A DNA stretch of 64,000 nt from Bacteroidota bacterium (GTDB lineage: Bacteria; Bacteroidota; Ignavibacteria; Ignavibacteriales; Ignavibacteriaceae): the NCBI GenBank assembly GCA_021813585.1, contig JAKAJV010000122.1, positions 1 to 64,000 of the forward strand. Direction: 5' to 3'. Shown here in pieces: positions 1 to 64,000 of this stretch; the stretch's first letter is position 1, and each line of letters begins with the position of its first letter. Both the position numbers and the translations under genes were made by a program. The notes under the pieces are model-generated. The model saw nothing but the letters and a program-made list of their open reading frames with translations, had not been told where the DNA came from and searched no databases.

Positions 1-1182
1 CTGGATCTCAGACCTCAATATAAAGCGCTGAAATCGGAACTGGATCAGGCTATGATAAGGGTTGCCGAGTCGCAGCAGTTCATTCTCGGTTCCGAAGTTG
101 AGAAATTAGAGTATTCGATTAGTCAGTATCTGAATGTTCAGCATGCAGTCGGCGTATCATCTGGCACGGACGCTTTAATAATTGCATTAATGGCTATCGG
201 TATAAAGCCGGGCGATGAAGTAATAGTTCCGACCTATTCGTTTTTCGCAACTGCGGGCGCAGTTTCAAGATTGAACGCAGTGCCTGTTTTTGTAGATATA
301 GACCCGGTTACTTTCAACATAGATCCCCAGGAAATTAAAAAAGGAATTACAAGAAAAACAAAGGCGATTATCCCCGTGCATCTTTACGGGCAGAGCTGCG
401 CGATGGATGAGATAAAGGCGGTTGCCGCCGAGAAAAAGCTAAGAGTAATTGAAGACGCCGCGCAGGCTATCGGCGCTCAGTATAAAGACGGCAGATGCGT
501 CGGTACGATAGGCGACGTAGGCTGCTTTTCGTTTTTCCCTACTAAGAACCTTGGCTGTTTCGGAGACGGCGGAATGGTTGTTACAAACGATATAGAACTT
601 GCAAAGAAGCTGAAGATTTTAAGAGTGCACGGTGCCGAGCCGAAATATTATCACCAGATAATCGGAGGGAACTTTAGACTGGACGCGATACAGGCTGCGG
701 TACTTAATGTAAAATTGCCGATGCTTAACAAGTGGTCTGAAAAGAGGAGGAAGAACGCCGAGGCATACAATAAGAGTTTTATAAAAGCAAGGCTTGCTGA
801 TGCGCCTGGAAGAATATCTTTCGACCACCGGAATTCTGTACTGCTTCCCAAGCCGGTATATAAGCCCGAAAAAGAGCAGAGAGCCGAAGGCGCCAATGTT
901 ATAGCCAATTATCATATCTTCAACCAGTATATAATACGCGTAGCCAAAAGAGATGAGCTCAGGAAATTCTTAGCTGATAATAACATTGCAACTGAAATTT
1001 ACTATCCGGTGCCCTTCCATATGCAGGAATGCTTTGCCAGGCTGGATTATAAGCTTGGCGACTTTCCGTTCGCGGAGGAAGCGGCCAACTCATCTATTGC
1101 GCTGCCCATATACCCGGAACTGGGCAAGGAACAAATTGAATATGTGGTAAACAAGATTAAGGAATTTTTTGACAAACAGTAA
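1..1182 (+). CDS. DegT/DnrJ/EryC1/StrS family PLP-dependent (sugar) aminotransferase, 5'-truncated by window edge
   Basis: Protein has SGTDALIIALMAIGIKPGDEVIVPTYSFFATAGAV, EDAAQAIGA and FFPTKNLGCFGDGG motifs. Frame is open from base 1 (LDLRPQYKALKSELDQAMIRVAES...), so the listed Met at 52 is internal. Confidence 0.93.
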   Translation: MDLRPQYKALKSELDQAMIRVAESQQFILGSEVEKLEYSISQYLNVQHAVGVSSGTDALIIALMAIGIKPGDEVIVPTYSFFATAGAVSRLNAVPVFVDIDPVTFNIDPQEIKKGITRKTKAIIPVHLYGQSCAMDEIKAVAAEKKLRVIEDAAQAIGAQYKDGRCVGTIGDVGCFSFFPTKNLGCFGDGGMVVTNDIELAKKLKILRVHGAEPKYYHQIIGGNFRLDAIQAAVLNVKLPMLNKWSEKRRKNAEAYNKSFIKARLADAPGRISFDHRNSVLLPKPVYKPEKEQRAEGANVIANYHIFNQYIIRVAKRDELRKFLADNNIATEIYYPVPFHMQECFARLDYKLGDFPFAEEAANSSIALPIYPELGKEQIEYVVNKIKEFFDKQ

Positions 1183-1290
1183 CATGCAAGCATAGATGCC
1201 CGGTTTGCTTACTAAGATAAAGCAAAAATTTTAGAAGCATTCACGATGGATTTTTTATTTGGATTTTTAAATTAATTAGCGGAAGATATT

Positions 1291-2271
1291 TTGATCGATA
1301 AAAATAAAAATATTTACCTTGCCGGACACAAAGGGATGGTGGGTTCTGCAATACTTAGGATGCTGGAGAAAAACGGCTATAACAATCTCATCCTACGGGC
1401 GCTGAATGAATTGGACTTATCCAGGCAAAACGAGGTTGAAAATTTTTTTAACGAAGAAAAGCCGGATGTTGTAATTATTGCGGCTGCAAAGGTGGGCGGG
1501 ATACTGGCTAACAATACTTACCGTGCCGAGTTTATTTACGACAACCTGATGATTGAATCGAACATAATTCAAGCCTCGCACAAAGCCGGTACGGAAAAAC
1601 TAATCTTCCTGGGCAGCTCATGCATTTACCCCAAGCTTGCACCGCAGCCGCTTAAAGAAGAATACCTGCTTTCCGATTACCTTGAATTTACGAATGAGCC
1701 GTATGCAATTGCAAAGATAGCCGGTATTAAGCTGTGCGAGAATTATTACAGGCAGTACGGTTCTAATTTCTTTTCCGCTATGCCCACAAACCTCTTCGGA
1801 ATAAACGATAATTTTAATCTTGAGACTTCTCATGTACTGCCTGCTCTTATCCGCAAATTTCATGAAGCTAAAAGCGGTCAGCGGTCTGAAGTCGGCAGCA
1901 ACCGGAATGCGGGCAGAGTGACGATTTGGGGGACCGGGAAACCGAAGCGGGAGTTTCTTTTTGTAGACGATCTTGCCGAAGCAATTTTGTTCTTAATGGA
2001 GAATGTAGATGCGAAGGACTTATATGAGCAGGGTATATCTCAAATTAATATCGGTACCGGTGAGGACCTTACAATCGGTGAGCTAGCTGAGATGATAGCC
2101 GGTATCGTAGGGTTTAAGGGAGAGATAGTTTACGATTCCTCAAAGCCGGACGGCACACCGAGGAAGCTGCTTGATGTCTCCCGGATTCATGAGCTGGGAT
2201 GGCACCATAAAACATCTCTTGAAGATGGAATAAGAAAAACGTATGAATGGTTTAAAACAATTAAAAATTAA
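1291..2271 (+). CDS. fcl: GDP-L-fucose synthase
   Basis: [53 protein letters not shown] motifs; TTG start; gmd nearby. Confidence 0.93.
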
Positions 2272-2291
2272 AAATTAAAAATTCAAAAATT
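2260..2291. repeat. Left arm of heptameric (ATTAAAA)n array; overlaps the fcl stop codon
   Basis: ATTAAAA ATTAAAA ATTAAAA ATTCAAAA ATT; inverted counterpart at 2809-2842. Confidence 0.75.
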
Positions 2292-2320
2292 ATTAATTTT
2301 GCAGAAGCGGGGATAGTAAC

Positions 2321-2665
2321 ATGGATAAAGGACTAGGAGACAGATTATTTAAGTTTGCAGTTGATGTAAGTAAGCTTTTAATGAATGTGCATAACAGTCA
2401 TGAAATATCTGTTTTGAAATACCAATTAACTAAATCTTCAACTTCATGCGGCGCTAATTATGAGGAAGCACAATCAGCTTCATCCAAAGCTGATTTTTAA
2501 TATAAATTGGATATTTCTTTAAGAGAGATGCGGGAATCGAATTATTGGTTGAGAATATTCAAAGAGATAGAAATAGGAAATTTAGAAACCGGAAATTATT
2601 TAACTCAAGAATCCGAAGAGTTGAAGAAGATTTTAGGTTCAATTTGTAGTAAGCTTGATAAATAG
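2321..2665 (+). pseudogene. Four helix bundle protein (23S rRNA intervening sequence protein / S23-like family), interrupted by one in-frame TAA
   Basis: Manual translation: MDKGLGDRLFKFAVDVSKLLMNVHNSHEISVLKYQLTKSSTSCGANYEEAQSASSKADF*YKLDISLREMRESNYWLRIFKEIEIGNLETGNYLTQESEELKKILGSICSKLDK*. Family hallmarks SGANYEEAQ..SKADF and LREMRESNYWLR in one frame; stop at 2498-2500. Confidence 0.85.
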
Positions 2666-2808
2666 TTTTCATTTGATTAACACAATTAAAAATAAATTAA
2701 CAATTGTATAAGTCCACTCTAAAAATCCTAAAATTGAATTTGGTCTTTGGATGAGAACAATATTAAAACGTTTTTCTCAAGAAGACCTTTTTAAAGTGTG
2801 CTTAAGTA

Positions 2809-2842
2809 CAATTTTTAATTTTGAATTTTTAATTTCGAATTG
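2809..2842. repeat. Right (inverted) arm of heptameric array
   Basis: Reverse complement reads ATTCGAA ATTAAAA ATTCAAA ATTAAAA ATTG. Confidence 0.75.
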
Positions 2843-2855
2843 AAACGGAGTTTTA

Positions 2856-3983
2856 ATGAAGAAAGCTTTAATTACCGGAATTACCGGTCAGGACGGCAGC
2901 TACTTAACCGAGATACTTATTGATAAAGGTTACGAGGTTCACGGTATAATTAGAAGAAGCAGCTCTTTTAATACCGGCAGGATAGACCATCTTTACGCCG
3001 ATAAAGAAATTCTAAACAAGAAAATGTTTCTGCATTACGGCGACCTGGTAGACACGAGTAACTTAAACCGTCTGCTTGAGAAGATAGAGCCGGATGAAAT
3101 TTATAATCTTGCTGCGCAGAGCCACGTTAAAGTATCGTTCGAGGTCCCGGATTACACCGCACAGGTGGACGCTCTGGGTACGTTAAGGTTTTTAGACGCG
3201 ATACGGGAAGTCGGTTTAAAGAAAGTAAAATTTTATCAGGCTTCTACAAGCGAGTTGTACGGAAAGGTACAGGAAATACCGCAGACTGAAAAGACGGCTT
3301 TCTATCCGCGCTCACCTTACGGAGTAGCCAAGCTTTACGGATACTGGATAATAGTAAATTACCGGGAGGCATACGATATATTTGCCTGCAACGGTATCTT
3401 GTTTAACCATGAATCGCCGCGCAGAGGCGAGACTTTTGTAACCAGGAAAATTACACGCGCGGCTTCCAGGATAGCTGCAGGGCTGCAAGGCAAGGTGCCG
3501 CTAGGTAATCTTGATGCAAAGAGAGACTGGGGTTACGCACCTGAGTATTGTGAAGGAATGTGGAGAATACTTCAGCACGAAAAAGCCGATGACTTTGTAC
3601 TGGCTACCGGAGAGACCCATACCGTTAGAGAATTTACGGAGCGTACTTTTGCAGAGCTTGGTGTGGAACTTGACTGGCAGGGCAGCGGTGCCGAAGAGGT
3701 TGGAATAATAAAGAGTATTAATTTTGAAGCGGCTAAATCTCTTATCGATTATGATTCCAATATGAAGAGCTACAGGTTTAGCTTTTCCGGAAACCTGAAG
3801 CCCGGCGATACTGCTGTTGCAGTTGACCCCGGATATTACCGTCCCACAGAAGTAGATATGCTGATAGGCAATCCGGCAAAGGCAGAAAAAATGCTCGGAT
3901 GGAAAGCGGGAACTAAGTTTGAAGACCTTGTTAAGCTGATGATAAAAGCCGATATGGACAAAGTCCTTAAGCGGGGGTATTGA
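2856..3983 (+). CDS. gmd: GDP-mannose 4,6-dehydratase
   Basis: [63 protein letters not shown]. Confidence 0.96.
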
Positions 3984-4158
3984 TTAAATATTCTGTAGTC
4001 TGTGCAACTAGTTTAACTTTTCGATTTGCCCCTTTTCCCCCTCGTCAATTGCCAGAAGTAAGAGCCTGCCGGCAATATTATTTTCAATTTTAATTAGTAA
4101 ATTTGTGAAAATAAATTTATCCCTTTGCGGAAAATTAAAACCAGAAAAAAGAGAACCG

Positions 4159-5577
4159 ATGATTTCAATCTATAATACTCTAACCAGGAAGAAAGAAGAA
4201 TTTAAGCCAATTAATCCTCCGGAAGTAAAGATGTACGTCTGCGGTCCGACCGTTTACGATTACTTCCATATCGGTAATGCGCGGTCCTTTATCATGGCAG
4301 ATATGATAAGAAAATATTTAGAGTATAAAGGCTACATAGTAAAGTATGTAATGAATCTGACCGATGTAGACGATAAGATAATTAAGAAATCAATCGAAGA
4401 GAATACGGGAACCGATGTCGTATCGGAAAAATATATTTCCGCATTTATGGTAGACATAACCAAACTGAAAATAAAAAAGGCGGATGTATACCCGAAGGCA
4501 ACCGCACACATTCAGGATATTATAGATGTAATTCAGTCCCTGGTGGATAAAGGCTTTGCATATAACATAGACGGTAATGTCTTTTACAATGTTTTGAAGT
4601 TCAAAGACTACGGCAAATTGAGCGGCAAAAAGTTAGATGAGCTGGAAGCCGGTGCGCGTGTAGAGGTTAATGAAGAGAAGAATAACCCGCTGGACTTTTC
4701 TTTATGGAAGAAAGCGAAGGAAGGCGAGCCGTACTGGGAAAGCCCCTGGGGCAAGGGCAGGCCCGGCTGGCATATCGAATGCTCTGCGATGAGCTGCAAG
4801 CATTTGGGCGAAACATTCGACATACATGCGGGCGGAAGCGATTTGATTTTCCCGCATCACGAAAATGAAATTGCCCAGAGCGAAGCAGCCAACGGGAAAA
4901 AGTTTGTTAATTACTGGATACATTTTGGCTTCCTGAACATTAATAATGAAAAGATGTCTAAATCGCTGGGTAACTTTTTTACCGCGCGGGACATTCTAAA
5001 AGCATATTCACCGGAAGCTGTAAGACTGGCCTTTGCGCAGACCCATTATGCAGGGCCGCTTAATTTCAGTGAAGAGCTTTTATCGTCTGCGGAAAAAGGA
5101 TTGGAGAAGCTGAATAATCTTGCCGAAAAGATAAATGAAGAAATAAATAACAACAATACCGGCGGGGTAGACCCTTCTTTTAACTTTGCTAAATTCAAAG
5201 AAGGATTTGAAGCGGCGATGAACGACGACTTTAATTCGCCCCAAGCAACCGCGGTAATATTTGACTTTATCCGTGAAGTAAACAGAGCTGCTGCCGAGAA
5301 TGAAAATATCAACGTTAATTTCTATTTGAATGTAAAAGACTTCCTTCGGAAAACGGCGGAAGGTGTGCTGGGAATTATTGACTTTGATGCAGCTGGTACA
5401 ACAGGCAGCGGGCAATTGGAGAACGATTTAATCGAACTGCTTATTAAGCTTAGAACCGATGCTAAGAAGGAAAAGAACTACGCGCTGTCGGATAAAATAA
5501 GAGACGAGTTGAAGAATATAGGAATTGTCCTTGAAGATTCCAGAGAGAAGACATCTTTTAAAAGAGCCAGGAAATGA
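4159..5577 (+). CDS. cysS: Cysteinyl-tRNA synthetase (ORF track start 4105; canonical start MISIYNTLTRKKEEF at 4159)
   Basis: VKMYVCGPTVYDYFHIGNARSF, GWHIECSAMSCKHLGETFDIHAGGSDLIFPHHENEIAQSE, KMSKSLGNF. Confidence 0.96.
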   Translation: MISIYNTLTRKKEEFKPINPPEVKMYVCGPTVYDYFHIGNARSFIMADMIRKYLEYKGYIVKYVMNLTDVDDKIIKKSIEENTGTDVVSEKYISAFMVDITKLKIKKADVYPKATAHIQDIIDVIQSLVDKGFAYNIDGNVFYNVLKFKDYGKLSGKKLDELEAGARVEVNEEKNNPLDFSLWKKAKEGEPYWESPWGKGRPGWHIECSAMSCKHLGETFDIHAGGSDLIFPHHENEIAQSEAANGKKFVNYWIHFGFLNINNEKMSKSLGNFFTARDILKAYSPEAVRLAFAQTHYAGPLNFSEELLSSAEKGLEKLNNLAEKINEEINNNNTGGVDPSFNFAKFKEGFEAAMNDDFNSPQATAVIFDFIREVNRAAAENENINVNFYLNVKDFLRKTAEGVLGIIDFDAAGTTGSGQLENDLIELLIKLRTDAKKEKNYALSDKIRDELKNIGIVLEDSREKTSFKRARK

Positions 5578-6050
5578 TCCAAAATTATTTTGAAGACTTT
5601 AGGGACTTTATAAGTCTTCTTAAAAAATATGAAGTTGAATATATGATTGTCGGCGGTTATGCTGTTTCAATTTACTCACAGCCGAGAAGTACACAAGATA
5701 TTGATGTGTGGATTAAGTCAACTAAAGAAAACGCGGAGAAAGTCTTAAAAGTTATTGATGAATTCGGGTTCGGATATTTAGGAATTACACTAATTGATTT
5801 AACGGATGAATATACGGTTGTACAATTAGGAAATCCGCCGATAAGAATCGATTTAATGTCTTCAATTGATGGGGTCGAATTTGCAAAAGCCTACAAAAAT
5901 AAATCTTTATTCAGTTATTTTGATATTACCGGTGTAAGCTATATATCGCTTGAAGATTTAATTAAAAACAAAAAAAGTTCCGGAAGAAATAAAGATTTTA
6001 ATGATATAAATTGGCTTGAGAAGTATGGAAAAGATAGTAAGGAAATTTAA
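5574..6050 (+). CDS. Nucleotidyltransferase-fold protein (MNT/AbiEii-like), possible toxin-antitoxin component
   Basis: YMIVGGYAVSIYSQPRSTQDIDVWI: GG[YH]A..x..R.T.DID NTase signature; overlaps the next small ORF. Confidence 0.75.
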   Translation: MIQNYFEDFRDFISLLKKYEVEYMIVGGYAVSIYSQPRSTQDIDVWIKSTKENAEKVLKVIDEFGFGYLGITLIDLTDEYTVVQLGNPPIRIDLMSSIDGVEFAKAYKNKSLFSYFDITGVSYISLEDLIKNKKSSGRNKDFNDINWLEKYGKDSKEI

Positions 6051-6222
6051 AAATTTTAAAGAAGCCGAAGAAGCGGAGATTGAATATTGGCGGAATGCTT
6101 CGTTTGAAGAGAGGTTAAATACTTTAGAAGCGATAAGGATTTTTACATATAAAATGCTTAATTATAACTTTGATAGAATTGAGAAAGTGGTAAAGATTAG
6201 AAAACGGGGAGAAGAAGAATAA
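6016..6222 (+). CDS. Small protein paired with NTase (KNFKEAEEAEIEYWRNASFEERL...), putative partner
   Basis: 68 aa, 35-bp overlap with the NTase ORF, same strand. Confidence 0.6.
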   Translation: MRSMEKIVRKFKNFKEAEEAEIEYWRNASFEERLNTLEAIRIFTYKMLNYNFDRIEKVVKIRKRGEEE

Positions 6223-6225
6223 TTT

Positions 6226-6921
6226 TTGAATCCACACATACCCTCTCTTAATCATTCCCTTATAGTTAACGAAGAAATTATTAACTACAAGCTTCGCTAC
6301 AGCAGCAAGGCAAAGTACCTCCGCATTCAAATAGTGCATGGGCAGGAGCTTGAAGTTATACTGCCTAGAGGCTGCCAATTATCCGAAGCCGAACAGTTCA
6401 TCATTAAAAAAGCAAAATGGATAAAGAAACATTTAAACGGGAAAAAAGACGGGGACGAAAAATTTCTCTTCCTAGGAGAGGAAGTAACGGTAATTCAGGA
6501 ACATGATTTCTTTATAAAGAAGCACCGGCTTACTTATGAAAAAAAAATTCTTAAGGTTGAAAGTCCCGCCGGAAGTAATATAAGTAAAAAGAGAATTTAT
6601 GATCATTGGCTGAGGCAACAAGCCAAGTTATATTTAAAAAAGCGTGCGGCAGAACTAGCCTTTGCGCTGCAGTTTTCGATTAATAAAATTTCTATAAAGG
6701 GTCAGAAGACCAGGTGGGGAAGCTGTTCTAGTAAGAAAAATCTCTCCTTCAATTTTAAGCTTATGCAGTTCCGCAGGGAAATAATAGATTATGTAATTAT
6801 TCACGAACTCTGTCATCTGAAGGAGATGAACCACTCGAAAGAATTCTGGGCTCTGGTTGAGAGATTCTGCCCCGGGTATAAAAGTCTAAGAAAAGAATTG
6901 AACCACGGGAAAACTATCTGA
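6226..6921 (+). CDS. M48/YgjP-type metallopeptidase (DUF45)
   Basis: KTRWGSCSSKKNLSFNFKLMQFRREIIDYVIIHELCHLKEMNHSKEFW: HELCH zinc motif and RWGSC. TTG start. Confidence 0.92.
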   Translation: MNPHIPSLNHSLIVNEEIINYKLRYSSKAKYLRIQIVHGQELEVILPRGCQLSEAEQFIIKKAKWIKKHLNGKKDGDEKFLFLGEEVTVIQEHDFFIKKHRLTYEKKILKVESPAGSNISKKRIYDHWLRQQAKLYLKKRAAELAFALQFSINKISIKGQKTRWGSCSSKKNLSFNFKLMQFRREIIDYVIIHELCHLKEMNHSKEFWALVERFCPGYKSLRKELNHGKTI

Positions 6922-7098
6922 TTCGTATTGCGATGAAGGCGCAGTAACAGCAGCATGAGGCAGAAAGCAGCCGGAATAAAATAATGAATTGAGATGAATC
7001 TTTTTATTATTTACTGCTTCCAATGTAAGTAAAAAGAAATTAATTGTTTGAATGGTTATTTATTTTAACAGCGTGAAAATAAAGGAATAAGGAAACAG

Positions 7099-7713
7099 AT
7101 GATGCCGAATAAAAATATTTTGGAAAGGATATTGACCGCCGGATATACGTATGCCGAGTATTCGAGAAAGAATTCGGAAGAGATTGAAAAGACAAACTAC
7201 GATGAATTAAGTGAATCCGATAAAGAGCTGTTTGAATACAAAAAGCTAAATCTGCAAAGGACGCAGAGGATAGAAAAAAGCTACCGCGTATCGGAGGAAT
7301 TGAAATCTGAAATTGAGAGTATTAAGGAAAAGCAGTTGTGGATGGTTATAACCGAGGCGTGGTGCGGAGACTCTGCTCAGAACCTACCTTACATAGCCGG
7401 GGCAGCCTCTTTGAACGGCAGTATCGAGTTAAGGATTATGTTGAGAGACTCAAATCCCAATATTATGGATTTGTATTTAACCAACGGTACAAGAAGTATT
7501 CCCAAGCTGGTTGCATTTGATAAGGAAGGGAATGAATTGTTTGCCTGGGGGCCGAGACCTAAAGCCGCGCAGTTGCTGATGAATCAGTGGAAAAGCGAGG
7601 GAATTGTTAAGCCCGAACTATATGAGAAGCTTCACCTGTGGTACGGAAGGAATAGGGGCAGGGATATTGAAGCCGAGCTGATCGAAATTCTTGCAAGCGT
7701 TGAGCAGGATTAA
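7099..7713 (+). CDS. Thioredoxin family protein (lacks CxxC; has WCGDS)
   Basis: QLWMVITEAWCGDSAQNLPYIAGAA...TNGTRSIPKLVAFD. Confidence 0.8.
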   Translation: MMPNKNILERILTAGYTYAEYSRKNSEEIEKTNYDELSESDKELFEYKKLNLQRTQRIEKSYRVSEELKSEIESIKEKQLWMVITEAWCGDSAQNLPYIAGAASLNGSIELRIMLRDSNPNIMDLYLTNGTRSIPKLVAFDKEGNELFAWGPRPKAAQLLMNQWKSEGIVKPELYEKLHLWYGRNRGRDIEAELIEILASVEQD

Positions 7714-7746
7714 AATAACAACACATCTTAAATAAAATTATTATTT

Positions 7747-7816
7747 TGGAGTACTGGAATTTTGGAATAATGTATGTTCACTTGTTCCATAATTCCATTA
7801 CTCCAACATTCCAATT
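7747..7816. repeat. Inverted array of ~8-mers (GGAGTACT GGAATTTT GGAATAAT ... TTCCATAA TTCCATTA CTCCAACA TTCCAATT)
   Basis: Direct reading of intergenic sequence; arms are complementary. Confidence 0.65.
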
Positions 7817-7891
7817 CCCCGGTTACCGAGTAATGTGTGTCGCTCTATTATTAGAACAATCTTAAACATAAATTAAAAAAGAACTAGGGCT

Positions 7892-9007
7892 ATGAGAATA
7901 GAAACCATTTCCGTTCATGCAGGCAGGGCAGTTGATAAAGCAACCGGCGCAGTTACTCCTCCAATTCATTTAACTACAACTTTCGAGCGCGAGAAGGGCG
8001 GCGAATATCCGAAGGGCTATAATTATTCGCGCAATAATAATCCCAACAGAGAATCATTGGAAGAATGTTTATACAAACTGGAAGACGGGAAAGCTGCCGC
8101 TGCATTCTCTTCCGGCTCTGCTGCAGCAATGAGCATTCTCCAGTCCTTGTCGCCGGGTGATCATGTTCTTGCCTCAGATGATATTTACCACGGTACCAGG
8201 AAATTATTTAAGATGTTTGAGAAGTGGGGAATCGAATCAAATTTTATAGACATGACAAACACGCGGGATTTTGTTACTTCCGTAAAAAAGGAAACCAAAC
8301 TCGTTTGGATTGAGACGCCTTCAAATCCTTTGCTTAAGATAATCAACCTTGAAGAAATTTCAGGCCTGGCCCATAGGCATAATTTAGTAGTTGTATGCGA
8401 TAATACCTGGGCAACGCCTGTGCTTCAGCAGCCGTTTGAGTTCGGGGTTGACCTGATACTGCATGCAACTACCAAATACATCGGCGGGCACAGCGATGTT
8501 CTAGGCGGCTCGGTAATCTCGAAGAATGACGAAGAATTTTTTCTAAAGATTAGGGAAATACAAAACTCCGGCGGTGCTGTGCCTTCACCGTTTGAATGCT
8601 GGCTTACACTGCGCGGAATACAGACCCTGCCGTTGAGGATACGCTCCCAATCCGAGAGTGCAATGCAGATTGCAGAATTTCTTAATAGGCATAAATCGGT
8701 TGCAAGAGTACACTACCCGGGGCTGCCAAAGCATCCCGGCCACCCGGTTGCTTCAGTACAGATGCATATGTACGGCGGTATGATTTCATTTGAAGTAAAG
8801 GGGGGACAAGCCGAAGCCATGAAGGCTGCATCGAAAGTAAAATTATTTACCAGGGCCACAAGCCTCGGAGGGCCCGAAAGCTTAATTGAACACCGCGCTT
8901 CAGTTGAAGGACCGGATACAAAAACGCCTCAAAGCTTGCTGCGCTTGTCTATCGGGTTAGAGCACCCGGCGGATTTAATTGAAGACCTTGAGCAAGCTCT
9001 TTCATAA
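7892..9007 (+). CDS. Trans-sulfuration PLP enzyme (cystathionine gamma-synthase / gamma-lyase family)
   Basis: ETISVHAGRAVDKATGAVTPPIHLTTTF; HATTKYIGGHSDVLGG; SLGGPESLIEHRAS. Confidence 0.92.
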   Translation: MRIETISVHAGRAVDKATGAVTPPIHLTTTFEREKGGEYPKGYNYSRNNNPNRESLEECLYKLEDGKAAAAFSSGSAAAMSILQSLSPGDHVLASDDIYHGTRKLFKMFEKWGIESNFIDMTNTRDFVTSVKKETKLVWIETPSNPLLKIINLEEISGLAHRHNLVVVCDNTWATPVLQQPFEFGVDLILHATTKYIGGHSDVLGGSVISKNDEEFFLKIREIQNSGGAVPSPFECWLTLRGIQTLPLRIRSQSESAMQIAEFLNRHKSVARVHYPGLPKHPGHPVASVQMHMYGGMISFEVKGGQAEAMKAASKVKLFTRATSLGGPESLIEHRASVEGPDTKTPQSLLRLSIGLEHPADLIEDLEQALS

Positions 9008-9032
9008 TATAAATCTGAAAAGGTGGTTCCAC

Positions 9033-9926
9033 ATGAAGAAAAATCTTGCCAAAATCCTTTTGTTCATTCCCTTTGTTATTTTAAAACCGCAGGACTTAAC
9101 CGAAAGATATTCTGACCTGGGCAAAATAGTTATAACACATCTTCACGCTTCTCCGTTTCCGGATACTGCAAGAGCTAAGGGATATACCTACAATAACAAA
9201 TTTTATTCTGCCGAGGACCACTACAGCGACAGCACCGTTGCGGTTTTTATTCCGAACGGCTATAAGCAGAAAAGCGCTGTGGATCTGGTAATTCATTTTC
9301 ACGGCTGGTTCAATAATGTAGATTCAACTTTCGGGCATTATAACCTGGCCCGGCAGTTTGCGGAAAGCGGAAAGAATGCGCTGCTGGTAATTCCGGCAGG
9401 TGCAAAGGAAGTACCGGATTCCTACGGCGGAAAGCTTGAAGACGCTGGCGGATTTAAAAGATTCGTTGAAGAACTGATCGATACTCTGTTTGCCAGGAAA
9501 GTGGTTTCCACCGAAAGGATCGGCAGGATTATACTATCCGGCCACAGCGGCGGCTACCGGGTGATGTCTTTCATTTTAATGCGCGGCGGATTGACCGGCC
9601 ATATAAAAGAAGTCTACTTGTTCGATGCCTTGTATGCCGAACAGGAAAAATTTGTTTATTGGTTCGATCATTATAAGGGAAAGCTGATAGATATTTACAC
9701 AAAGAACGGCGGGACGAAAGAGAACTCGGAAAAGATTGTTGACGATTTGAAAGGCTGGAGAATTCCGTACATTTCTTTTGATAGCGAACAAAGCGTTACT
9801 CCGTTTAAGCTGGCCAATAACCGGCTGATATTTATCTACACCGATCTGCAGCATAACGATGTTCTATCGGCGCGGAATGAATTCGAAGAATTCTTAAAGG
9901 CTAGCTGCCTAACAAATATTAATTGA
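9033..9926 (+). CDS. Exported alpha/beta-hydrolase-like protein
   Basis: Signal-like MKKNLAKILLFIPFVIL; VDLVIHFHGWFNN, ILSGHSGGYRVMSF (GHSGG nucleophile elbow). Track start 8979 overlaps the upstream gene; 9033 preferred. Confidence 0.7.
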   Translation: MKKNLAKILLFIPFVILKPQDLTERYSDLGKIVITHLHASPFPDTARAKGYTYNNKFYSAEDHYSDSTVAVFIPNGYKQKSAVDLVIHFHGWFNNVDSTFGHYNLARQFAESGKNALLVIPAGAKEVPDSYGGKLEDAGGFKRFVEELIDTLFARKVVSTERIGRIILSGHSGGYRVMSFILMRGGLTGHIKEVYLFDALYAEQEKFVYWFDHYKGKLIDIYTKNGGTKENSEKIVDDLKGWRIPYISFDSEQSVTPFKLANNRLIFIYTDLQHNDVLSARNEFEEFLKASCLTNIN

Positions 9927-10043
9927 ACGTGTTTAAATTCATTCAAGATTCCCTTAAGTTTGGAGTAAAATAAAAGGGGAGGAAGATAGTTAATTCATTT
10001 TTCGATTATAAAAATTTTACTTGTTAGTTTTAAGCGGGGAAGG

Positions 10044-10658
10044 ATGCTGCAGGAAAAGAAACACTGGTACGACGGCTGGTTCTACGATAAATTTATCGCC
10101 CCTAACCAGGATAAAATGTTTAAATTGATTTCGTCTCTGATTGATGACAACAGCTCGGTCATCGATATAGGCTGCGGTACCGGCAGGCTTGAATTCCTCA
10201 TCGCATCAAAATGCAATTCGGTTACAGGGGTAGACCCGTCGAAAAGGAATATTAAAACAGCGCTAAATCATTTAAACAATTCCGGCTTCGAAAATATCAG
10301 CTTCATTCTGGGAGATGCCGCAGGAATATCTGACCGGATAAAGCAGAAATTCGATTACGCTGTTATTACTTACGTTATTCACGAAGTACCCGTAAGCGAA
10401 AGAAACGGCTTTTTAAGTACCGTAAGTAAAATGGCTGACAGAATTATTATCGGGGACTACCTTGTACCTAGGCCCAAAGGATTCTGGAATTCTTTAAATG
10501 AAGCCGTAGAATTTGCGGCAGGAAGAGAGCATTACAGAAATTTTAAATCGTTTGTTAAAAACGGCGGTATTCATCCCTTAGCTGCAGAAAATAATTTTGA
10601 AATTGTTAAGGAGATAAAAAACCGTCCGCTTACTACGCACATTGTTATGGTAAAATAA
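10044..10658 (+). CDS. Class I SAM-dependent methyltransferase
   Basis: SSVIDIGCGTGRLEFLIASKCNSVTGVDPS. Confidence 0.9.
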   Translation: MLQEKKHWYDGWFYDKFIAPNQDKMFKLISSLIDDNSSVIDIGCGTGRLEFLIASKCNSVTGVDPSKRNIKTALNHLNNSGFENISFILGDAAGISDRIKQKFDYAVITYVIHEVPVSERNGFLSTVSKMADRIIIGDYLVPRPKGFWNSLNEAVEFAAGREHYRNFKSFVKNGGIHPLAAENNFEIVKEIKNRPLTTHIVMVK

Positions 10659-10680
10659 ATTAAATAATACATAAAGGGAA

Positions 10681-12291
10681 ATGCTTATGTCCGGAAATAT
10701 TGAAGAGCAGAAAGAAGAAATAAAATCTAAAAATTTATCCGAGATATTTACAGGAGCTTTCAAGGAGCTTGGAGAGACCTTTGTCGCGTTCGTTAAAGCG
10801 CCTAGGGCCTTATGGGGAGTAAATGTACCATACGTAATTGAAGGACTTGTATATTTCGGAATATTAACAGTGCTTGGAAAGTTCTGTTCCGAAAATGTTA
10901 AGCTTTCCGATTTACAGGCGGGCTGGGTATACAGCTTTGTTACCGGGGGCATTACCCTTGCTATGGTGGTGCTTGGCGGCTACTCGGATAAGATAGGCGT
11001 AAGGCTGTCGCTTATACTTGCCTTCCTTTCTATGGTTGCCGGAAGAATTTTAGTTGCGCTATCCAATACCATCCCTTTCGCAACAGGTTTCTTAAGCCCG
11101 ATGTTTTTTGTCCTTATTCTAGGATTATTTATGATCGTCATCGGGTACGGGCTTTACCAGCCAGCGGCATATGCAGGAGTTAAAAGATATACTACGCCGC
11201 AAACCGCTTCCATCGCATACGGCGCTATATACGGACTGATGAACCTCGGCGCATTCTTCTCCGGATTTATTTCGCCACTTGTCCGTCACGATATGGACAG
11301 AACTTTTCCTCCTAACGGACTTGCGGCAGTATTTTGGGTATATGTTTTCCTTACAGTCGTTTCTTTAATTCTTACAATTGTGCTGATTACAAAGAGCGCG
11401 GATAAAAAAGCCTACGAGGCATCGTTGAAGGCTGCAAATAAAGATATTGATGCGGAAGCAAATAGACCTAAACCGGAAAGGAAGCATATTAATAATTTTC
11501 CGCTGGTTATTTATATGGTATTAACCCTGGCGCTTTTCGTTATGTTCATCCTATCTCTGGAATCTTCAAAAGCTATTGAAGTAACGGAAACAATTAAGTT
11601 TTTATTTTTAATCCTTGGAATCGTTGGTTTCATATTTTCTGTATACGAATTTTTAAGACACAGGCCAGAGCATCCGTTCAGGGATAAAAGGTTTGTATTC
11701 TTTATTTTCATATTAATACCGGTTCAAACTCTTTTCGCCCACAACTGGCTTACAATTCCTTACTACCTTGATAGAGCATTTGCAGGAACCACAGTAAGCT
11801 CTTACTTCGAGTTGTTCTCCAACATAAATCCCGTATTAATTTTTATTCTGGCTCCCTTGGTTGCAGGCTTAACTGCCAAAGCAGATGTTTATAGGATGAT
11901 GATATACGGAACTTTTGTAATGGCTATACCCACTTTCCTTCTGGCTATCGGCCCGAATGTTTATTTGTTCTTAACCTATGTCTTAATAGCTGCCATTGGA
12001 GAAGCCATGTGGCAGCCGAGGTTTTTGCAGTGGATTGCAGAGATAGCACCCGAGGGAAAGACAGGCGCATATATGGGAATCGGCCAGCTTCCCTGGTTCC
12101 TAACTAAACTGATTACCGGATTATACTCGGGATATTTTATAGCTACATATGTTCCGCAGCCGGAGCTAGGCCTGCCGGAAAGAAGCCAGATTATGTGGCT
12201 TATCTATGCGTTCATCGCGGTAATTAGTCCTATTGCTTTATTGCTTGCAAAGAATTGGATGGTGAAAGGATTCAAAATTAAATCGGCTTAA
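10681..12291 (+). CDS. MFS transporter
   Basis: About 12 hydrophobic segments, GGYSDKIGVRLSLI loop motif, 536 aa. Confidence 0.85.
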   Translation: MLMSGNIEEQKEEIKSKNLSEIFTGAFKELGETFVAFVKAPRALWGVNVPYVIEGLVYFGILTVLGKFCSENVKLSDLQAGWVYSFVTGGITLAMVVLGGYSDKIGVRLSLILAFLSMVAGRILVALSNTIPFATGFLSPMFFVLILGLFMIVIGYGLYQPAAYAGVKRYTTPQTASIAYGAIYGLMNLGAFFSGFISPLVRHDMDRTFPPNGLAAVFWVYVFLTVVSLILTIVLITKSADKKAYEASLKAANKDIDAEANRPKPERKHINNFPLVIYMVLTLALFVMFILSLESSKAIEVTETIKFLFLILGIVGFIFSVYEFLRHRPEHPFRDKRFVFFIFILIPVQTLFAHNWLTIPYYLDRAFAGTTVSSYFELFSNINPVLIFILAPLVAGLTAKADVYRMMIYGTFVMAIPTFLLAIGPNVYLFLTYVLIAAIGEAMWQPRFLQWIAEIAPEGKTGAYMGIGQLPWFLTKLITGLYSGYFIATYVPQPELGLPERSQIMWLIYAFIAVISPIALLLAKNWMVKGFKIKSA

Positions 12292-12332
12292 AAATTTTTT
12301 AAAATTATTTTAAAATATTAAGCGGGGCAGCT

Positions 12333-14102
12333 ATGAATGTTCTATTTTATTTAGCGGCGGCAATAATATTATTTTACATCTCGAGTAAATATTATGCGCG
12401 CTACATTTCAAAAGTTTTAGGTGAAGATCCGACAAACCCTACTCCTGCCGTAACTAAAAATGACGGCAGGGACTACGTACCTACCAAAAGGTATGTTGTA
12501 TTTGCGCATCACTTCTCCGCAATAGCCGGTGCGGGACCGATTATCGGGCCGACAATGGCTGTCCTTTACGGCTTTATACCTGCATGGCTATGGCTTGTAT
12601 TCGGCGCAATATTTATAGGCGCTGTGCACGATTTTACTGCGCTCTTCGTAAGCATTAAAGAAGGCGGCAAATCCTTAGCCGAAGTTGCACGGAAAACTTT
12701 AGGACAAACGGGCTTTAACCTGTTCATCGCTTTCACTATAATGATGCTGCTGCTTGTTACCTCGTCGTTCCTAAATGCAACGGCAATATCACTAACTTCG
12801 CTGTGGCCTTTAAGCAAGCTGGGTCTTGCGCAGGGCGAGACGCTTCTGCACACCGTTACAAAGGACGGAATCATTTACGGAAGGATAGGAGGCATCGCCT
12901 CTACATCCGTAATTATAATTACTTTGTCCTCTCCTTTTTTAGGCTACCTTATTTTTAAGAAAGGAATAAATACAATCCTGTCCTATATACTTGCGTTCTT
13001 TATTTGCGTTGTTTCCGTGATTGTCGGAATCATCTTGCCTGTAAGTATCCAGCCGGAGGAATGGATGGTAATCATTTCCGTTTACGTGTTGATTGCTGCC
13101 GGGACGCCCGTTTGGTTTATTTTGCAGCCGAGAGATTTTATAAATGTACAGATACTTTACGGCGGAATCATACTGATGGTAGTGTCGTTATTATCAGTAG
13201 GATTTAGAGGAGTAAGCATATCGGTACCTGATTTCAATTTAGCAGAAGGCGCCAAGAGTCTCGGCTTCATCTGGCCGATGATGTTCATAACAATCGCCTG
13301 CGGGGCAATCTCAGGTTTCCATTCCCTTGTTGCCGGCGGTACAACGTGCAAACAGCTTTCTAACGAATCCGATGCGAGAAAGATCGGATACAATGCGATG
13401 CTGCTTGAATCCGTTCTGGCAGTCTGCGTTCTTCTGGCAATCGGTGTGGGCTTAAGCTATGTAGATTATAAATCAATTGTATGGCCGTCTGATCCGGGAG
13501 TGAAGTCGAATCCTATTCTCGGCTTCTCACTAGCAGCCGGTCACTTGTTCAATAACGGACTTGGAATACCGGTCTCTCTCGGAACGGTTTTCGGAATCTT
13601 ATTGGTGGAAGGATTTGTTATTACAACTCTAGACGCAGCGGTTAGGCTTAACAGGTATTTGTTTGAGGAGTTGTGGGACATCTTATTTAAGAAGCCGCCC
13701 AAATTCATCAAGCAGTACTGGGTTAACGCAGGCCTATCCGTAATTTTTATGTGGCTGCTTGGGTACTCGAATGCCTTCTCCGTACTGTGGCCTATATTCG
13801 GTACGGCCAACCAGCTTCTGGCTGCGCTTGCATTGATGGCCGTATCAAGCTGGCTGCTGCTTAAAGGCAAAAAATATTTCTTCGCTCTTTACCCGGCAAT
13901 ATTTATGATAGTAACTACAATTACCTCGCTTTGTATTTTATTTACAGACTATATACGAACAAGTAATTACATCCTTATGGTTGTGGATATTTTGCTGCTA
14001 TTGCTTTCGCTCGGTGTTCTGGCGCTGGTTGTTAAGACTTTCGTTAAACCGTTAAAAGGAGATAAGGCAAAACTTGAAGAAAATATACCAGAGCCTGTTT
14101 GA
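12333..14102 (+). CDS. cstA: Carbon starvation protein CstA family (peptide/pyruvate transporter)
   Basis: NDGRDYVPTKRYVVFAHHFSAIAGAGPIIGPTMAVLYGFIPAWLWLVFGAIFIGAVHDF. Confidence 0.95.
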   Translation: MNVLFYLAAAIILFYISSKYYARYISKVLGEDPTNPTPAVTKNDGRDYVPTKRYVVFAHHFSAIAGAGPIIGPTMAVLYGFIPAWLWLVFGAIFIGAVHDFTALFVSIKEGGKSLAEVARKTLGQTGFNLFIAFTIMMLLLVTSSFLNATAISLTSLWPLSKLGLAQGETLLHTVTKDGIIYGRIGGIASTSVIIITLSSPFLGYLIFKKGINTILSYILAFFICVVSVIVGIILPVSIQPEEWMVIISVYVLIAAGTPVWFILQPRDFINVQILYGGIILMVVSLLSVGFRGVSISVPDFNLAEGAKSLGFIWPMMFITIACGAISGFHSLVAGGTTCKQLSNESDARKIGYNAMLLESVLAVCVLLAIGVGLSYVDYKSIVWPSDPGVKSNPILGFSLAAGHLFNNGLGIPVSLGTVFGILLVEGFVITTLDAAVRLNRYLFEELWDILFKKPPKFIKQYWVNAGLSVIFMWLLGYSNAFSVLWPIFGTANQLLAALALMAVSSWLLLKGKKYFFALYPAIFMIVTTITSLCILFTDYIRTSNYILMVVDILLLLLSLGVLALVVKTFVKPLKGDKAKLEENIPEPV

Positions 14103-14108
14103 AGAATT

Positions 14109-15188
14109 ATGAAAAATTTTAGACCGGTTTTAATCAGAATATTAATCGGCCTGCTGTTTGTATTTTCCGGCTCGGTTAAATTGTTTCCTGCCATTGCATT
14201 CGAAATGCAGCTGGTGATGCACGGGATAACGAACTGGCTGCTTGTGGTAATACTGGCAAGATTTATTATAGCAGTGGAAATATTTACAGGCTTAATGTTT
14301 TTGTTGAATTACAATTTAAAAAGATTCTTCATGCCGTTCGCAATTCTTTTACTTTCGCTTTTCAGTTTGGATTTGGTAATTACGGTTTCCTTAAGAGGAT
14401 TCTCCGGCGACTGCGGCTGCTTCGGACAGGCAATCCGGATGACGCCGCTGGAAGCGCTGGCAAAGAATATAGTATTAATTTTTCTGCTCTTTTATTTCGG
14501 TAAATTAAAAACTACAGAACATCAGAGGAGCCTTCAGGTACCCGCCGCTGCTTTTATAATTGTTTTTATCGCGGTCTTTGCTGCTTCTCCCGTTCAATAC
14601 TATAAAATCGGTTACCAAGGCTTTACACCGGAAAAAGAAATACATACAGAAGTAAGAAGTAATACTAGTCAGCCCGGTTATGCAGAAAAAAATCCTTTAC
14701 AAAAGGATGCTGCGGAAAATCTGAGAAGCGGGAATAATTCTTTAATCCGTAATACCCAGCCGAAGGAGGAAATTCAAACAGAAAAGATTGAATACTTAAA
14801 TGAGTTTATTTCTTCGCCTGTAATTTTTAGCGATGAACGGAAGGTCCTCTTAAACAAAGGAGAAAAAATTATCGCGGCATTGAACATGGAATGCGGCTCA
14901 TGCCTGGATGCGGCAAGGCGTCTTGCAGTATTAAAAAGTGAAACCGGGTTTTCGGAAATTTATTTGTTGCTTTACGGAACGCAGCAGGAAGTGCCGGCAT
15001 TTTTCAAAAAAATAAATTTTAATTTTGAATACAAGATTATTGATGATAAAACTTTCTTCTCGTTAATCTCCGGCTCTCCACCGGCGGTTTTTCTTTTAAA
15101 GGAAGGCGGGCTTGCCGGGTTCTGGAATTACCGTACTTTTAATCTAGACAGCGTGAAGAAAAAATTGAGCAAAAAGATTATTCGTTGA
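14109..15188 (+). CDS. MauE/DoxX-type membrane protein with C-terminal CxxC segment
   Basis: N-terminal 4-TM DoxX/MauE-like region with GDCGCFGQ; C-terminal ALNMECGSCLDAARRL; 7 bp after cstA. Confidence 0.75.
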   Translation: MKNFRPVLIRILIGLLFVFSGSVKLFPAIAFEMQLVMHGITNWLLVVILARFIIAVEIFTGLMFLLNYNLKRFFMPFAILLLSLFSLDLVITVSLRGFSGDCGCFGQAIRMTPLEALAKNIVLIFLLFYFGKLKTTEHQRSLQVPAAAFIIVFIAVFAASPVQYYKIGYQGFTPEKEIHTEVRSNTSQPGYAEKNPLQKDAAENLRSGNNSLIRNTQPKEEIQTEKIEYLNEFISSPVIFSDERKVLLNKGEKIIAALNMECGSCLDAARRLAVLKSETGFSEIYLLLYGTQQEVPAFFKKINFNFEYKIIDDKTFFSLISGSPPAVFLLKEGGLAGFWNYRTFNLDSVKKKLSKKIIR

Positions 15189-15290
15189 CTATATCCTGTT
15201 TAAAATTATAATTCACAGCTGGATTATATCTAATTCATAAGTCCCATCGCTTCTATTCAAGTCATTCATTATGCATTTCTTGAAGCAGGC

Positions 15291-15327
15291 AAGCTTAAAC
15301 TTGAACTTGAACTTAAACTTAAACTCT
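15291..15327. repeat. Hexameric (AACTTR)n array, single arm
   Basis: AAACTTGAACTTGAACTTAAACTTAAACTC. Confidence 0.7.
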
Positions 15328-15331
15328 TATC

Positions 15332-15976
15332 CTATCGCCTTTTATTTTGGGCGATGAGTCCCCAATTTAATGTTGATGACACTTCTTCTACTCTCGAGTA
15401 TTCATCCTTTAATACATCATTTATTTCTTCCCAAACATTAAGTCCCCGCGGATGGATATTGCCGTATCTTACTTTATGGAGCCTGTCCATTACATCAAAG
15501 CCTTCGCCGTTGAAATCGGCTAAAAGCATTTTGCCTTTTCCGGAATGAGCACTGATTAATTCATTAATACATTTAACCGGGTTATCCAGATGGTGCAGGG
15601 TATTAACGCAGGTAATATTATCCAGAGTACGTCTCTTAAAAGGGGTACTCTCAAGATTTAAGCTGATAAATTCAACTTTGCTTAAGTAGCCGTTGGTTAT
15701 TCTTTTTCCGGCCTCTGCAATTTGAGCAAAAGACTGATCGCCGGTTATTACTTTGAAGTTTAAGCGGGTTAAAAGAGCAGTCATTCTACCTGTGCCTGTA
15801 GCAAATTCAAAAACACTGCCGCCGGGTTTAAAGTCTGCTCTTTTAACAAGACTTATATAGTCATCCAGAAGATCGTATCCCCATTCTAATAGATACCTGT
15901 CAGATTCCGACGGAGGGATGGATGATTTAATCAGCAGAATTTCTTCCTTCATGTCAGCTTTGTTTTCCGGGTACAA
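15332..15976 (-). CDS. Class I SAM-dependent methyltransferase
   Basis: GGSVFEFATGTGRMTALLTRLNFKVITGDQS; NITCVNTLHHLDNP. Likely start at the internal MKEEILLIKSS. Confidence 0.85.
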   Translation of the reverse strand: MYPENKADMKEEILLIKSSIPPSESDRYLLEWGYDLLDDYISLVKRADFKPGGSVFEFATGTGRMTALLTRLNFKVITGDQSFAQIAEAGKRITNGYLSKVEFISLNLESTPFKRRTLDNITCVNTLHHLDNPVKCINELISAHSGKGKMLLADFNGEGFDVMDRLHKVRYGNIHPRGLNVWEEINDVLKDEYSRVEEVSSTLNWGLIAQNKRR

Positions 15977-16388
15977 TCCTGTAGGAGTGTGTCATCTCTA
16001 CTGCTTTCTCAAGCATTGCAGTAACGCCGCAATATTTTGTCTGCGAAAGTTCTATTGCTCTTTCTACATCTTTCATATTTATATCCTTGCCGTAGAAAAC
16101 ATATTCCAGATGGAGCTTGGTAAATACCTGCGGATGCCCATCCGAGACTTCCGTTTCAATATTTATCTCAAAATCTTCCAGGTTAACTTTCTTCTTCTGT
16201 AAAATAGAAACCACATCGCTGCCGGTGCAGCCGCCTAGTCCGAGCAATAACAGCTCCTTCGGTCTTATCCCAGCATCGCTGCCGCCGAATTCAACCGGTC
16301 CGTCCATCGTAACCCAGTGGTTGGAATCCGTTTTACCTGCAAATGTAATTCCCTTTATCTGTTTTATATAAGCTTTTTTTGTAGACAT
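15954..16388 (-). CDS. OsmC family protein
   Basis: GIRPKELLLLGLGGCTGSDVVSILQKKK...HLEYVFYGKDI...RAIELSQTKYCGVTAMLEK. Confidence 0.92.
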   Translation of the reverse strand: MSTKKAYIKQIKGITFAGKTDSNHWVTMDGPVEFGGSDAGIRPKELLLLGLGGCTGSDVVSILQKKKVNLEDFEINIETEVSDGHPQVFTKLHLEYVFYGKDINMKDVERAIELSQTKYCGVTAMLEKAVEMTHSYRIVPGKQS

Positions 16389-16461
16389 ATTAATTCCTTC
16401 TTTTTCTAAATTTGATGCCGATATTGATTTTGTGATTCAAATAAAAATAATTTTCTTGCAG

Positions 16462-17304
16462 CTAAAATCCAAGGAAGTAAATTGTCAATCCGATGATTAA
16501 GCCTAATGCCAGGTTAAAAAACTTTATGTAAATAGAATCCCGTAATGAATAGGATAGCATAGGCAGCAGGCCGTGTCCGTCCTGTACCATAGTGCTGGTA
16601 AGCAGCACCGAAAAGGGGATAAGCCCCTGTGCGAACATGGTTACAAAAATCAAATGCGGTCCGGACTCCGGTATAAGCCCGATAAATGCGCTTGCAATAA
16701 GTATCAATAAAGAATATTCGGATGCTATCTTGTGCAAGTCGTAATGTGCAAACCCCAGGCTCAGAAGCAGCAGCGCGCCGGAAGTCCACAAAAATATTTT
16801 CCACAGGTGTTTTTTTATTATATGGTTCCACACATGTTCCTTCAGATAATGCTTATACCCTTCGTGCCTTTCATGATATTGAGGGACCTGGCAGTTGACG
16901 CATGTTTTTATATTAAATTTTTTAATTACAAAGTCTATAAGTCTTCCCGAGAATATTCCGATAGCTGCAAGAATAACAAAAATAAGTATTGCCGTTTTAG
17001 GGAACATTGCAAGCATAACAAAAGCTTCGTCTCCCGAAGCAGCCAGCATGCCTCCGGCTAAAGCTCCGAAGCTGACCATACCGTGCATATACAAACTGAC
17101 TCCTGCAAAGGCACCTATACAGCCGGGAACAGCGCCTATAACAGAGGTTACCACGTATTGTTTCCAGCCGGAAGATGTATGAAGTAGTAATGCCAGCTTG
17201 CCGCGCGTCCATACATTTATTATGTCCACAAGCGTCATCATAAAAAGAACCAGCAGTGTTACCTGCAGGCTTTCAGTTAATACATCTAATATTGTATCTG
17301 TCAT
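16462..17304 (-). CDS. Putative 10-TM metal transporter (ArsP_2 / putative manganese transporter family)
   Basis: VIGAVPGCIGAFAGVSLYMHGMVSFGALAGGMLAASGDEAF; repeated half with GLIPESGPHLIFV; central His/Cys-rich cytosolic loop (CVNCQVPQYHERHEGYKHYLKEH). Confidence 0.8.
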   Translation of the reverse strand: MTDTILDVLTESLQVTLLVLFMMTLVDIINVWTRGKLALLLHTSSGWKQYVVTSVIGAVPGCIGAFAGVSLYMHGMVSFGALAGGMLAASGDEAFVMLAMFPKTAILIFVILAAIGIFSGRLIDFVIKKFNIKTCVNCQVPQYHERHEGYKHYLKEHVWNHIIKKHLWKIFLWTSGALLLLSLGFAHYDLHKIASEYSLLILIASAFIGLIPESGPHLIFVTMFAQGLIPFSVLLTSTMVQDGHGLLPMLSYSLRDSIYIKFFNLALGLIIGLTIYFLGF

Positions 17305-17334
17305 ATTAAAGTATCTTAACTTATGACTTAGATT

Positions 17335-17387
17335 CTTCTTGAACTTAAACTTGAACTTATATTGAGTTCAAGTTCATGTTTAAGAAG
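17335..17387. repeat. Hexameric (AACTTR)n inverted array
   Basis: CTTCTTGAACTTAAACTTGAACT ... AGTTCAAGTTCATGTTTAAGAAG. Confidence 0.75.
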
Positions 17388-17438
17388 GTTAGAGTTATAA
17401 GTACAATTTAAAATAATTCAACTACTTGAAGGTTCTTC

Positions 17439-17834
17439 TCAGTGGTGGTCGCAGGAGTTATCCTCTTTGGTTACAAGCTCTCCTTTTAGGAATTTTAGGA
17501 CAGCCTCATCGGCAATCCTTTCATCCGTAAGAACGGGAGTTATGTTATTTGCTTGAAGGTCTTCAATAACCCGCCAGCCGCCGCTCTGGAAAATAACATG
17601 GCTGCAGTCATTTAACCCGTCAACCAAAGCCTGGTGGCTATGCGCTTGTCCTTCACCGTGATGATGATGCTCATGCTCATCTTCGTTGTGCATCCGGTGA
17701 TGTGTGAATGTATTTTCGCGTAATTCTTTTTTTAATATTTCGGAGTCGTTTGTTTCATAAACAAGGAACGATCTGCATCTTCCCAGATGACCGGTGACCC
17801 TGACCTTATCGTTTGTTGCTACTGCTATTTTCAT
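17439..17834 (-). CDS. NifX/NifB-like (dinitrogenase iron-molybdenum cofactor biosynthesis domain) protein with His-rich insert
   Basis: MKIAVATNDKVRVTGHLGRCRSFLVYE; HHRMHNEDEHEHHHHGEGQAHSHQ; CDHH C-terminus. Confidence 0.88.
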   Translation of the reverse strand: MKIAVATNDKVRVTGHLGRCRSFLVYETNDSEILKKELRENTFTHHRMHNEDEHEHHHHGEGQAHSHQALVDGLNDCSHVIFQSGGWRVIEDLQANNITPVLTDERIADEAVLKFLKGELVTKEDNSCDHH

Positions 17835-17900
17835 GACTTCACCTTTTTTGATTTAGGATATTAAATTATTCTAATGTTTAAATAAATTTGTTGTTCGAAA

Positions 17901-18090
17901 GGAGTAATGGATTCCTTCAAAACTAAATCTAAGAATTTATCTCTCAGATACTGGATACTCGATTCTCGATACTGGATAAGAAATCGAGTATCCAGCATCG
18001 GGTATCTTTAATCAAAAATTGCAAATATCTTTAGCTGGAGTATTGGAGTAATTCAAATACTCCACTACTCCATCATTCCACTATTCCGAT
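17901..18090. repeat. Composite intergenic array: inner 7-mer inverted array (17947-18006) with outer 8-mer inverted array (18037-18090)
   Basis: GATACTG GATACTC GATTCTC GATACTG GATAAGAAATC GAGTATC CAGCATC GGGTATC; GGAGTATT GGAGTAAT ... CTCCACTA CTCCATCA TTCCACTA TTCC. A related copy lies at 43194-43422. Confidence 0.75.
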
Positions 18091-18096
18091 ATTTCT

Positions 18097-18480
18097 TCAG
18101 CCGCTGCATTTCGGACAGTTTGAAAATTGTCTTCTATGCTTCATCCTGAGTTTAAGCCCGCATTTGCCGCACGAATAAAAAAGGCCGTTGGCCGCTTCGT
18201 TAGGCTCGGCGGAAATTTTTATGGCCTTGCCGTTGATTATGGAATCAGCAATCTTTAAATGTGCTAAGTTTACAATCCTGCCGAAAGTAGCCCTGGAGAT
18301 TTTCATTTTCTCGGCGGCTTCTTCCTGCGAAAGATTTAGCATATCACCCAGCCTTATTGCCTCAAGCTCGTCGTCTTCCAGAGTTACCTCTTCCAAATGC
18401 CCAAGCGGAACACCAGCCGGCTTAAAGTAATAAGACATCGGATCGCAGTCTATTCTTCTATGTTTCTTCGGTCTTGCCAT
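18097..18480 (-). CDS. DUF134 family DNA-binding (HTH) protein
   Basis: MARPKKHRRIDCDPMSYYFKPAGVPL...LDELEAIRLGDMLNLSQEEAAEKMKISRATFGRIVNLAHLKIADSIINGKAI; C-terminal CxxC pairs. Confidence 0.93.
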   Translation of the reverse strand: MARPKKHRRIDCDPMSYYFKPAGVPLGHLEEVTLEDDELEAIRLGDMLNLSQEEAAEKMKISRATFGRIVNLAHLKIADSIINGKAIKISAEPNEAANGLFYSCGKCGLKLRMKHRRQFSNCPKCSG

Positions 18481-18486
18481 AAATAA

Positions 18487-18506
18487 TTATGAGCATATGC
18501 TCATAA
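18487..18506. promoter_or_regulatory. Perfect 20-bp palindrome TTATGAGCATATGCTCATAA, candidate operator
   Basis: Self-complementary over 20 bp; 6 bp upstream of the DUF134 ATG. On the minus strand it is preceded by TATGTTTG (18507-18514) and TTTG (18534-18537) at 19-bp spacing. Confidence 0.7.
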
Positions 18507-18668
18507 CAAACATATTAAAAAAAATCTTAATGTCAAAAAAAACGTAAGAATAATACGGCGGTAACGGCTGGGAAAAAATGAGCTAAAACCACAGCTAAAT
18601 GAAAGCTTACAATAATTTGACGCATGTATACGATGATTAAATGCAAAGAGACTGTGATAAAATAACCA

Positions 18669-19238
18669 TTGACGGCTGTAAAATGGAGGCTTACTATAAA
18701 TAAATCGGGCAAGACTAAAAAGAAAGCGGAATTAAGAAAGAACCTGGAGGCATATACATTTAATTTGTCCTCATCGCTTCATTCCATGGCGATATCTCAA
18801 AAGAATCTGGGCTTAATAGAAAGCAGCGCAACAACTGAATCCGGCTTTTCATCAATGCGCGAAGGAAAGCTATACAGCGAAGCCATAGAGATAAACAAGC
18901 TTGCGGAAGAAAATAAAACAGCTCTGGAAGACTATGAAATAACAGCCGAAGAAATAACGGCGCATAAAGCTTTGGCCGAGGAATTTAAAGCGGTTATAGG
19001 CGAAGCGGGCAGCAGCAGAAAATTAAGCGCTGAAGAAACCGCCAGGCTAGAGACTCACTACTCTGAAGTACTAACAATGTTAGACGAGCTGGACAAGCAT
19101 ATGAATACCATAAAGCTGAAAAAGCCGGAGATAGCTTCCGGATATAATGCAGCGCGCAAGCTGGTTAACACCGGAGTAAGACACGAAGATAACGAAGAAA
19201 AAACTCCACCGCTGGCAGACAATCCGCCGCAGGGATAA
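18669..19238 (+). CDS. Hypothetical protein, predicted helical/coiled-coil, charged
   Basis: 189-aa open frame, TTG start, Glu/Lys/Ala-rich; no recognised family. Confidence 0.55.
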   Translation: MTAVKWRLTINKSGKTKKKAELRKNLEAYTFNLSSSLHSMAISQKNLGLIESSATTESGFSSMREGKLYSEAIEINKLAEENKTALEDYEITAEEITAHKALAEEFKAVIGEAGSSRKLSAEETARLETHYSEVLTMLDELDKHMNTIKLKKPEIASGYNAARKLVNTGVRHEDNEEKTPPLADNPPQG

Positions 19239-19275
19239 AGAGCTATGTGATGTAAAGGATGACATAATAAAAGAG

Positions 19276-19307
19276 GATGACATCCCGAAAGCTTTCGGGA
19301 TGTCATC
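19276..19307. terminator. Perfect 32-bp palindrome GATGACATCCCGAAAG/CTTTCGGGATGTCATC; possible bidirectional terminator between convergent genes
   Basis: Exact self-complementarity; located between + ORF ending 19238 and - ORF ending 19319. No clear poly-T tract. Confidence 0.6.
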
Positions 19308-19318
19308 TTCATACAAAT

Positions 19319-22300
19319 TTATTTAAGAAGCAACATCTTTTTTACGGTAGAATAATTTTGAGATTGATTAAGAGGATTTATTACATTAAGCCGATAAAAA
19401 TATATGCTGCTTGCAAGATTACTTGCATCAAAATTTATATCATACCTACCTTTATTCTGATATTGATTGACAAGTGTTTTCACTTCCCTTCCAAGCTCAT
19501 CATAAATCTTTAATGTTACTAACCCGTCGTTTGGAATTTCATAATGAATTATTGTTGAGGGGTTGAAAGGATTAGGGTAGCTATTTAACTGAAAGCTTAA
19601 TTTATCCTTACTTGTACTCTTAACAGTATGGTCTGAATTTTTATTAGAAGCGCGTGGGAGAAAATTATTGGTAAATCCTCCCAGGGCAACAACCAGCCCG
19701 GAATCTATAATTGTACTGTATTTTTGAACCAACGCATTTAGCGCCGAAGAGGATAAAGCATTGTATTGATGATTGAAGCTGCTTAACGAAGCTAAGGTTA
19801 ATAATGCCCGCATCTCGGTGCCGGAATTTGGATATGCCGAAATAAGTTTGTGCGCGGTTGTTATTGCATCTTCATATTTCCCCTCGCCCGCATATGCCGA
19901 TGCCAATAATTCTTTAGCTGTAATTCCAAGATTACTTTTTAGCGAAGAATATTTAATTAAATCATTAACAATTGTAGAATCACCCGATGATTGAAAAATA
20001 TTAAACAGAGTAACTAGTGCTTGCAGGCGGTAATGTCCGGAAGCAGTATCTTTAAGCAAGCCTCTGCATAATAAAGCAGCACCTACATAATCACCAACAT
20101 TTTTTGCTTCCATTGCCTTATACATTAAATAAGCTAAGCTGTCATTTGAAAAAGCATTTGCGCTTATAGCACTGGCTTGATATACCGGTGAAGCGCCCTG
20201 GTTAAGCGGACAATCGCTTGATGAAGTTTCGGGGTTACTATAGTCAACGGCGGAGGTTCCATCAGCATAAATTTTTGAAGTATTGGGTGGATACTGCCCC
20301 CACCAATCGAACTCGGCGCTTATACTGCTGCTGTTCTCTGCTAAGGCATCATACGTTGTGTTGCCGTATATCTGATTGCACACTCCATAATATTGACTCC
20401 TCGGAATCAATGCGCTGCCTATGTCCGGGTAGCTATTATCGGTTGCTACAACACCGCCGGTATTACCAGTAATAATATTGGCTCCTAACTGGCCTAATCC
20501 ACCGGTATTTGGCGAAGATGAATACCTGCACCAAACTCCGTAATAGCTGCCGCTTATGTAATTTTCATTAAACATACCGGCAGATGTTATAAAATATAAT
20601 CCTACATAAGAGCTTCCGTTAGATGAAAGAGTATTAAATTTTATTGTAGGGCTGCCAGATCCGTTTGAATTTATAATTATACCGTGGTAATGATTATTCT
20701 GTATTGTATTGTCAAAAATAGTTGGACTTGAACCGCCTTGAATTATTACACCGTTTCCATTGCCGAGGTTTTCTATTGTGCAGTTGTTTAAGCTGCCTCC
20801 GCTGCTGCTCCCAAACCTTATGCCGCTCCACGAATTACTTTGACCTTCTATTACTGTTGAGCTAATCGTGGGAGAAGAGCCCCATACTTGAATTGCTGCG
20901 GCTGCGTTTCCATCTCCACCGTAAAAGCTTGAGTTGTTTATTGTACAACCGGTAATAGTAATATTATTTGTTGTATTAATTATAATTGGAGAAGCAGCAT
21001 AAGATATGGTGGTATTTTGAATTAAAGATCCTTCGGCGCTATTTAATATGATTCCGTTCCAGCTTCCGGATGTAGAAGTAAATACAGCGCCGTTGGATGA
21101 AAGCGTACCGTTTATAACAAGCCCGGCACCCGTAGGAAAATTTAGTGTTGTACCCGAACCGATTGTTAGGGTTACGCCGGAGCGAACCGTTAATGTCCCG
21201 ATAAAGTTATATGTTCCCGCTGGCAGTGTTACGTTTGTACTTATAGTAGTACGGCTGTAGTTAGCAGTTACCGTTGCACCGCTGCTGTTGAAAACAACCG
21301 GGGTTGTTGTTGAAGCTGCATCTTGAAAGTTTACGGAACCACCGGGAGAAGCAGCCCAGTCATTGAAAACCGCTATGTAACCTCCAACAGATTTTGTTAC
21401 AGGTGCTTGTACTGAATAGTAAGGGCTCGCTCCCCCATAGGATTGACCCAGAAACACGCCGCCGCTTGTTTGGCCATAAGCTCCTGTTGGATTATATGGA
21501 GATGTAAAAGTATGAAATATATCAGGCTGCGTTCCATTGGATTCTACATACCACGGGTCCTGAAACTGGATGTTATCAAGATTACTACCATCGTCAATCA
21601 GTGTAGCTTCAATTGTTGCAGACTGCATATCATAAAATTTTGCAATTTGGTTAAAAGGACTTAAAGGAACAGTAATGGTTCGACTAAGAAGGTAGTCAAC
21701 ACTATTACCATTCCAATTTTGATGTTTTACATTATTAAACCGTTCATTGTTAGTACCAACTAAGCATGTAGATTGATTTGGCGGTACAGCCCACTGTCCA
21801 GAGGATATAGTTGCAGACGCTACAATTAATGTCCCGCCCAAATCAGTATTGTTATATTGGTTTTGAACGAATACAGGAGTACCAAAATTACTGGTCTGGG
21901 GAGTTACGCTCCAAATATTCCAAATCTGATAGGTTTGACCGTTATATATTGTTATTGTTTGACCGCTGCCATGTGATAATGTAAATAAGTTATTCACTAG
22001 ATCAACATTTAGATAAGTATCATGGCTTGGATAGCTAATAATATCTGTAGCCCAGTTTTCATCTCTGAAGTCCAAATAAAATTGGAAAATTGAGACTCCG
22101 TTATTTTTTTACGGTGAAACTTATTAGCCCCCAGGGCATATAAGGCAAGCCGTTTTTTTGGTTCTTTGGGCAATCCCACGCATTTTGTGTTGTTAAAAAT
22201 GAAGATATGTAAGTTACATCGCCGCCATCCCATCCGTAGCCGGTACTTACAAGTGCAGCAGTAACAGTAACACTAGTTGGAGCGCTTACTAAAAATTCAC

Positions 22301-22388
22301 CACCGGAAACTTCCGGTAAATTTTGAGCTTGTGTTCTATTGTAAAAAAGCAATAAGAACAGAACAAAAAAGTATCTAATTTGTCTCAT
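19319..22388 (-). CDS. Right-handed parallel beta-helix surface protein with type IX (Por)-type C-terminal sorting domain; split by a frameshift into 22388-22101 (signal peptide + N-terminus) and 22075-19319
   Basis: N fragment MRQIRYFFVLFLLLFYNRTQAQ...GLISFTVKK* and C fragment *KNNGVSIFQFYLDFRDENWATD... join if the A7 run (minus strand; + T7 at 22104-22110) is A6. C-terminus: LNSYPNPFNPSTIIHYEI...SIYFYRL...KKMLLLK. Confidence 0.8.
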
Positions 22389-22421
22389 AATATTTCTCCT
22401 TATAATATTAAAGGTTTATTA

Positions 22422-23531
22422 TTAATTTCTTCTTCCTATCAATAGTAACCCTTGCCAGTTTATATTTGTTGCATCAAAACCAACGGCAACAATTGTATTT
22501 TTAGATACTGCAATTGAATAAAGAGGCTTTAATTGCCCGCTGTTTGTCTCCTTAAACCAGGTGGTTCCGTTATAATGCCAGATTGACCCGTCATCCAAGG
22601 CAATTGCTATATTGTTGTCTGCACTGCCTCGTATGGAATGCGGGCCTGAAGAAAGTGTTAAAACCTTTTGTGTTGAATAATTTCCTTTTAATGAAGTTCT
22701 AAAAATCCCGATATCTGCTGCTACATAAAGGTAATTATCGCTTGCCCATAGGGACGAAATGAAGTATTCGTATGGAGGTGAAGTACTTGATGGTTGTTTC
22801 AACCAAAGAGTTGCCCAAGTATTGCCGTAATATTTTAATAGTACGCTGCTGCCATAATCATTACTATACCCGCAGGCCCATACTGTTTTTCCATCACTGC
22901 TGCCCCAAACATCTCGCAAGTCTATGGTTGTTCCACTCTCAAACTGTGTCCACATACTGTTTGAATACATCGCAATAAATCCATCAGTGCCTATAAAATA
23001 TAATTGATTCTTTATTCCCCAAATTTTTCCTAAGTCACGCTGACCATAGCCCATTGTTATACAGATGGGCTTAAAATTTTGATCATCCCAATGTACCAAA
23101 GAAACATTACAAGTAATCCAAATATCATTTGCCAAAAATGCAAAAATACTATTTGCCGGATATGATCCAAAGCCTTGTTGATTACCATTTGCGTCGCAAA
23201 GTGGAAACATAATCTGCTTAAGTTCCCACTCCTTTCCATCCCAATGCACAGCATTGTAAATTGAATCGTTTGTATGAATTTCTCCTACTGCCCAAATGTC
23301 GCTATCATTCACAATTGCAACATCCTTAAAATTGCTTGGCCCTTGTTGACTTCCGAATTCGTATTGTGTCCATGTGAAATTATGGCTTGTTGTATCAGGC
23401 GGGTTATTTCCCTTTGGTGCTGTAGGGTTTTTGCAGCTTTGTAAATTAAGAAATAAAAAAATACTTGTGGTTATACCAAATAGGAAGAAAAATGAGAACA
23501 AGTATTTATTAACAAAAGTTACCCTTTTCAT
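22422..23531 (-). CDS. Exported lipoprotein, putative beta-propeller-like
   Basis: Signal with LQSC lipobox; repeats such as DSDIWAVGEI, NDIWITCNVS, GKTVWACGY. Confidence 0.6.
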   Translation of the reverse strand: MKRVTFVNKYLFSFFFLFGITTSIFLFLNLQSCKNPTAPKGNNPPDTTSHNFTWTQYEFGSQQGPSNFKDVAIVNDSDIWAVGEIHTNDSIYNAVHWDGKEWELKQIMFPLCDANGNQQGFGSYPANSIFAFLANDIWITCNVSLVHWDDQNFKPICITMGYGQRDLGKIWGIKNQLYFIGTDGFIAMYSNSMWTQFESGTTIDLRDVWGSSDGKTVWACGYSNDYGSSVLLKYYGNTWATLWLKQPSSTSPPYEYFISSLWASDNYLYVAADIGIFRTSLKGNYSTQKVLTLSSGPHSIRGSADNNIAIALDDGSIWHYNGTTWFKETNSGQLKPLYSIAVSKNTIVAVGFDATNINWQGLLLIGRRN

Positions 23532-23944
23532 ATATACCCTCTAAGTTTATCGGTTTATAAAATATAACCAATCATACTATAAAATCCGATAAAAAATTTA
23601 TCCACCAATTTCCGGCAATTTAATTCACGCCAACAATTAAGCCAATAACAAAAAAATGGAAATTAAATCATTTCAGAGTATTTGTTAATAGCCCGGGGGC
23701 GCCAAACGACAAATTTGGCGTCAATGTTGTCGCCATATAAAAATCTTCGGCTGTAAAAAAATCTAGCTATATGCAAAGAGATTATCACCATTAAATTTAA
23801 TTCACGCAGTAATAATTTTAATCGGATGCAGGGTACCCGGCCGCATTAAAGCCGCCGGGCAATTGAATATGTATTTTTCGTTTAAGCAGCAGTCCCGGTT
23901 AAACCTGCCTGCGCAAGCCGGGCTTTAGATTAAATTCGCAATAC

Positions 23945-25318
23945 TCATTTTATTAAAACCATTTTTTTAGTTGAAGCAAAGCTGCCCGCCTGCAAACGGT
24001 AAAAATAAATTCCGCTTGCTAAGCCAGATGCGTTGAAGCTTACATTGTAAGCTCCCTTAGTTTGGTATTTATTTACCAAAATCTTTACCAGGTTTCCGAG
24101 TATATCGTAAACCTTAAGAGTTACGATCCCGACAAAGTCGGGAGAAAGCTGATAGCTGATTGCTGTTTCCGGATTAAATGGATTGGGATAGTTCTGAGCC
24201 AAATAAAATTCATCGGGATGAATATATTCTTTTGCGTTATTTATACCCGTTAATCTGGCGCCGAGCGAGGCAATTGCAGCCAGGCTTAACTGAGTTACCT
24301 TTTTTACAAGACTCATATTTACCGTACCAAATGTATCGGATGAAGTATGGTAAAAAGGATTAGCTTTATAAAAAGAATTGCTGTTCCAGGGCGGCGCGTT
24401 TTCAATAAGCAGTACTGCACGGTAACCTTCATTCCAGAAAGAATCATGGTCGCTGTAGGTCGCTTCCGGGAAAGGAGGACCATCCATCTTTAAGCCGATT
24501 GAATAAATATTATTCGCTTCAATTAATTTTTCACCCAGCCAGCTTGAATAAGAGTTTGATACAATAGAGGTGTAGTCGTATGAATTATTATAGCCGATCA
24601 TATCTATTGAGAACATACCGAGGACTGTCTGGTTATTTGCCTTTGCATGCTGTGCAAAATTCCTGCTTCCGTAATGCGAGCCTGAATAACCCGGACCTGA
24701 TTCTTCCGAATTAAATGCGGCGAGCGTGATTGAATAATCTGTCTTAAAGCCGAATGAAGTATCGCTTAGTATTCTGGCTATTTCTAAAACGGCAGCTACT
24801 CCGGTAGCGTTGTCATCGGCGCCGGGAGCTTTAATTGTTTTCCACTGACTGTTCCATACGCTGCCGCCCATCCTGCTTGCTGAGCAGTCGTAATGGGCGC
24901 CTGCGATATACGACGGACTGCTCTTCCCTTTAATAGTTACCGACAGGTTAAGCAGAGGCTTTTTATTGTACGGAGGCAGAGCGGATTCAATATAAAATGT
25001 ATCTATCCTTACGCCGGAAATATTTTCGAGTCCGCTCAGCACATTATAAATATAGGCGGCAGCGCTGTCGTTGCCGGGAGTAAGATTTACGCGGCTGGAA
25101 TGCCCGCCTGCATATTCCAGGTTCTTAATATGGGTTTCCAAATTCTCAACTGAAACCGAATTAACCATACTTTGAATTTTATGATAAGCGTCGTCCTGCG
25201 GAAAAATATCAACAGGAGAGAAATACATTGCGGCAATTACTAAAAGCAATTTGCTTAATTTATGACCAGCCAAAGATAACCCCTTTGGATAATTTATTGA
25301 TGTTTTAAACATAGGCAA
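23945..25318 (-). CDS. M28-family metallopeptidase with type IX sorting domain
   Basis: YIAGAHYDCSASRMGG...APGADDNATGVAAVLEIARIL...AAFNSEESG; C-terminus LAQNYPNPFNPETAISYQ...GIYFYRL...KKMVLIK. Confidence 0.92.
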   Translation of the reverse strand: MPMFKTSINYPKGLSLAGHKLSKLLLVIAAMYFSPVDIFPQDDAYHKIQSMVNSVSVENLETHIKNLEYAGGHSSRVNLTPGNDSAAAYIYNVLSGLENISGVRIDTFYIESALPPYNKKPLLNLSVTIKGKSSPSYIAGAHYDCSASRMGGSVWNSQWKTIKAPGADDNATGVAAVLEIARILSDTSFGFKTDYSITLAAFNSEESGPGYSGSHYGSRNFAQHAKANNQTVLGMFSIDMIGYNNSYDYTSIVSNSYSSWLGEKLIEANNIYSIGLKMDGPPFPEATYSDHDSFWNEGYRAVLLIENAPPWNSNSFYKANPFYHTSSDTFGTVNMSLVKKVTQLSLAAIASLGARLTGINNAKEYIHPDEFYLAQNYPNPFNPETAISYQLSPDFVGIVTLKVYDILGNLVKILVNKYQTKGAYNVSFNASGLASGIYFYRLQAGSFASTKKMVLIK

Positions 25319-25363
25319 TGATATAAAAGAGACAACGATTAAATTGCTCTCAAATCTTCTAAA

Positions 25364-25654
25364 CTAAAATCTTTCTTTCCAATATCCGGGTTTGCGAGAT
25401 TGATGCGCAACAGCTATAATCAAAATCTCTTCAGGTTTAATTTGATAAATAATCGTAAAAGGGAATCTATTAGTAAAACATTTTCGTGTATTTTTAGAAT
25501 GTCGCGGAAAGTTATTTGGAAATTCTATAATCCTTTGAATGGTAGCATATACTTCCTCCATGAATTCTGTTCCAAGTTTCTCTTGCCTTTCTTCATAAAA
25601 ATCAATAGCATGGTTAAGTTCATGTGAAGCTTCCGGATGAAAAATAAATTTCAT
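25364..25654 (-). CDS. RelE/ParE-type toxin
   Basis: MKFIFHPEASHELNHAIDFYEERQEKLGTEFMEEVYATIQRI...FPRHSKNTRKCFTNRFPFTIIYQI. Confidence 0.88.
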   Translation of the reverse strand: MKFIFHPEASHELNHAIDFYEERQEKLGTEFMEEVYATIQRIIEFPNNFPRHSKNTRKCFTNRFPFTIIYQIKPEEILIIAVAHQSRKPGYWKERF

Positions 25655-25884
25655 TTTTCTAACTGTGTTCGTATTTCTTTGAATAATTTTTCACCATCAA
25701 TACCTTCAACTTTTCCTTCCTCATATTCCTTAACGCGTCTTTCCGATTCCTCTGCCCATAATCGTGCAATTTCTTTTTGAGTCGGGACATTAAGACTTTC
25801 TAATAACTTTTCAACTAGCTCAGCTCTTATTTCGCTAGGCAATAAAAGAGCTTCCTCAGTTAGTTTTTGAACTAAATCAGACAT
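25651..25884 (-). CDS. Addiction module antitoxin (track ORF to 25917; likely start MSDLVQKL at 25884)
   Basis: MSDLVQKLTEEALLLPSEIRAELVEKLLESLN...EIARLWAEESERRVKEYEEGKVEGIDGEKLF; overlaps the toxin by 4 bp. Confidence 0.88.
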   Translation of the reverse strand: MSDLVQKLTEEALLLPSEIRAELVEKLLESLNVPTQKEIARLWAEESERRVKEYEEGKVEGIDGEKLFKEIRTQLEK

Positions 25885-26171
25885 AGCATATCCTCTTAAA
25901 CTAAAATTACTTACCACTTAATTTATTTATTATTAATATACTTGATATATAAGATAAAAATCAACAGAAAATAATTTTTATATTTCATACGCATATTCAT
26001 GTATCAGCACTTTTTCATTTTCAGAACTGTTTATTCGATGTTTTCAGCAAGTAGTGCGATCAGAGAAAAATTCCTTTTTTCAATTTTTATTGATGATAAA
26101 TTTTTTAACAAAGAAGGTTTTTAAAATTTATTAAATTCGGTTGAGATTTTCACAAAGTTTTTCGTAATTTT

Positions 26172-27089
26172 GTGCCGAAAAAAAAGGAAATGGGTACTAT
26201 GGGGATACATAGTATAGTTATGGTAAAGCAGGTGCCTGACACTGCTAATATATCCGGTCAGGTTATGAAGGAAGACGGAACTGTTAACAGGGCAAAGTTG
26301 CCGGCAATTTTCAATCATGAAGACAGAGTTGCCCTTGAGTTCGCGCTATCGTTAAAAGATAAGTACGGCGGCAGGGTTACTGTAATAACAATGGGTCCTC
26401 CGCGAGCATCGGACGTTTTAAGAGAATGCTTGTTTATGGGCGCAGACGATGCAGTCTTAATAAGCGATAGAAAATTTGCCGGTGCCGATACTCTTGCTAC
26501 CTCTTACGTTCTATCCGAAGCGATTAAAAAAATAGGCAAATACGATTTTGTTTTTGCAGGCCGCCAGGCAATAGACGGCGATACGGCGCAGGTTGGCCCG
26601 CAGACGGCAGAGAAATTAAACATTCCGCAAATTACTTATGCAGAAGAAATTCTTGATGTAACCGAATCATCCGTAAGAATAAAACGGAAGATAGACGGCG
26701 GATACGAGATACTTGAATCTACGCTGCCGGTTTTAATAACCGTTATAAAAGATGCGGCATTCCCGCGGCCGTTCAAGGCAAAAAGGATAATGGCATACAA
26801 GAATGCAAAAACATTAATCGAGCTCGAAAAACTAACCGAAGGCAACTCACTTCTTTATATCGACCAGCTTAAGGATGAGTACATATCCAAGAAGTTATAT
26901 ATTCAAACTCTTACTATGGACGACTTGAAGCTAGATGAGGAAAGATGCGGCGTTCACGGCTCGCCGACAAAGGTACACAGAATAGAATCGGTCGTACTTG
27001 CAGGCGGCAGCCACGAAATGATTGAGCCTTCGAAAGCAGGTATAGCTTATTTAATTGATAAATTAATGGAAGATCACATTTTAGGTTAA
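26172..27089 (+). CDS. etfB: Electron transfer flavoprotein subunit beta
   Basis: SIVMVKQVPDTANI...DRVALEFALSLKDKYGGRVTVITMGPP...FVFAGRQAIDGDTAQVGPQTAE. Confidence 0.94.
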   Translation: MPKKKEMGTMGIHSIVMVKQVPDTANISGQVMKEDGTVNRAKLPAIFNHEDRVALEFALSLKDKYGGRVTVITMGPPRASDVLRECLFMGADDAVLISDRKFAGADTLATSYVLSEAIKKIGKYDFVFAGRQAIDGDTAQVGPQTAEKLNIPQITYAEEILDVTESSVRIKRKIDGGYEILESTLPVLITVIKDAAFPRPFKAKRIMAYKNAKTLIELEKLTEGNSLLYIDQLKDEYISKKLYIQTLTMDDLKLDEERCGVHGSPTKVHRIESVVLAGGSHEMIEPSKAGIAYLIDKLMEDHILG

Positions 27090-27102
27090 AACTACCGGAA
27101 CA

Positions 27103-28113
27103 ATGAATAAAGATGTTTGGGTTTTTATAGAACAAAGAAACGGCAAGCCTGCCGATGTAAGCTTTGAGCTTTTATCCAAAGGCAGAAGGCTTGCGGAAAA
27201 TCTTAACGGCAATCTAAAAGCCGTAGTAATAGGTTATAATACAAATCATATTGTAGCAGAAACCTTTAAGTACGGCGCCGTAGAAGCATTGGTTGCAGAC
27301 CATCCGCAGCTTGAGCATTACAGGACAATGCCGTACGGCAGAATTTTTAACGAACTGGTTGAAAAGCACTCGCCGCGTGTTGTGCTGTTCGGCGCCACCG
27401 TTATAGGTAGAGACCTTGCGCCGCGGGTAGCTTCCCACACCAAGAGCGGATTAACCGCAGACTGTACCGACCTGCAAATCTCAAATGTTAAATATCTTAA
27501 ACAAGATTACGAAGACCTCCTTCTTCAAATAAGACCGGCATTCGGCGGAAACATTATCGCAACAATTATTACTCCCGATAACCCGACGCAGATGGCTACC
27601 GTAAGAGAAGGCGTAATGCGATTGGAACCGCTCGGTAAGCCGGTTAAAGGAAAGATTACAAAAGTTGAATACCAGCCGAACGAGATAGATGAAATAATTA
27701 AAATAATTGAGCAGCACAGGCAGGAAAATAAAGTTAACCTTAAGGCTGCGCCGATTATTGTATCCGGCGGTTACGGACTAGGCACTAAAGAAAATTTTAA
27801 ATTGATTCATGATCTTGCAGATGTACTCGGCGGAGAAGTTGCAGGCTCGCGCGCTGCTGTTGATGCGGGATTTATAAACCACGACCGGCAGGTAGGGCAG
27901 ACCGGAGTTACTGTTAGGCCGAAGCTTTACATTGCCTGCGGAATTTCCGGCGCCATTCAGCATAGGGCCGGTATGTCTGAATCAAATAAAATTATTGCAA
28001 TAAATACCGATCCCGATGCGCCTATTTTCAGCGTTGCGCATTACGGTATAGTAGGCGATGCAATGCAGATAATTCCAATGTTCATAAATGTATTCAAGCA
28101 AAAATTGAGATAA
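27103..28113 (+). CDS. etfA: Electron transfer flavoprotein subunit alpha
   Basis: APIIVSGGYGLGTKENF...VAGSRAAVDAGFINHDRQVGQTGVTVRPKLYIACGISGAIQHRAGM. Confidence 0.95.
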   Translation: MNKDVWVFIEQRNGKPADVSFELLSKGRRLAENLNGNLKAVVIGYNTNHIVAETFKYGAVEALVADHPQLEHYRTMPYGRIFNELVEKHSPRVVLFGATVIGRDLAPRVASHTKSGLTADCTDLQISNVKYLKQDYEDLLLQIRPAFGGNIIATIITPDNPTQMATVREGVMRLEPLGKPVKGKITKVEYQPNEIDEIIKIIEQHRQENKVNLKAAPIIVSGGYGLGTKENFKLIHDLADVLGGEVAGSRAAVDAGFINHDRQVGQTGVTVRPKLYIACGISGAIQHRAGMSESNKIIAINTDPDAPIFSVAHYGIVGDAMQIIPMFINVFKQKLR

Positions 28114-28117
28114 CGTT

Positions 28118-29881
28118 ATGCCCAACTATTTTTTAGATAATCCCGACATCTTATATCACTTTGATAGATTAGACCTTTCACAAAGTGGCCAATCCTGGAA
28201 AGAAGTTGTTGAGTTAACTGAAGAAAATTTTTCTCAAGCCGGTAAGTTTGGTTACGCTCCGGTAAATTATGAAGACGCAATGGAGAACTACCGTAAGGTG
28301 CTGGAAGTAGTAGGCGATATTGCTGCAAATTATATAGCTCCTAGGGCATCGGATATTGATGAAGAAGGCGCGTTGTTTAAGGATGGAAAGGTAACTTATG
28401 CAAAGGGCACAAGAGAAGCGCTGGATATGCTGTCTAAGGCCGAGTTAATGGGAATGATTTTGCCGCGTGAATACGGCGGACTAAACTTTCCGACTACAAT
28501 TTATATGATGGCTGTCGAGATGATTTCCAGAGCAGAGGCTTCTTTGATGAACTTATTCGGGCTTCAGGATATAGGCAAGACGATTGCACAATTTGCAGAC
28601 GACAAGCAGAAAGAGGAATTCCTTCCCGGGTTTTCTACCGGTAAATATACCGGGGCAATGGCCCTTACCGAGCCGGATGCAGGCTCCGATTTGCAGGCTG
28701 TAAAATTAAGCGCTTACCAGGACGAAAAAGGGAATTGGTTTTTGCGCGGGGTGAAAAGATTTATTACCAACGGAAACGGACAGGTGCTGCTTGTTCTGGC
28801 AAGGACGGAGCCGGGAACAAAAGACGCCAGGGGCTTAAGTATGTTCGCCTGCTATGGCGATGAAACAATTAAAGTCCGCCGCATAGAACATAAGCTGGGC
28901 ATCCACGGCTCGCCTACATGCGAGCTTCAATTTAACGATACGCCGGCGCAGCTGATAGGCGCAAGAAGATTCGGACTTTTGAAATATGTAATTTACCTGA
29001 TGAATAGAGCAAGAGTGGGGATCGGCGCGCAGTCGCTGGGTATTGCACAGCAGGCATATGAAGAAGCGTTAAAATATGCGAAGGCAAGAGAGCAGTTCGG
29101 CAAGCCTATTTACAACCTGCCCGTTATTTCAAACATGCTAATAGATATGCGGGTTGCCTTGGAAGCCAACAGGTCCTTGTTCTACTCTACCTGCGTTTGG
29201 CTAGATAAGAAGGAAAAATACGATGAGCTTGTAGACAAGCTGAAGGCGATGAAGAAACCTTTTCTGGAAGAGAATGAAAAACTTAAGGAAGCCAGCAAGA
29301 TTGTTACCTTGTTAACTCCGATGACGAAATATTTGTTGAGCGAGTCGGCAAATAAAATTAGCTACGATGCGCTGCAGATACACGGCGGCACAGGCTATAT
29401 GAAAGAATTCAGCGTTGAGAGATTAACTAGAGACGCCCGCATTACGAATATATACGAAGGTACTTCCCAGATGCAGGTTGTTGCCGCTGCCGGCGGAGTA
29501 ATAAACAATGTACTCGGCGATTATTTTGACGCCTGCGAAAAGAAAGAATATAAAGGAAGCCTTATTAAGCTGCTAGATTCCCTAAAGGAAATAAGAGAGA
29601 TGTTTAACGAATGCCTGAAGTATATTAAAGATAAAAAGGATACTAACCTGCAGGATATAGCTTCCAAAGACCTTGTAGAAATGTATGCATATATTTACAT
29701 CGGGTTCCTTCTATTGAATGAGGCTAATACATCTACCGGGCAGACGGGCGGAGACCAGAGAAAAGTTTTTACTGCAAGAAGATACATACTTGACGCGCTT
29801 GCAAAGGCAAGGAAAAATTCCGAATCAATAAAAAATGAGTTATATTCGGATGTACTTCATGCAGATACTATTTTAATTTAA
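28118..29881 (+). CDS. Acyl-CoA dehydrogenase
   Basis: GAMALTEPDAGSDLQAVKLSA; ARAREQFGKPIYNLPVISNML-type motif; ALQIHGGTGYMKEFSVERLTRDARITNIYEGTSQMQ. Confidence 0.94.
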   Translation: MPNYFLDNPDILYHFDRLDLSQSGQSWKEVVELTEENFSQAGKFGYAPVNYEDAMENYRKVLEVVGDIAANYIAPRASDIDEEGALFKDGKVTYAKGTREALDMLSKAELMGMILPREYGGLNFPTTIYMMAVEMISRAEASLMNLFGLQDIGKTIAQFADDKQKEEFLPGFSTGKYTGAMALTEPDAGSDLQAVKLSAYQDEKGNWFLRGVKRFITNGNGQVLLVLARTEPGTKDARGLSMFACYGDETIKVRRIEHKLGIHGSPTCELQFNDTPAQLIGARRFGLLKYVIYLMNRARVGIGAQSLGIAQQAYEEALKYAKAREQFGKPIYNLPVISNMLIDMRVALEANRSLFYSTCVWLDKKEKYDELVDKLKAMKKPFLEENEKLKEASKIVTLLTPMTKYLLSESANKISYDALQIHGGTGYMKEFSVERLTRDARITNIYEGTSQMQVVAAAGGVINNVLGDYFDACEKKEYKGSLIKLLDSLKEIREMFNECLKYIKDKKDTNLQDIASKDLVEMYAYIYIGFLLLNEANTSTGQTGGDQRKVFTARRYILDALAKARKNSESIKNELYSDVLHADTILI

Positions 29882-29896
29882 TAATAGGGATAAGCG

Positions 29897-30109
29897 ATGG
29901 AGAAAAAACGCATAATATACAGGCTGTTTGACGACCACGAGGAAAAGCATTACGTAAACAGCACGCTCGATCATCAAAAGCTTGAAGAGCTTGTTGAAGA
30001 ATTTAAGAAAGAAAATAAAGATAAGGTCTTTGCTAAAGAGTTCATCAGCTTCCTTCATCAGCACGATCCGGAAGCAATGGAAGTTGAAGTAAGGGACTTC
30101 TTCTTTTAA
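29897..30109 (+). CDS. Small hypothetical protein (70 aa)
   Basis: Codirectional with etf/acd cluster, 16-bp gap. Confidence 0.6.
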   Translation: MEKKRIIYRLFDDHEEKHYVNSTLDHQKLEELVEEFKKENKDKVFAKEFISFLHQHDPEAMEVEVRDFFF

Positions 30110-30110
30110 A

Positions 30111-31583
30111 TTATATTTTGAAAATATTTCCCCGGCCTAATATTAAATTGGGGTCCAGAACCTTCTTCAGTTGAAGCATTTTATCTACGGTTTCCTGCCC
30201 GTACATAGCAAGCAGGTAATCCGTTTTTGCTTTGCCTATTCCGTGTTCTGCCGAAACTGTACCACCAAGCTCTATAGACTTTTTACAAATTGAAAAATAA
30301 AGCGCCTGCCCTTTCCGGAATTCATCCTCATCCTTAGGCAGCATATTTAAATGAACGTGCGAGTTGCCGAAGTGGCCGTAGATAACGTAATCCATCTTTT
30401 CTTTTTCAACCAATTCTTTAGAGAAAAAATAAAGCTCTTCAAAATGAGCATCGGGAACCGCAACATCGGTACCGAGCTTACGCAGATTATTTTTCGAGAT
30501 ATATTCGTTTATCTTTACAGATATTGCATGCCTAAAATCCAGGATCCTTTTCTTGTCTTCTTCCGTAACGGCAAACCATGCGCTCTCTTCGTCTCCGTGA
30601 AATTCATTAACAAGGTCAATCCAGCTTTCGAAAAAGACATCTTCATTTTCGCCGGTTACTTCCTGCTCAAACCAGACTCCGGCTTTGGCGGATTCCGGTA
30701 TCTGCGGGTAATCGATTAATAAAAATTTAAGCGCCCGCTCATCGAAGTATTCAAGAGCTAGCGCTTCTATGCAGCGTGGGTCGTGCCTCAGCCTTGTATT
30801 AAATGAAATGTCTCTTGCCTTTTCTATAAAGTGGAGAGCATTAAATTCATTGTCGAAGAATACCACACAAGAAATTATTTTTTCAGGCTGGCGGAGGAGT
30901 TTCAATTTTATTTTAGTTACTACTCCCAGCGTGCCTTCAGAGCCGATAAACAAATCGATTGCGTCCATATCTTTCTTGCAGTAATACCCTGAAGCATTCT
31001 TAACCTCTGGCATTTTTATTCCGGGAATATCAATTTCCAAATGTTTCCCGGATTCAGTTTTTAATTTTAGTTTATAAACTTCGGCAATGTTTTCACCTCG
31101 TTTAAGCTTAAGAATTTCTCCGTCTGCAAGGACAATTTCCAGTTCCAGCACGAAATCTCTTGTAGATCCGTATTTAAAAGTTTTTTCTCCCGAAGCATTT
31201 GTGGCGACGGTACCGCCGATAAAGCAGTTCTTATCGGTAGGATCGGGCGGATATAAAAGATTTTTTTCTTTCAAGGCTTCCTGGAAGTCGGAGAGTATAA
31301 CGCCGGGTTCAACTATTGCATAAAGCGCTTCTTCATTTATCTCTATAATCTTGCTTAATTTTTCGGTTGAGATTACGATGCCGCCTATGGGTACCCGGGC
31401 GCCGGTTAAGCCTGTTCCGTTGCCGGATATGGTAACAGCGGTTTTATTTTTATTTGCCTCGCGGAGAATGCTTGAAACATCTTCAGAGCTTTCAGGTATA
31501 TATACTGCCTCGCAGGTGCCTTTAAAATTTGACGCATCAACAAGGTAGCTCTGTATTTCATCTATGTTGGTTTTCTTGATCAT
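30111..31583 (-). CDS. FAD-binding oxidase (GlcD/D-lactate dehydrogenase type)
   Basis: GNGTGLTGARVPIGGIVISTEKLSKI; PDPTDKNCFIGGTVATNASGEKTFKYGSTRDFVL; GSEGTLGVVTKIKL. Confidence 0.93.
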   Translation of the reverse strand: MIKKTNIDEIQSYLVDASNFKGTCEAVYIPESSEDVSSILREANKNKTAVTISGNGTGLTGARVPIGGIVISTEKLSKIIEINEEALYAIVEPGVILSDFQEALKEKNLLYPPDPTDKNCFIGGTVATNASGEKTFKYGSTRDFVLELEIVLADGEILKLKRGENIAEVYKLKLKTESGKHLEIDIPGIKMPEVKNASGYYCKKDMDAIDLFIGSEGTLGVVTKIKLKLLRQPEKIISCVVFFDNEFNALHFIEKARDISFNTRLRHDPRCIEALALEYFDERALKFLLIDYPQIPESAKAGVWFEQEVTGENEDVFFESWIDLVNEFHGDEESAWFAVTEEDKKRILDFRHAISVKINEYISKNNLRKLGTDVAVPDAHFEELYFFSKELVEKEKMDYVIYGHFGNSHVHLNMLPKDEDEFRKGQALYFSICKKSIELGGTVSAEHGIGKAKTDYLLAMYGQETVDKMLQLKKVLDPNLILGRGNIFKI

Positions 31584-31643
31584 GTTATTTCTGTAAACTT
31601 ATTATACGAATTTCGAACAGCTTTATTTTCTTGCACCTTTTAT

Positions 31644-31736
31644 CTTCTTGATCTTGAACTTAAACTTGAACTCCTTTGTTAGTTCAAGTTCAAGATCAAG
31701 TTCAAGATCAAGTTCAAGGTGACTCAAGTTTAAGTT
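31644..31736. repeat. Hexameric inverted array (GATCTT/GAACTT/AAACTT)
   Basis: CTTGATCTTGAACTTAAACTTGAACTCC ... AGTTCAAGTTCAAGATCAAGTTCAAGATCAAGTTCAAGG. Confidence 0.8.
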
Positions 31737-33066
31737 ATGCATTCTTTCTTAAAATATTTAGATATTCTTTTTGAATTTCAATTGAGGGAATATCTTTTCC
31801 CTTTCTGCCCGGATAAAAATTTATTCCGCATAACCCGAACAACTCATCGACGGCTTCGAACATATTGATTAACGGGTAAGCCGAGTCTCGCAAATAATGG
31901 ATCAGCTTTAGCGTTTTAAACCCGTCGAACCATTTTATTTTTTGCCTGTTTACCTGCTCGCCGGATGCAGAGCTTTTTAAGATTTTACTCCAGCTATCGG
32001 AAAAATTTTGCTCGATTAAAAACCGGTGCAGGTGAAAATCGATTTCAGCCGCCTTAGCTAGATAAAAGTCCGCACCATTAACAGCAGGGGAATTAAACTC
32101 ATTAATCCACTCTTTTAAAATACTAAAAGTTTTAGGATTATAAAGCAGGTAATCGTTATGCGTGTGTGCTAAAAACCGGTTTACCCGCTGTCCCGTACCG
32201 AAGGGAACCCGCCATGAGCTGCGCCCGGACGGATGCACTGTTGTGCCGGTGATTTTATCTATGGAAACAATCTTTGCAAGCTTTTCCATAAAATAAAAAT
32301 CCTCCGCTGCCTTTCTTTTGTTCATTCCCTCGGCTTTTACATAGCTTTCATAGTCGCAAGCAATAGTTGAACCTACAGTATGAAAAGCATAAGGAGAGCC
32401 GGCATACCGGAGGCCAAGCACATAGTGTCGTAAAAAAATTTCGTAACAAATTATCGCCGGGTCCAGTTCTGTGCCGCCGTTTATCTGGTGAGAAAAATTT
32501 ATAATTGCGGCAGATAAATTCCTATTGTTAAAACTTTCTATTATCTCTGTTAAATAATTCTTCTCCACTGTGCAGTCGGCATCCAGGCAAATTAAAATTT
32601 TTTTATCCGATGAATTATAATTGAAGGTCCCAAGTGCAAGGTCCAATCCGATTTTTCTTGCCAAACCTACACCGGCATCTTTTATCGGTAATTCTTTTCC
32701 TGCGGAAGATGCATCGACAAGGGCTATCCTTAAACCGGTAGAATTAATTTTCCTTTGAAGCTCATCGCAAGTCGATATATCATTTTTAATAATTGTCCTT
32801 AAGTAAGTAAGCGTATTAGCATTATCTAGTCTAATATTTTCTTCCGGTTCTGCGGAGTTGTTTATAACGAAAAGATAAAGTGTGTATGAAAAATATTTCC
32901 CTTCATTTTCGGTAAGTGAAGCAAGAAGAGTCTTTATATTTTCAAACTCACAAATTGCGGGAATGACAACTGCGTTATTAATATTATCCAAACCGGCGTG
33001 CTCAATTTCCCATCCGGGCAGGGAATACTTCTTAATATATTTATTTACATTTTCAGGAATCATCAT
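31735..33066 (-). CDS. Glycosyltransferase family 2-like protein
   Basis: NAVVIPAICEFENIKTLLASL; KILICLDADCTVEKNYLTEI. Confidence 0.75.
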   Translation of the reverse strand: MMIPENVNKYIKKYSLPGWEIEHAGLDNINNAVVIPAICEFENIKTLLASLTENEGKYFSYTLYLFVINNSAEPEENIRLDNANTLTYLRTIIKNDISTCDELQRKINSTGLRIALVDASSAGKELPIKDAGVGLARKIGLDLALGTFNYNSSDKKILICLDADCTVEKNYLTEIIESFNNRNLSAAIINFSHQINGGTELDPAIICYEIFLRHYVLGLRYAGSPYAFHTVGSTIACDYESYVKAEGMNKRKAAEDFYFMEKLAKIVSIDKITGTTVHPSGRSSWRVPFGTGQRVNRFLAHTHNDYLLYNPKTFSILKEWINEFNSPAVNGADFYLAKAAEIDFHLHRFLIEQNFSDSWSKILKSSASGEQVNRQKIKWFDGFKTLKLIHYLRDSAYPLINMFEAVDELFGLCGINFYPGRKGKDIPSIEIQKEYLNILRKNA

Positions 33067-33149
33067 ACAAAAAATAAATCAATTGAAGGGAGGAACAAAT
33101 TGTTAAAATGCCTATGAAATTATATATTAGCAAAAACTTAATTGCAATT

Positions 33150-33530
33150 ATGAGTACGTTTGAAGAAAGAATAGAATATTGGCTTGATTTAGCTGATTAT
33201 GATCTTGTAACGGCAAAAGTTATGTTAGAGTCGAAGAGATATTTGTATCTAGGATTTATGTGTCACCAAGTTGTAGAAAAAAGCATTAAAGCATTTTTCT
33301 GGTTTGTTAAAAAAACAGAGCCGCCTTATACCCATAATCTGCTAGTGTTATCTGAAAAATCAACGCTTGAAAAAATACTTAGTAAAGAACACAAGACTTT
33401 GTTAAATGAGCTTATGCCTCTAAATATTCAAGCAAGGTACCCAAATGATAAACTGTTATTATTGAATGCTCTAAATTATAATAAATCTCGGTCATTACTA
33501 AAAAAACAAAAGAATTTAACAAATGGATAA
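33150..33530 (+). CDS. HEPN domain protein (track start 33108; likely MSTFEERIEYW at 33150)
   Basis: WLDLADYDLVTAKVMLESKRYLYLGFMCHQVVEKSIKAFFW. Confidence 0.88.
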   Translation: MSTFEERIEYWLDLADYDLVTAKVMLESKRYLYLGFMCHQVVEKSIKAFFWFVKKTEPPYTHNLLVLSEKSTLEKILSKEHKTLLNELMPLNIQARYPNDKLLLLNALNYNKSRSLLKKQKNLTNG

Positions 33531-33828
33531 AAAAACTATTAGAACAATAAAACAGTATACAGATTTAGTAAAAGAAATTATTGATGTTAAAATAATAGTC
33601 CTTTATGGTTCTGCAGCTAGAGATGAAATGAAAGAGTATAGTGATATTGACATTGCAATAATAGTTGATGATATTAAAGAAAATTATTTGGAATTAAGCG
33701 CAAAATTATTTGAGCTAGTACGCAAAGTAGATGTGAGAATAGAACCTAATTTATTAATTCGTAAATTTAACAAGAGCGGTTTCATCGAGAATGTTTTAAG
33801 AGAAGGGAAAATTATTTATGAAACTTAA
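33523..33828 (+). CDS. MNT-type nucleotidyltransferase domain protein
   Basis: IIVLYGSAARDEMKEYSDIDIAIIV: GS.AR....SDIDI NTase motif; 8-bp overlap with the HEPN ORF. Confidence 0.9.
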   Translation: MDKKTIRTIKQYTDLVKEIIDVKIIVLYGSAARDEMKEYSDIDIAIIVDDIKENYLELSAKLFELVRKVDVRIEPNLLIRKFNKSGFIENVLREGKIIYET

Positions 33829-34015
33829 GGCTTGAGGTAAGAAGCCAGTTCCTTTCATCGCTCATATAGAATTACTCCCTCTTTACTTGCCTAGCGCGCA
33901 ATCGTACCGGGATATTTCTTGTCTCTTTCAAATTCTTCGGCTGTTAAAATAATTACATCAAAGACATAATGAAGTTTAATTAATTGACTGCTCATCTTGT
34001 TCATCATTAAAGAAT

Positions 34016-35158
34016 CTAATTCTTACTCAACACTAAGTAATAAGCTGAGTTTGTAGGCATAAGAGATACATTTGCTTCATTAGTATAAAATTCAAACTGC
34101 TGCTTAGTCTTATTATTCTCAATCAGATCAATGTTATTGTTTACCCAGTATTGAGGCAGCTTAAATATAACAGTAAGCGGCTGGCCGTAGATATCCGGCG
34201 GCAGGTTATCTTCCAGGTTTATTTCAATTGAATCTACTTCACCGTAAAAATTCTTTATCCAAGATACAGAGACTTTTGCCTGTGCCCTTTCCCTTATGTA
34301 GAGGGTTATTTTATTCATCGAAGAAACCCAGAAGTCTCTCTGATGAATCGCTGCAAAATCTTTTAACATATCCGGAAGAAAATAATAACCGAATGCGGAA
34401 GTATTATTTATTGCATGGTATGATAATATTATCCATGCCGTTTGCCTTATGCATTCATCAAGATAAGGGATTAAATCTTCGGTGTTGTTAATACAAACCA
34501 CGCAGCCGTTGTAGTCAATCGACTGCATAATTAATGTGGGAAGCTGATACCAGTTCTTCGGCTCGGTCTGATCGCCGGGCACAATAAACGGATCGAGAAA
34601 GTCCAGCTTTTCAAACATCCTTGCACTTAAAAAGCCTGCATCGCGCAGCGCGTTTTGAGTAGCAATATGATAGCCGAATCCGCCCGGGTATGCATAAGCC
34701 ACCGGTTTCATGCCGAATGCTTCCATTGTATCGTAGCAGGTTTTAAAATCTTTTAAATCTTCGTCGTATGTCATCTCATCATGGTTAACATGGTAATGCC
34801 CGTGCCCGTAATAACCAAAGCCGCGGGCTGCAAGGCTGTCCATAAAATAATGCACCGACTGCATATCTTTCTCCCATTCGGAAGTAACTACCTCATAGTC
34901 CATCGTCATATTATTTTCTATGAGGAATTTTTGAGCTTCTTTTTGTGCATCCGATCCCCACGAATCGTCGTTCGTTATTGAAATTGCCGCAGTATGGTTA
35001 TTATACCATTTAGCTATTGAGGCATCTACAGTAGAATCTCTGCCTGACGATTGTCTGTCAAGAGGTATATCGACAAGGTTGCATCCGCCGGGAATTAAAG
35101 AAAGCGCAATGCAGCCAGCCGTAAATATTATCTTAATAAATGAAGGAATGCTTTTCAT
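34016..35158 (-). CDS. Polysaccharide deacetylase-like lipoprotein
   Basis: Lipobox LIPGGC; AAISITNDDSWG, YGHGHYHVNHDEMTYDEDLKDFKTCYDTMEAFGMKPVAYAYPGG. Confidence 0.8.
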   Translation of the reverse strand: MKSIPSFIKIIFTAGCIALSLIPGGCNLVDIPLDRQSSGRDSTVDASIAKWYNNHTAAISITNDDSWGSDAQKEAQKFLIENNMTMDYEVVTSEWEKDMQSVHYFMDSLAARGFGYYGHGHYHVNHDEMTYDEDLKDFKTCYDTMEAFGMKPVAYAYPGGFGYHIATQNALRDAGFLSARMFEKLDFLDPFIVPGDQTEPKNWYQLPTLIMQSIDYNGCVVCINNTEDLIPYLDECIRQTAWIILSYHAINNTSAFGYYFLPDMLKDFAAIHQRDFWVSSMNKITLYIRERAQAKVSVSWIKNFYGEVDSIEINLEDNLPPDIYGQPLTVIFKLPQYWVNNNIDLIENNKTKQQFEFYTNEANVSLMPTNSAYYLVLSKN

Positions 35159-35166
35159 CTGTATTG

Positions 35167-36186
35167 CTATAATTTATTTTTACGGTAGCCGCCGTTTTCC
35201 AATTTAAGCTTTTTCAAATCATCCCTGTCTTCATTTAATCTATGTTGAAGAGGATTCTGTTCCGCAGTTTTCAGCCTTTCCCTTAGAGTAGGAAGTATCT
35301 TAATCTTTACAAGGATAATAACTTCTTTCTCAACATACTGTTTTTCATCGAAGCCGGTAAGGTATCTAAGGCCCAAAACCCACCACGGCAGGTCTTTAAG
35401 CACCGGTATACCGCCGCGCGCATTAACAGTCTCGCTAGTCAGCAGGCTTCCCACAACGGCTTCTTCGTTATCGAAAAGCAGCACGTCTGTGTTGGCATTC
35501 TCTTTCCTAATTTCATTGTTCGCTGTATTCGGCTCGAAGATGCTCTTTTCAACATCCAGGTTTAAGTTTGCATAGTAAAGGCTATCGTCTTTGTGGATAT
35601 GGGGTGTTACTTCGATAATTGTACCCGTAGGATAAAATCGATCAATTACATTACCTGCAAAATCGAACTGCTTAACCGAAAAGTCCGACCCTATTTGTAT
35701 CCGGCCCTTCCTTCCGTCCCTTACGGTTAAAGACAGCTTGGCAAGCATCCTGCCCAGGTTTTCATTTTCAAAAAAGCTTAGAAGCATGTTGGTATAAGAA
35801 GAGAATTTTCCCAAATCCGCCGCCGATTGCAGCTTAAGATGAAAGTCCGGTCCGAGGTCTCTTTGCAGCTCAAGCTGGTTACCGGAGTTCATGCTCGGAT
35901 CTATAATTAGTCCGGACTTGCTGAAGATGGCTTCCCAGTTTATGCCGCGTTCTTTCATCCTTGTAACATTCGCCTCGAAAAATACGGCAGAAATATTTAC
36001 CTGCCTTTCGTCAGCCGGATCGTCCTTAATTTTCTTATTTGCAGCATCGTATATTGATGTGTCTTTGAAGAAACCGACATTTGTTTCATTCAAGATGGGG
36101 GGCTTTTGCCTTAACTCCGGCTGTGCTTGTGCAGCGGGCCGAAGCAAGAAAAAGCAAGCTATTAAAAACACGTTAAAATTTTTCAT
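35167..36186 (-). CDS. Secretin-like protein (type II/III secretin C-terminal domain), orphan
   Basis: RQVNISAVFFEANVTRMKERGINW...PTGTIIEVTPHIHKDDSLYYANLNLDVEKS...VLLFDNEEAVVGSLLTSETVNARGGIPVLKDLPWWVLGLRYLTG. Confidence 0.85.
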   Translation of the reverse strand: MKNFNVFLIACFFLLRPAAQAQPELRQKPPILNETNVGFFKDTSIYDAANKKIKDDPADERQVNISAVFFEANVTRMKERGINWEAIFSKSGLIIDPSMNSGNQLELQRDLGPDFHLKLQSAADLGKFSSYTNMLLSFFENENLGRMLAKLSLTVRDGRKGRIQIGSDFSVKQFDFAGNVIDRFYPTGTIIEVTPHIHKDDSLYYANLNLDVEKSIFEPNTANNEIRKENANTDVLLFDNEEAVVGSLLTSETVNARGGIPVLKDLPWWVLGLRYLTGFDEKQYVEKEVIILVKIKILPTLRERLKTAEQNPLQHRLNEDRDDLKKLKLENGGYRKNKL

Positions 36187-36288
36187 AGATAGCTCTTAGT
36201 AAAATATATCGCACATTTTAATAATTATAAATTAGTTATTCTTTTATGTATAACCCGAAATAAACAAATATGTGTACCATTTCTAATT

Positions 36289-37206
36289 TTATTGTGCCCC
36301 TGGAAGAATGGCAGCTTTTAAAATAATTTCTTTTGCTCTGTTAAAGTCCGGGCCGTCAATCCAGTTTATCTTTACTCCTTCACGCTCCATCTTCCTAAAC
36401 CAGGTAGACTGTCTTTTAGCAAAATTATGAATTGCGCTGTTCAGCTTTTGGAACATGTCGTTATAGTTTAACTTGCCTTTTAAATACAATGCCATGTAGC
36501 GGTATTCCAATCCGAATGAGTCCAATCTTTCGTAGGTAATTCCGGAATCGATAAGATTTTTTGCTTCATCTATCATACCGCCAGCCAAACGGGTTTTTAA
36601 TCTTTCTGTAATTCTTATCCTTATTATTTCCCTCGGGAGATTTATGCCTATGTTAAGAGAGTAAAGCGTTTCCCAGGGCTGCTTGTCTTTCTGTTTGTTC
36701 CGTGCAATTTGAATTGCGGTGATTAACCTACCCTTGTCGATAATGTCTGTTGTGTTGTGCAATGCGGTATTTAATTCATTTAAAATTTTGCGTAGCTCGG
36801 GAATATCTTTTCCTTTTAGTTCATCGGCTTCTGCTTTATCGAAATCCGCCTCTTGCAGTTGATAGTTTTGAATGATAGAGCTAAGATAAAGTCCGGTGCC
36901 TCCGGCTAAGAAAGGAATGTTTCCTCTTTCTAAAATTTCCGAATAGGCTTTGGTAAAATAATTTTTAAAAAGAAATAGATTGAATTCTTCTCTAGGCTCG
37001 AGTACATCTATTAAATGGTAAGGAACTTTTATACCGTCCACTATGTAGTCGTTCAAATCTTTTCCCGTACCAATATCCATGCCTTTATAAACCTGCCTGG
37101 AATCGGCGGAGATAATCTCACCATTAAACTCCTTTGCCAGCTTTGCAGCCAGCCGGGTTTTGCCTGCGGCGGTGGGACCTAGTACCGTAACTATATCGTA
37201 CTTCAT
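36289..37206 (-). CDS. miaA: tRNA dimethylallyltransferase
   Basis: VTVLGPTAAGKTRLAAKLAKEFNGEIISADSRQVYKGMDIGTGK; FLAGGTGLYLSSI. Confidence 0.95.
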   Translation of the reverse strand: MKYDIVTVLGPTAAGKTRLAAKLAKEFNGEIISADSRQVYKGMDIGTGKDLNDYIVDGIKVPYHLIDVLEPREEFNLFLFKNYFTKAYSEILERGNIPFLAGGTGLYLSSIIQNYQLQEADFDKAEADELKGKDIPELRKILNELNTALHNTTDIIDKGRLITAIQIARNKQKDKQPWETLYSLNIGINLPREIIRIRITERLKTRLAGGMIDEAKNLIDSGITYERLDSFGLEYRYMALYLKGKLNYNDMFQKLNSAIHNFAKRQSTWFRKMEREGVKINWIDGPDFNRAKEIILKAAILPGAQ

Positions 37207-37294
37207 ATTGACCCCTAAAATTAGTAACCCATTAATTATCCCGAATTTACACTCACCGAAATTATCTTCAGAAAGCTAAGATGTAAATTCTTCC

Positions 37295-39244
37295 CTACTC
37301 ATTTTTTTGCTCCTCGAAAATTTCTTTAACAACAGGCAGCAAAATAACAACGGAGGTTCCTTCACCTTTGTTATCCCCCAGATATATTTTACCGCCGAGG
37401 TCCTTTATTACTTTTTCTGCAATAGATAAGCCGAGCCCGGCCGCTTTACCTTTGCCGAAAGAGAAGAACGGCTCGAAAATCCTTCCCTTAATTATGGAAG
37501 GAATTCCGATACCGGTATCCTTAAATTCAATCTTAGCAAAATCGTTCTCCATACCGGTAGTTATATAGATGCTGCCGCCTTCTGGCATCGCGTCGCAAGA
37601 ATTTTTTGCAATTTGAAAGCATGCATGATAGAACGCCGTCTCATCAATGCCTACGGTTATACCGGCATCTGTTTTTTTAAATAGCTTAACGTTCCTTGTC
37701 TCAACATATTCGGCAAGCATTTCCAAGACATGGTTTAGAGTCTCGCTTAACTCATGCTTACTTAACCGGAGCGAGTTTTTATCGGTTATAAAGTCGGATA
37801 GAAGCTCAACGCTGTTGGTAACGGAATCTGTCTGTGAATTAATATATCCCGTAATTTGAGCAATGTCTTCGGTTCCTGTTTTCTTTTTTATAAAATCGGC
37901 GTAATGCTTAATAATAAGCAAGGGAGTTTTGATTTCATCAACAATAAAACCCGATGCTTTAGCCAGATATTCGAGCCTGCTTTTTTTTATGGCTGAGTCG
38001 AAGCGTTTTCCTTTTTCAATTGCGAGGGCAATATGACCGGAGAGCGCCGACAGAATCTCAATATCATCTTTTATAAATTCGGCGGTGCTGTTGGCCAACA
38101 ATATAAGCGAAATTAATTCACCGCTATCCTTTAGCACAGGGAACAGCAGTATGTGTTCTTTCCCTTCAAGGTTATCCGAGCCGGAACTAAAACGGGAATC
38201 TTCCCTAAAATTATTTATTATAGAAGCCTCTTTTTGCTCGGCCGAATAGCCGATCAGTCCCGCCCCGACTTTTATTCTGCTTTCTTTCTCATCCTTTGCA
38301 ACAGCATTGAATAATTCACCGGCCTCAATATCGAGAAAATATAGTCTGATTCGGTCGGCTTTAATGAATTGCGAAATTATATCTGAAATTGAATTTAAAA
38401 TTTTATTTAGCTCTAGTTCCTCGTTTATTTTGTGAACGGCATTAAGAATTTTTTTATACGACGCGTTTATCTCTTCTCTTATTTCAGATTCTTCCTCAAT
38501 AATTTCAAGTTCGTCTTCATCTTCATATTCATCACGGCTGCCTGTAAGGTCAACTTCCTCTAATATCGGACCGGATGAGTTCGGTTCGGCTTCCTCCTGT
38601 TCAGGTTTCGTCTGAGCTGAGGCAGGCATTTCAATTTGTGGAAGCTCGCCTAAATCTTCAGCCGGCAAGCTATCGTCGAATTGAGTTTCAGGCTCTAAAG
38701 AAACCGTTTCTTCCGCCCCGGGTGTTAGAGCTTCTATTTGTACATCATCAAAGGCTTCTTGAACGGAACTTTCCGATGCTTCTTCCGGCGAGCCAAGCTG
38801 CATTTCATCTATAACGCTTTCTTCTGAGTCTGCGTTTGAAGATTCCGGGTTATATGCGGATAATAAATTATCTTTAATAATGCTGTGCCTGGAAATTAGC
38901 TGCTGCAAATCTTTCTGCTTAAGCATATAGATAGTGCAGCCGGTATTTGCAACGGCGGATGACTTGCGGGAGGTTTTACCTAGAAACTCTTTTTCGCCGA
39001 AGAAATCGTTCTTGCCTTTCCTATCTATTGAGGGACCGCCCATCGAAGACGGGATTTTTATCTTTACTTCGCCGGACAAAATAAGGTAAATGCAGCCGGC
39101 ATCGTCTCCGCTCTGATAAATTATATCTCCTTCATTAAATTCAATGTAGTTCGATTGAGCAAAATCTCCTTTTATCTTCGTACCTACAATTCCTTTAAAA
39201 AGTTTATTCCCGCTTAAAGGGGCAAAGCTTTTGCTGTGAGACAT
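37295..39244 (-). CDS. Cyclic nucleotide-binding + acidic linker + GAF + histidine-kinase-like ATPase protein
   Basis: cNMP domain (GDIIYQSGDDAGCIYLILSGEVKIKI...FGEKEFLGKTSRKSSAVANTGC), GAF-like region, HATPase (AKNSCDAMPEGG, DTGIGIP, GKAAGLGLSIAEKVI). Confidence 0.85.
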   Translation of the reverse strand: MSHSKSFAPLSGNKLFKGIVGTKIKGDFAQSNYIEFNEGDIIYQSGDDAGCIYLILSGEVKIKIPSSMGGPSIDRKGKNDFFGEKEFLGKTSRKSSAVANTGCTIYMLKQKDLQQLISRHSIIKDNLLSAYNPESSNADSEESVIDEMQLGSPEEASESSVQEAFDDVQIEALTPGAEETVSLEPETQFDDSLPAEDLGELPQIEMPASAQTKPEQEEAEPNSSGPILEEVDLTGSRDEYEDEDELEIIEEESEIREEINASYKKILNAVHKINEELELNKILNSISDIISQFIKADRIRLYFLDIEAGELFNAVAKDEKESRIKVGAGLIGYSAEQKEASIINNFREDSRFSSGSDNLEGKEHILLFPVLKDSGELISLILLANSTAEFIKDDIEILSALSGHIALAIEKGKRFDSAIKKSRLEYLAKASGFIVDEIKTPLLIIKHYADFIKKKTGTEDIAQITGYINSQTDSVTNSVELLSDFITDKNSLRLSKHELSETLNHVLEMLAEYVETRNVKLFKKTDAGITVGIDETAFYHACFQIAKNSCDAMPEGGSIYITTGMENDFAKIEFKDTGIGIPSIIKGRIFEPFFSFGKGKAAGLGLSIAEKVIKDLGGKIYLGDNKGEGTSVVILLPVVKEIFEEQKNE

Positions 39245-39293
39245 AATTTTAACTTATATTTGCTAACATTTTTTATTCACCGGTATAATTATA

Positions 39294-39917
39294 ATGAATT
39301 CTTTAGAAATAGAAAACGGAATTAAATATATTTATAAAAACGACAGGAATCTGGCAAGCATAATTGACCGTGCCGGCAAGTGCAATTTAAGACCCAGGAG
39401 AAATTATTTTAACGCACTGCTCCATGCTATAATCGGCCAGCAGCTTTCGGTAAAGGCTGCCTCATCAATTACCGGCAAGTTTAATTCTTACTATAACAAC
39501 AGCCCCCTTCCTGAAATCATTCTCAGCACACCCGATTCCGATTTGCGCGGCCTGGGGTTATCCAACGCTAAAGCAAAATATGTGAAAGACCTGTCCGGTA
39601 AGATTGTCGGCAAGGAAATTTTACTTGAGCGTCTTCCTCGTAAGAAAGACGAAGAAATTATAAACGAGCTTATCAAAGTTAAAGGTATAGGCATTTGGAC
39701 CGTACATATGTTCCTTATCTTTACTTTGGGCAGGCCGGATGTTTTACCTGTCTCGGACTTGGGGATTAGGAAAGCGGCAATGGTAATTTATAATCTGCGC
39801 AAGCTTCCCGATGAGAAGAGGCTGGTTCATATCTCTAAGAAAAATAATTGGGCGCCTTATAATTCCATCGCGAGCTGGTATCTTTGGAAAAGCCTCGATA
39901 TGAATATTGAGTTTTAA
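39294..39917 (+). CDS. DNA-3-methyladenine glycosylase (AlkA-type HhH-GPD)
   Basis: FNALLHAIIGQQLSVKAASSI...IINELIKVKGIGIWTVHMFLIFTLGRPDVLPVSDLGI. Confidence 0.93.
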   Translation: MNSLEIENGIKYIYKNDRNLASIIDRAGKCNLRPRRNYFNALLHAIIGQQLSVKAASSITGKFNSYYNNSPLPEIILSTPDSDLRGLGLSNAKAKYVKDLSGKIVGKEILLERLPRKKDEEIINELIKVKGIGIWTVHMFLIFTLGRPDVLPVSDLGIRKAAMVIYNLRKLPDEKRLVHISKKNNWAPYNSIASWYLWKSLDMNIEF

Positions 39918-40126
39918 GACTTTCAACCTTTCCGTAATCGCACAAGAGATTCCCAAAAATGTTTTGCTGCAGCACAACAGTTAATTAAGAATAACCTATC
40001 ACATTTTTATCACCGTTTGTTTTTGGAGTCGATGCGGCCGATTTGTATTTTTGGTCTGCAAAAAAATTGCTATTATAAACCCGGTTTATAACAGAATCTG
40101 AATCTTTAAACGAAATCCGGCATCTG

Positions 40127-40687
40127 ATGAATGAAGAAGAATTAATAAAGACCGCAAAGAGCGGCGATAAGAAAGCAATGACCGTACTCGTTAAGAACTA
40201 CGAGAAAACGGTATACAACTTTGCTTTTAAAATTTGCCGAGACCCGGAGCGAGCCGAAAATATAATGCAGGAAACTTTCCTCAGCATGATTAAGTCTCTG
40301 CACCAGTTCGACGGCAAGTCTAAGCTTTCCACCTGGCTTTACAGAATTGTTGCTAACCACTGCCTGATGGAAGCTAGAAAGAAGAAGCATGAGTTTGTTT
40401 CAATCGACGATGATGAGAACGGACTTTACGACAGCAGCTACCACGCAGGCTGGGAAGCTATGCCTGTAAATATTATTGAGAATAAAGAACTGAAGGAAAT
40501 ACTCGATGAAGCGATTCAAAAGCTTTCGCCCGAATACAGGGTCGTCTTTTTGCTTAGAGACGTCGAAGGATTTTCTACCGAAGAGACCGGCGAGATGACG
40601 GAGTTATCGGTACCGGCTGTTAAGTCCAGGCTTCACAGGGCAAGAGCTTTTTTAAGGAATGAAATAAATAAGGCGTTTGAAAAATGA
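40127..40687 (+). CDS. ECF-type RNA polymerase sigma factor
   Basis: YNFAFKICRDPERAENIMQETFLSMIKSLHQFDGKSKLSTWLYRIVANHCLMEARKKK; PEYRVVFLLRDVEGFSTEETGEMTELSVPAVKSRLHRARAFL. Confidence 0.95.
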   Translation: MNEEELIKTAKSGDKKAMTVLVKNYEKTVYNFAFKICRDPERAENIMQETFLSMIKSLHQFDGKSKLSTWLYRIVANHCLMEARKKKHEFVSIDDDENGLYDSSYHAGWEAMPVNIIENKELKEILDEAIQKLSPEYRVVFLLRDVEGFSTEETGEMTELSVPAVKSRLHRARAFLRNEINKAFEK

Positions 40688-40923
40688 ATGATGATAAAAA
40701 AATTTGCAAGGAAGTAATGAGCCATATTTGCGATAGCCTCGGCGAGGACCTGGATTCCCCGAAGTGTATCGCGATTAAAAATCATCTTGACGAATGCCCA
40801 GACTGCAGCAACTATTTTAAATCGGTGGAAAAGACGATCGACTTCTACAAGAAGTACAACGTTGAATTGCCTGAAGAAGCTCATAACCGTCTGCTTGATG
40901 TACTCGGATTAAAGGAAGACTAA
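40684..40923 (+). CDS. Zinc-finger (zf-HC2) anti-sigma factor-like protein
   Basis: CKEVMSHICDSLGEDLDSPKCIAIKNHLDECPDCSNYFKSVEKTIDFY; overlaps the sigma stop. Confidence 0.88.
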   Translation: MNDDKKICKEVMSHICDSLGEDLDSPKCIAIKNHLDECPDCSNYFKSVEKTIDFYKKYNVELPEEAHNRLLDVLGLKED

Positions 40924-41305
40924 AAAATTTTTCCTTCCTAAAATATTTCCCCCAAAAATATTTTTAAACATTTCCCCTTATACAATTCTAATACAATAAC
41001 TAAAGATCAGCCGAATACCTACCGCATATTGCCGGCGGTTTGTAAAGTTACAAATCAAAAAATAATACAGAATTAATAAATTAAAATTTACTTTTAAAAA
41101 GTAGTTCCTTAACTTTTAACAAAGGCATTTTCGGAAATAATTAATTCAGAATAAATCTACGGGTGGCTTTTTAATTTCAGATTAAGAAAGAACGGTTTAT
41201 TAAATTCAATTAATTAAATACAAACGTTGGGATCGTCGGAATATATCACCGCCAGGTGGTATTTGTACGATGAAATAATTTAAATTATCTAGAAAGGAGA
41301 ATCAT

Positions 41306-43129
41306 ATGAAAACACGGCTATTTATTTCTTCTCTATTGCTCGTGTTTATTTTCGGGGTATCGGCTTTAACCGTATTCGGTCAAACACCGGCATCGGCAAC
41401 GTGGAATCTTTTTGGTGCAGATTCATTGTCACCTACAACTACGGTAGGAAATATATCCGGTCAAACAGTATCACACGGAGATACTTTAGCTATAAAAGAT
41501 ATGACTGGTTCGGCTCCGAACAGCCCTTTGCCGGGAGTAACTAAATCAATGCGCTGGTATCCAAGTATAAATGGTACTGCCGTTTCGTGGGGAAATGAAA
41601 CAGGAAAAAATGAAAACAGGTGGATTCAATTTGCGGCAACTCCTAAATCAGGTAACTCGTTTAATGTTGATTCCATTTCCATTTGGTTAGGCGCAGGCGG
41701 CACTACTGCACATATTAGAGCAAATTTATATTTTTCAACCGACCCTACATTCGCAACCAGAACGCTTCTTAATCCGGCTGATACAGGGGTGGTTCCGTAT
41801 AGAGATTCGTTACAGCATTATGGTTATCATGTTAATGTTTCTGTTAAAGATGGGCAGTCACTTTATTTTAGGGTATATCCATGGTACGACGGTTCGCCAT
41901 CTACTTCTAAATATGTATTTACTCAGGCTGTATATATTGGTGGGAATACTTCTTCTGCGGTTACTTATCCTAAAGTTTCAATTGGAGTTGCCAGAGGCAT
42001 GGTTAACGATACCGTTACAGTTACCGGCGTTGTTTTCTCTCCCAATTACCAAACGGTCAACAGATCATATTATATATGGGACGGAACCGGCGGACTGGAT
42101 CTATTCAGTTACGGCTTAACTAGCCCAGATTTGAAAATGGGCGACAGTGTTGTTGTAACCGGAAAGATTCTTCTGTATAACGGGCTAACAGAAATTCAAC
42201 CCTTATCAGATGCAAATATTATTTTAGCCGGAAGCAACGCTGCATTGCCTAAGCCCGAAATAATTACAGTCGGTAACTTTAATACCAACGGAGAGAACTA
42301 CGAATCCCATCTTGTTGGCTTTACCAGATTAACAAAACTGAGCGGAACTTGGCCGACTTCCAAATCAAGTGCAACATTAAAACTAACAGACGGTAAGGAT
42401 ACTTTAACAGTTTATATCGATTCGGATATGGGATTAAACAGCAGCCCCGAGCCAACATGGCCGGCCGATGTAATCGGCGTAGGCTCTCAATATGCTTCCA
42501 CCGGTATAGGAGGTTATCAATTACTACCGAGATTTATTACTGACTTTTTGCCTGCAGGAACTGTTCCCGTTGAGCTTACTTCGTTTACCGCAAAGGCTGC
42601 GCAAAAATCCGTAATATTGAGCTGGGAGACGGCTACCGAACTGAACAATTCCGGCTTCAAGGTTGAAAGAAGTGCAGACGCGAAAGCTTTCTACACAATC
42701 GCGTTTGTAAAAGGCAACGGTACTACTACCGAAAAATCAGTCTATACCTTTAGTGATAACAATCTATCGAACGGGAATTATTATTACAGACTGAAGCAGA
42801 TCGATTTTGACGGAACATCGAAGTACAGCAATATAGTTCAGGTTAATGTTAATACTGTGCCATCGGTATTTAGCCTTGGCCAGAATTATCCAAATCCGTT
42901 TAATCCTGAAACAGCAATTGAATTTACTGTTGACAAATCCGGATTCACTACTTTAAAGGTATTTAATTCATTAGGGCAGGAAGTTGCATCCTTATTTAAT
43001 GGACAAGCCGCTCCGGGGCAATCTTACAAAATAGACTTCAATGCGTCGCGCCTGTCGTCCGGAATTTATTTCTATCAGCTTCAACAGGGAAGCAATATAC
43101 AGACTCATAAGATGACGCTGCTTAAATGA
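41306..43129 (+). CDS. Secreted OB-fold-containing protein with type IX sorting domain
   Basis: Signal peptide; VARGMVNDTVTVTGVVFSPNYQ...LKMGDSVVVTGKILLYNGLTEIQPLSD; SLGQNYPNPFNPETAIEF...GIYFYQL..HKMTLLK. RBS AAAGGAG upstream. Confidence 0.88.
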   Translation: MKTRLFISSLLLVFIFGVSALTVFGQTPASATWNLFGADSLSPTTTVGNISGQTVSHGDTLAIKDMTGSAPNSPLPGVTKSMRWYPSINGTAVSWGNETGKNENRWIQFAATPKSGNSFNVDSISIWLGAGGTTAHIRANLYFSTDPTFATRTLLNPADTGVVPYRDSLQHYGYHVNVSVKDGQSLYFRVYPWYDGSPSTSKYVFTQAVYIGGNTSSAVTYPKVSIGVARGMVNDTVTVTGVVFSPNYQTVNRSYYIWDGTGGLDLFSYGLTSPDLKMGDSVVVTGKILLYNGLTEIQPLSDANIILAGSNAALPKPEIITVGNFNTNGENYESHLVGFTRLTKLSGTWPTSKSSATLKLTDGKDTLTVYIDSDMGLNSSPEPTWPADVIGVGSQYASTGIGGYQLLPRFITDFLPAGTVPVELTSFTAKAAQKSVILSWETATELNNSGFKVERSADAKAFYTIAFVKGNGTTTEKSVYTFSDNNLSNGNYYYRLKQIDFDGTSKYSNIVQVNVNTVPSVFSLGQNYPNPFNPETAIEFTVDKSGFTTLKVFNSLGQEVASLFNGQAAPGQSYKIDFNASRLSSGIYFYQLQQGSNIQTHKMTLLK

Positions 43130-43193
43130 TTTTTACATGAAGAAAGAGACTCATAAATACTTGTTAAGCTTTCTTCTATAGAAATGGAAAAGT

Positions 43194-43422
43194 GGAGTAT
43201 TGGATTCCTGCTTGCGTAAATCTAAGAGATTATCTCTCAGACTTGCCTGCGGCAGTCAGGTTCTGGATACTCGATACTGGATAAGAAATCGAGTATCCAG
43301 AATCCAGCATCGAGTATCCAGAATCCAGCATCGAGTATCCAGAATCCAGCATCGAGTATCCAGTATCGAGTATCTTTGGCTGGAGTAATGGGATTTTATC
43401 AATAAATCCTAGCACTCCATTC
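43194..43422. repeat. Composite intergenic array; inner 7-mer array 43266-43374 contains three 21-bp tandem units GAGTATCCAGAATCCAGCATC
   Basis: GATACTC GATACTG GATAAGAAATC (GAGTATC CAGAATC CAGCATC)x3 GAGTATC CAGTATC GAGTATC; flanks shared with 17901-18090 (AAATCTAAGAG.TTATCTCTCAG; CTTTGGCTGGAGTAATGG). Confidence 0.85.
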
Positions 43423-43458
43423 TATAATTGGGTTATTGACATTAGCAGTTATTTATTA

Positions 43459-43603
43459 ACTCATGTTACGCAAAATTATAAAGCTTGAGTGTCATACCCG
43501 CGAAAGCGGGTATCCAAGATGCGAAAATGTGATAAAAAATGGATTCCCACTTTCGTGGGAATGACAATGCAGACATCAAAATGTATTCCTGCGTAACACG
43601 AGT
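43459..43603 (+). mobile_element. MITE-like 145-bp palindromic element, copy A
   Basis: Termini ACTCATGTTACGCA...TGCGTAACACGAGT, bordered by TA on both sides; two internal hairpins (CCCGCGAAAGCGGG and ATTCCCACTTTCGTGGGAAT). Confidence 0.85.
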
Positions 43604-43624
43604 TATTAAATATGTTTTGAAATT

Positions 43625-44395
43625 TTAATTCGATAGCTTTTCCAGTCTATTTCTGGATTTGATGATGGCATACTTGTCTCTAAAATTTCTTACGGGCATA
43701 TTAAGAATTTTTTTCAGCAAAACAACTTCATTCTTTTCGTCTCCCATGCTTCTGTAAGTTTTAGACAGCTGGTAGTCAGCGATAATTAGTTGCGGGTCTA
43801 TTGACAGCGCCTTGCGGAACATCTGGATGGATTGCTGGAAAGTACCTTCCGGTACGCCGCCGTAAAAAGTCTTTGCAAAAATTTTTTCATACCAGTTCAG
43901 CTTGGCGGCTTCGCGGTAATAAATGCCGAGAATTATATAAGGGAAGTAATTGTTAGGATTTAATTTTATTGCTTTCAAGGAATTCATCCTAACCTGGTCT
44001 GCATACTTTATTTTCTCTTTGTTGCCCGTGAACATTGCGATGTTCCCGTACGAAAGAGCTAAGTAAGTATATGAGAGTGCGCTGTCCGGGAAATTTTTCT
44101 GAAGAAGCATGGCATGACGGATTGCCTTATCGATGTAAATTTTAGCCTCGTCTCTTTTCTTTAAATCAAGACATTCCTCTCCTGCATCGTTCAATGCAAG
44201 TGTATATTTGGATAAAGTCTCGTAACTTTCCGGCGAGCTTTCGTAGGCCTTGGCATAGTAAACCACTGCGTTAAAATTATCGAACTTGGCGTGATATTCA
44301 TCTCCCTCTTTAAGATAATCTTTCTCAGCTTGCGCATGCAGCATAGATAATGATAAAATAATTTGGGCCGCTATCAATATAAATTTTAACTTCAT
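43625..44395 (-). CDS. TPR-containing exported protein
   Basis: Signal peptide; AVVYYAKAYESSPESYETLSKYTLALNDAG and other TPR-like helices. Confidence 0.75.
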   Translation of the reverse strand: MKLKFILIAAQIILSLSMLHAQAEKDYLKEGDEYHAKFDNFNAVVYYAKAYESSPESYETLSKYTLALNDAGEECLDLKKRDEAKIYIDKAIRHAMLLQKNFPDSALSYTYLALSYGNIAMFTGNKEKIKYADQVRMNSLKAIKLNPNNYFPYIILGIYYREAAKLNWYEKIFAKTFYGGVPEGTFQQSIQMFRKALSIDPQLIIADYQLSKTYRSMGDEKNEVVLLKKILNMPVRNFRDKYAIIKSRNRLEKLSN

Positions 44396-44567
44396 AAATA
44401 ATTTTCCAACTTCCTATAATCTGAATGCAGCAATTCTTCTGCGAAACACTCTTTTAATAATAATAAAAAGGAGAAATTAAATTTTTGTTTTTCAGCAAGT
44501 AGGATACGGTAAAATGAACAGATGCCTTTTCCTAGTTACATAACGGGAATAAAAAATTATTGCGGCT

Positions 44568-45098
44568 TTATTTATTTGTCTGCCTAGAGCTTAATGTATC
44601 CGGAGCGGGAGTTGTGCTTCCTCCGTCGAGAACATATTTCCATGAGCCGTCCTTCTGCTTTTTCCAAATAGTAACGTAATTCCCGTAGCTTGAAGATTTT
44701 TTACCGTCTTTATCTACCGAGTTATATTCCCATCTGCCGAATGTAAATCCCAGGCTGCCGTCCAGCGAAGCTTCGGCTTTCAGCGGTTCCCATTTAAGTG
44801 GGGTTTTATCCGACTGGTGATTTAAATAATGCTTAATCAGCCCGCTCTTGCCGATTATCGGGAATTGCTGTTGTCTAAGGAGAATAACGCTGTCGTCGGC
44901 AAAATCTATAAAAGCCTGCCCCGTTCCTCTTTCTACGGATGCTTTGTAAAAATCTTTGTCTGCCTGAATGAGAGCTTGGTTGTTGTGTTCTATTAAAACG
45001 GCTTGGCTATTTTTACCGCTCTCGGTTGCATTCCTGGTAATTATAACCGCGGCAATAATAACGGCAATTACAATTAAGTACTTTAACGCCCTGCTCAT
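44568..45098 (-). CDS. SnoaL/DUF4440-like (NTF2 fold) exported protein
   Basis: ADKDFYKASVERGTGQAFIDFADDSVILL...WEPLKAEASLDGSLGFTFGRWEY...GNYVTIWKKQKDGSWKYVLDGG. Confidence 0.82.
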   Translation of the reverse strand: MSRALKYLIVIAVIIAAVIITRNATESGKNSQAVLIEHNNQALIQADKDFYKASVERGTGQAFIDFADDSVILLRQQQFPIIGKSGLIKHYLNHQSDKTPLKWEPLKAEASLDGSLGFTFGRWEYNSVDKDGKKSSSYGNYVTIWKKQKDGSWKYVLDGGSTTPAPDTLSSRQTNK

Positions 45099-45235
45099 AC
45101 ATACCTCCTTCCGGATTGTAATTATTTTGAGCTTAAGCTAAGTGTCGGTAAAAAGTATGATAAGATCTGAATATAAAATTTACCGGATAGACAACTAAAA
45201 AATTTTAAGCCGCCAATCCGGAATAAAATTAATTT

Positions 45236-46921
45236 CTAAAATTCATCAGTAACACAGCCTTCCGTAGCCGAAGAAACATTTTTTATATATTTATAAAGAA
45301 TGCCGCTTGTAGCTTTGAACGGCGGCTGTTTCCAATTCTTACGGCGCTGCGCCAGGGCGCTCTCAGATACATCAATATTTAATGTGTTCTTCTCGGCATC
45401 AATCGTAATTATGTCTCCGTTTTCGATCAATGCGAGGTTGCCTCCTACCTGGGCTTCCGGTGTTATGTGTCCGACAACGAAGCCGTGAGTTCCGCCGGAG
45501 AATCTGCCGTCGGTTATTAATGCTACGCTCTTGCCCAAACCTGCACCCATTATTGCGGCTGTTATTTCAAGCATCTCCCTCATGCCCGGTCCGCCTTTCG
45601 GTCCCTCGTAGCGTATAACAATTACATCCCCTGCCTTAATTTCTTTTTCTTCTATAGCCTTAAGAGTTTCTTCTTCTGAGTTGTAAACTTTAGCCGGGCC
45701 GGAAAACTTTAATCCTTCTTTGCCGGTAATTTTTGCTATCGCGCCTTCCCCGGCAATATTTCCGTAAAGCACTTGAAGATGGCCCGTCTTCTTTATCGGA
45801 TTGCTTAAAGGGAAAATAATTTTCTGGCCTTCCTTTAAGTCCGGGGCAGCTTCAATATTTTCGCCTAAGGTCTTTCCGGTAACTGTTAGGCAACTGCCGT
45901 CCAGCATGCCTTCTTTTAATAATAGCTTTTGAACAGCGGGCACACCGCCGATTTCATAAAGGTCTTCCATTACAAACTTGCCGCTCGGCTTTAAATCCGC
46001 AATGTAAGGTGTTCGGTCGGAAATATCCTGGAAATCTTTTAGAGTAAGCTTAACGCCTGCTGCCTTTGCCATTGCAACAAGATGAAGCGCGGCGTTGGTA
46101 GAGCCGCCTAGAGCTATTACAACCGTTATTGCATTTTCGAACGCTTTTTTAGTCATAATATCCCGCGGTTTTAAATCCATCTCCATCAAATTCAAAATAG
46201 CTTTGCCTGAGTCATAGCATTCCTTTGCTTTTTGGTCGCTGTTAGCCGGGCAGGAAGAACTGAAGGGCAGGCTCATTCCGAGAGTTTCTATTGCGGAGGC
46301 CATCGTGTTTGCAGTGTACATTCCGCCGCAGGCCCCTGCGCCCGGGCATGCATGGTGAAGAACGTTCTCAAGATCCTGCTCGTTAAATTCTTTGGAAAGA
46401 TATTGGCCGTAAGCCTCGAAAGCGGAAACGATGTCTAGCTTTTTACCGTTGAAAAATCCGGCTCTGATTGTCCCGCCGTAAACCATAAGGCTGGGCCTGT
46501 TAAGCCGCGCCATTGCCATTACCGAGCCGGGCATATTTTTATCGCACCCCGGTATAGCGATAAGCGAATCATACCATTGTGCACCCATAACGGTTTCAAT
46601 TGAGTCGGCGATAATGTCCCTAGAGGGAAGCGAGTACTTCATCCCTTCGGTGCCCATTGCGATGCCGTCGCTTACTCCGATTGTATGGAAGATTAACCCG
46701 ATTATCCCCGAGTCTGTTACTCCTTTCTTAACCAGCTTTGCAAGGTCGTTAAGATGCATGTTGCAGGTATTTCCTTCCCATCCCATGCTAGCAATGCCCA
46801 CCTGCGGCTTTTTAAAATCATCGTCTGTTAAGCCGATTCCGTGCAGCATAGCCTGGGAGCCGACCTGCGACTGTGTTTGAGTTAATCTTCTGCTGTATTT
46901 ATTCAAGCCTTCTTTCATCAT
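45236..46921 (-). CDS. ilvD: Dihydroxy-acid dehydratase
   Basis: [79 protein letters not shown]. Confidence 0.96.
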
Positions 46922-46971
46922 TTCCTCTAAAAATTTTTAAACTACCTTTTTTAAACTACTTACTTTGTACT

Positions 46972-47043
46972 CCTTGATCTTAAACTTGAACTTGAACTGA
47001 CAGAGAAGTTTAAGTTCAAGTGTAAGTTCAAGATCAAGTTTTT
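46972..47043. repeat. Hexameric inverted array
   Basis: CCTTGATCTTAAACTTGAACTTGAACT GACAGAGA AGTTTAAGTTCAAGTGTAAGTTCAAGATCAAG. Confidence 0.8.
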
Positions 47044-47159
47044 AAGTGTATATTTTTTTAGGTTCAAATGTACGAAATATAAAAAAATATTGACAGGGAA
47101 CTTTTAAAAAGTTTCGGCAGAATAAGCACGCTCTCTTATTGGTGCCGGAGGCAATAGGA

Positions 47160-47792
47160 TTAATTGTTAACCAGCTTTTTAACTATGCCGCCTATTATCG
47201 ATTGAGATTTTTCTTTTACCTCGTGATAAATAATTTCCGATTTCTTTAAGAATTCCTGCGCAGTAATTTTATTTGTCAGGCCGGAACAATTTATCGCCAC
47301 ATTTAAGAAAGCTCCTTCTGCAGCCGCGGCCGAAAGCGATATTGCTACACCCGCATCGGATAGGGAATTCTGGTTCCCTTTCTCCGCAACCTCCTTTAGC
47401 AACGGCATAAGCTGATTGCATTTAATTATAACTTCCTCGGGTATAAATGCGGCTTCCAGCGTGGCCTTTTCAATTGCCGATTTTCTAAAGGCAATCTGCG
47501 CTTCGCTCTCTTTCGGCAGCTTAAATGCGTCCATAACCCGGTCGAAGGCCTCATTGTCTTTTTCGGCGAGCACCAGGAATTCTTTTTTTAGATTTTCAAA
47601 TCTTACAAGCAAGCCCTTAGCCTCCGGCTCAAATTCCAGGTATTTTTTCTTCCCGATAGTAAGGTTGCATACCATTTGTCCAAGCGACGATGCTACAGCG
47701 CCGCATAATGCCGCCACGTTGCCGCCGCCCGGTGTAGGCGAGTTTGACGACAATTCTTCCAGATATGATTTTATTGTTTTCTGCAGGTTCAT
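47160..47792 (-). CDS. Formiminotetrahydrofolate cyclodeaminase family protein
   Basis: SPTPGGGNVAALCGAVASSLGQMVCNLTIGKKKY...LAEKDNEAFDRVMDAFKLPK. Confidence 0.93.
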   Translation of the reverse strand: MNLQKTIKSYLEELSSNSPTPGGGNVAALCGAVASSLGQMVCNLTIGKKKYLEFEPEAKGLLVRFENLKKEFLVLAEKDNEAFDRVMDAFKLPKESEAQIAFRKSAIEKATLEAAFIPEEVIIKCNQLMPLLKEVAEKGNQNSLSDAGVAISLSAAAAEGAFLNVAINCSGLTNKITAQEFLKKSEIIYHEVKEKSQSIIGGIVKKLVNN

Positions 47793-47838
47793 ATAAGTTA
47801 AGTTTAATTTAGTTAGAAAAATTTCAATTCAATTAATA

Positions 47839-47983
47839 ACTCATGTTACGCAGGAATACATTTTGATGTCCGCATTGTCATTCCCACGAAAGTGGGAATC
47901 CATTTTTTATCATATTTTCGCATCTTGGATACCCGCTTTCGCGGGTATGACACTCAAGCTTTATAATTTTGCGTAACATGAGT
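47839..47983 (-). mobile_element. MITE-like 145-bp palindromic element, copy B (inverted relative to A)
   Basis: Termini ACTCATGTTACGCA...TGCGTAACATGAGT perfect; TA on both sides; reverse complement of copy A with 3 mismatches by eye. Confidence 0.88.
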
Positions 47984-48061
47984 TAATAATATTTTGCCGG
48001 ATAAGCCGGCTATGCGCCGGATTGTGCCGGTATGCGAAAAATATTAATCACAGCCGAACAA

Positions 48062-49078
48062 TCAAATCATGTAATCTATTATCTTCTCGTTCTTGTGAAA
48101 AGGATTCAGATCGTATAAACCGAGTTTTTCAATTGCCAGGTCTACTAGCGATTTTTCATCCAGCTTTTTCCCATCGGAATAAAATTTACCCGCATCCAAA
48201 AGCGCCTGCAGCGGAACAAGACCGACGATCTCGCTTCCGGTAACTTCAATACCCAGCATTTGAGCTTCTTTTTTTACTTCTTCAAAAGCAATATGAATTG
48301 GAGTAACGTTATAGTTGGTTAGGTTCATTGAGACCTGGGTTATTTTATATTTATCGAGTGAGACCCCCATGCCTTTAACGCATTTAAGCTTGCCCGGCTG
48401 TTTAACCGTCTCGCCGTTAATCTTTATAATCTTTCCGTTTTCATCCCGCTTTGCTCTTCCGGATTCGCGCAGTACCTCGGCAATTTCTTTTGCGTATTTC
48501 ACATCTTCGGCGTTGAGATTAATGTTATATGCAATTAAGAAGAATCTGGCGCCGGCAACAATTGCGCCCAGCTTCGGGTTGAATTTATTCGGTCCAAAAT
48601 CCGGCTGCCAGTCCGGGTCTTTCAGCTTCTGCTCAAGACCTTCGTACTCCCCCTTCCTAATGTCGGAAAGGTTTTTCCGCTCCGCCCGCCTTGCCGCAAA
48701 TTCGTATAAATAGACAGGCACATTCAAATACTCCGAAATCTGCTCGGCATAAGCTTCCGAAATTTTTACGCATTCTTCCATGGTTGCATTTTTAACCGGG
48801 ACAAACGGAACCACATCGATTGCGCCTATCCTCGGGTGCTCACCCTTATGTTCTCTCATATCTATGTTTGCAGCGGCACACTTGCTTATGGCTACAGCGC
48901 CATCAAGAATTCCTGCCTCATCCCCGGCTAGAGTTACAACCACCCTGTTGTAATCTGCATCCGGCTCTATGCTAAGCAGCTTGCATCCTTTTATTCCCGC
49001 AAGTGATTCTTTAATCTGCAGAAATGTTTCCTCTCTCTTGCCCTCGCTAAAATTCGGTACGCATTCTATTATTTTCAT
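48062..49078 (-). CDS. ftcD: Glutamate formimidoyltransferase
   Basis: MKIIECVPNFSEGKREETFLQI; HKGEHPRIGAIDVVPFVPV; KFNPKLGAIVAGARFFLIAYNINL. Confidence 0.95.
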   Translation of the reverse strand: MKIIECVPNFSEGKREETFLQIKESLAGIKGCKLLSIEPDADYNRVVVTLAGDEAGILDGAVAISKCAAANIDMREHKGEHPRIGAIDVVPFVPVKNATMEECVKISEAYAEQISEYLNVPVYLYEFAARRAERKNLSDIRKGEYEGLEQKLKDPDWQPDFGPNKFNPKLGAIVAGARFFLIAYNINLNAEDVKYAKEIAEVLRESGRAKRDENGKIIKINGETVKQPGKLKCVKGMGVSLDKYKITQVSMNLTNYNVTPIHIAFEEVKKEAQMLGIEVTGSEIVGLVPLQALLDAGKFYSDGKKLDEKSLVDLAIEKLGLYDLNPFHKNEKIIDYMI

Positions 49079-49268
49079 CAGTTAACCTTATTTGCATTTG
49101 GAATTTGAATACACATTAATAATATACATTGAGTAAAGTATATTTTCAAAATGTAGATGAATAAAAAGATAGTTATACGCCGAGTTTACTTCTTGCCGGA
49201 ATAATGTATTAATACTGCATTATGTTCCGTCTTCCATTTTCCGTCTCCCGTTTCCCATCTCAAATCAT

Positions 49269-50030
49269 CTACACAATTTTAAAACTAAAAGATTTTCTTA
49301 TCCATTCACCGGTACCCGAGTTAAGCGTCTTTTCCATAAAGGAAACTTCGCCTGCCCTGTCGATAAACAGTACGGTAGACGACCTTGTACCGTAAAAGGG
49401 AGTTGATACGAATACCGGGGAAACCGCCCTTTCAATTTCCAGCCCGACACCCGTATCGGGCAAAAGATCATCCGGGGGAATTGAGTTATCGGATAAGATT
49501 TCGAATAAATCTTCTGCTGAAATATCGGAGTTTTTTAAAATGCCTGTAAAAGACTTTTTGCTTTTCTCAACTTTTGGCCAGGGAGTGTCTAGCAGGTGAT
49601 TGCTTAACCCGTATATGCCCGGTGTAAGCGAGATATGTTTTTTAGATTTATTTGAGAAATAATTTGCGCCTTCCTTGTCGATATATATTAGGTTGTAACC
49701 GTTATAAAGGTCTGCTGTTTCTATTAGGCGTTTTGTAAAATCCATGGAGGTAAGTTCTGTGTTTAAAAAGCCGGCAACCAAGTCTCCTCTGCTAGGCGCA
49801 TCGGTTTTTAGTTTTTCTTTATCCCGGTAGTTGGTAATTGCAGCAAACCGGCCGGAGCGTGTAATTCCCAGCCAGGTTCCGCCGCCCTGCAAATCCTTAC
49901 CAGCTAGGGTACTGTTACCTTCCCAGAATTGAGCAGGCATAGCGGGTCTGTTATAAAATTCATCTCTATTGGCCGCAATGATTAATTTATACGTAGGATG
50001 ATTCTCATATGAAATTAATAAAAGGCACAT
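49269..50030 (-). CDS. NRDE (TANGO2-like) family protein
   Basis: MCLLLISYENHPTYKLIIAANRDEFYNRPAMPAQFW...LAGKDLQGGGTWLGITRSGRFAAITNYR. Confidence 0.95.
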   Translation of the reverse strand: MCLLLISYENHPTYKLIIAANRDEFYNRPAMPAQFWEGNSTLAGKDLQGGGTWLGITRSGRFAAITNYRDKEKLKTDAPSRGDLVAGFLNTELTSMDFTKRLIETADLYNGYNLIYIDKEGANYFSNKSKKHISLTPGIYGLSNHLLDTPWPKVEKSKKSFTGILKNSDISAEDLFEILSDNSIPPDDLLPDTGVGLEIERAVSPVFVSTPFYGTRSSTVLFIDRAGEVSFMEKTLNSGTGEWIRKSFSFKIV

Positions 50031-50051
50031 ATAAATCGGTTAAAATATTTT

Positions 50052-50597
50052 CTAGTTATTGTTGTTAAAAAATAATTCCTTATGCAGAAACGGGATGAAA
50101 GCAGTTATTACTCCCTGCACATAAAGCTCCTTTCTATCCATAACGCCGTTTGTAAAATAACTAATTGCACCGCCCTTCTGTTTTGTGTTATGGTTGCCGG
50201 TTATTTTATCCATTACCTCGCCCAGTTCAATTCCCTTCAGTAGTTCTTCAGTAACCGAGCCGGGAAGCTCGAATAAAGGCGAGGCGCCGAAACCGGCTTT
50301 CCCTTCTTTATCAATAATGCAGATAAGGCCGAGAGCAAACCACATGTTAAAGAACCTAGAGATGCCGCCCTCAATACCGATGAAGTAATCTGCGTTCAGA
50401 CTTTCTTCATCATTAATTTTTTTAAGCCAAGAGGCCCTGTTCTTGGCGCCGCGGAATGTTTCATCACCTACAGGCTGTGGCGACACACTTGACTCTGCGG
50501 ACATGTCTTTTACTTCTACTCCGTTAAAGTACTTTGAGAATGCTTCTTTAACCGCATCTATCTTAACTGGATTTTTAGAGCCTACTAAAATTTTCAT
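50052..50597 (-). CDS. yjjX: Inosine/xanthosine triphosphatase (YjjX family)
   Basis: MKILVGSKNPVKIDAVKEAFSKYF...SSVSPQPVGDETFRGAKNRA...YFIGIEGGISRF...GGAISYFTNGVMDRKELY. Confidence 0.93.
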   Translation of the reverse strand: MKILVGSKNPVKIDAVKEAFSKYFNGVEVKDMSAESSVSPQPVGDETFRGAKNRASWLKKINDEESLNADYFIGIEGGISRFFNMWFALGLICIIDKEGKAGFGASPLFELPGSVTEELLKGIELGEVMDKITGNHNTKQKGGAISYFTNGVMDRKELYVQGVITAFIPFLHKELFFNNNN

Positions 50598-50660
50598 ACC
50601 GGCTGTTCCATAAAAAATAAAATAAAAAATTCATTTTAAAATGAAGTTATAAAATTCAAA

Positions 50661-52925
50661 TTATAAAATGATCTGCCACACTATTTTTGTTAGTACCGTA
50701 ATATCTTTTGTCCTTAGCGCGCCGCCGGTAGAAAGAAGATGGTTTACCACCAGATAAAAATTACTGCCGACATTCGGCTGCCAGTTGAAACGGTAATTAA
50801 TATTTATCTCGTTAAGCTCGTTGTTCCACTGTGCAAAGACCGAAGAAAATACCATCGTAGAGAAATCGTAGCTTAGCCTGGCGCCCAATTCGTTTGTGCT
50901 GAAGTTACTTTGCACAAGCCGAATATTGTTATGCGTATAATCGGTATAAATTGAGAAATGACTTCCTGCAGACCAGGTAACATTTACCGTAGCGGATTTA
51001 ATGCTGCCGGTATAATAGTTGCCAGCTTGTAAATTTGCCTCGCCGTAAAAAGTCCTTCCGGGAGCGCTCCGGTAGTCTATCCCGTATGTTGTAAACCAAT
51101 AATCCCCGGCAGGTATTACAGAGCTGCCGAAAATATTGAAGTCTTCATTTAGCTTGTCAAAGTATCTGTTAATCTGCAAAGAAACATTGTCGCCCTGTAC
51201 GGTAGAGAATCCCAAAGGCTGAAAGGATATTTCGCCGGTAAGAAGCGTACTGTTCTTATCGAAGTCGCAGGCCAAATCGACCGGAGAGAATTCCAGCTTT
51301 TTAATATCGCCCAGGTTCACTCTTGGTGTAAAGGCAAAGCTGTATTCGTAGTGATTTATTCCGGTGCGCGATACGAATCCGATTTCCGGATTAAAATTTT
51401 CCTGGATGAATTTATAGTCCATATGCTGTTCGATCAGATCGTTGGGATAATCCAGATAAAAATTTCCCGCCCAAGACCTCCCGGATTGTTTCCTTTCGTT
51501 AGTCTTTGCTAATGTAGCACCGAAAATTAATGATTTGTTTTCCAGAAAATTGTTCGTCCTTAATACAACATCTCCGGCAAAAGACTGGCTGTAATCGTAG
51601 CTCGAAGTTTTATTAGAAAAAAATATGCCGGCATAGGACTGGTTAAACAGATCGAATTTAACACGGCCGACGGAATAGTTAGTAGGAGGTTCTCCGTTTT
51701 TGGCTGCCGTTTGAACATTTAAAAATCCGATCTCGGTATTGTTCAGCCTTCCTACCAGTTTAGCCCCGGCAATAATCGGGACGGCTTCGCCGTTGCTTAG
51801 GCCAATCCTCCTGCTGTAATAGATATTGTCATTTCCGCCAAGAGGAAGACTTAATGTATTGGCGCCTTCAATAAAGAAGTCTCTCTTTTCCGGATAGAAG
51901 AGAGGGAAGCGGGTTAAATTAATTTTTTCTTGATCTGATTCTACCTGGGCAAAATCGGTATTTACAGTTAGGTCTAGAGAGAGCGTCTCTGTAACTCCGT
52001 ACTTAATATCCAGCCCGGGTTTGGAAACAAATATTCTGCTCGAATCGGTTTTTTCGCCGCCGACTGTATAGAAAGGCTTAAAGTAAATAGGATTTCCCCG
52101 CTTAATATCTCTTATATCTAGCAGCTCGCCTCCAAAAGTCATGTTGAAAAAATCCTGGTCCTTTTCATAAGACGTCCATTGTACTGTTTCTCCTTTGCGC
52201 TGAATGGTGCGCATAAAATTTACTCCCCATACCTGAATTTTTTCGTTATAAAATTTGAAAGTAGAGAACGGGAAGACCATTTCGGCGCTCCAGCCGTTGT
52301 TAACAATTGCAGACTTAACGAACCACACGCCGTTCCAGCTTTCGTTAAATCCGCTGAAGTTTTTGCCCGAAGTAAGCAGGGCATCATCGCGCATGCCCAT
52401 CGGGTTTGTGCCGAACCAGTAGCTGTGCCTGCGGTCGTGGAATGTATCGAACCACAGGGCGATATTGTCGTCGCCGCTCCACTTGCCGTCCAGCTTAAGC
52501 TCGCGTGCAATAATTTTACCAGGCTCATCATCGTAGCACATTACTCCCACGTATAAATTCTTATCGTCGTAAAGAATTTTAACTTCGGTCTTCTCGGAGG
52601 GGAGTGCGCCGGGAACAGGCTCGCGGTCGTAAAAATCCGAAATCGGCTTGGCTTTGTTCCAAACAGAATCGTTGAGGACCCCGTCAATTAAAGGCGGGAC
52701 CGAGGTCCTTACTGCATATATCCTTTTTGTTTGAGAAAATATAATAGTATTAAAGCCAACCGTAATAATAAAAATTAATAAAAGTAGCTTTAATCCGCTA
52801 TTAAATTTATAAATAAGCGACTGCCGGCTTTGCAGATTTCGGACTGGCGGAGAATCTATGTTGTCCGGACAGGCAAGGGCAGGATTTATTAGAAGGAACG
52901 GGGACAGAAATCCCGGTGCTTGCAA
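50661..52925 (-). CDS. DUF5916 / carbohydrate-binding family 9-like outer-membrane-associated protein (start uncertain)
   Basis: PPLIDGVLNDSVWNKAKPISDFYDREPVPGALPSEKTEVKILYDDKNLYVGVMCYDDEP; FPLFYPEKRDFFIEGANTL; beta-rich C-terminus. Confidence 0.88.
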   Translation of the reverse strand: MQAPGFLSPFLLINPALACPDNIDSPPVRNLQSRQSLIYKFNSGLKLLLLIFIITVGFNTIIFSQTKRIYAVRTSVPPLIDGVLNDSVWNKAKPISDFYDREPVPGALPSEKTEVKILYDDKNLYVGVMCYDDEPGKIIARELKLDGKWSGDDNIALWFDTFHDRRHSYWFGTNPMGMRDDALLTSGKNFSGFNESWNGVWFVKSAIVNNGWSAEMVFPFSTFKFYNEKIQVWGVNFMRTIQRKGETVQWTSYEKDQDFFNMTFGGELLDIRDIKRGNPIYFKPFYTVGGEKTDSSRIFVSKPGLDIKYGVTETLSLDLTVNTDFAQVESDQEKINLTRFPLFYPEKRDFFIEGANTLSLPLGGNDNIYYSRRIGLSNGEAVPIIAGAKLVGRLNNTEIGFLNVQTAAKNGEPPTNYSVGRVKFDLFNQSYAGIFFSNKTSSYDYSQSFAGDVVLRTNNFLENKSLIFGATLAKTNERKQSGRSWAGNFYLDYPNDLIEQHMDYKFIQENFNPEIGFVSRTGINHYEYSFAFTPRVNLGDIKKLEFSPVDLACDFDKNSTLLTGEISFQPLGFSTVQGDNVSLQINRYFDKLNEDFNIFGSSVIPAGDYWFTTYGIDYRSAPGRTFYGEANLQAGNYYTGSIKSATVNVTWSAGSHFSIYTDYTHNNIRLVQSNFSTNELGARLSYDFSTMVFSSVFAQWNNELNEININYRFNWQPNVGSNFYLVVNHLLSTGGALRTKDITVLTKIVWQIIL

Positions 52926-53187
52926 TTGGTTTTTTATTTTTAACCTGGCTTGAATAATAGGATTTCCAATTAATATCTTTTAAATAAGTATTTATTTAGG
53001 GAGCTAAAATAAAGTCATAAGTAGAGTTTTCAAACTATAATTGTTTAAACTTTCGGGAAGGGTTTTTATTTGATCGTTGCGTTTTATCATATCTTCCTTC
53101 AGAAATAAAATTTTTAAAAATATTTTTATTAATTTAATCGACGTAAATGTTTCATACTCAATATAGATAATAAATCCAGGTGCCGGT

Positions 53188-54063
53188 TTGTCACAGAAAA
53201 TTATAGCAAAAGTATCGGACGGGGAGGTAAAAAAGCTAAAGAATGAATTAAAATTGTTGCAGGAGGTAAAGCCGGATCTTTCAATTTCGGCAATAAGATT
53301 CGGAACCCTTGGCGACGATAATGTAATAAGTTTTAATACAGAAGACGAGAATTATCCGCTAATCGTAGATAAGATGGTTCAGCTGGGGATAAATCTTTTA
53401 CTGCCTATAGTAAAGCAAGCAGGCGAAAAGACAGCAGTTGTTGAGAACAATATAAATAATAAAGAGGCTTCACCGGATAACAGCCAGCGGAAGCAAAATA
53501 AAGATAACCCTGCGTCGGTAATAGATTCGGCAATAAAAAGCGGCGACTACGAGACTCTAATCAAAGTATCGAAAGATATTAGATTTGGCCACGAGCAGAT
53601 GAAGAAAGCAAAAGATAATCTTTATGATACTGTTATAAGTGAGATTGATAGGGTTTATTCCCTCGGTCAAAAAAGCCGTATCCAGAGAGTTGATTGTATA
53701 GAAAGACTGATTAAGATAGCATCGGATAAAGATATTAAAGCGCTGCATAAGATTGACGCCTTAAAGGCTGCGGGCTTGGCTGCCGTTAAGCTTTGTACTA
53801 CCTCTAATGATTATATGAGTTACCTAATACAGCTATGTAATAATAATGTAGTTCCGAATATTATAAACGTAAATGCCGCTATTGCACTGTCCGGGCTCGT
53901 CCTGCCCGAGTCGGGCCAATCAAACGAAGATCTGGACTACGCAATTAAATATTTAAACTACAAGTGGCTGTTGATTGCCTACGACATCGTAATCAACGAG
54001 CTGTCTTCAAAGGAAAAAGACCGGTTCATTCAATTGATAAACGCAATTAAGGACAAGCGCTGA
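53188..54063 (+). CDS. Hypothetical protein, predicted mixed/alpha
   Basis: 291-aa open frame, TTG start, no recognised domain. Confidence 0.6.
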   Translation: MSQKIIAKVSDGEVKKLKNELKLLQEVKPDLSISAIRFGTLGDDNVISFNTEDENYPLIVDKMVQLGINLLLPIVKQAGEKTAVVENNINNKEASPDNSQRKQNKDNPASVIDSAIKSGDYETLIKVSKDIRFGHEQMKKAKDNLYDTVISEIDRVYSLGQKSRIQRVDCIERLIKIASDKDIKALHKIDALKAAGLAAVKLCTTSNDYMSYLIQLCNNNVVPNIINVNAAIALSGLVLPESGQSNEDLDYAIKYLNYKWLLIAYDIVINELSSKEKDRFIQLINAIKDKR

Positions 54064-54269
54064 ATTTATTAAAGGATTCCCGATCTCAAGTTTGCCCTGG
54101 CCTTCAATTCTTCTATTAAATTTTTTGAGTTTGCTTTAAATAACCGGCCTGCTTATTATTATATCCATAATGGAAAAATCTTTTTATCTCTAGAATTCTT
54201 GGCATGAATAAATTACGGGATGAGAAATTTATTTCAATAAAAAGAATATTATCCATACATATATTTTGA

Positions 54270-57200
54270 ATGAATGAAACCCCGGATAAGAATATCCCGA
54301 TGAAAGCACTTAATAAGAAAATAATTTCAAGTCTGCCTTGTAAGATATCGATTCTAGTTTTATGGTCAGTCTTTTTTACTTCCGCGGCTTTAGCCCAGCT
54401 GTCGGATAAAAATTTTGAGCACATAATGAGCGATAAGGGGCTGTCGCAGAATACTATTCATTATATTCTACAAGATAAGCAGGGGTTTATGTGGTTCGCT
54501 ACGGAAGACGGCCTTGATAAATACGACGGATACAACTTCGAAATATTTAAGAATATACCGAACAATAAGAATTCTATTTCGGATAATTTTATCTGGACTC
54601 TGTACCAGGATAAAGGCGGAAACCTGTGGATCGGTACGAACAGCGGCGGCCTTTGCAAGTTCGACCGGATGCTGGACCAGTTCGATAATTACAGGAATAT
54701 TCCCAGCGATTCTTCGAGCTTAAGCAGCAACAATGTACGGGCTATCTTTGAAGATGACAAAGGCGACCTGTGGATAGGCACCGAAGGCGGGGGACTTAAC
54801 GAACTGGATGAAAGGAACAATGTATTTAAACATTTCCGTCACGAGCCCGGTAATCCCCACAGCCTAAGTAACAATACTGTCCTCTCTATATATGAAGATA
54901 AGCAGGGAACATTATGGATAGGTACTGACGGCGGACTTGACAGGTTTAATAAATCCGAAGGCAATTTTCAAAGATTCCAATATGTCCCCCACGACGTACA
55001 CACTATTAGCAACAACGTAGTCCTTTCTTTATACGAAGACAGGTCGGGCGGATTTTGGGTAGGCACCTTGTTCGGCTTAAATTATTTCGACAGGAAGAGC
55101 GGCAAGTTTTACAGGTATTTCAGCAACCTGGATATTTCCAGCAGCCTTGATAACGGAAGAATTAATTCCATACTTGAAGACGAGACCGGAACGCTGTGGG
55201 TAGCTACCGGCGGCGGCTTATACCAGTTTGACAGAAAGAAAAAAAAGTTTATAAGCTTTACGCATAACCCTTCTCATTCTTCAAGCCTAAGCAACAATAA
55301 CATCCTTTCTCTCTATGAAGATTATTCCGGGATAATCTGGATTGGTACTGCCGAAGGCGGTATAATTAAGTTCGACCGGGAGAGGATGAAATTTAAGCAT
55401 TACATGTACGACCCTACGAATCCCAACAGCCTTAGCTATAATACTGTGCGCTCGCTGTATCAGGATAAAGACGGCATAATATGGATTGGAACTTTAGGCG
55501 GCGGGCTGAACAGGCTGGACAGAAGAACCAACCAATATACCCACTATCTATACAACTCGCTCAACCCGTACAGCCTGGATAATAATTCCGTAATTTCAAT
55601 TTATAGGGATAGAGCAGGCACTCTTTGGGTAGGCACCTGGGGCGGGGGATTAAATAAAGCCGTCGGCACATATGGTAAGAATATAAAGTTCGAGCATTAC
55701 CTTACAAATCCATCGGAAACAAACAGTATAAGCAATAATATTGTCCAGGCAATATACGAAGATAGGCAGGGCAGGTTTTGGATAGGAACCGGTATCGGCT
55801 TGGATATAATGGACAGGAAGACCGGCAGGTTTTACAGCTACACGAACGATAATAAAGATCCGAACAGCATTAGCGATAACCAGATTCAATCATGCATTAA
55901 GGAAGACAAGAACGGTAATTTGTGGATTGGAACCTGGAACGGCTTAAATAAGCTGGACCTTTCCAAAGTTCCGTTAAAGCCTCCTTTCGGTCGTTTAAAC
56001 TTTAACAGGTATCATCATATTGCAGGCAAGCAATCTAGCCTTAGCGACAACAGGGTAATTTCCATTTACGAAGACAAAAGCGGTACGCTTTGGTTCGGCA
56101 CGTACGGCGGCGGTTTGAATAAACTGGATGTAAGCCAGCAGAAGCTTAACAACGGCAGAGCCAGGTTTATTCACTATTCAATTAAAGACGGACTTGCAAG
56201 CAACATTATTTACGGAATTCTGGGCGACGACGAGGGAAATCTTTGGCTGAGCACCGATAACGGCCTATCCAAGTTCAATCCTAAAACCGAAGCATTTAGT
56301 AATTATTTCGAAAGCGACGGGCTGCAGGGCAATCAATTTTTCTGGGGCGCCAGTTTTAAAGGTATTAACGGCGAGCTATTCTTCGGCGGTACAAACGGCT
56401 TGAACGCTTTTTATCCTTCGCAGTTGAAAGAAAACAGGCATATTCCGCCGATTGTAATTACCGACTTGCAGATATTTAATAGGCCGGTTGAGATTGGAGC
56501 TAAGGGCTCTCCTCTGGTTAAATCGATTTTCGAAACTAAAGAAATAAAGCTCTCCTACAGCCAGAACGTCTTCTCTTTGCAATTTGCTGCGCTAGACTTT
56601 ACAGCGCCGAATAAAAACCAGTATGAGTATATGATGGAAGGCTTCGATAAGAACTGGGTTAAATCCGGAAACAGAAGGTTTGTTACCTACACAAATTTAG
56701 ACCCGGGTACTTATACCTTTAGAGTGAAAGGCTCCAACAACGACGGTATATGGAACAACAAGGGCGCTTCGTTAAAAATTATTATCCTTCCGCCGTTCTG
56801 GAGGACGTGGTGGTTTATTATTATTTCCATCGTTGTTATAGGCGGAGTTATTGTAATGTTTATTACCTACCGCGTAAAGCATTTGCTGGATATTGAACGG
56901 CTAAGGATTAAGCTTGCTGCAGATCTTCACGATAACATCGGATCGAGCCTTACAGAAATATCTATCCTCAGCGAAGTAATTTCCAAAAAGCTGGACTCGG
57001 TGGGGGACGACATTAAAAAAAGTCTTAAGATGATCAGCGATAACTCCCGCAACCTGATAGATAACATGAGCGATATTGTCTGGCTGGTTAATCCGAACCG
57101 GGACTCCCTTTACGACCTTATTTTAAGATTGAGAGATACGTATACCGAATTATCTTCGTACGCTAGCATCTCGTTCAGGTCTGAGAATTTAAAATCCCTG

Positions 57201-57503
57201 GAAAAAGTTTCTCTTTCTATGGAACACCGGCAGCACCTTTATTTGATCTTTAAGGAAGGAATTAATAACTGCATTACTCACAGCGGCTGCACAGAAATTT
57301 CTCTGGATGCTTTTATTAGAGGTAAGCGGCTGGAAATGGTTTTAAAGGATAACGGCCTTGGATTCGAAATTAATAACGAATATAACGGCAACGGGCTTAG
57401 CAATATGAAGCGCCGCGCCAAATCTATCGGCGGCGAAATCCATATCAATTCTTCCCCGGGTGAAGGCACCTCATTGATATTTGTCGGCAACATCCTTAAG
57501 TAA
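54270..57503 (+). CDS. Reg_prop (two-component regulator propeller) + Y_Y_Y + HisKA_3/HATPase sensor kinase (probable start 54300)
   Basis: Many repeats G(T/N)LWIGT.GGGL..(F/L)DR; Y_Y_Y-like YEYMMEGFDKNW...YTNLDPGTYTFRVKGSNNDGIW; kinase LAADLHDNIGSSLTEIS, DNGLGF, GNGLSNMKRRA. Confidence 0.95.
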   Translation: MNETPDKNIPMKALNKKIISSLPCKISILVLWSVFFTSAALAQLSDKNFEHIMSDKGLSQNTIHYILQDKQGFMWFATEDGLDKYDGYNFEIFKNIPNNKNSISDNFIWTLYQDKGGNLWIGTNSGGLCKFDRMLDQFDNYRNIPSDSSSLSSNNVRAIFEDDKGDLWIGTEGGGLNELDERNNVFKHFRHEPGNPHSLSNNTVLSIYEDKQGTLWIGTDGGLDRFNKSEGNFQRFQYVPHDVHTISNNVVLSLYEDRSGGFWVGTLFGLNYFDRKSGKFYRYFSNLDISSSLDNGRINSILEDETGTLWVATGGGLYQFDRKKKKFISFTHNPSHSSSLSNNNILSLYEDYSGIIWIGTAEGGIIKFDRERMKFKHYMYDPTNPNSLSYNTVRSLYQDKDGIIWIGTLGGGLNRLDRRTNQYTHYLYNSLNPYSLDNNSVISIYRDRAGTLWVGTWGGGLNKAVGTYGKNIKFEHYLTNPSETNSISNNIVQAIYEDRQGRFWIGTGIGLDIMDRKTGRFYSYTNDNKDPNSISDNQIQSCIKEDKNGNLWIGTWNGLNKLDLSKVPLKPPFGRLNFNRYHHIAGKQSSLSDNRVISIYEDKSGTLWFGTYGGGLNKLDVSQQKLNNGRARFIHYSIKDGLASNIIYGILGDDEGNLWLSTDNGLSKFNPKTEAFSNYFESDGLQGNQFFWGASFKGINGELFFGGTNGLNAFYPSQLKENRHIPPIVITDLQIFNRPVEIGAKGSPLVKSIFETKEIKLSYSQNVFSLQFAALDFTAPNKNQYEYMMEGFDKNWVKSGNRRFVTYTNLDPGTYTFRVKGSNNDGIWNNKGASLKIIILPPFWRTWWFIIISIVVIGGVIVMFITYRVKHLLDIERLRIKLAADLHDNIGSSLTEISILSEVISKKLDSVGDDIKKSLKMISDNSRNLIDNMSDIVWLVNPNRDSLYDLILRLRDTYTELSSYASISFRSENLKSLEKVSLSMEHRQHLYLIFKEGINNCITHSGCTEISLDAFIRGKRLEMVLKDNGLGFEINNEYNGNGLSNMKRRAKSIGGEIHINSSPGEGTSLIFVGNILK

Positions 57504-57681
57504 CTTTATTTTTATTTTGGGTTGATTTTCATTCCTTTAATACCAATATTTCATTCAAATTCTTAAATAAAAATAACTTTTTAATTAAAGGTTTTTTGTT
57601 TTGTCTATTTGGCCGGATTTATTGCATCAGGAAAAAATTCTTTGAATAATCCGGTAATTTTGTTTGTCGGAGCTTATAAGA

Positions 57682-58317
57682 ATGATCAAAGTAATTGTTG
57701 TTGAGGACAATGACGCAATTAGAGAAGGACTTAGGATCTTAATCGACGGTACGGACGGCTATGCATGTATAGGTGCATATGCGGATTGTAATTCGATGCT
57801 TAAAAATTTGGAGAGGCATGAGCCGGATGTACTTCTTATGGATATCGGATTGCCCGGTATGAATGGAATAGACGGGATTAAAAAGGCCAAGGCCGTCTAT
57901 CCGGATCTTACAATTCTGGTATTAACAGTTTACGAAGAGAACGAACTGGTCTTTGATGCATTATGTGCAGGCGCCTGCGGGTATCTTGTTAAGAAAACCC
58001 CTCCGTCAAGACTGCTTGAAGCTATTCAGGAAGCATACCAGGGCGGTGCGCCGATGAGTGCAAACATAGCTAGGAAAGTAATAGATTTTTTCCAGCAGAA
58101 AAAACAGTTCCCCGCAAAGCCGCAAACTATTTTAACGCCGCGTGAAAAGGAGATCTTAAGTGGACTGGTTGAAGGGAACAGTTTTAAGGCAATAGCAGAC
58201 TCTTTGTTTATAAGCATCGAAACAGTCAGATTCCACTTCAGGAATATTTATAAAAAGCTCCATGTGCATTCCCAGTCGGAAGCCGTTGCGAAGGCAATAA
58301 AAGAAGGAATAATTTAA
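57682..58317 (+). CDS. NarL/LuxR-type response regulator, paralog 1 (track start 57664)
   Basis: Receiver VVEDNDAIREGLRIL...DVLLMDIGLPGMNGIDGI...VLTVYEEN; LuxR HTH LTPREKEILSGLVEGNSFKAIADSLFISIETVRFHFRNIYKKLHV. Confidence 0.95.
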   Translation: MIKVIVVEDNDAIREGLRILIDGTDGYACIGAYADCNSMLKNLERHEPDVLLMDIGLPGMNGIDGIKKAKAVYPDLTILVLTVYEENELVFDALCAGACGYLVKKTPPSRLLEAIQEAYQGGAPMSANIARKVIDFFQQKKQFPAKPQTILTPREKEILSGLVEGNSFKAIADSLFISIETVRFHFRNIYKKLHVHSQSEAVAKAIKEGII

Positions 58318-58357
58318 AGGCAGACAAAATTATCTCCCGTATCCGCCTGTCCCCCCT

Positions 58358-58429
58358 CTACCTATTTAGGTAGTATTAATTTATAAATACAATTTGGTTA
58401 AACAGAAAATACCTATGTTTATGTAGTGG
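58358..58429. promoter_or_regulatory. Candidate paired operator motifs: CTACCTATTTAGGTAG (58358-58373) and TACCTATGTTTATGTAGTGG (58410-58429)
   Basis: Near-palindromic; same pair recurs at 59228-59298 with almost the same spacing. Confidence 0.6.
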
Positions 58430-58552
58430 CAACAAGGCTCCAATATCGATAGATTTAATGTTGAGAAAATTAGAGATCGTTAATTATGTATATTGATACT
58501 AAGGTGAGCCGAATATTTTTATATCTTTATCTTAACGCGGCGGGCGCTTAGA

Positions 58553-59191
58553 ATGATTAAGGTTGTCGTCGTTGAAGATAACGATACTATTCGCGATGGA
58601 TTAAAGATTCTGATCGATGGTACCGAAGGCTACAGCTGCATTGGTGCATATTCCAAATGCGAGGCGATGCTTAAGGTACTTGAAAAATTACAGCCTGATG
58701 TACTTTTGATGGATATAGGTCTGCCCGGCATGAACGGCATAGACGGCATAAAAGAAGCCAAGGCTGTTTTACCCGATCTCAACATACTCGTCTTAACGGT
58801 TTATGAAGAAAACGATCTTATATTCGATGCATTATGCGCAGGGGCTTGCGGTTATCTAGTAAAGAAAACCCCCCCGTCCAAACTGCTTGAGGCAATTAAG
58901 GAAGCTACCCAGGGCGGCGCACCCATGAGCTCTCATATTGCTCGCAAGGTTATCGACTTTTTCCAGCATAAGAACCGGTCGGCATCCAAAGGCGCAAACA
59001 ACAATTTAACGCCCAGAGAACGGGAAATATTAAGCGGCCTGGTTGAAGGCAACAGCTTTAAGGCCATTGCCGATTCCCTTTTTATAAGTATAGAAACAGT
59101 CAGGTTTCACTTCAGAAACATCTATAAAAAATTACATGTTCATTCACAGTCCGAGGCGGTAGCTAAGGCAATAAAAGAAGGACTTATATAA
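58553..59191 (+). CDS. NarL/LuxR-type response regulator, paralog 2
   Basis: Highly similar along its length to 57682-58317. Confidence 0.95.
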   Translation: MIKVVVVEDNDTIRDGLKILIDGTEGYSCIGAYSKCEAMLKVLEKLQPDVLLMDIGLPGMNGIDGIKEAKAVLPDLNILVLTVYEENDLIFDALCAGACGYLVKKTPPSKLLEAIKEATQGGAPMSSHIARKVIDFFQHKNRSASKGANNNLTPREREILSGLVEGNSFKAIADSLFISIETVRFHFRNIYKKLHVHSQSEAVAKAIKEGLI

Positions 59192-59227
59192 TAGCATAGT
59201 TTTCTCTTTTTCTGCGTAAATAATCTC

Positions 59228-59298
59228 CTATCCATTTAGGTAGGAAAATATTGCGAATTTTGAGCAATTACTTGAAAATACCCATGTTTAGGTAGTGG
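59228..59298. promoter_or_regulatory. Candidate paired operator motifs: CTATCCATTTAGGTAG (59228-59243) and TACCCATGTTTAGGTAGTGG (59279-59298)
   Basis: Matches the pair at 58358-58429; upstream of the TonB receptor. Confidence 0.6.
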
Positions 59299-59440
59299 TT
59301 TAAGCAAGGGTAAATATATAGTTTATAATCAGTATTTTTACCTGCATTTAAACTATTATTAAGAAATAGACTAATCGACTAATTGAAACAAAAAGAAAAT
59401 AAATTGGTATGAAAATAATTTTTACATCCCGGAGGGATAC

Positions 59441-62242
59441 ATGAGATTTTGGCTACAGATTTTTACTATTCTTATATTATCAATACTATTATCTACCGAA
59501 GTCTTCTCTCAAACCGGAAAAATAGCAGGACAAGTATTGGATGCAGGCAATAAGCAGCCTGTCATTGGTGCTAATGTTATTATTATCGGCACCTCAATGG
59601 GTGCCGCAACCGACATAGACGGCAACTATACTATCCTGGATATTTCTCCCGGAGTTTATAACATAAGAGTTTCTGCAGTCGGCTATAGAACAGAAGAACT
59701 GCATAACGTGCGCGTCTCTATTGATTTGACTACGAGAGAAGATTTCTCGCTATCGGAATCTGCTGTTGAAATAGGTGCGGTTATAGTAACTGCACAAAAG
59801 CCCCTGGTGCAGAAAGACCTTACTGCATCAACTGCAATTATAAACAACCAGGAGATACAGTCACTTCCCGTAACAAGCATGCAGGATATTTTGCAGCTGC
59901 AAGCGGGCGTAGTTGACGGACACTTTAGAGGCGGCAGATCGGGTGAAGTATCTTATTGGATTGACGGCATACCTGTTACAGATGCATACAACGGCAGTAC
60001 GGTTGTAGATGTTAACAAAAACTCTATCCAGGAAATGCAGGTTGTTACCGGTGCATTTAATGCAGAGTACGGGCAGGCAATGAGCGGTATAGTAAACATC
60101 GCTACTAAAACCGGCGGAGATGAAACACACGGCAACCTTACTATCTACGGCGGAAGTTATGTAACAAACAATTATAATATATTCAGCGGCTTGCAAACAA
60201 TCGATCCTTTATCTACAAGGTGGATAGAAGGCTCTCTTGACGGTCCCATCATCAAAGACAAGCTCTTCTATTATGCAGACGTCCGCTACTATTATGATGC
60301 CGGCTATCTTTACGGCCAGAGGAAATTTAATACCTGGGATATTACCAACTCCCAGGCTGCAAATGAAAACGATTGGGTGATTCAGCAGACGGGAAACAAT
60401 AAAATTGTGCCCATGGCGCCTTATCTTGAGGGCTACATACAGGGAAAGCTCACTTATAAAATTTCTCCGGAATTTAGAATTTCCTACGATTATATACTGG
60501 ATAACTCCCGCGGCAAAGATTACGATTTTTCTTATAAGTACAATCCCGACGGCGAGCTTTCCAACTTCAAAAAAGGTTATTTAAATACTCTTACTCTTAC
60601 ACAGACTTTAAGCAGCAATACATATTACAAGGTTGGTCTATCATATTACTATAGAGACCAAAGGGATTATCTTGATACTAGCGCCTTCTCTTTATCCGAT
60701 CTTTTCACACGTAAAGATCCGTTCGACCAGCATTATGTTCACACAGCTCTGCTTACAGCGCCGGAAGGTACCTTCCTTACCGGAGGAACAAACATGTTCC
60801 ATGGCGATCACAGCACCGATACTTACGTATTTAAATTTGACCTGACAAGCCAGGTAACTCAGAACCACGAAATAAAGGCCGGCGTATTGTTCAACCAGTA
60901 TCAACTTTACCTGCACGACATAAATCTTCACATGTCGGATATAGACAACAACCGGGATCCCATAACAGACAGCAAGCCTTTTCTGGAAGGGCCTGTAGTT
61001 ATTCCGTCAATCGAGAGCCCGGATAATCAAGAGTATTTGCACAAGCCCTGGCAGTTCTCGGTTTATGCTCAGGATAAGATGGAGTATAAATCATTAATCG
61101 TTAACTTCGGATTGAGATTTGATTACTTCCACCCGGATGGTCAGGTGCTGGCCGATCCTTCGGACCCGAATATTTATTTGCCTTTAAAACCACAGAACCA
61201 GGACAGCGTTGTAGCACCCGGCGGTACGCATGCACAAGCCGTTGCACAGAGGATGACTTACTGGTATAAGAATGCCACAAACAAATGGCAGCTTAGCCCC
61301 AGGCTTGGTGTTGCATTCCCGATTACCGACAAAGGTATAGTTCATTTCTCTTACGGATTGTTCTTCCAGATTCCTTCGTTTGAAAGACTGTATGAGAATC
61401 CGGGATATAAACTCCCCGTTACCGGCGGCAGTACTAATCTTGGAATAATCGGAAATCCGGATTTGAAGCCCGAGCAGACTACCAGCGGCGAACTCGGTTT
61501 GCAGCAGGAGCTGACGAACGATATTGCAATTGATATTACTGGCTTCTTTAGAGATGTAAGAAATCTTGCCGGTACGCTGAATGAGTTTCAATATGTATTC
61601 GGCGGATCGAAAATATACAGTGAGTATGTTAACTCCGATTTCGGCTTTGTCCGCGGAATAGTTTTATCGGTGGATAAAAGGTTCAGCGGCGGAATATCGG
61701 CCAGTATGGATTATACTTTCCAAATTGCCAAAGGAGACGCATCGGACCCGACTACAGCGTACAACTTGCGCAACAGCGGCGTTCAGGCGCAGGCCCAATT
61801 AATACCTCTGGATTGGGATCAGAGGCATACATTGAATTTGACTGTTAACTATGCTAACGCCGATAACTGGGGCGGAAGCTTAATATTCCAGTACGGCAGC
61901 GGCACGCCTTATACTCCATTGAACATTGTAAGCATTGGCAACCTGAGCACCAACTCTCAAAATAAGCCTTCCACTTACAATTTGAATTTGCGCTTATATA
62001 AAGATATTAAGATCGGCTCTTCTACTCTCTCCATATTCCTTAGAGTCGATAATGTTCTGGATACCAAAAACGCCACTCAAGTATTTACCGATACCGGTCA
62101 GCCGGATTGGTCTATTGCAGAGCTCCAGCAGCTGGCTATAAATCCTCCGCAGAGAGTTGCTACGGTTCAGGACTGGTATACACGTCCTAACTATTACTCC
62201 GCGCCTAGGAGAATACAATTTGGAACATCAATTACATTTTAA
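59441..62242 (+). CDS. TonB-dependent receptor with N-terminal carboxypeptidase-like regulatory domain
   Basis: GKIAGQVLDAGNKQPVIGANVIIIGTSMGAATDIDGNYTILDISPGVYNIRVSAVGY; plug QEIQSLPVTSMQDILQLQAGVVDG...YWIDGIPVTDAYN; RBS CGGAGGG upstream. Confidence 0.95.
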   Translation: MRFWLQIFTILILSILLSTEVFSQTGKIAGQVLDAGNKQPVIGANVIIIGTSMGAATDIDGNYTILDISPGVYNIRVSAVGYRTEELHNVRVSIDLTTREDFSLSESAVEIGAVIVTAQKPLVQKDLTASTAIINNQEIQSLPVTSMQDILQLQAGVVDGHFRGGRSGEVSYWIDGIPVTDAYNGSTVVDVNKNSIQEMQVVTGAFNAEYGQAMSGIVNIATKTGGDETHGNLTIYGGSYVTNNYNIFSGLQTIDPLSTRWIEGSLDGPIIKDKLFYYADVRYYYDAGYLYGQRKFNTWDITNSQAANENDWVIQQTGNNKIVPMAPYLEGYIQGKLTYKISPEFRISYDYILDNSRGKDYDFSYKYNPDGELSNFKKGYLNTLTLTQTLSSNTYYKVGLSYYYRDQRDYLDTSAFSLSDLFTRKDPFDQHYVHTALLTAPEGTFLTGGTNMFHGDHSTDTYVFKFDLTSQVTQNHEIKAGVLFNQYQLYLHDINLHMSDIDNNRDPITDSKPFLEGPVVIPSIESPDNQEYLHKPWQFSVYAQDKMEYKSLIVNFGLRFDYFHPDGQVLADPSDPNIYLPLKPQNQDSVVAPGGTHAQAVAQRMTYWYKNATNKWQLSPRLGVAFPITDKGIVHFSYGLFFQIPSFERLYENPGYKLPVTGGSTNLGIIGNPDLKPEQTTSGELGLQQELTNDIAIDITGFFRDVRNLAGTLNEFQYVFGGSKIYSEYVNSDFGFVRGIVLSVDKRFSGGISASMDYTFQIAKGDASDPTTAYNLRNSGVQAQAQLIPLDWDQRHTLNLTVNYANADNWGGSLIFQYGSGTPYTPLNIVSIGNLSTNSQNKPSTYNLNLRLYKDIKIGSSTLSIFLRVDNVLDTKNATQVFTDTGQPDWSIAELQQLAINPPQRVATVQDWYTRPNYYSAPRRIQFGTSITF

Positions 62243-62244
62243 AG

Positions 62245-64000
62245 ATGCAGGTTAAAAGTATGCGAAAACTATTAATATTTACTTTTGTTTTAATTGTAGC
62301 CGGTTGTGTGTTTGGACAGCAGGATCCGTTTATCCAGTGGGCAAAATCCCATAGAGGCAACAGCCTTTACACAAGGTTCGGTATTCACAACGGAAATAGA
62401 ATTGCAATTACATTCCGTAACGACGGATCGATCTCCGGTACCAATCCAAACGATTTAAGAGGATACTGGCCTTACCCGCAGACGCAAGACGGCTATATAG
62501 GAGATGTTACTCCTCTGGTAGGCATTCAGCTTCCTATCCGCGATTATAACGGAGACGGGAAGCCGGACACTCTGCATTCGGTTACCATATCTCCCGGCCC
62601 CAGGTCAGGTCAAGCTGCAAAGACCGATCCCAGAGACGGGCATTTCCAGGGCTTTGAGCCAGAGCCCGGCTACCTGAATGAAGGACAGGATACCGTTGCG
62701 ATGAGCCATATACCCTCTACATGGCCTACATTTTGGCCGGACCACCCGGACTGGGTTGACTCTACAGGCAAGTCTGTTTGGGACGGTTACTTCGGCAAAG
62801 GCGTAATTAGAGCAGACCAGGAAAGCTATTTTGTTATGGACGATGCGATGGATACAAGCCCGCAGATTAGAACTAATTTCCTTTTCCATCCAGATTCCAC
62901 CGATACCACACGCAACGGAATGGGATTGGTTGTAAGAGTTAGAGGCATGCAGTGGGCGCAGGTTCAAGCGCAGGATGTTTTGTTCTGGCTGTACGATATT
63001 ACGAACATAGGTACTACTAATTACCAGAAAGTTGTTTTCGGCGAAGTTGTCGGAGGCTGCGTTGGAGACGTAGGCCAGAATTATGTTGACTGCGGTGACG
63101 ATCTAGGATATTTCGATTTAAATAATAACTTAACTTATACGTGGGACAGCGACGACCATACATCCGATCCTCTGTGGATACCGATTAACCAGGTATTGCC
63201 CGGCGTACGCACTAACATCGGATATGCGGGTTATGCTTACCTGGAAAGCCCGGGCAACGGCTATGATGCAATCGACAACGATAACGATGCCGTTGACCCC
63301 AACAGCCCTGTTTTCCAGGATAATGATTTCGCATTCAGCTCGGTAACAAATTCCTACGTTGCTACCAGAACGCTGCACAGAAACAACGCTGGTACAAATC
63401 CCAACTGGCCGGATAATAAAATCATCTTAATTAATCCTGCTACATATAACAGGACGATTGTAAACCTAGATACTTTGTTAAAGAGCGCCACGGATACTGC
63501 GATAGTTTATTCGCTGGGTAAAGCATATAAAATTTACGACGGGGAAACTTTGTTTGAGATACCGAATAACGGACTGGACGACAACCTTAACGGAATAATT
63601 GACGAGAACAGGGACTTGCATTATAAAAGAGTTTTCAAAGATAGAAACGGCGCTGTGTTAAAGGAAGAAGTAAGGCCTCTGGCATACAGAAATTATTTTA
63701 CCAACGGCGGAATGAACAATACTCTAATAGATGAGAGAAGAGACAGCGGACCCGGCCAGATAACATCCGGCTGGGTTCCGGATTACAGCCAGCAGCCCGA
63801 TCCTATTACAGGCCGGTACCCCGGTAAAGTTGAAACTCATTGGTCCGGTGATGAGAATGGAGATTGGAACCCGCTGAAAGATGATGTGGGGGCAGACGGC
63901 TTACCCGGCACTCATGATATAGGAGAGGGCGACGGCATACCGACCGAAGGAGAACCGCATTTTGATCAGACTGATGTTAATGAATCTGATCAGATAGGAT
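62245..64000 (+). CDS. Exported hypothetical protein, 3'-truncated by window edge (start 62245 or 62260)
   Basis: Open to the window end and so absent from the ORF track: MQVKSMRKLLIFTFVLIVAGCVFGQQDPFIQWAKSHRGNSLYTRFGIHNGNRIAITFRNDGSISGTNPNDLRGYWPYPQTQ...; follows the TonB receptor directly. Confidence 0.85.
   Translation, partial: MQVKSMRKLLIFTFVLIVAGCVFGQQDPFIQWAKSHRGNSLYTRFGIHNGNRIAITFRNDGSISGTNPNDLRGYWPYPQTQDGYIGDVTPLVGIQLPIRDYNGDGKPDTLHSVTISPGPRSGQAAKTDPRDGHFQGFEPEPGYLNEGQDTVAMSHIPSTWPTFWPDHPDWVDSTGKSVWDGYFGKGVIRADQESYFVMDDAMDTSPQIRTNFLFHPDSTDTTRNGMGLVVRVRGMQWAQVQAQDVLFWLYDITNIGTTNYQKVVFGEVVGGCVGDVGQNYVDCGDDLGYFDLNNNLTYTWDSDDHTSDPLWIPINQVLPGVRTNIGYAGYAYLESPGNGYDAIDNDNDAVDPNSPVFQDNDFAFSSVTNSYVATRTLHRNNAGTNPNWPDNKIILINPATYNRTIVNLDTLLKSATDTAIVYSLGKAYKIYDGETLFEIPNNGLDDNLNGIIDENRDLHYKRVFKDRNGAVLKEEVRPLAYRNYFTNGGMNNTLIDERRDSGPGQITSGWVPDYSQQPDPITGRYPGKVETHWSGDENGDWNPLKDDVGADGLPGTHDIGEGDGIPTEGEPHFDQTDVNESDQIG

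Follow-up and report, generated by a model that had tools for sequence, protein, structure and literature searches.

In the HTCS regulators of Bacteroides, kinase, receiver and DNA-binding domain are joined in one protein, and the output is of the AraC type. Two-site activator promoters, with tandem sites, a proximal site next to the polymerase and whole-turn spacing, are known for regulators of the UhpA, BvgA and DegU kinds. The NarX/NarQ-NarL system of Escherichia coli, which serves nitrate respiration, combines HisKA_3 kinases with a regulator made of a receiver and a GerE domain that uses TACC/GGTA half-sites, as in the 7-2-7 site TACCCCTAAAGGGGTA (PMC4549865). Starch use has been described for Melioribacter roseus (PMC3534657), and the portion of that paper considered here does not mention the regulator described below; no report of the operator or regulon presented below was found in the open-access literature.

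We analyzed a 64,000-nucleotide stretch of contig JAKAJV010000122.1 (referred to as the window) from an uncultured bacterium that its nearest named relatives place in the Ignavibacteriaceae, in which a sensor kinase and two response regulators precede a TonB-dependent receptor, and followed the receptor operon past the end of the window. The genes are as follows (domains assigned by Pfam):

54270-57503, + strand, sensor histidine kinase (Reg_prop propeller, Y_Y_Y, HisKA_3, HATPase_c)
57682-58317, + strand, regulator 1 (RR1; receiver and GerE/LuxR-type helix-turn-helix)
58553-59191, + strand, regulator 2 (RR2; receiver and GerE/LuxR-type helix-turn-helix)
59441-62242, + strand, TonB-dependent receptor (carboxypeptidase-regulatory-like domain, plug, barrel)
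62245-64000, continuing to contig position 65886, + strand, gene for a 1213-aa protein, first behind the receptor
contig 65896-66903, beyond the window, PorV-family protein
contig 66905-71101, beyond the window, alpha-amylase with a type IX sorting tail
contig 71181-72674, beyond the window, secreted protein
contig 72894-77318, beyond the window, second alpha-amylase
contig 77353-79140, beyond the window, PPIase

The two amylases behind the receptor lie further along the contig and are invisible within the window; because of them, the operon appears to be devoted to the breakdown of a starch-type glucan. The 1213-aa protein has no Pfam match and no SusD match; nearly all relatives, as far as the Melioribacteraceae, have its gene directly behind that of the receptor. 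Synteny of the relatives showed that the gene order kinase-regulator(-regulator)-receptor extends from the genus of the window to the Melioribacteraceae.

With the SusR and HTCS polysaccharide utilization loci of Bacteroides, this locus shares a Reg_prop/Y_Y_Y sensor adjoining genes for a TonB receptor and secreted amylases. It differs in having separate kinase and regulator proteins, a GerE output domain and secreted enzymes with type IX tails. Assignment as an HTCS was rejected: the kinase has no receiver domain by Pfam and the protein ends past HATPase_c, the regulators being separate genes. The locus is not of the Sus type either, as the receptor reached 76 bits against a cut-off of 368 for SusC/RagA (NCBIfam) and the following gene gave no SusD match.

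Both regulators matched PF00072 and PF00196 above the cut-offs and are thus NarL/FixJ-type response regulators. Their closest matches of solved structure include NarL and VraR. They are not NarL orthologues (132 bits versus an equivalog cut-off of 250), and whereas NarL serves nitrate respiration, the targets here are a TonB receptor and amylases. RR2 is 83% identical to RR1 at the amino acid level, and both contain D54, T82 and K104, i.e. the phosphoacceptor aspartate and the conserved threonine and lysine.

A preliminary description of this DNA had reported the same pair of sites, in the same order, upstream of RR2 and of the receptor. Its coordinates were verified, as was the start-to-start distance within each pair (52 bp before RR2 and 51 bp before the receptor). 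We call the distal 16-bp site S1 and the proximal site S2, and found a third common part that had been missed, a TAGnTT box that lies exactly 20 bp behind S2 in both regions:

58358-58373, + strand, S1 of the RR2 promoter, CTACCTATTTAGGTAG
58410-58429 (58406-58429 with a conserved AAAA lead), + strand, S2 of the RR2 promoter, TACCTATGTTTATGTAGTGG
58450-58456, + strand, TAGATTT, -7-like box of the RR2 promoter, 20 bp after S2
59228-59243, + strand, S1 of the receptor/amylase operon promoter, CTATCCATTTAGGTAG
59279-59298 (59275-59298 with the AAAA lead), + strand, S2 of the receptor/amylase operon promoter, TACCCATGTTTAGGTAGTGG
59319-59325, + strand, TAGTTTA, -7-like box of the receptor/amylase promoter, 20 bp after S2

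When up to three mismatches were allowed, S2 matched the window twice against 0.11 matches expected, and no shuffled sequence gave two. At up to two mismatches, the two window sites were the only matches in the 4.54-Mb genome. The left half is degenerate in both S1 and S2, and their spacings are TACC-N6-GGTA and TACC-N8-GGTA, respectively; dyad covariation in S1 was weak (positions 5/10, reached by 0.08 of the permutations).

A comparison of the two intergenic regions supported the earlier statement that the DNA around the sites is largely divergent. S1 is identical at 14 of 16 positions and AAAA plus S2 at 22 of 24 (88-92%), while the S1-S2 spacer (10/31), the stretch between S2 and the box (5/20) and the flanks (11/36 and 25/96) are at chance level. 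The repeat had been attributed to selection rather than simple duplication. Selection is borne out by the retention of the sites amid DNA at chance identity; the exclusion of duplication is not, because the regions are collinear with the regulator copies. The RR1 and RR2 genes (about 78% DNA identity) are offset by 871-874 bp, with the regulator-gene copies at 871/874 bp, and S1 and S2 by 870 and 869 bp, so that the two regions probably have a common ancestry. Most probably, a unit of regulator plus downstream promoter was duplicated in tandem, and selection would then have retained the sites alone.

The half-sites had also been compared with the NarL heptamer TACYYMT. The left half-sites of the window do fit it; in relatives, TACCTTC, AACCTCT or TACCTAC occurs there, and the sixth and seventh bases are not kept. 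The proposed difference from the 7-2-7 spacing holds for S1, which is 2 bp shorter between the half-sites, but not for S2, whose TACC-N8-GGTA has the same spacing as the NarL site. A NarL 7-2-7 operator, that is, inverted TACYYMT 2 bp apart, was rejected: S1 is too short, and in S2 the right half TTAKGTA departs from it and the left half varies in relatives. Since the left half-sites of relatives vary, the likeness to NarL concerns the protein family and the geometry, and the site is not thereby a NarL operator.

The promoters of Bacteroides and Flavobacterium have a -7 consensus of TAnnTTTG (PMC7366714). TAGnTT at a fixed distance fits most of this consensus; its final TG is not kept, and the consensus comes from Bacteroides and not from this phylum. 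Comparative genomics yielded a three-part promoter, S1/S2/TAGnTT. In 33 promoters, the box began 40 bp from the start of S2 in 30 by the strict pattern and 41 bp from it in two, and the last one had a one-base variant, TAGATTC. If the first T of the box is near -12, we estimate the centre of S2 near -43, as S2 ends 20 bp before the box, and that of S1 near -94. In geometry, these estimated centres correspond to a class II promoter (a site near -42 plus a helically phased second site).

The S1-S2 spacing is either 50-52 or 40-41 bp, the short class being one DNA turn less. When we searched 22-100 bp upstream of S2, the best S1 partner lay at 40, 41, 50, 51 or 52 bp in all 45 promoters, seven of which are distant and had initially been found by a scan with preset spacing limits. 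The partners had 0-3 mismatches, versus mostly 4-6 in shuffled sequences. A strict search of 164 genomes, in which 40-52 bp was allowed without preference, again gave just these two classes. The short spacing occurs in unrelated promoters, namely in a single-regulator clade, at one regulator 2, at one amylase and at three more distant loci. Like promoters of the UhpA, BvgA and DegU type, those described here have tandem sites at whole-turn spacing, the proximal one next to the presumed polymerase site; they differ in a motif of their own, a -7-like box of the Bacteroidota kind and presumed feedback onto a second, paralogous regulator.

The strict three-part pattern matched 20 times in the 164 genomes of the order and never in the reversed control. 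All 20 matches are at promoters, in agreement with the promoter enrichment that the preliminary description had suggested checking genome-wide: 17 adjoin regulators and three precede genes of secreted alpha-amylases. In the own genome, the two promoters of the window are the only S1/S2 pairs. Only the paired architecture is informative, since loose single-site scans of this genome gave matches about equal to or below the reversed controls over most of the scan. This genome encodes five further regulators that are about 46-52% identical to RR2 (C116:59592, C127:6215, C68:12432, C94:3229 and C106:31812), none of which has an S1/S2 pair by the genome-wide search. One S2-like match in a related genome (G012:C115:2125) has a poor S1 partner and no clear gene start close behind.

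In five sibling genomes, the amylase search located the amylase gene apart from the receptor operon, and in all five the promoter precedes it. Pfam confirmed four of the five encoded proteins as alpha-amylases carrying type IX tails; the remaining gene is on a truncated contig. The amylases within the operon (in the window genome and in G001) have no promoter of their own. This association of promoter and amylase, which was not used in the motif definition, is the strongest functional evidence. In four sibling genomes (L199, L201, L202 and L203), the unlinked amylase gene and a gene for a protein of some 330 aa, of the radical SAM family in L199, are divergently oriented about 285-330 bp apart.

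In Ignavibacteriaceae, S1, S2 and the box follow every copy of the regulator whose downstream flank is intact, single-regulator lineages included. In Melioribacteraceae, we found only degenerate, weaker versions, partly under preset spacing limits, and in a Calditrichia MAG (L108) a weaker site and the gene of a secreted amylase-like protein come next after the regulator. Across the 33 aligned promoters, C0, T8, G12, T13 and G15 of S1 and A1, C2, G13 and G16 of S2 are invariant, and the flanks carry near zero information. By this comparison, S1, S2 and the box form a conserved promoter module that is maintained by selection. As stated earlier for the window, there is no equivalent before regulator 1, either here or in any relative examined; an S1/S2-like element before the kinase is likewise absent from the window and from every relative examined. 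Two assembly features were seen among the relatives. In L089 (8839-9629, a MAG), the second regulator is in two overlapping frames and looks frameshifted, by decay or assembly error, and the 10.6-kb contig G006:C21 (L111/L112) begins and ends within genes of the regulator pair, which looks as though the assembly had collapsed or broken where the copies resemble each other.

The candidate binders are RR1 and RR2 themselves. Their recognition helix ETVRFHFRNIYKKL is identical in the two proteins of the window, which look equally binding-competent by this comparison, and is nearly invariant in the first regulators of all lineages. Relative to RR1 of the window, most first regulators are 75-96% identical in the helix-turn-helix and 57-84% identical in the receiver; the better-kept helix-turn-helix matches the well-conserved operator. 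We strongly infer that RR1 and RR2 bind S1 and S2 and activate transcription.

The second regulator has a different fate in other lineages. Its recognition helix is decayed in ten loci (L092, L097, L098, L099, L100, L101, L104, L105, L106 and L117), with the receiver aspartate, threonine and lysine retained except in L099 (aspartate and threonine lost) and L100 (serine for threonine). Of the ten RR2s tested, six lacked GerE or scored below its cut-off, among them that of M. roseus, and two had no GerE match. Since the receiver residues persist despite the decayed helix, and in several lineages the promoter as well (L092, L097 and L098 still have the full promoter before the decayed RR2), RR2 seems to have been retained there for a role other than contact with S1/S2, possibly as a feedback modulator. 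That RR2 is such a modulator and not a second activator, being induced by RR1 and tuning RR1 through mixed dimers or competition for phosphate, is a tentative proposal that we consider plausible but less likely than not. The regulator tree does not separate a single RR1/RR2 duplication from several homogenisations.

Taken together, the locus very probably encodes a dedicated starch two-component system, in which one or more phosphorylated NarL-type regulators act at the paired sites and switch on both regulator 2 and the operon of receptor and amylases. The Reg_prop/Y_Y_Y kinase would respond to a breakdown product on the outer side of the cytoplasmic membrane, our best guess for the ligand being a product of starch, and would phosphorylate RR1 and probably RR2 too. 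One regulator dimer could then occupy S1 and another S2, on the same face of the DNA and about five (or four) turns apart, as the geometry suggests. From its position near -43, the S2 dimer could touch RNA polymerase and activate transcription. This would induce regulator 2, as positive feedback or as one step of a two-step switch, together with the operon for the TonB receptor, the PorV protein and the amylases. A circuit in which the kinase and the regulators control regulator 2 and the receptor/export genes had been predicted before; comparative genomics supports it, because the pair is conserved downstream of regulators, does not occur before regulator 1 and is otherwise confined to genes of secreted alpha-amylases, and binding itself is deduced from these patterns.

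The link between regulator and site comes from comparison, and in one genome (G005, an assembly that is 79% complete) the amylase has the promoter and there is no close regulator (best 46%). Both points would fit a true operator bound by some other regulator, global or encoded elsewhere, with the neighbouring two-component system acting at other sites. We regard this as unlikely, since the site follows every regulator copy, also in single-copy lineages, and is otherwise found only at amylases, and since the promoter is absent from the genus genomes without a close regulator (G003 and G011); a global regulator would moreover be expected to have many more sites. NarL does repress at some promoters (PMC4549865), and the sites could accordingly be repressor operators at which the regulators silence the promoters until the signal arrives. 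This reading is slightly less probable still: simple repression would predict sites overlapping the start, whereas S2 ends 20 bp before the -7-like box, S1 lies about 94 bp before the presumed start, and their whole-turn spacing is an activator geometry.

S1 is nearly palindromic and lies past a stop codon, as might be expected if the dyads acted as RNA, in the form of terminators or leader hairpins behind each regulator. The loop would have only two bases, however, no run of T follows, and no Rfam family scored above the gathering threshold (one sub-threshold snoRNA match is meaningless). The elements also stand upstream of a promoter box, and before amylase genes that have no regulator upstream, which makes an RNA function very improbable. 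The collinearity with the regulator duplication would suit a repeat without function, left behind when the regulator recently underwent tandem duplication or gene conversion, but we consider this refuted and its residual probability negligible: the sites are conserved where spacer and flanks have diverged, and they recur in lineages that have a single regulator and before amylase genes that are not linked to the locus.

The starch two-component system proposed here provides a testable operator, a promoter geometry and a small regulon for the phylum Ignavibacteriota, where mapped regulators are almost absent, and would connect starch breakdown with an uncharacterised family of Reg_prop kinases. 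Spacing that jumps by whole turns, and a promoter that tracks the amylase gene, illustrate how a narrow regulon survives genome rearrangement. The paralogous RR2s offer a natural record of how a DNA-binding response regulator decays stage by stage; if RR2 is indeed a modulator, the window would represent an early stage, in which both helices are still identical.
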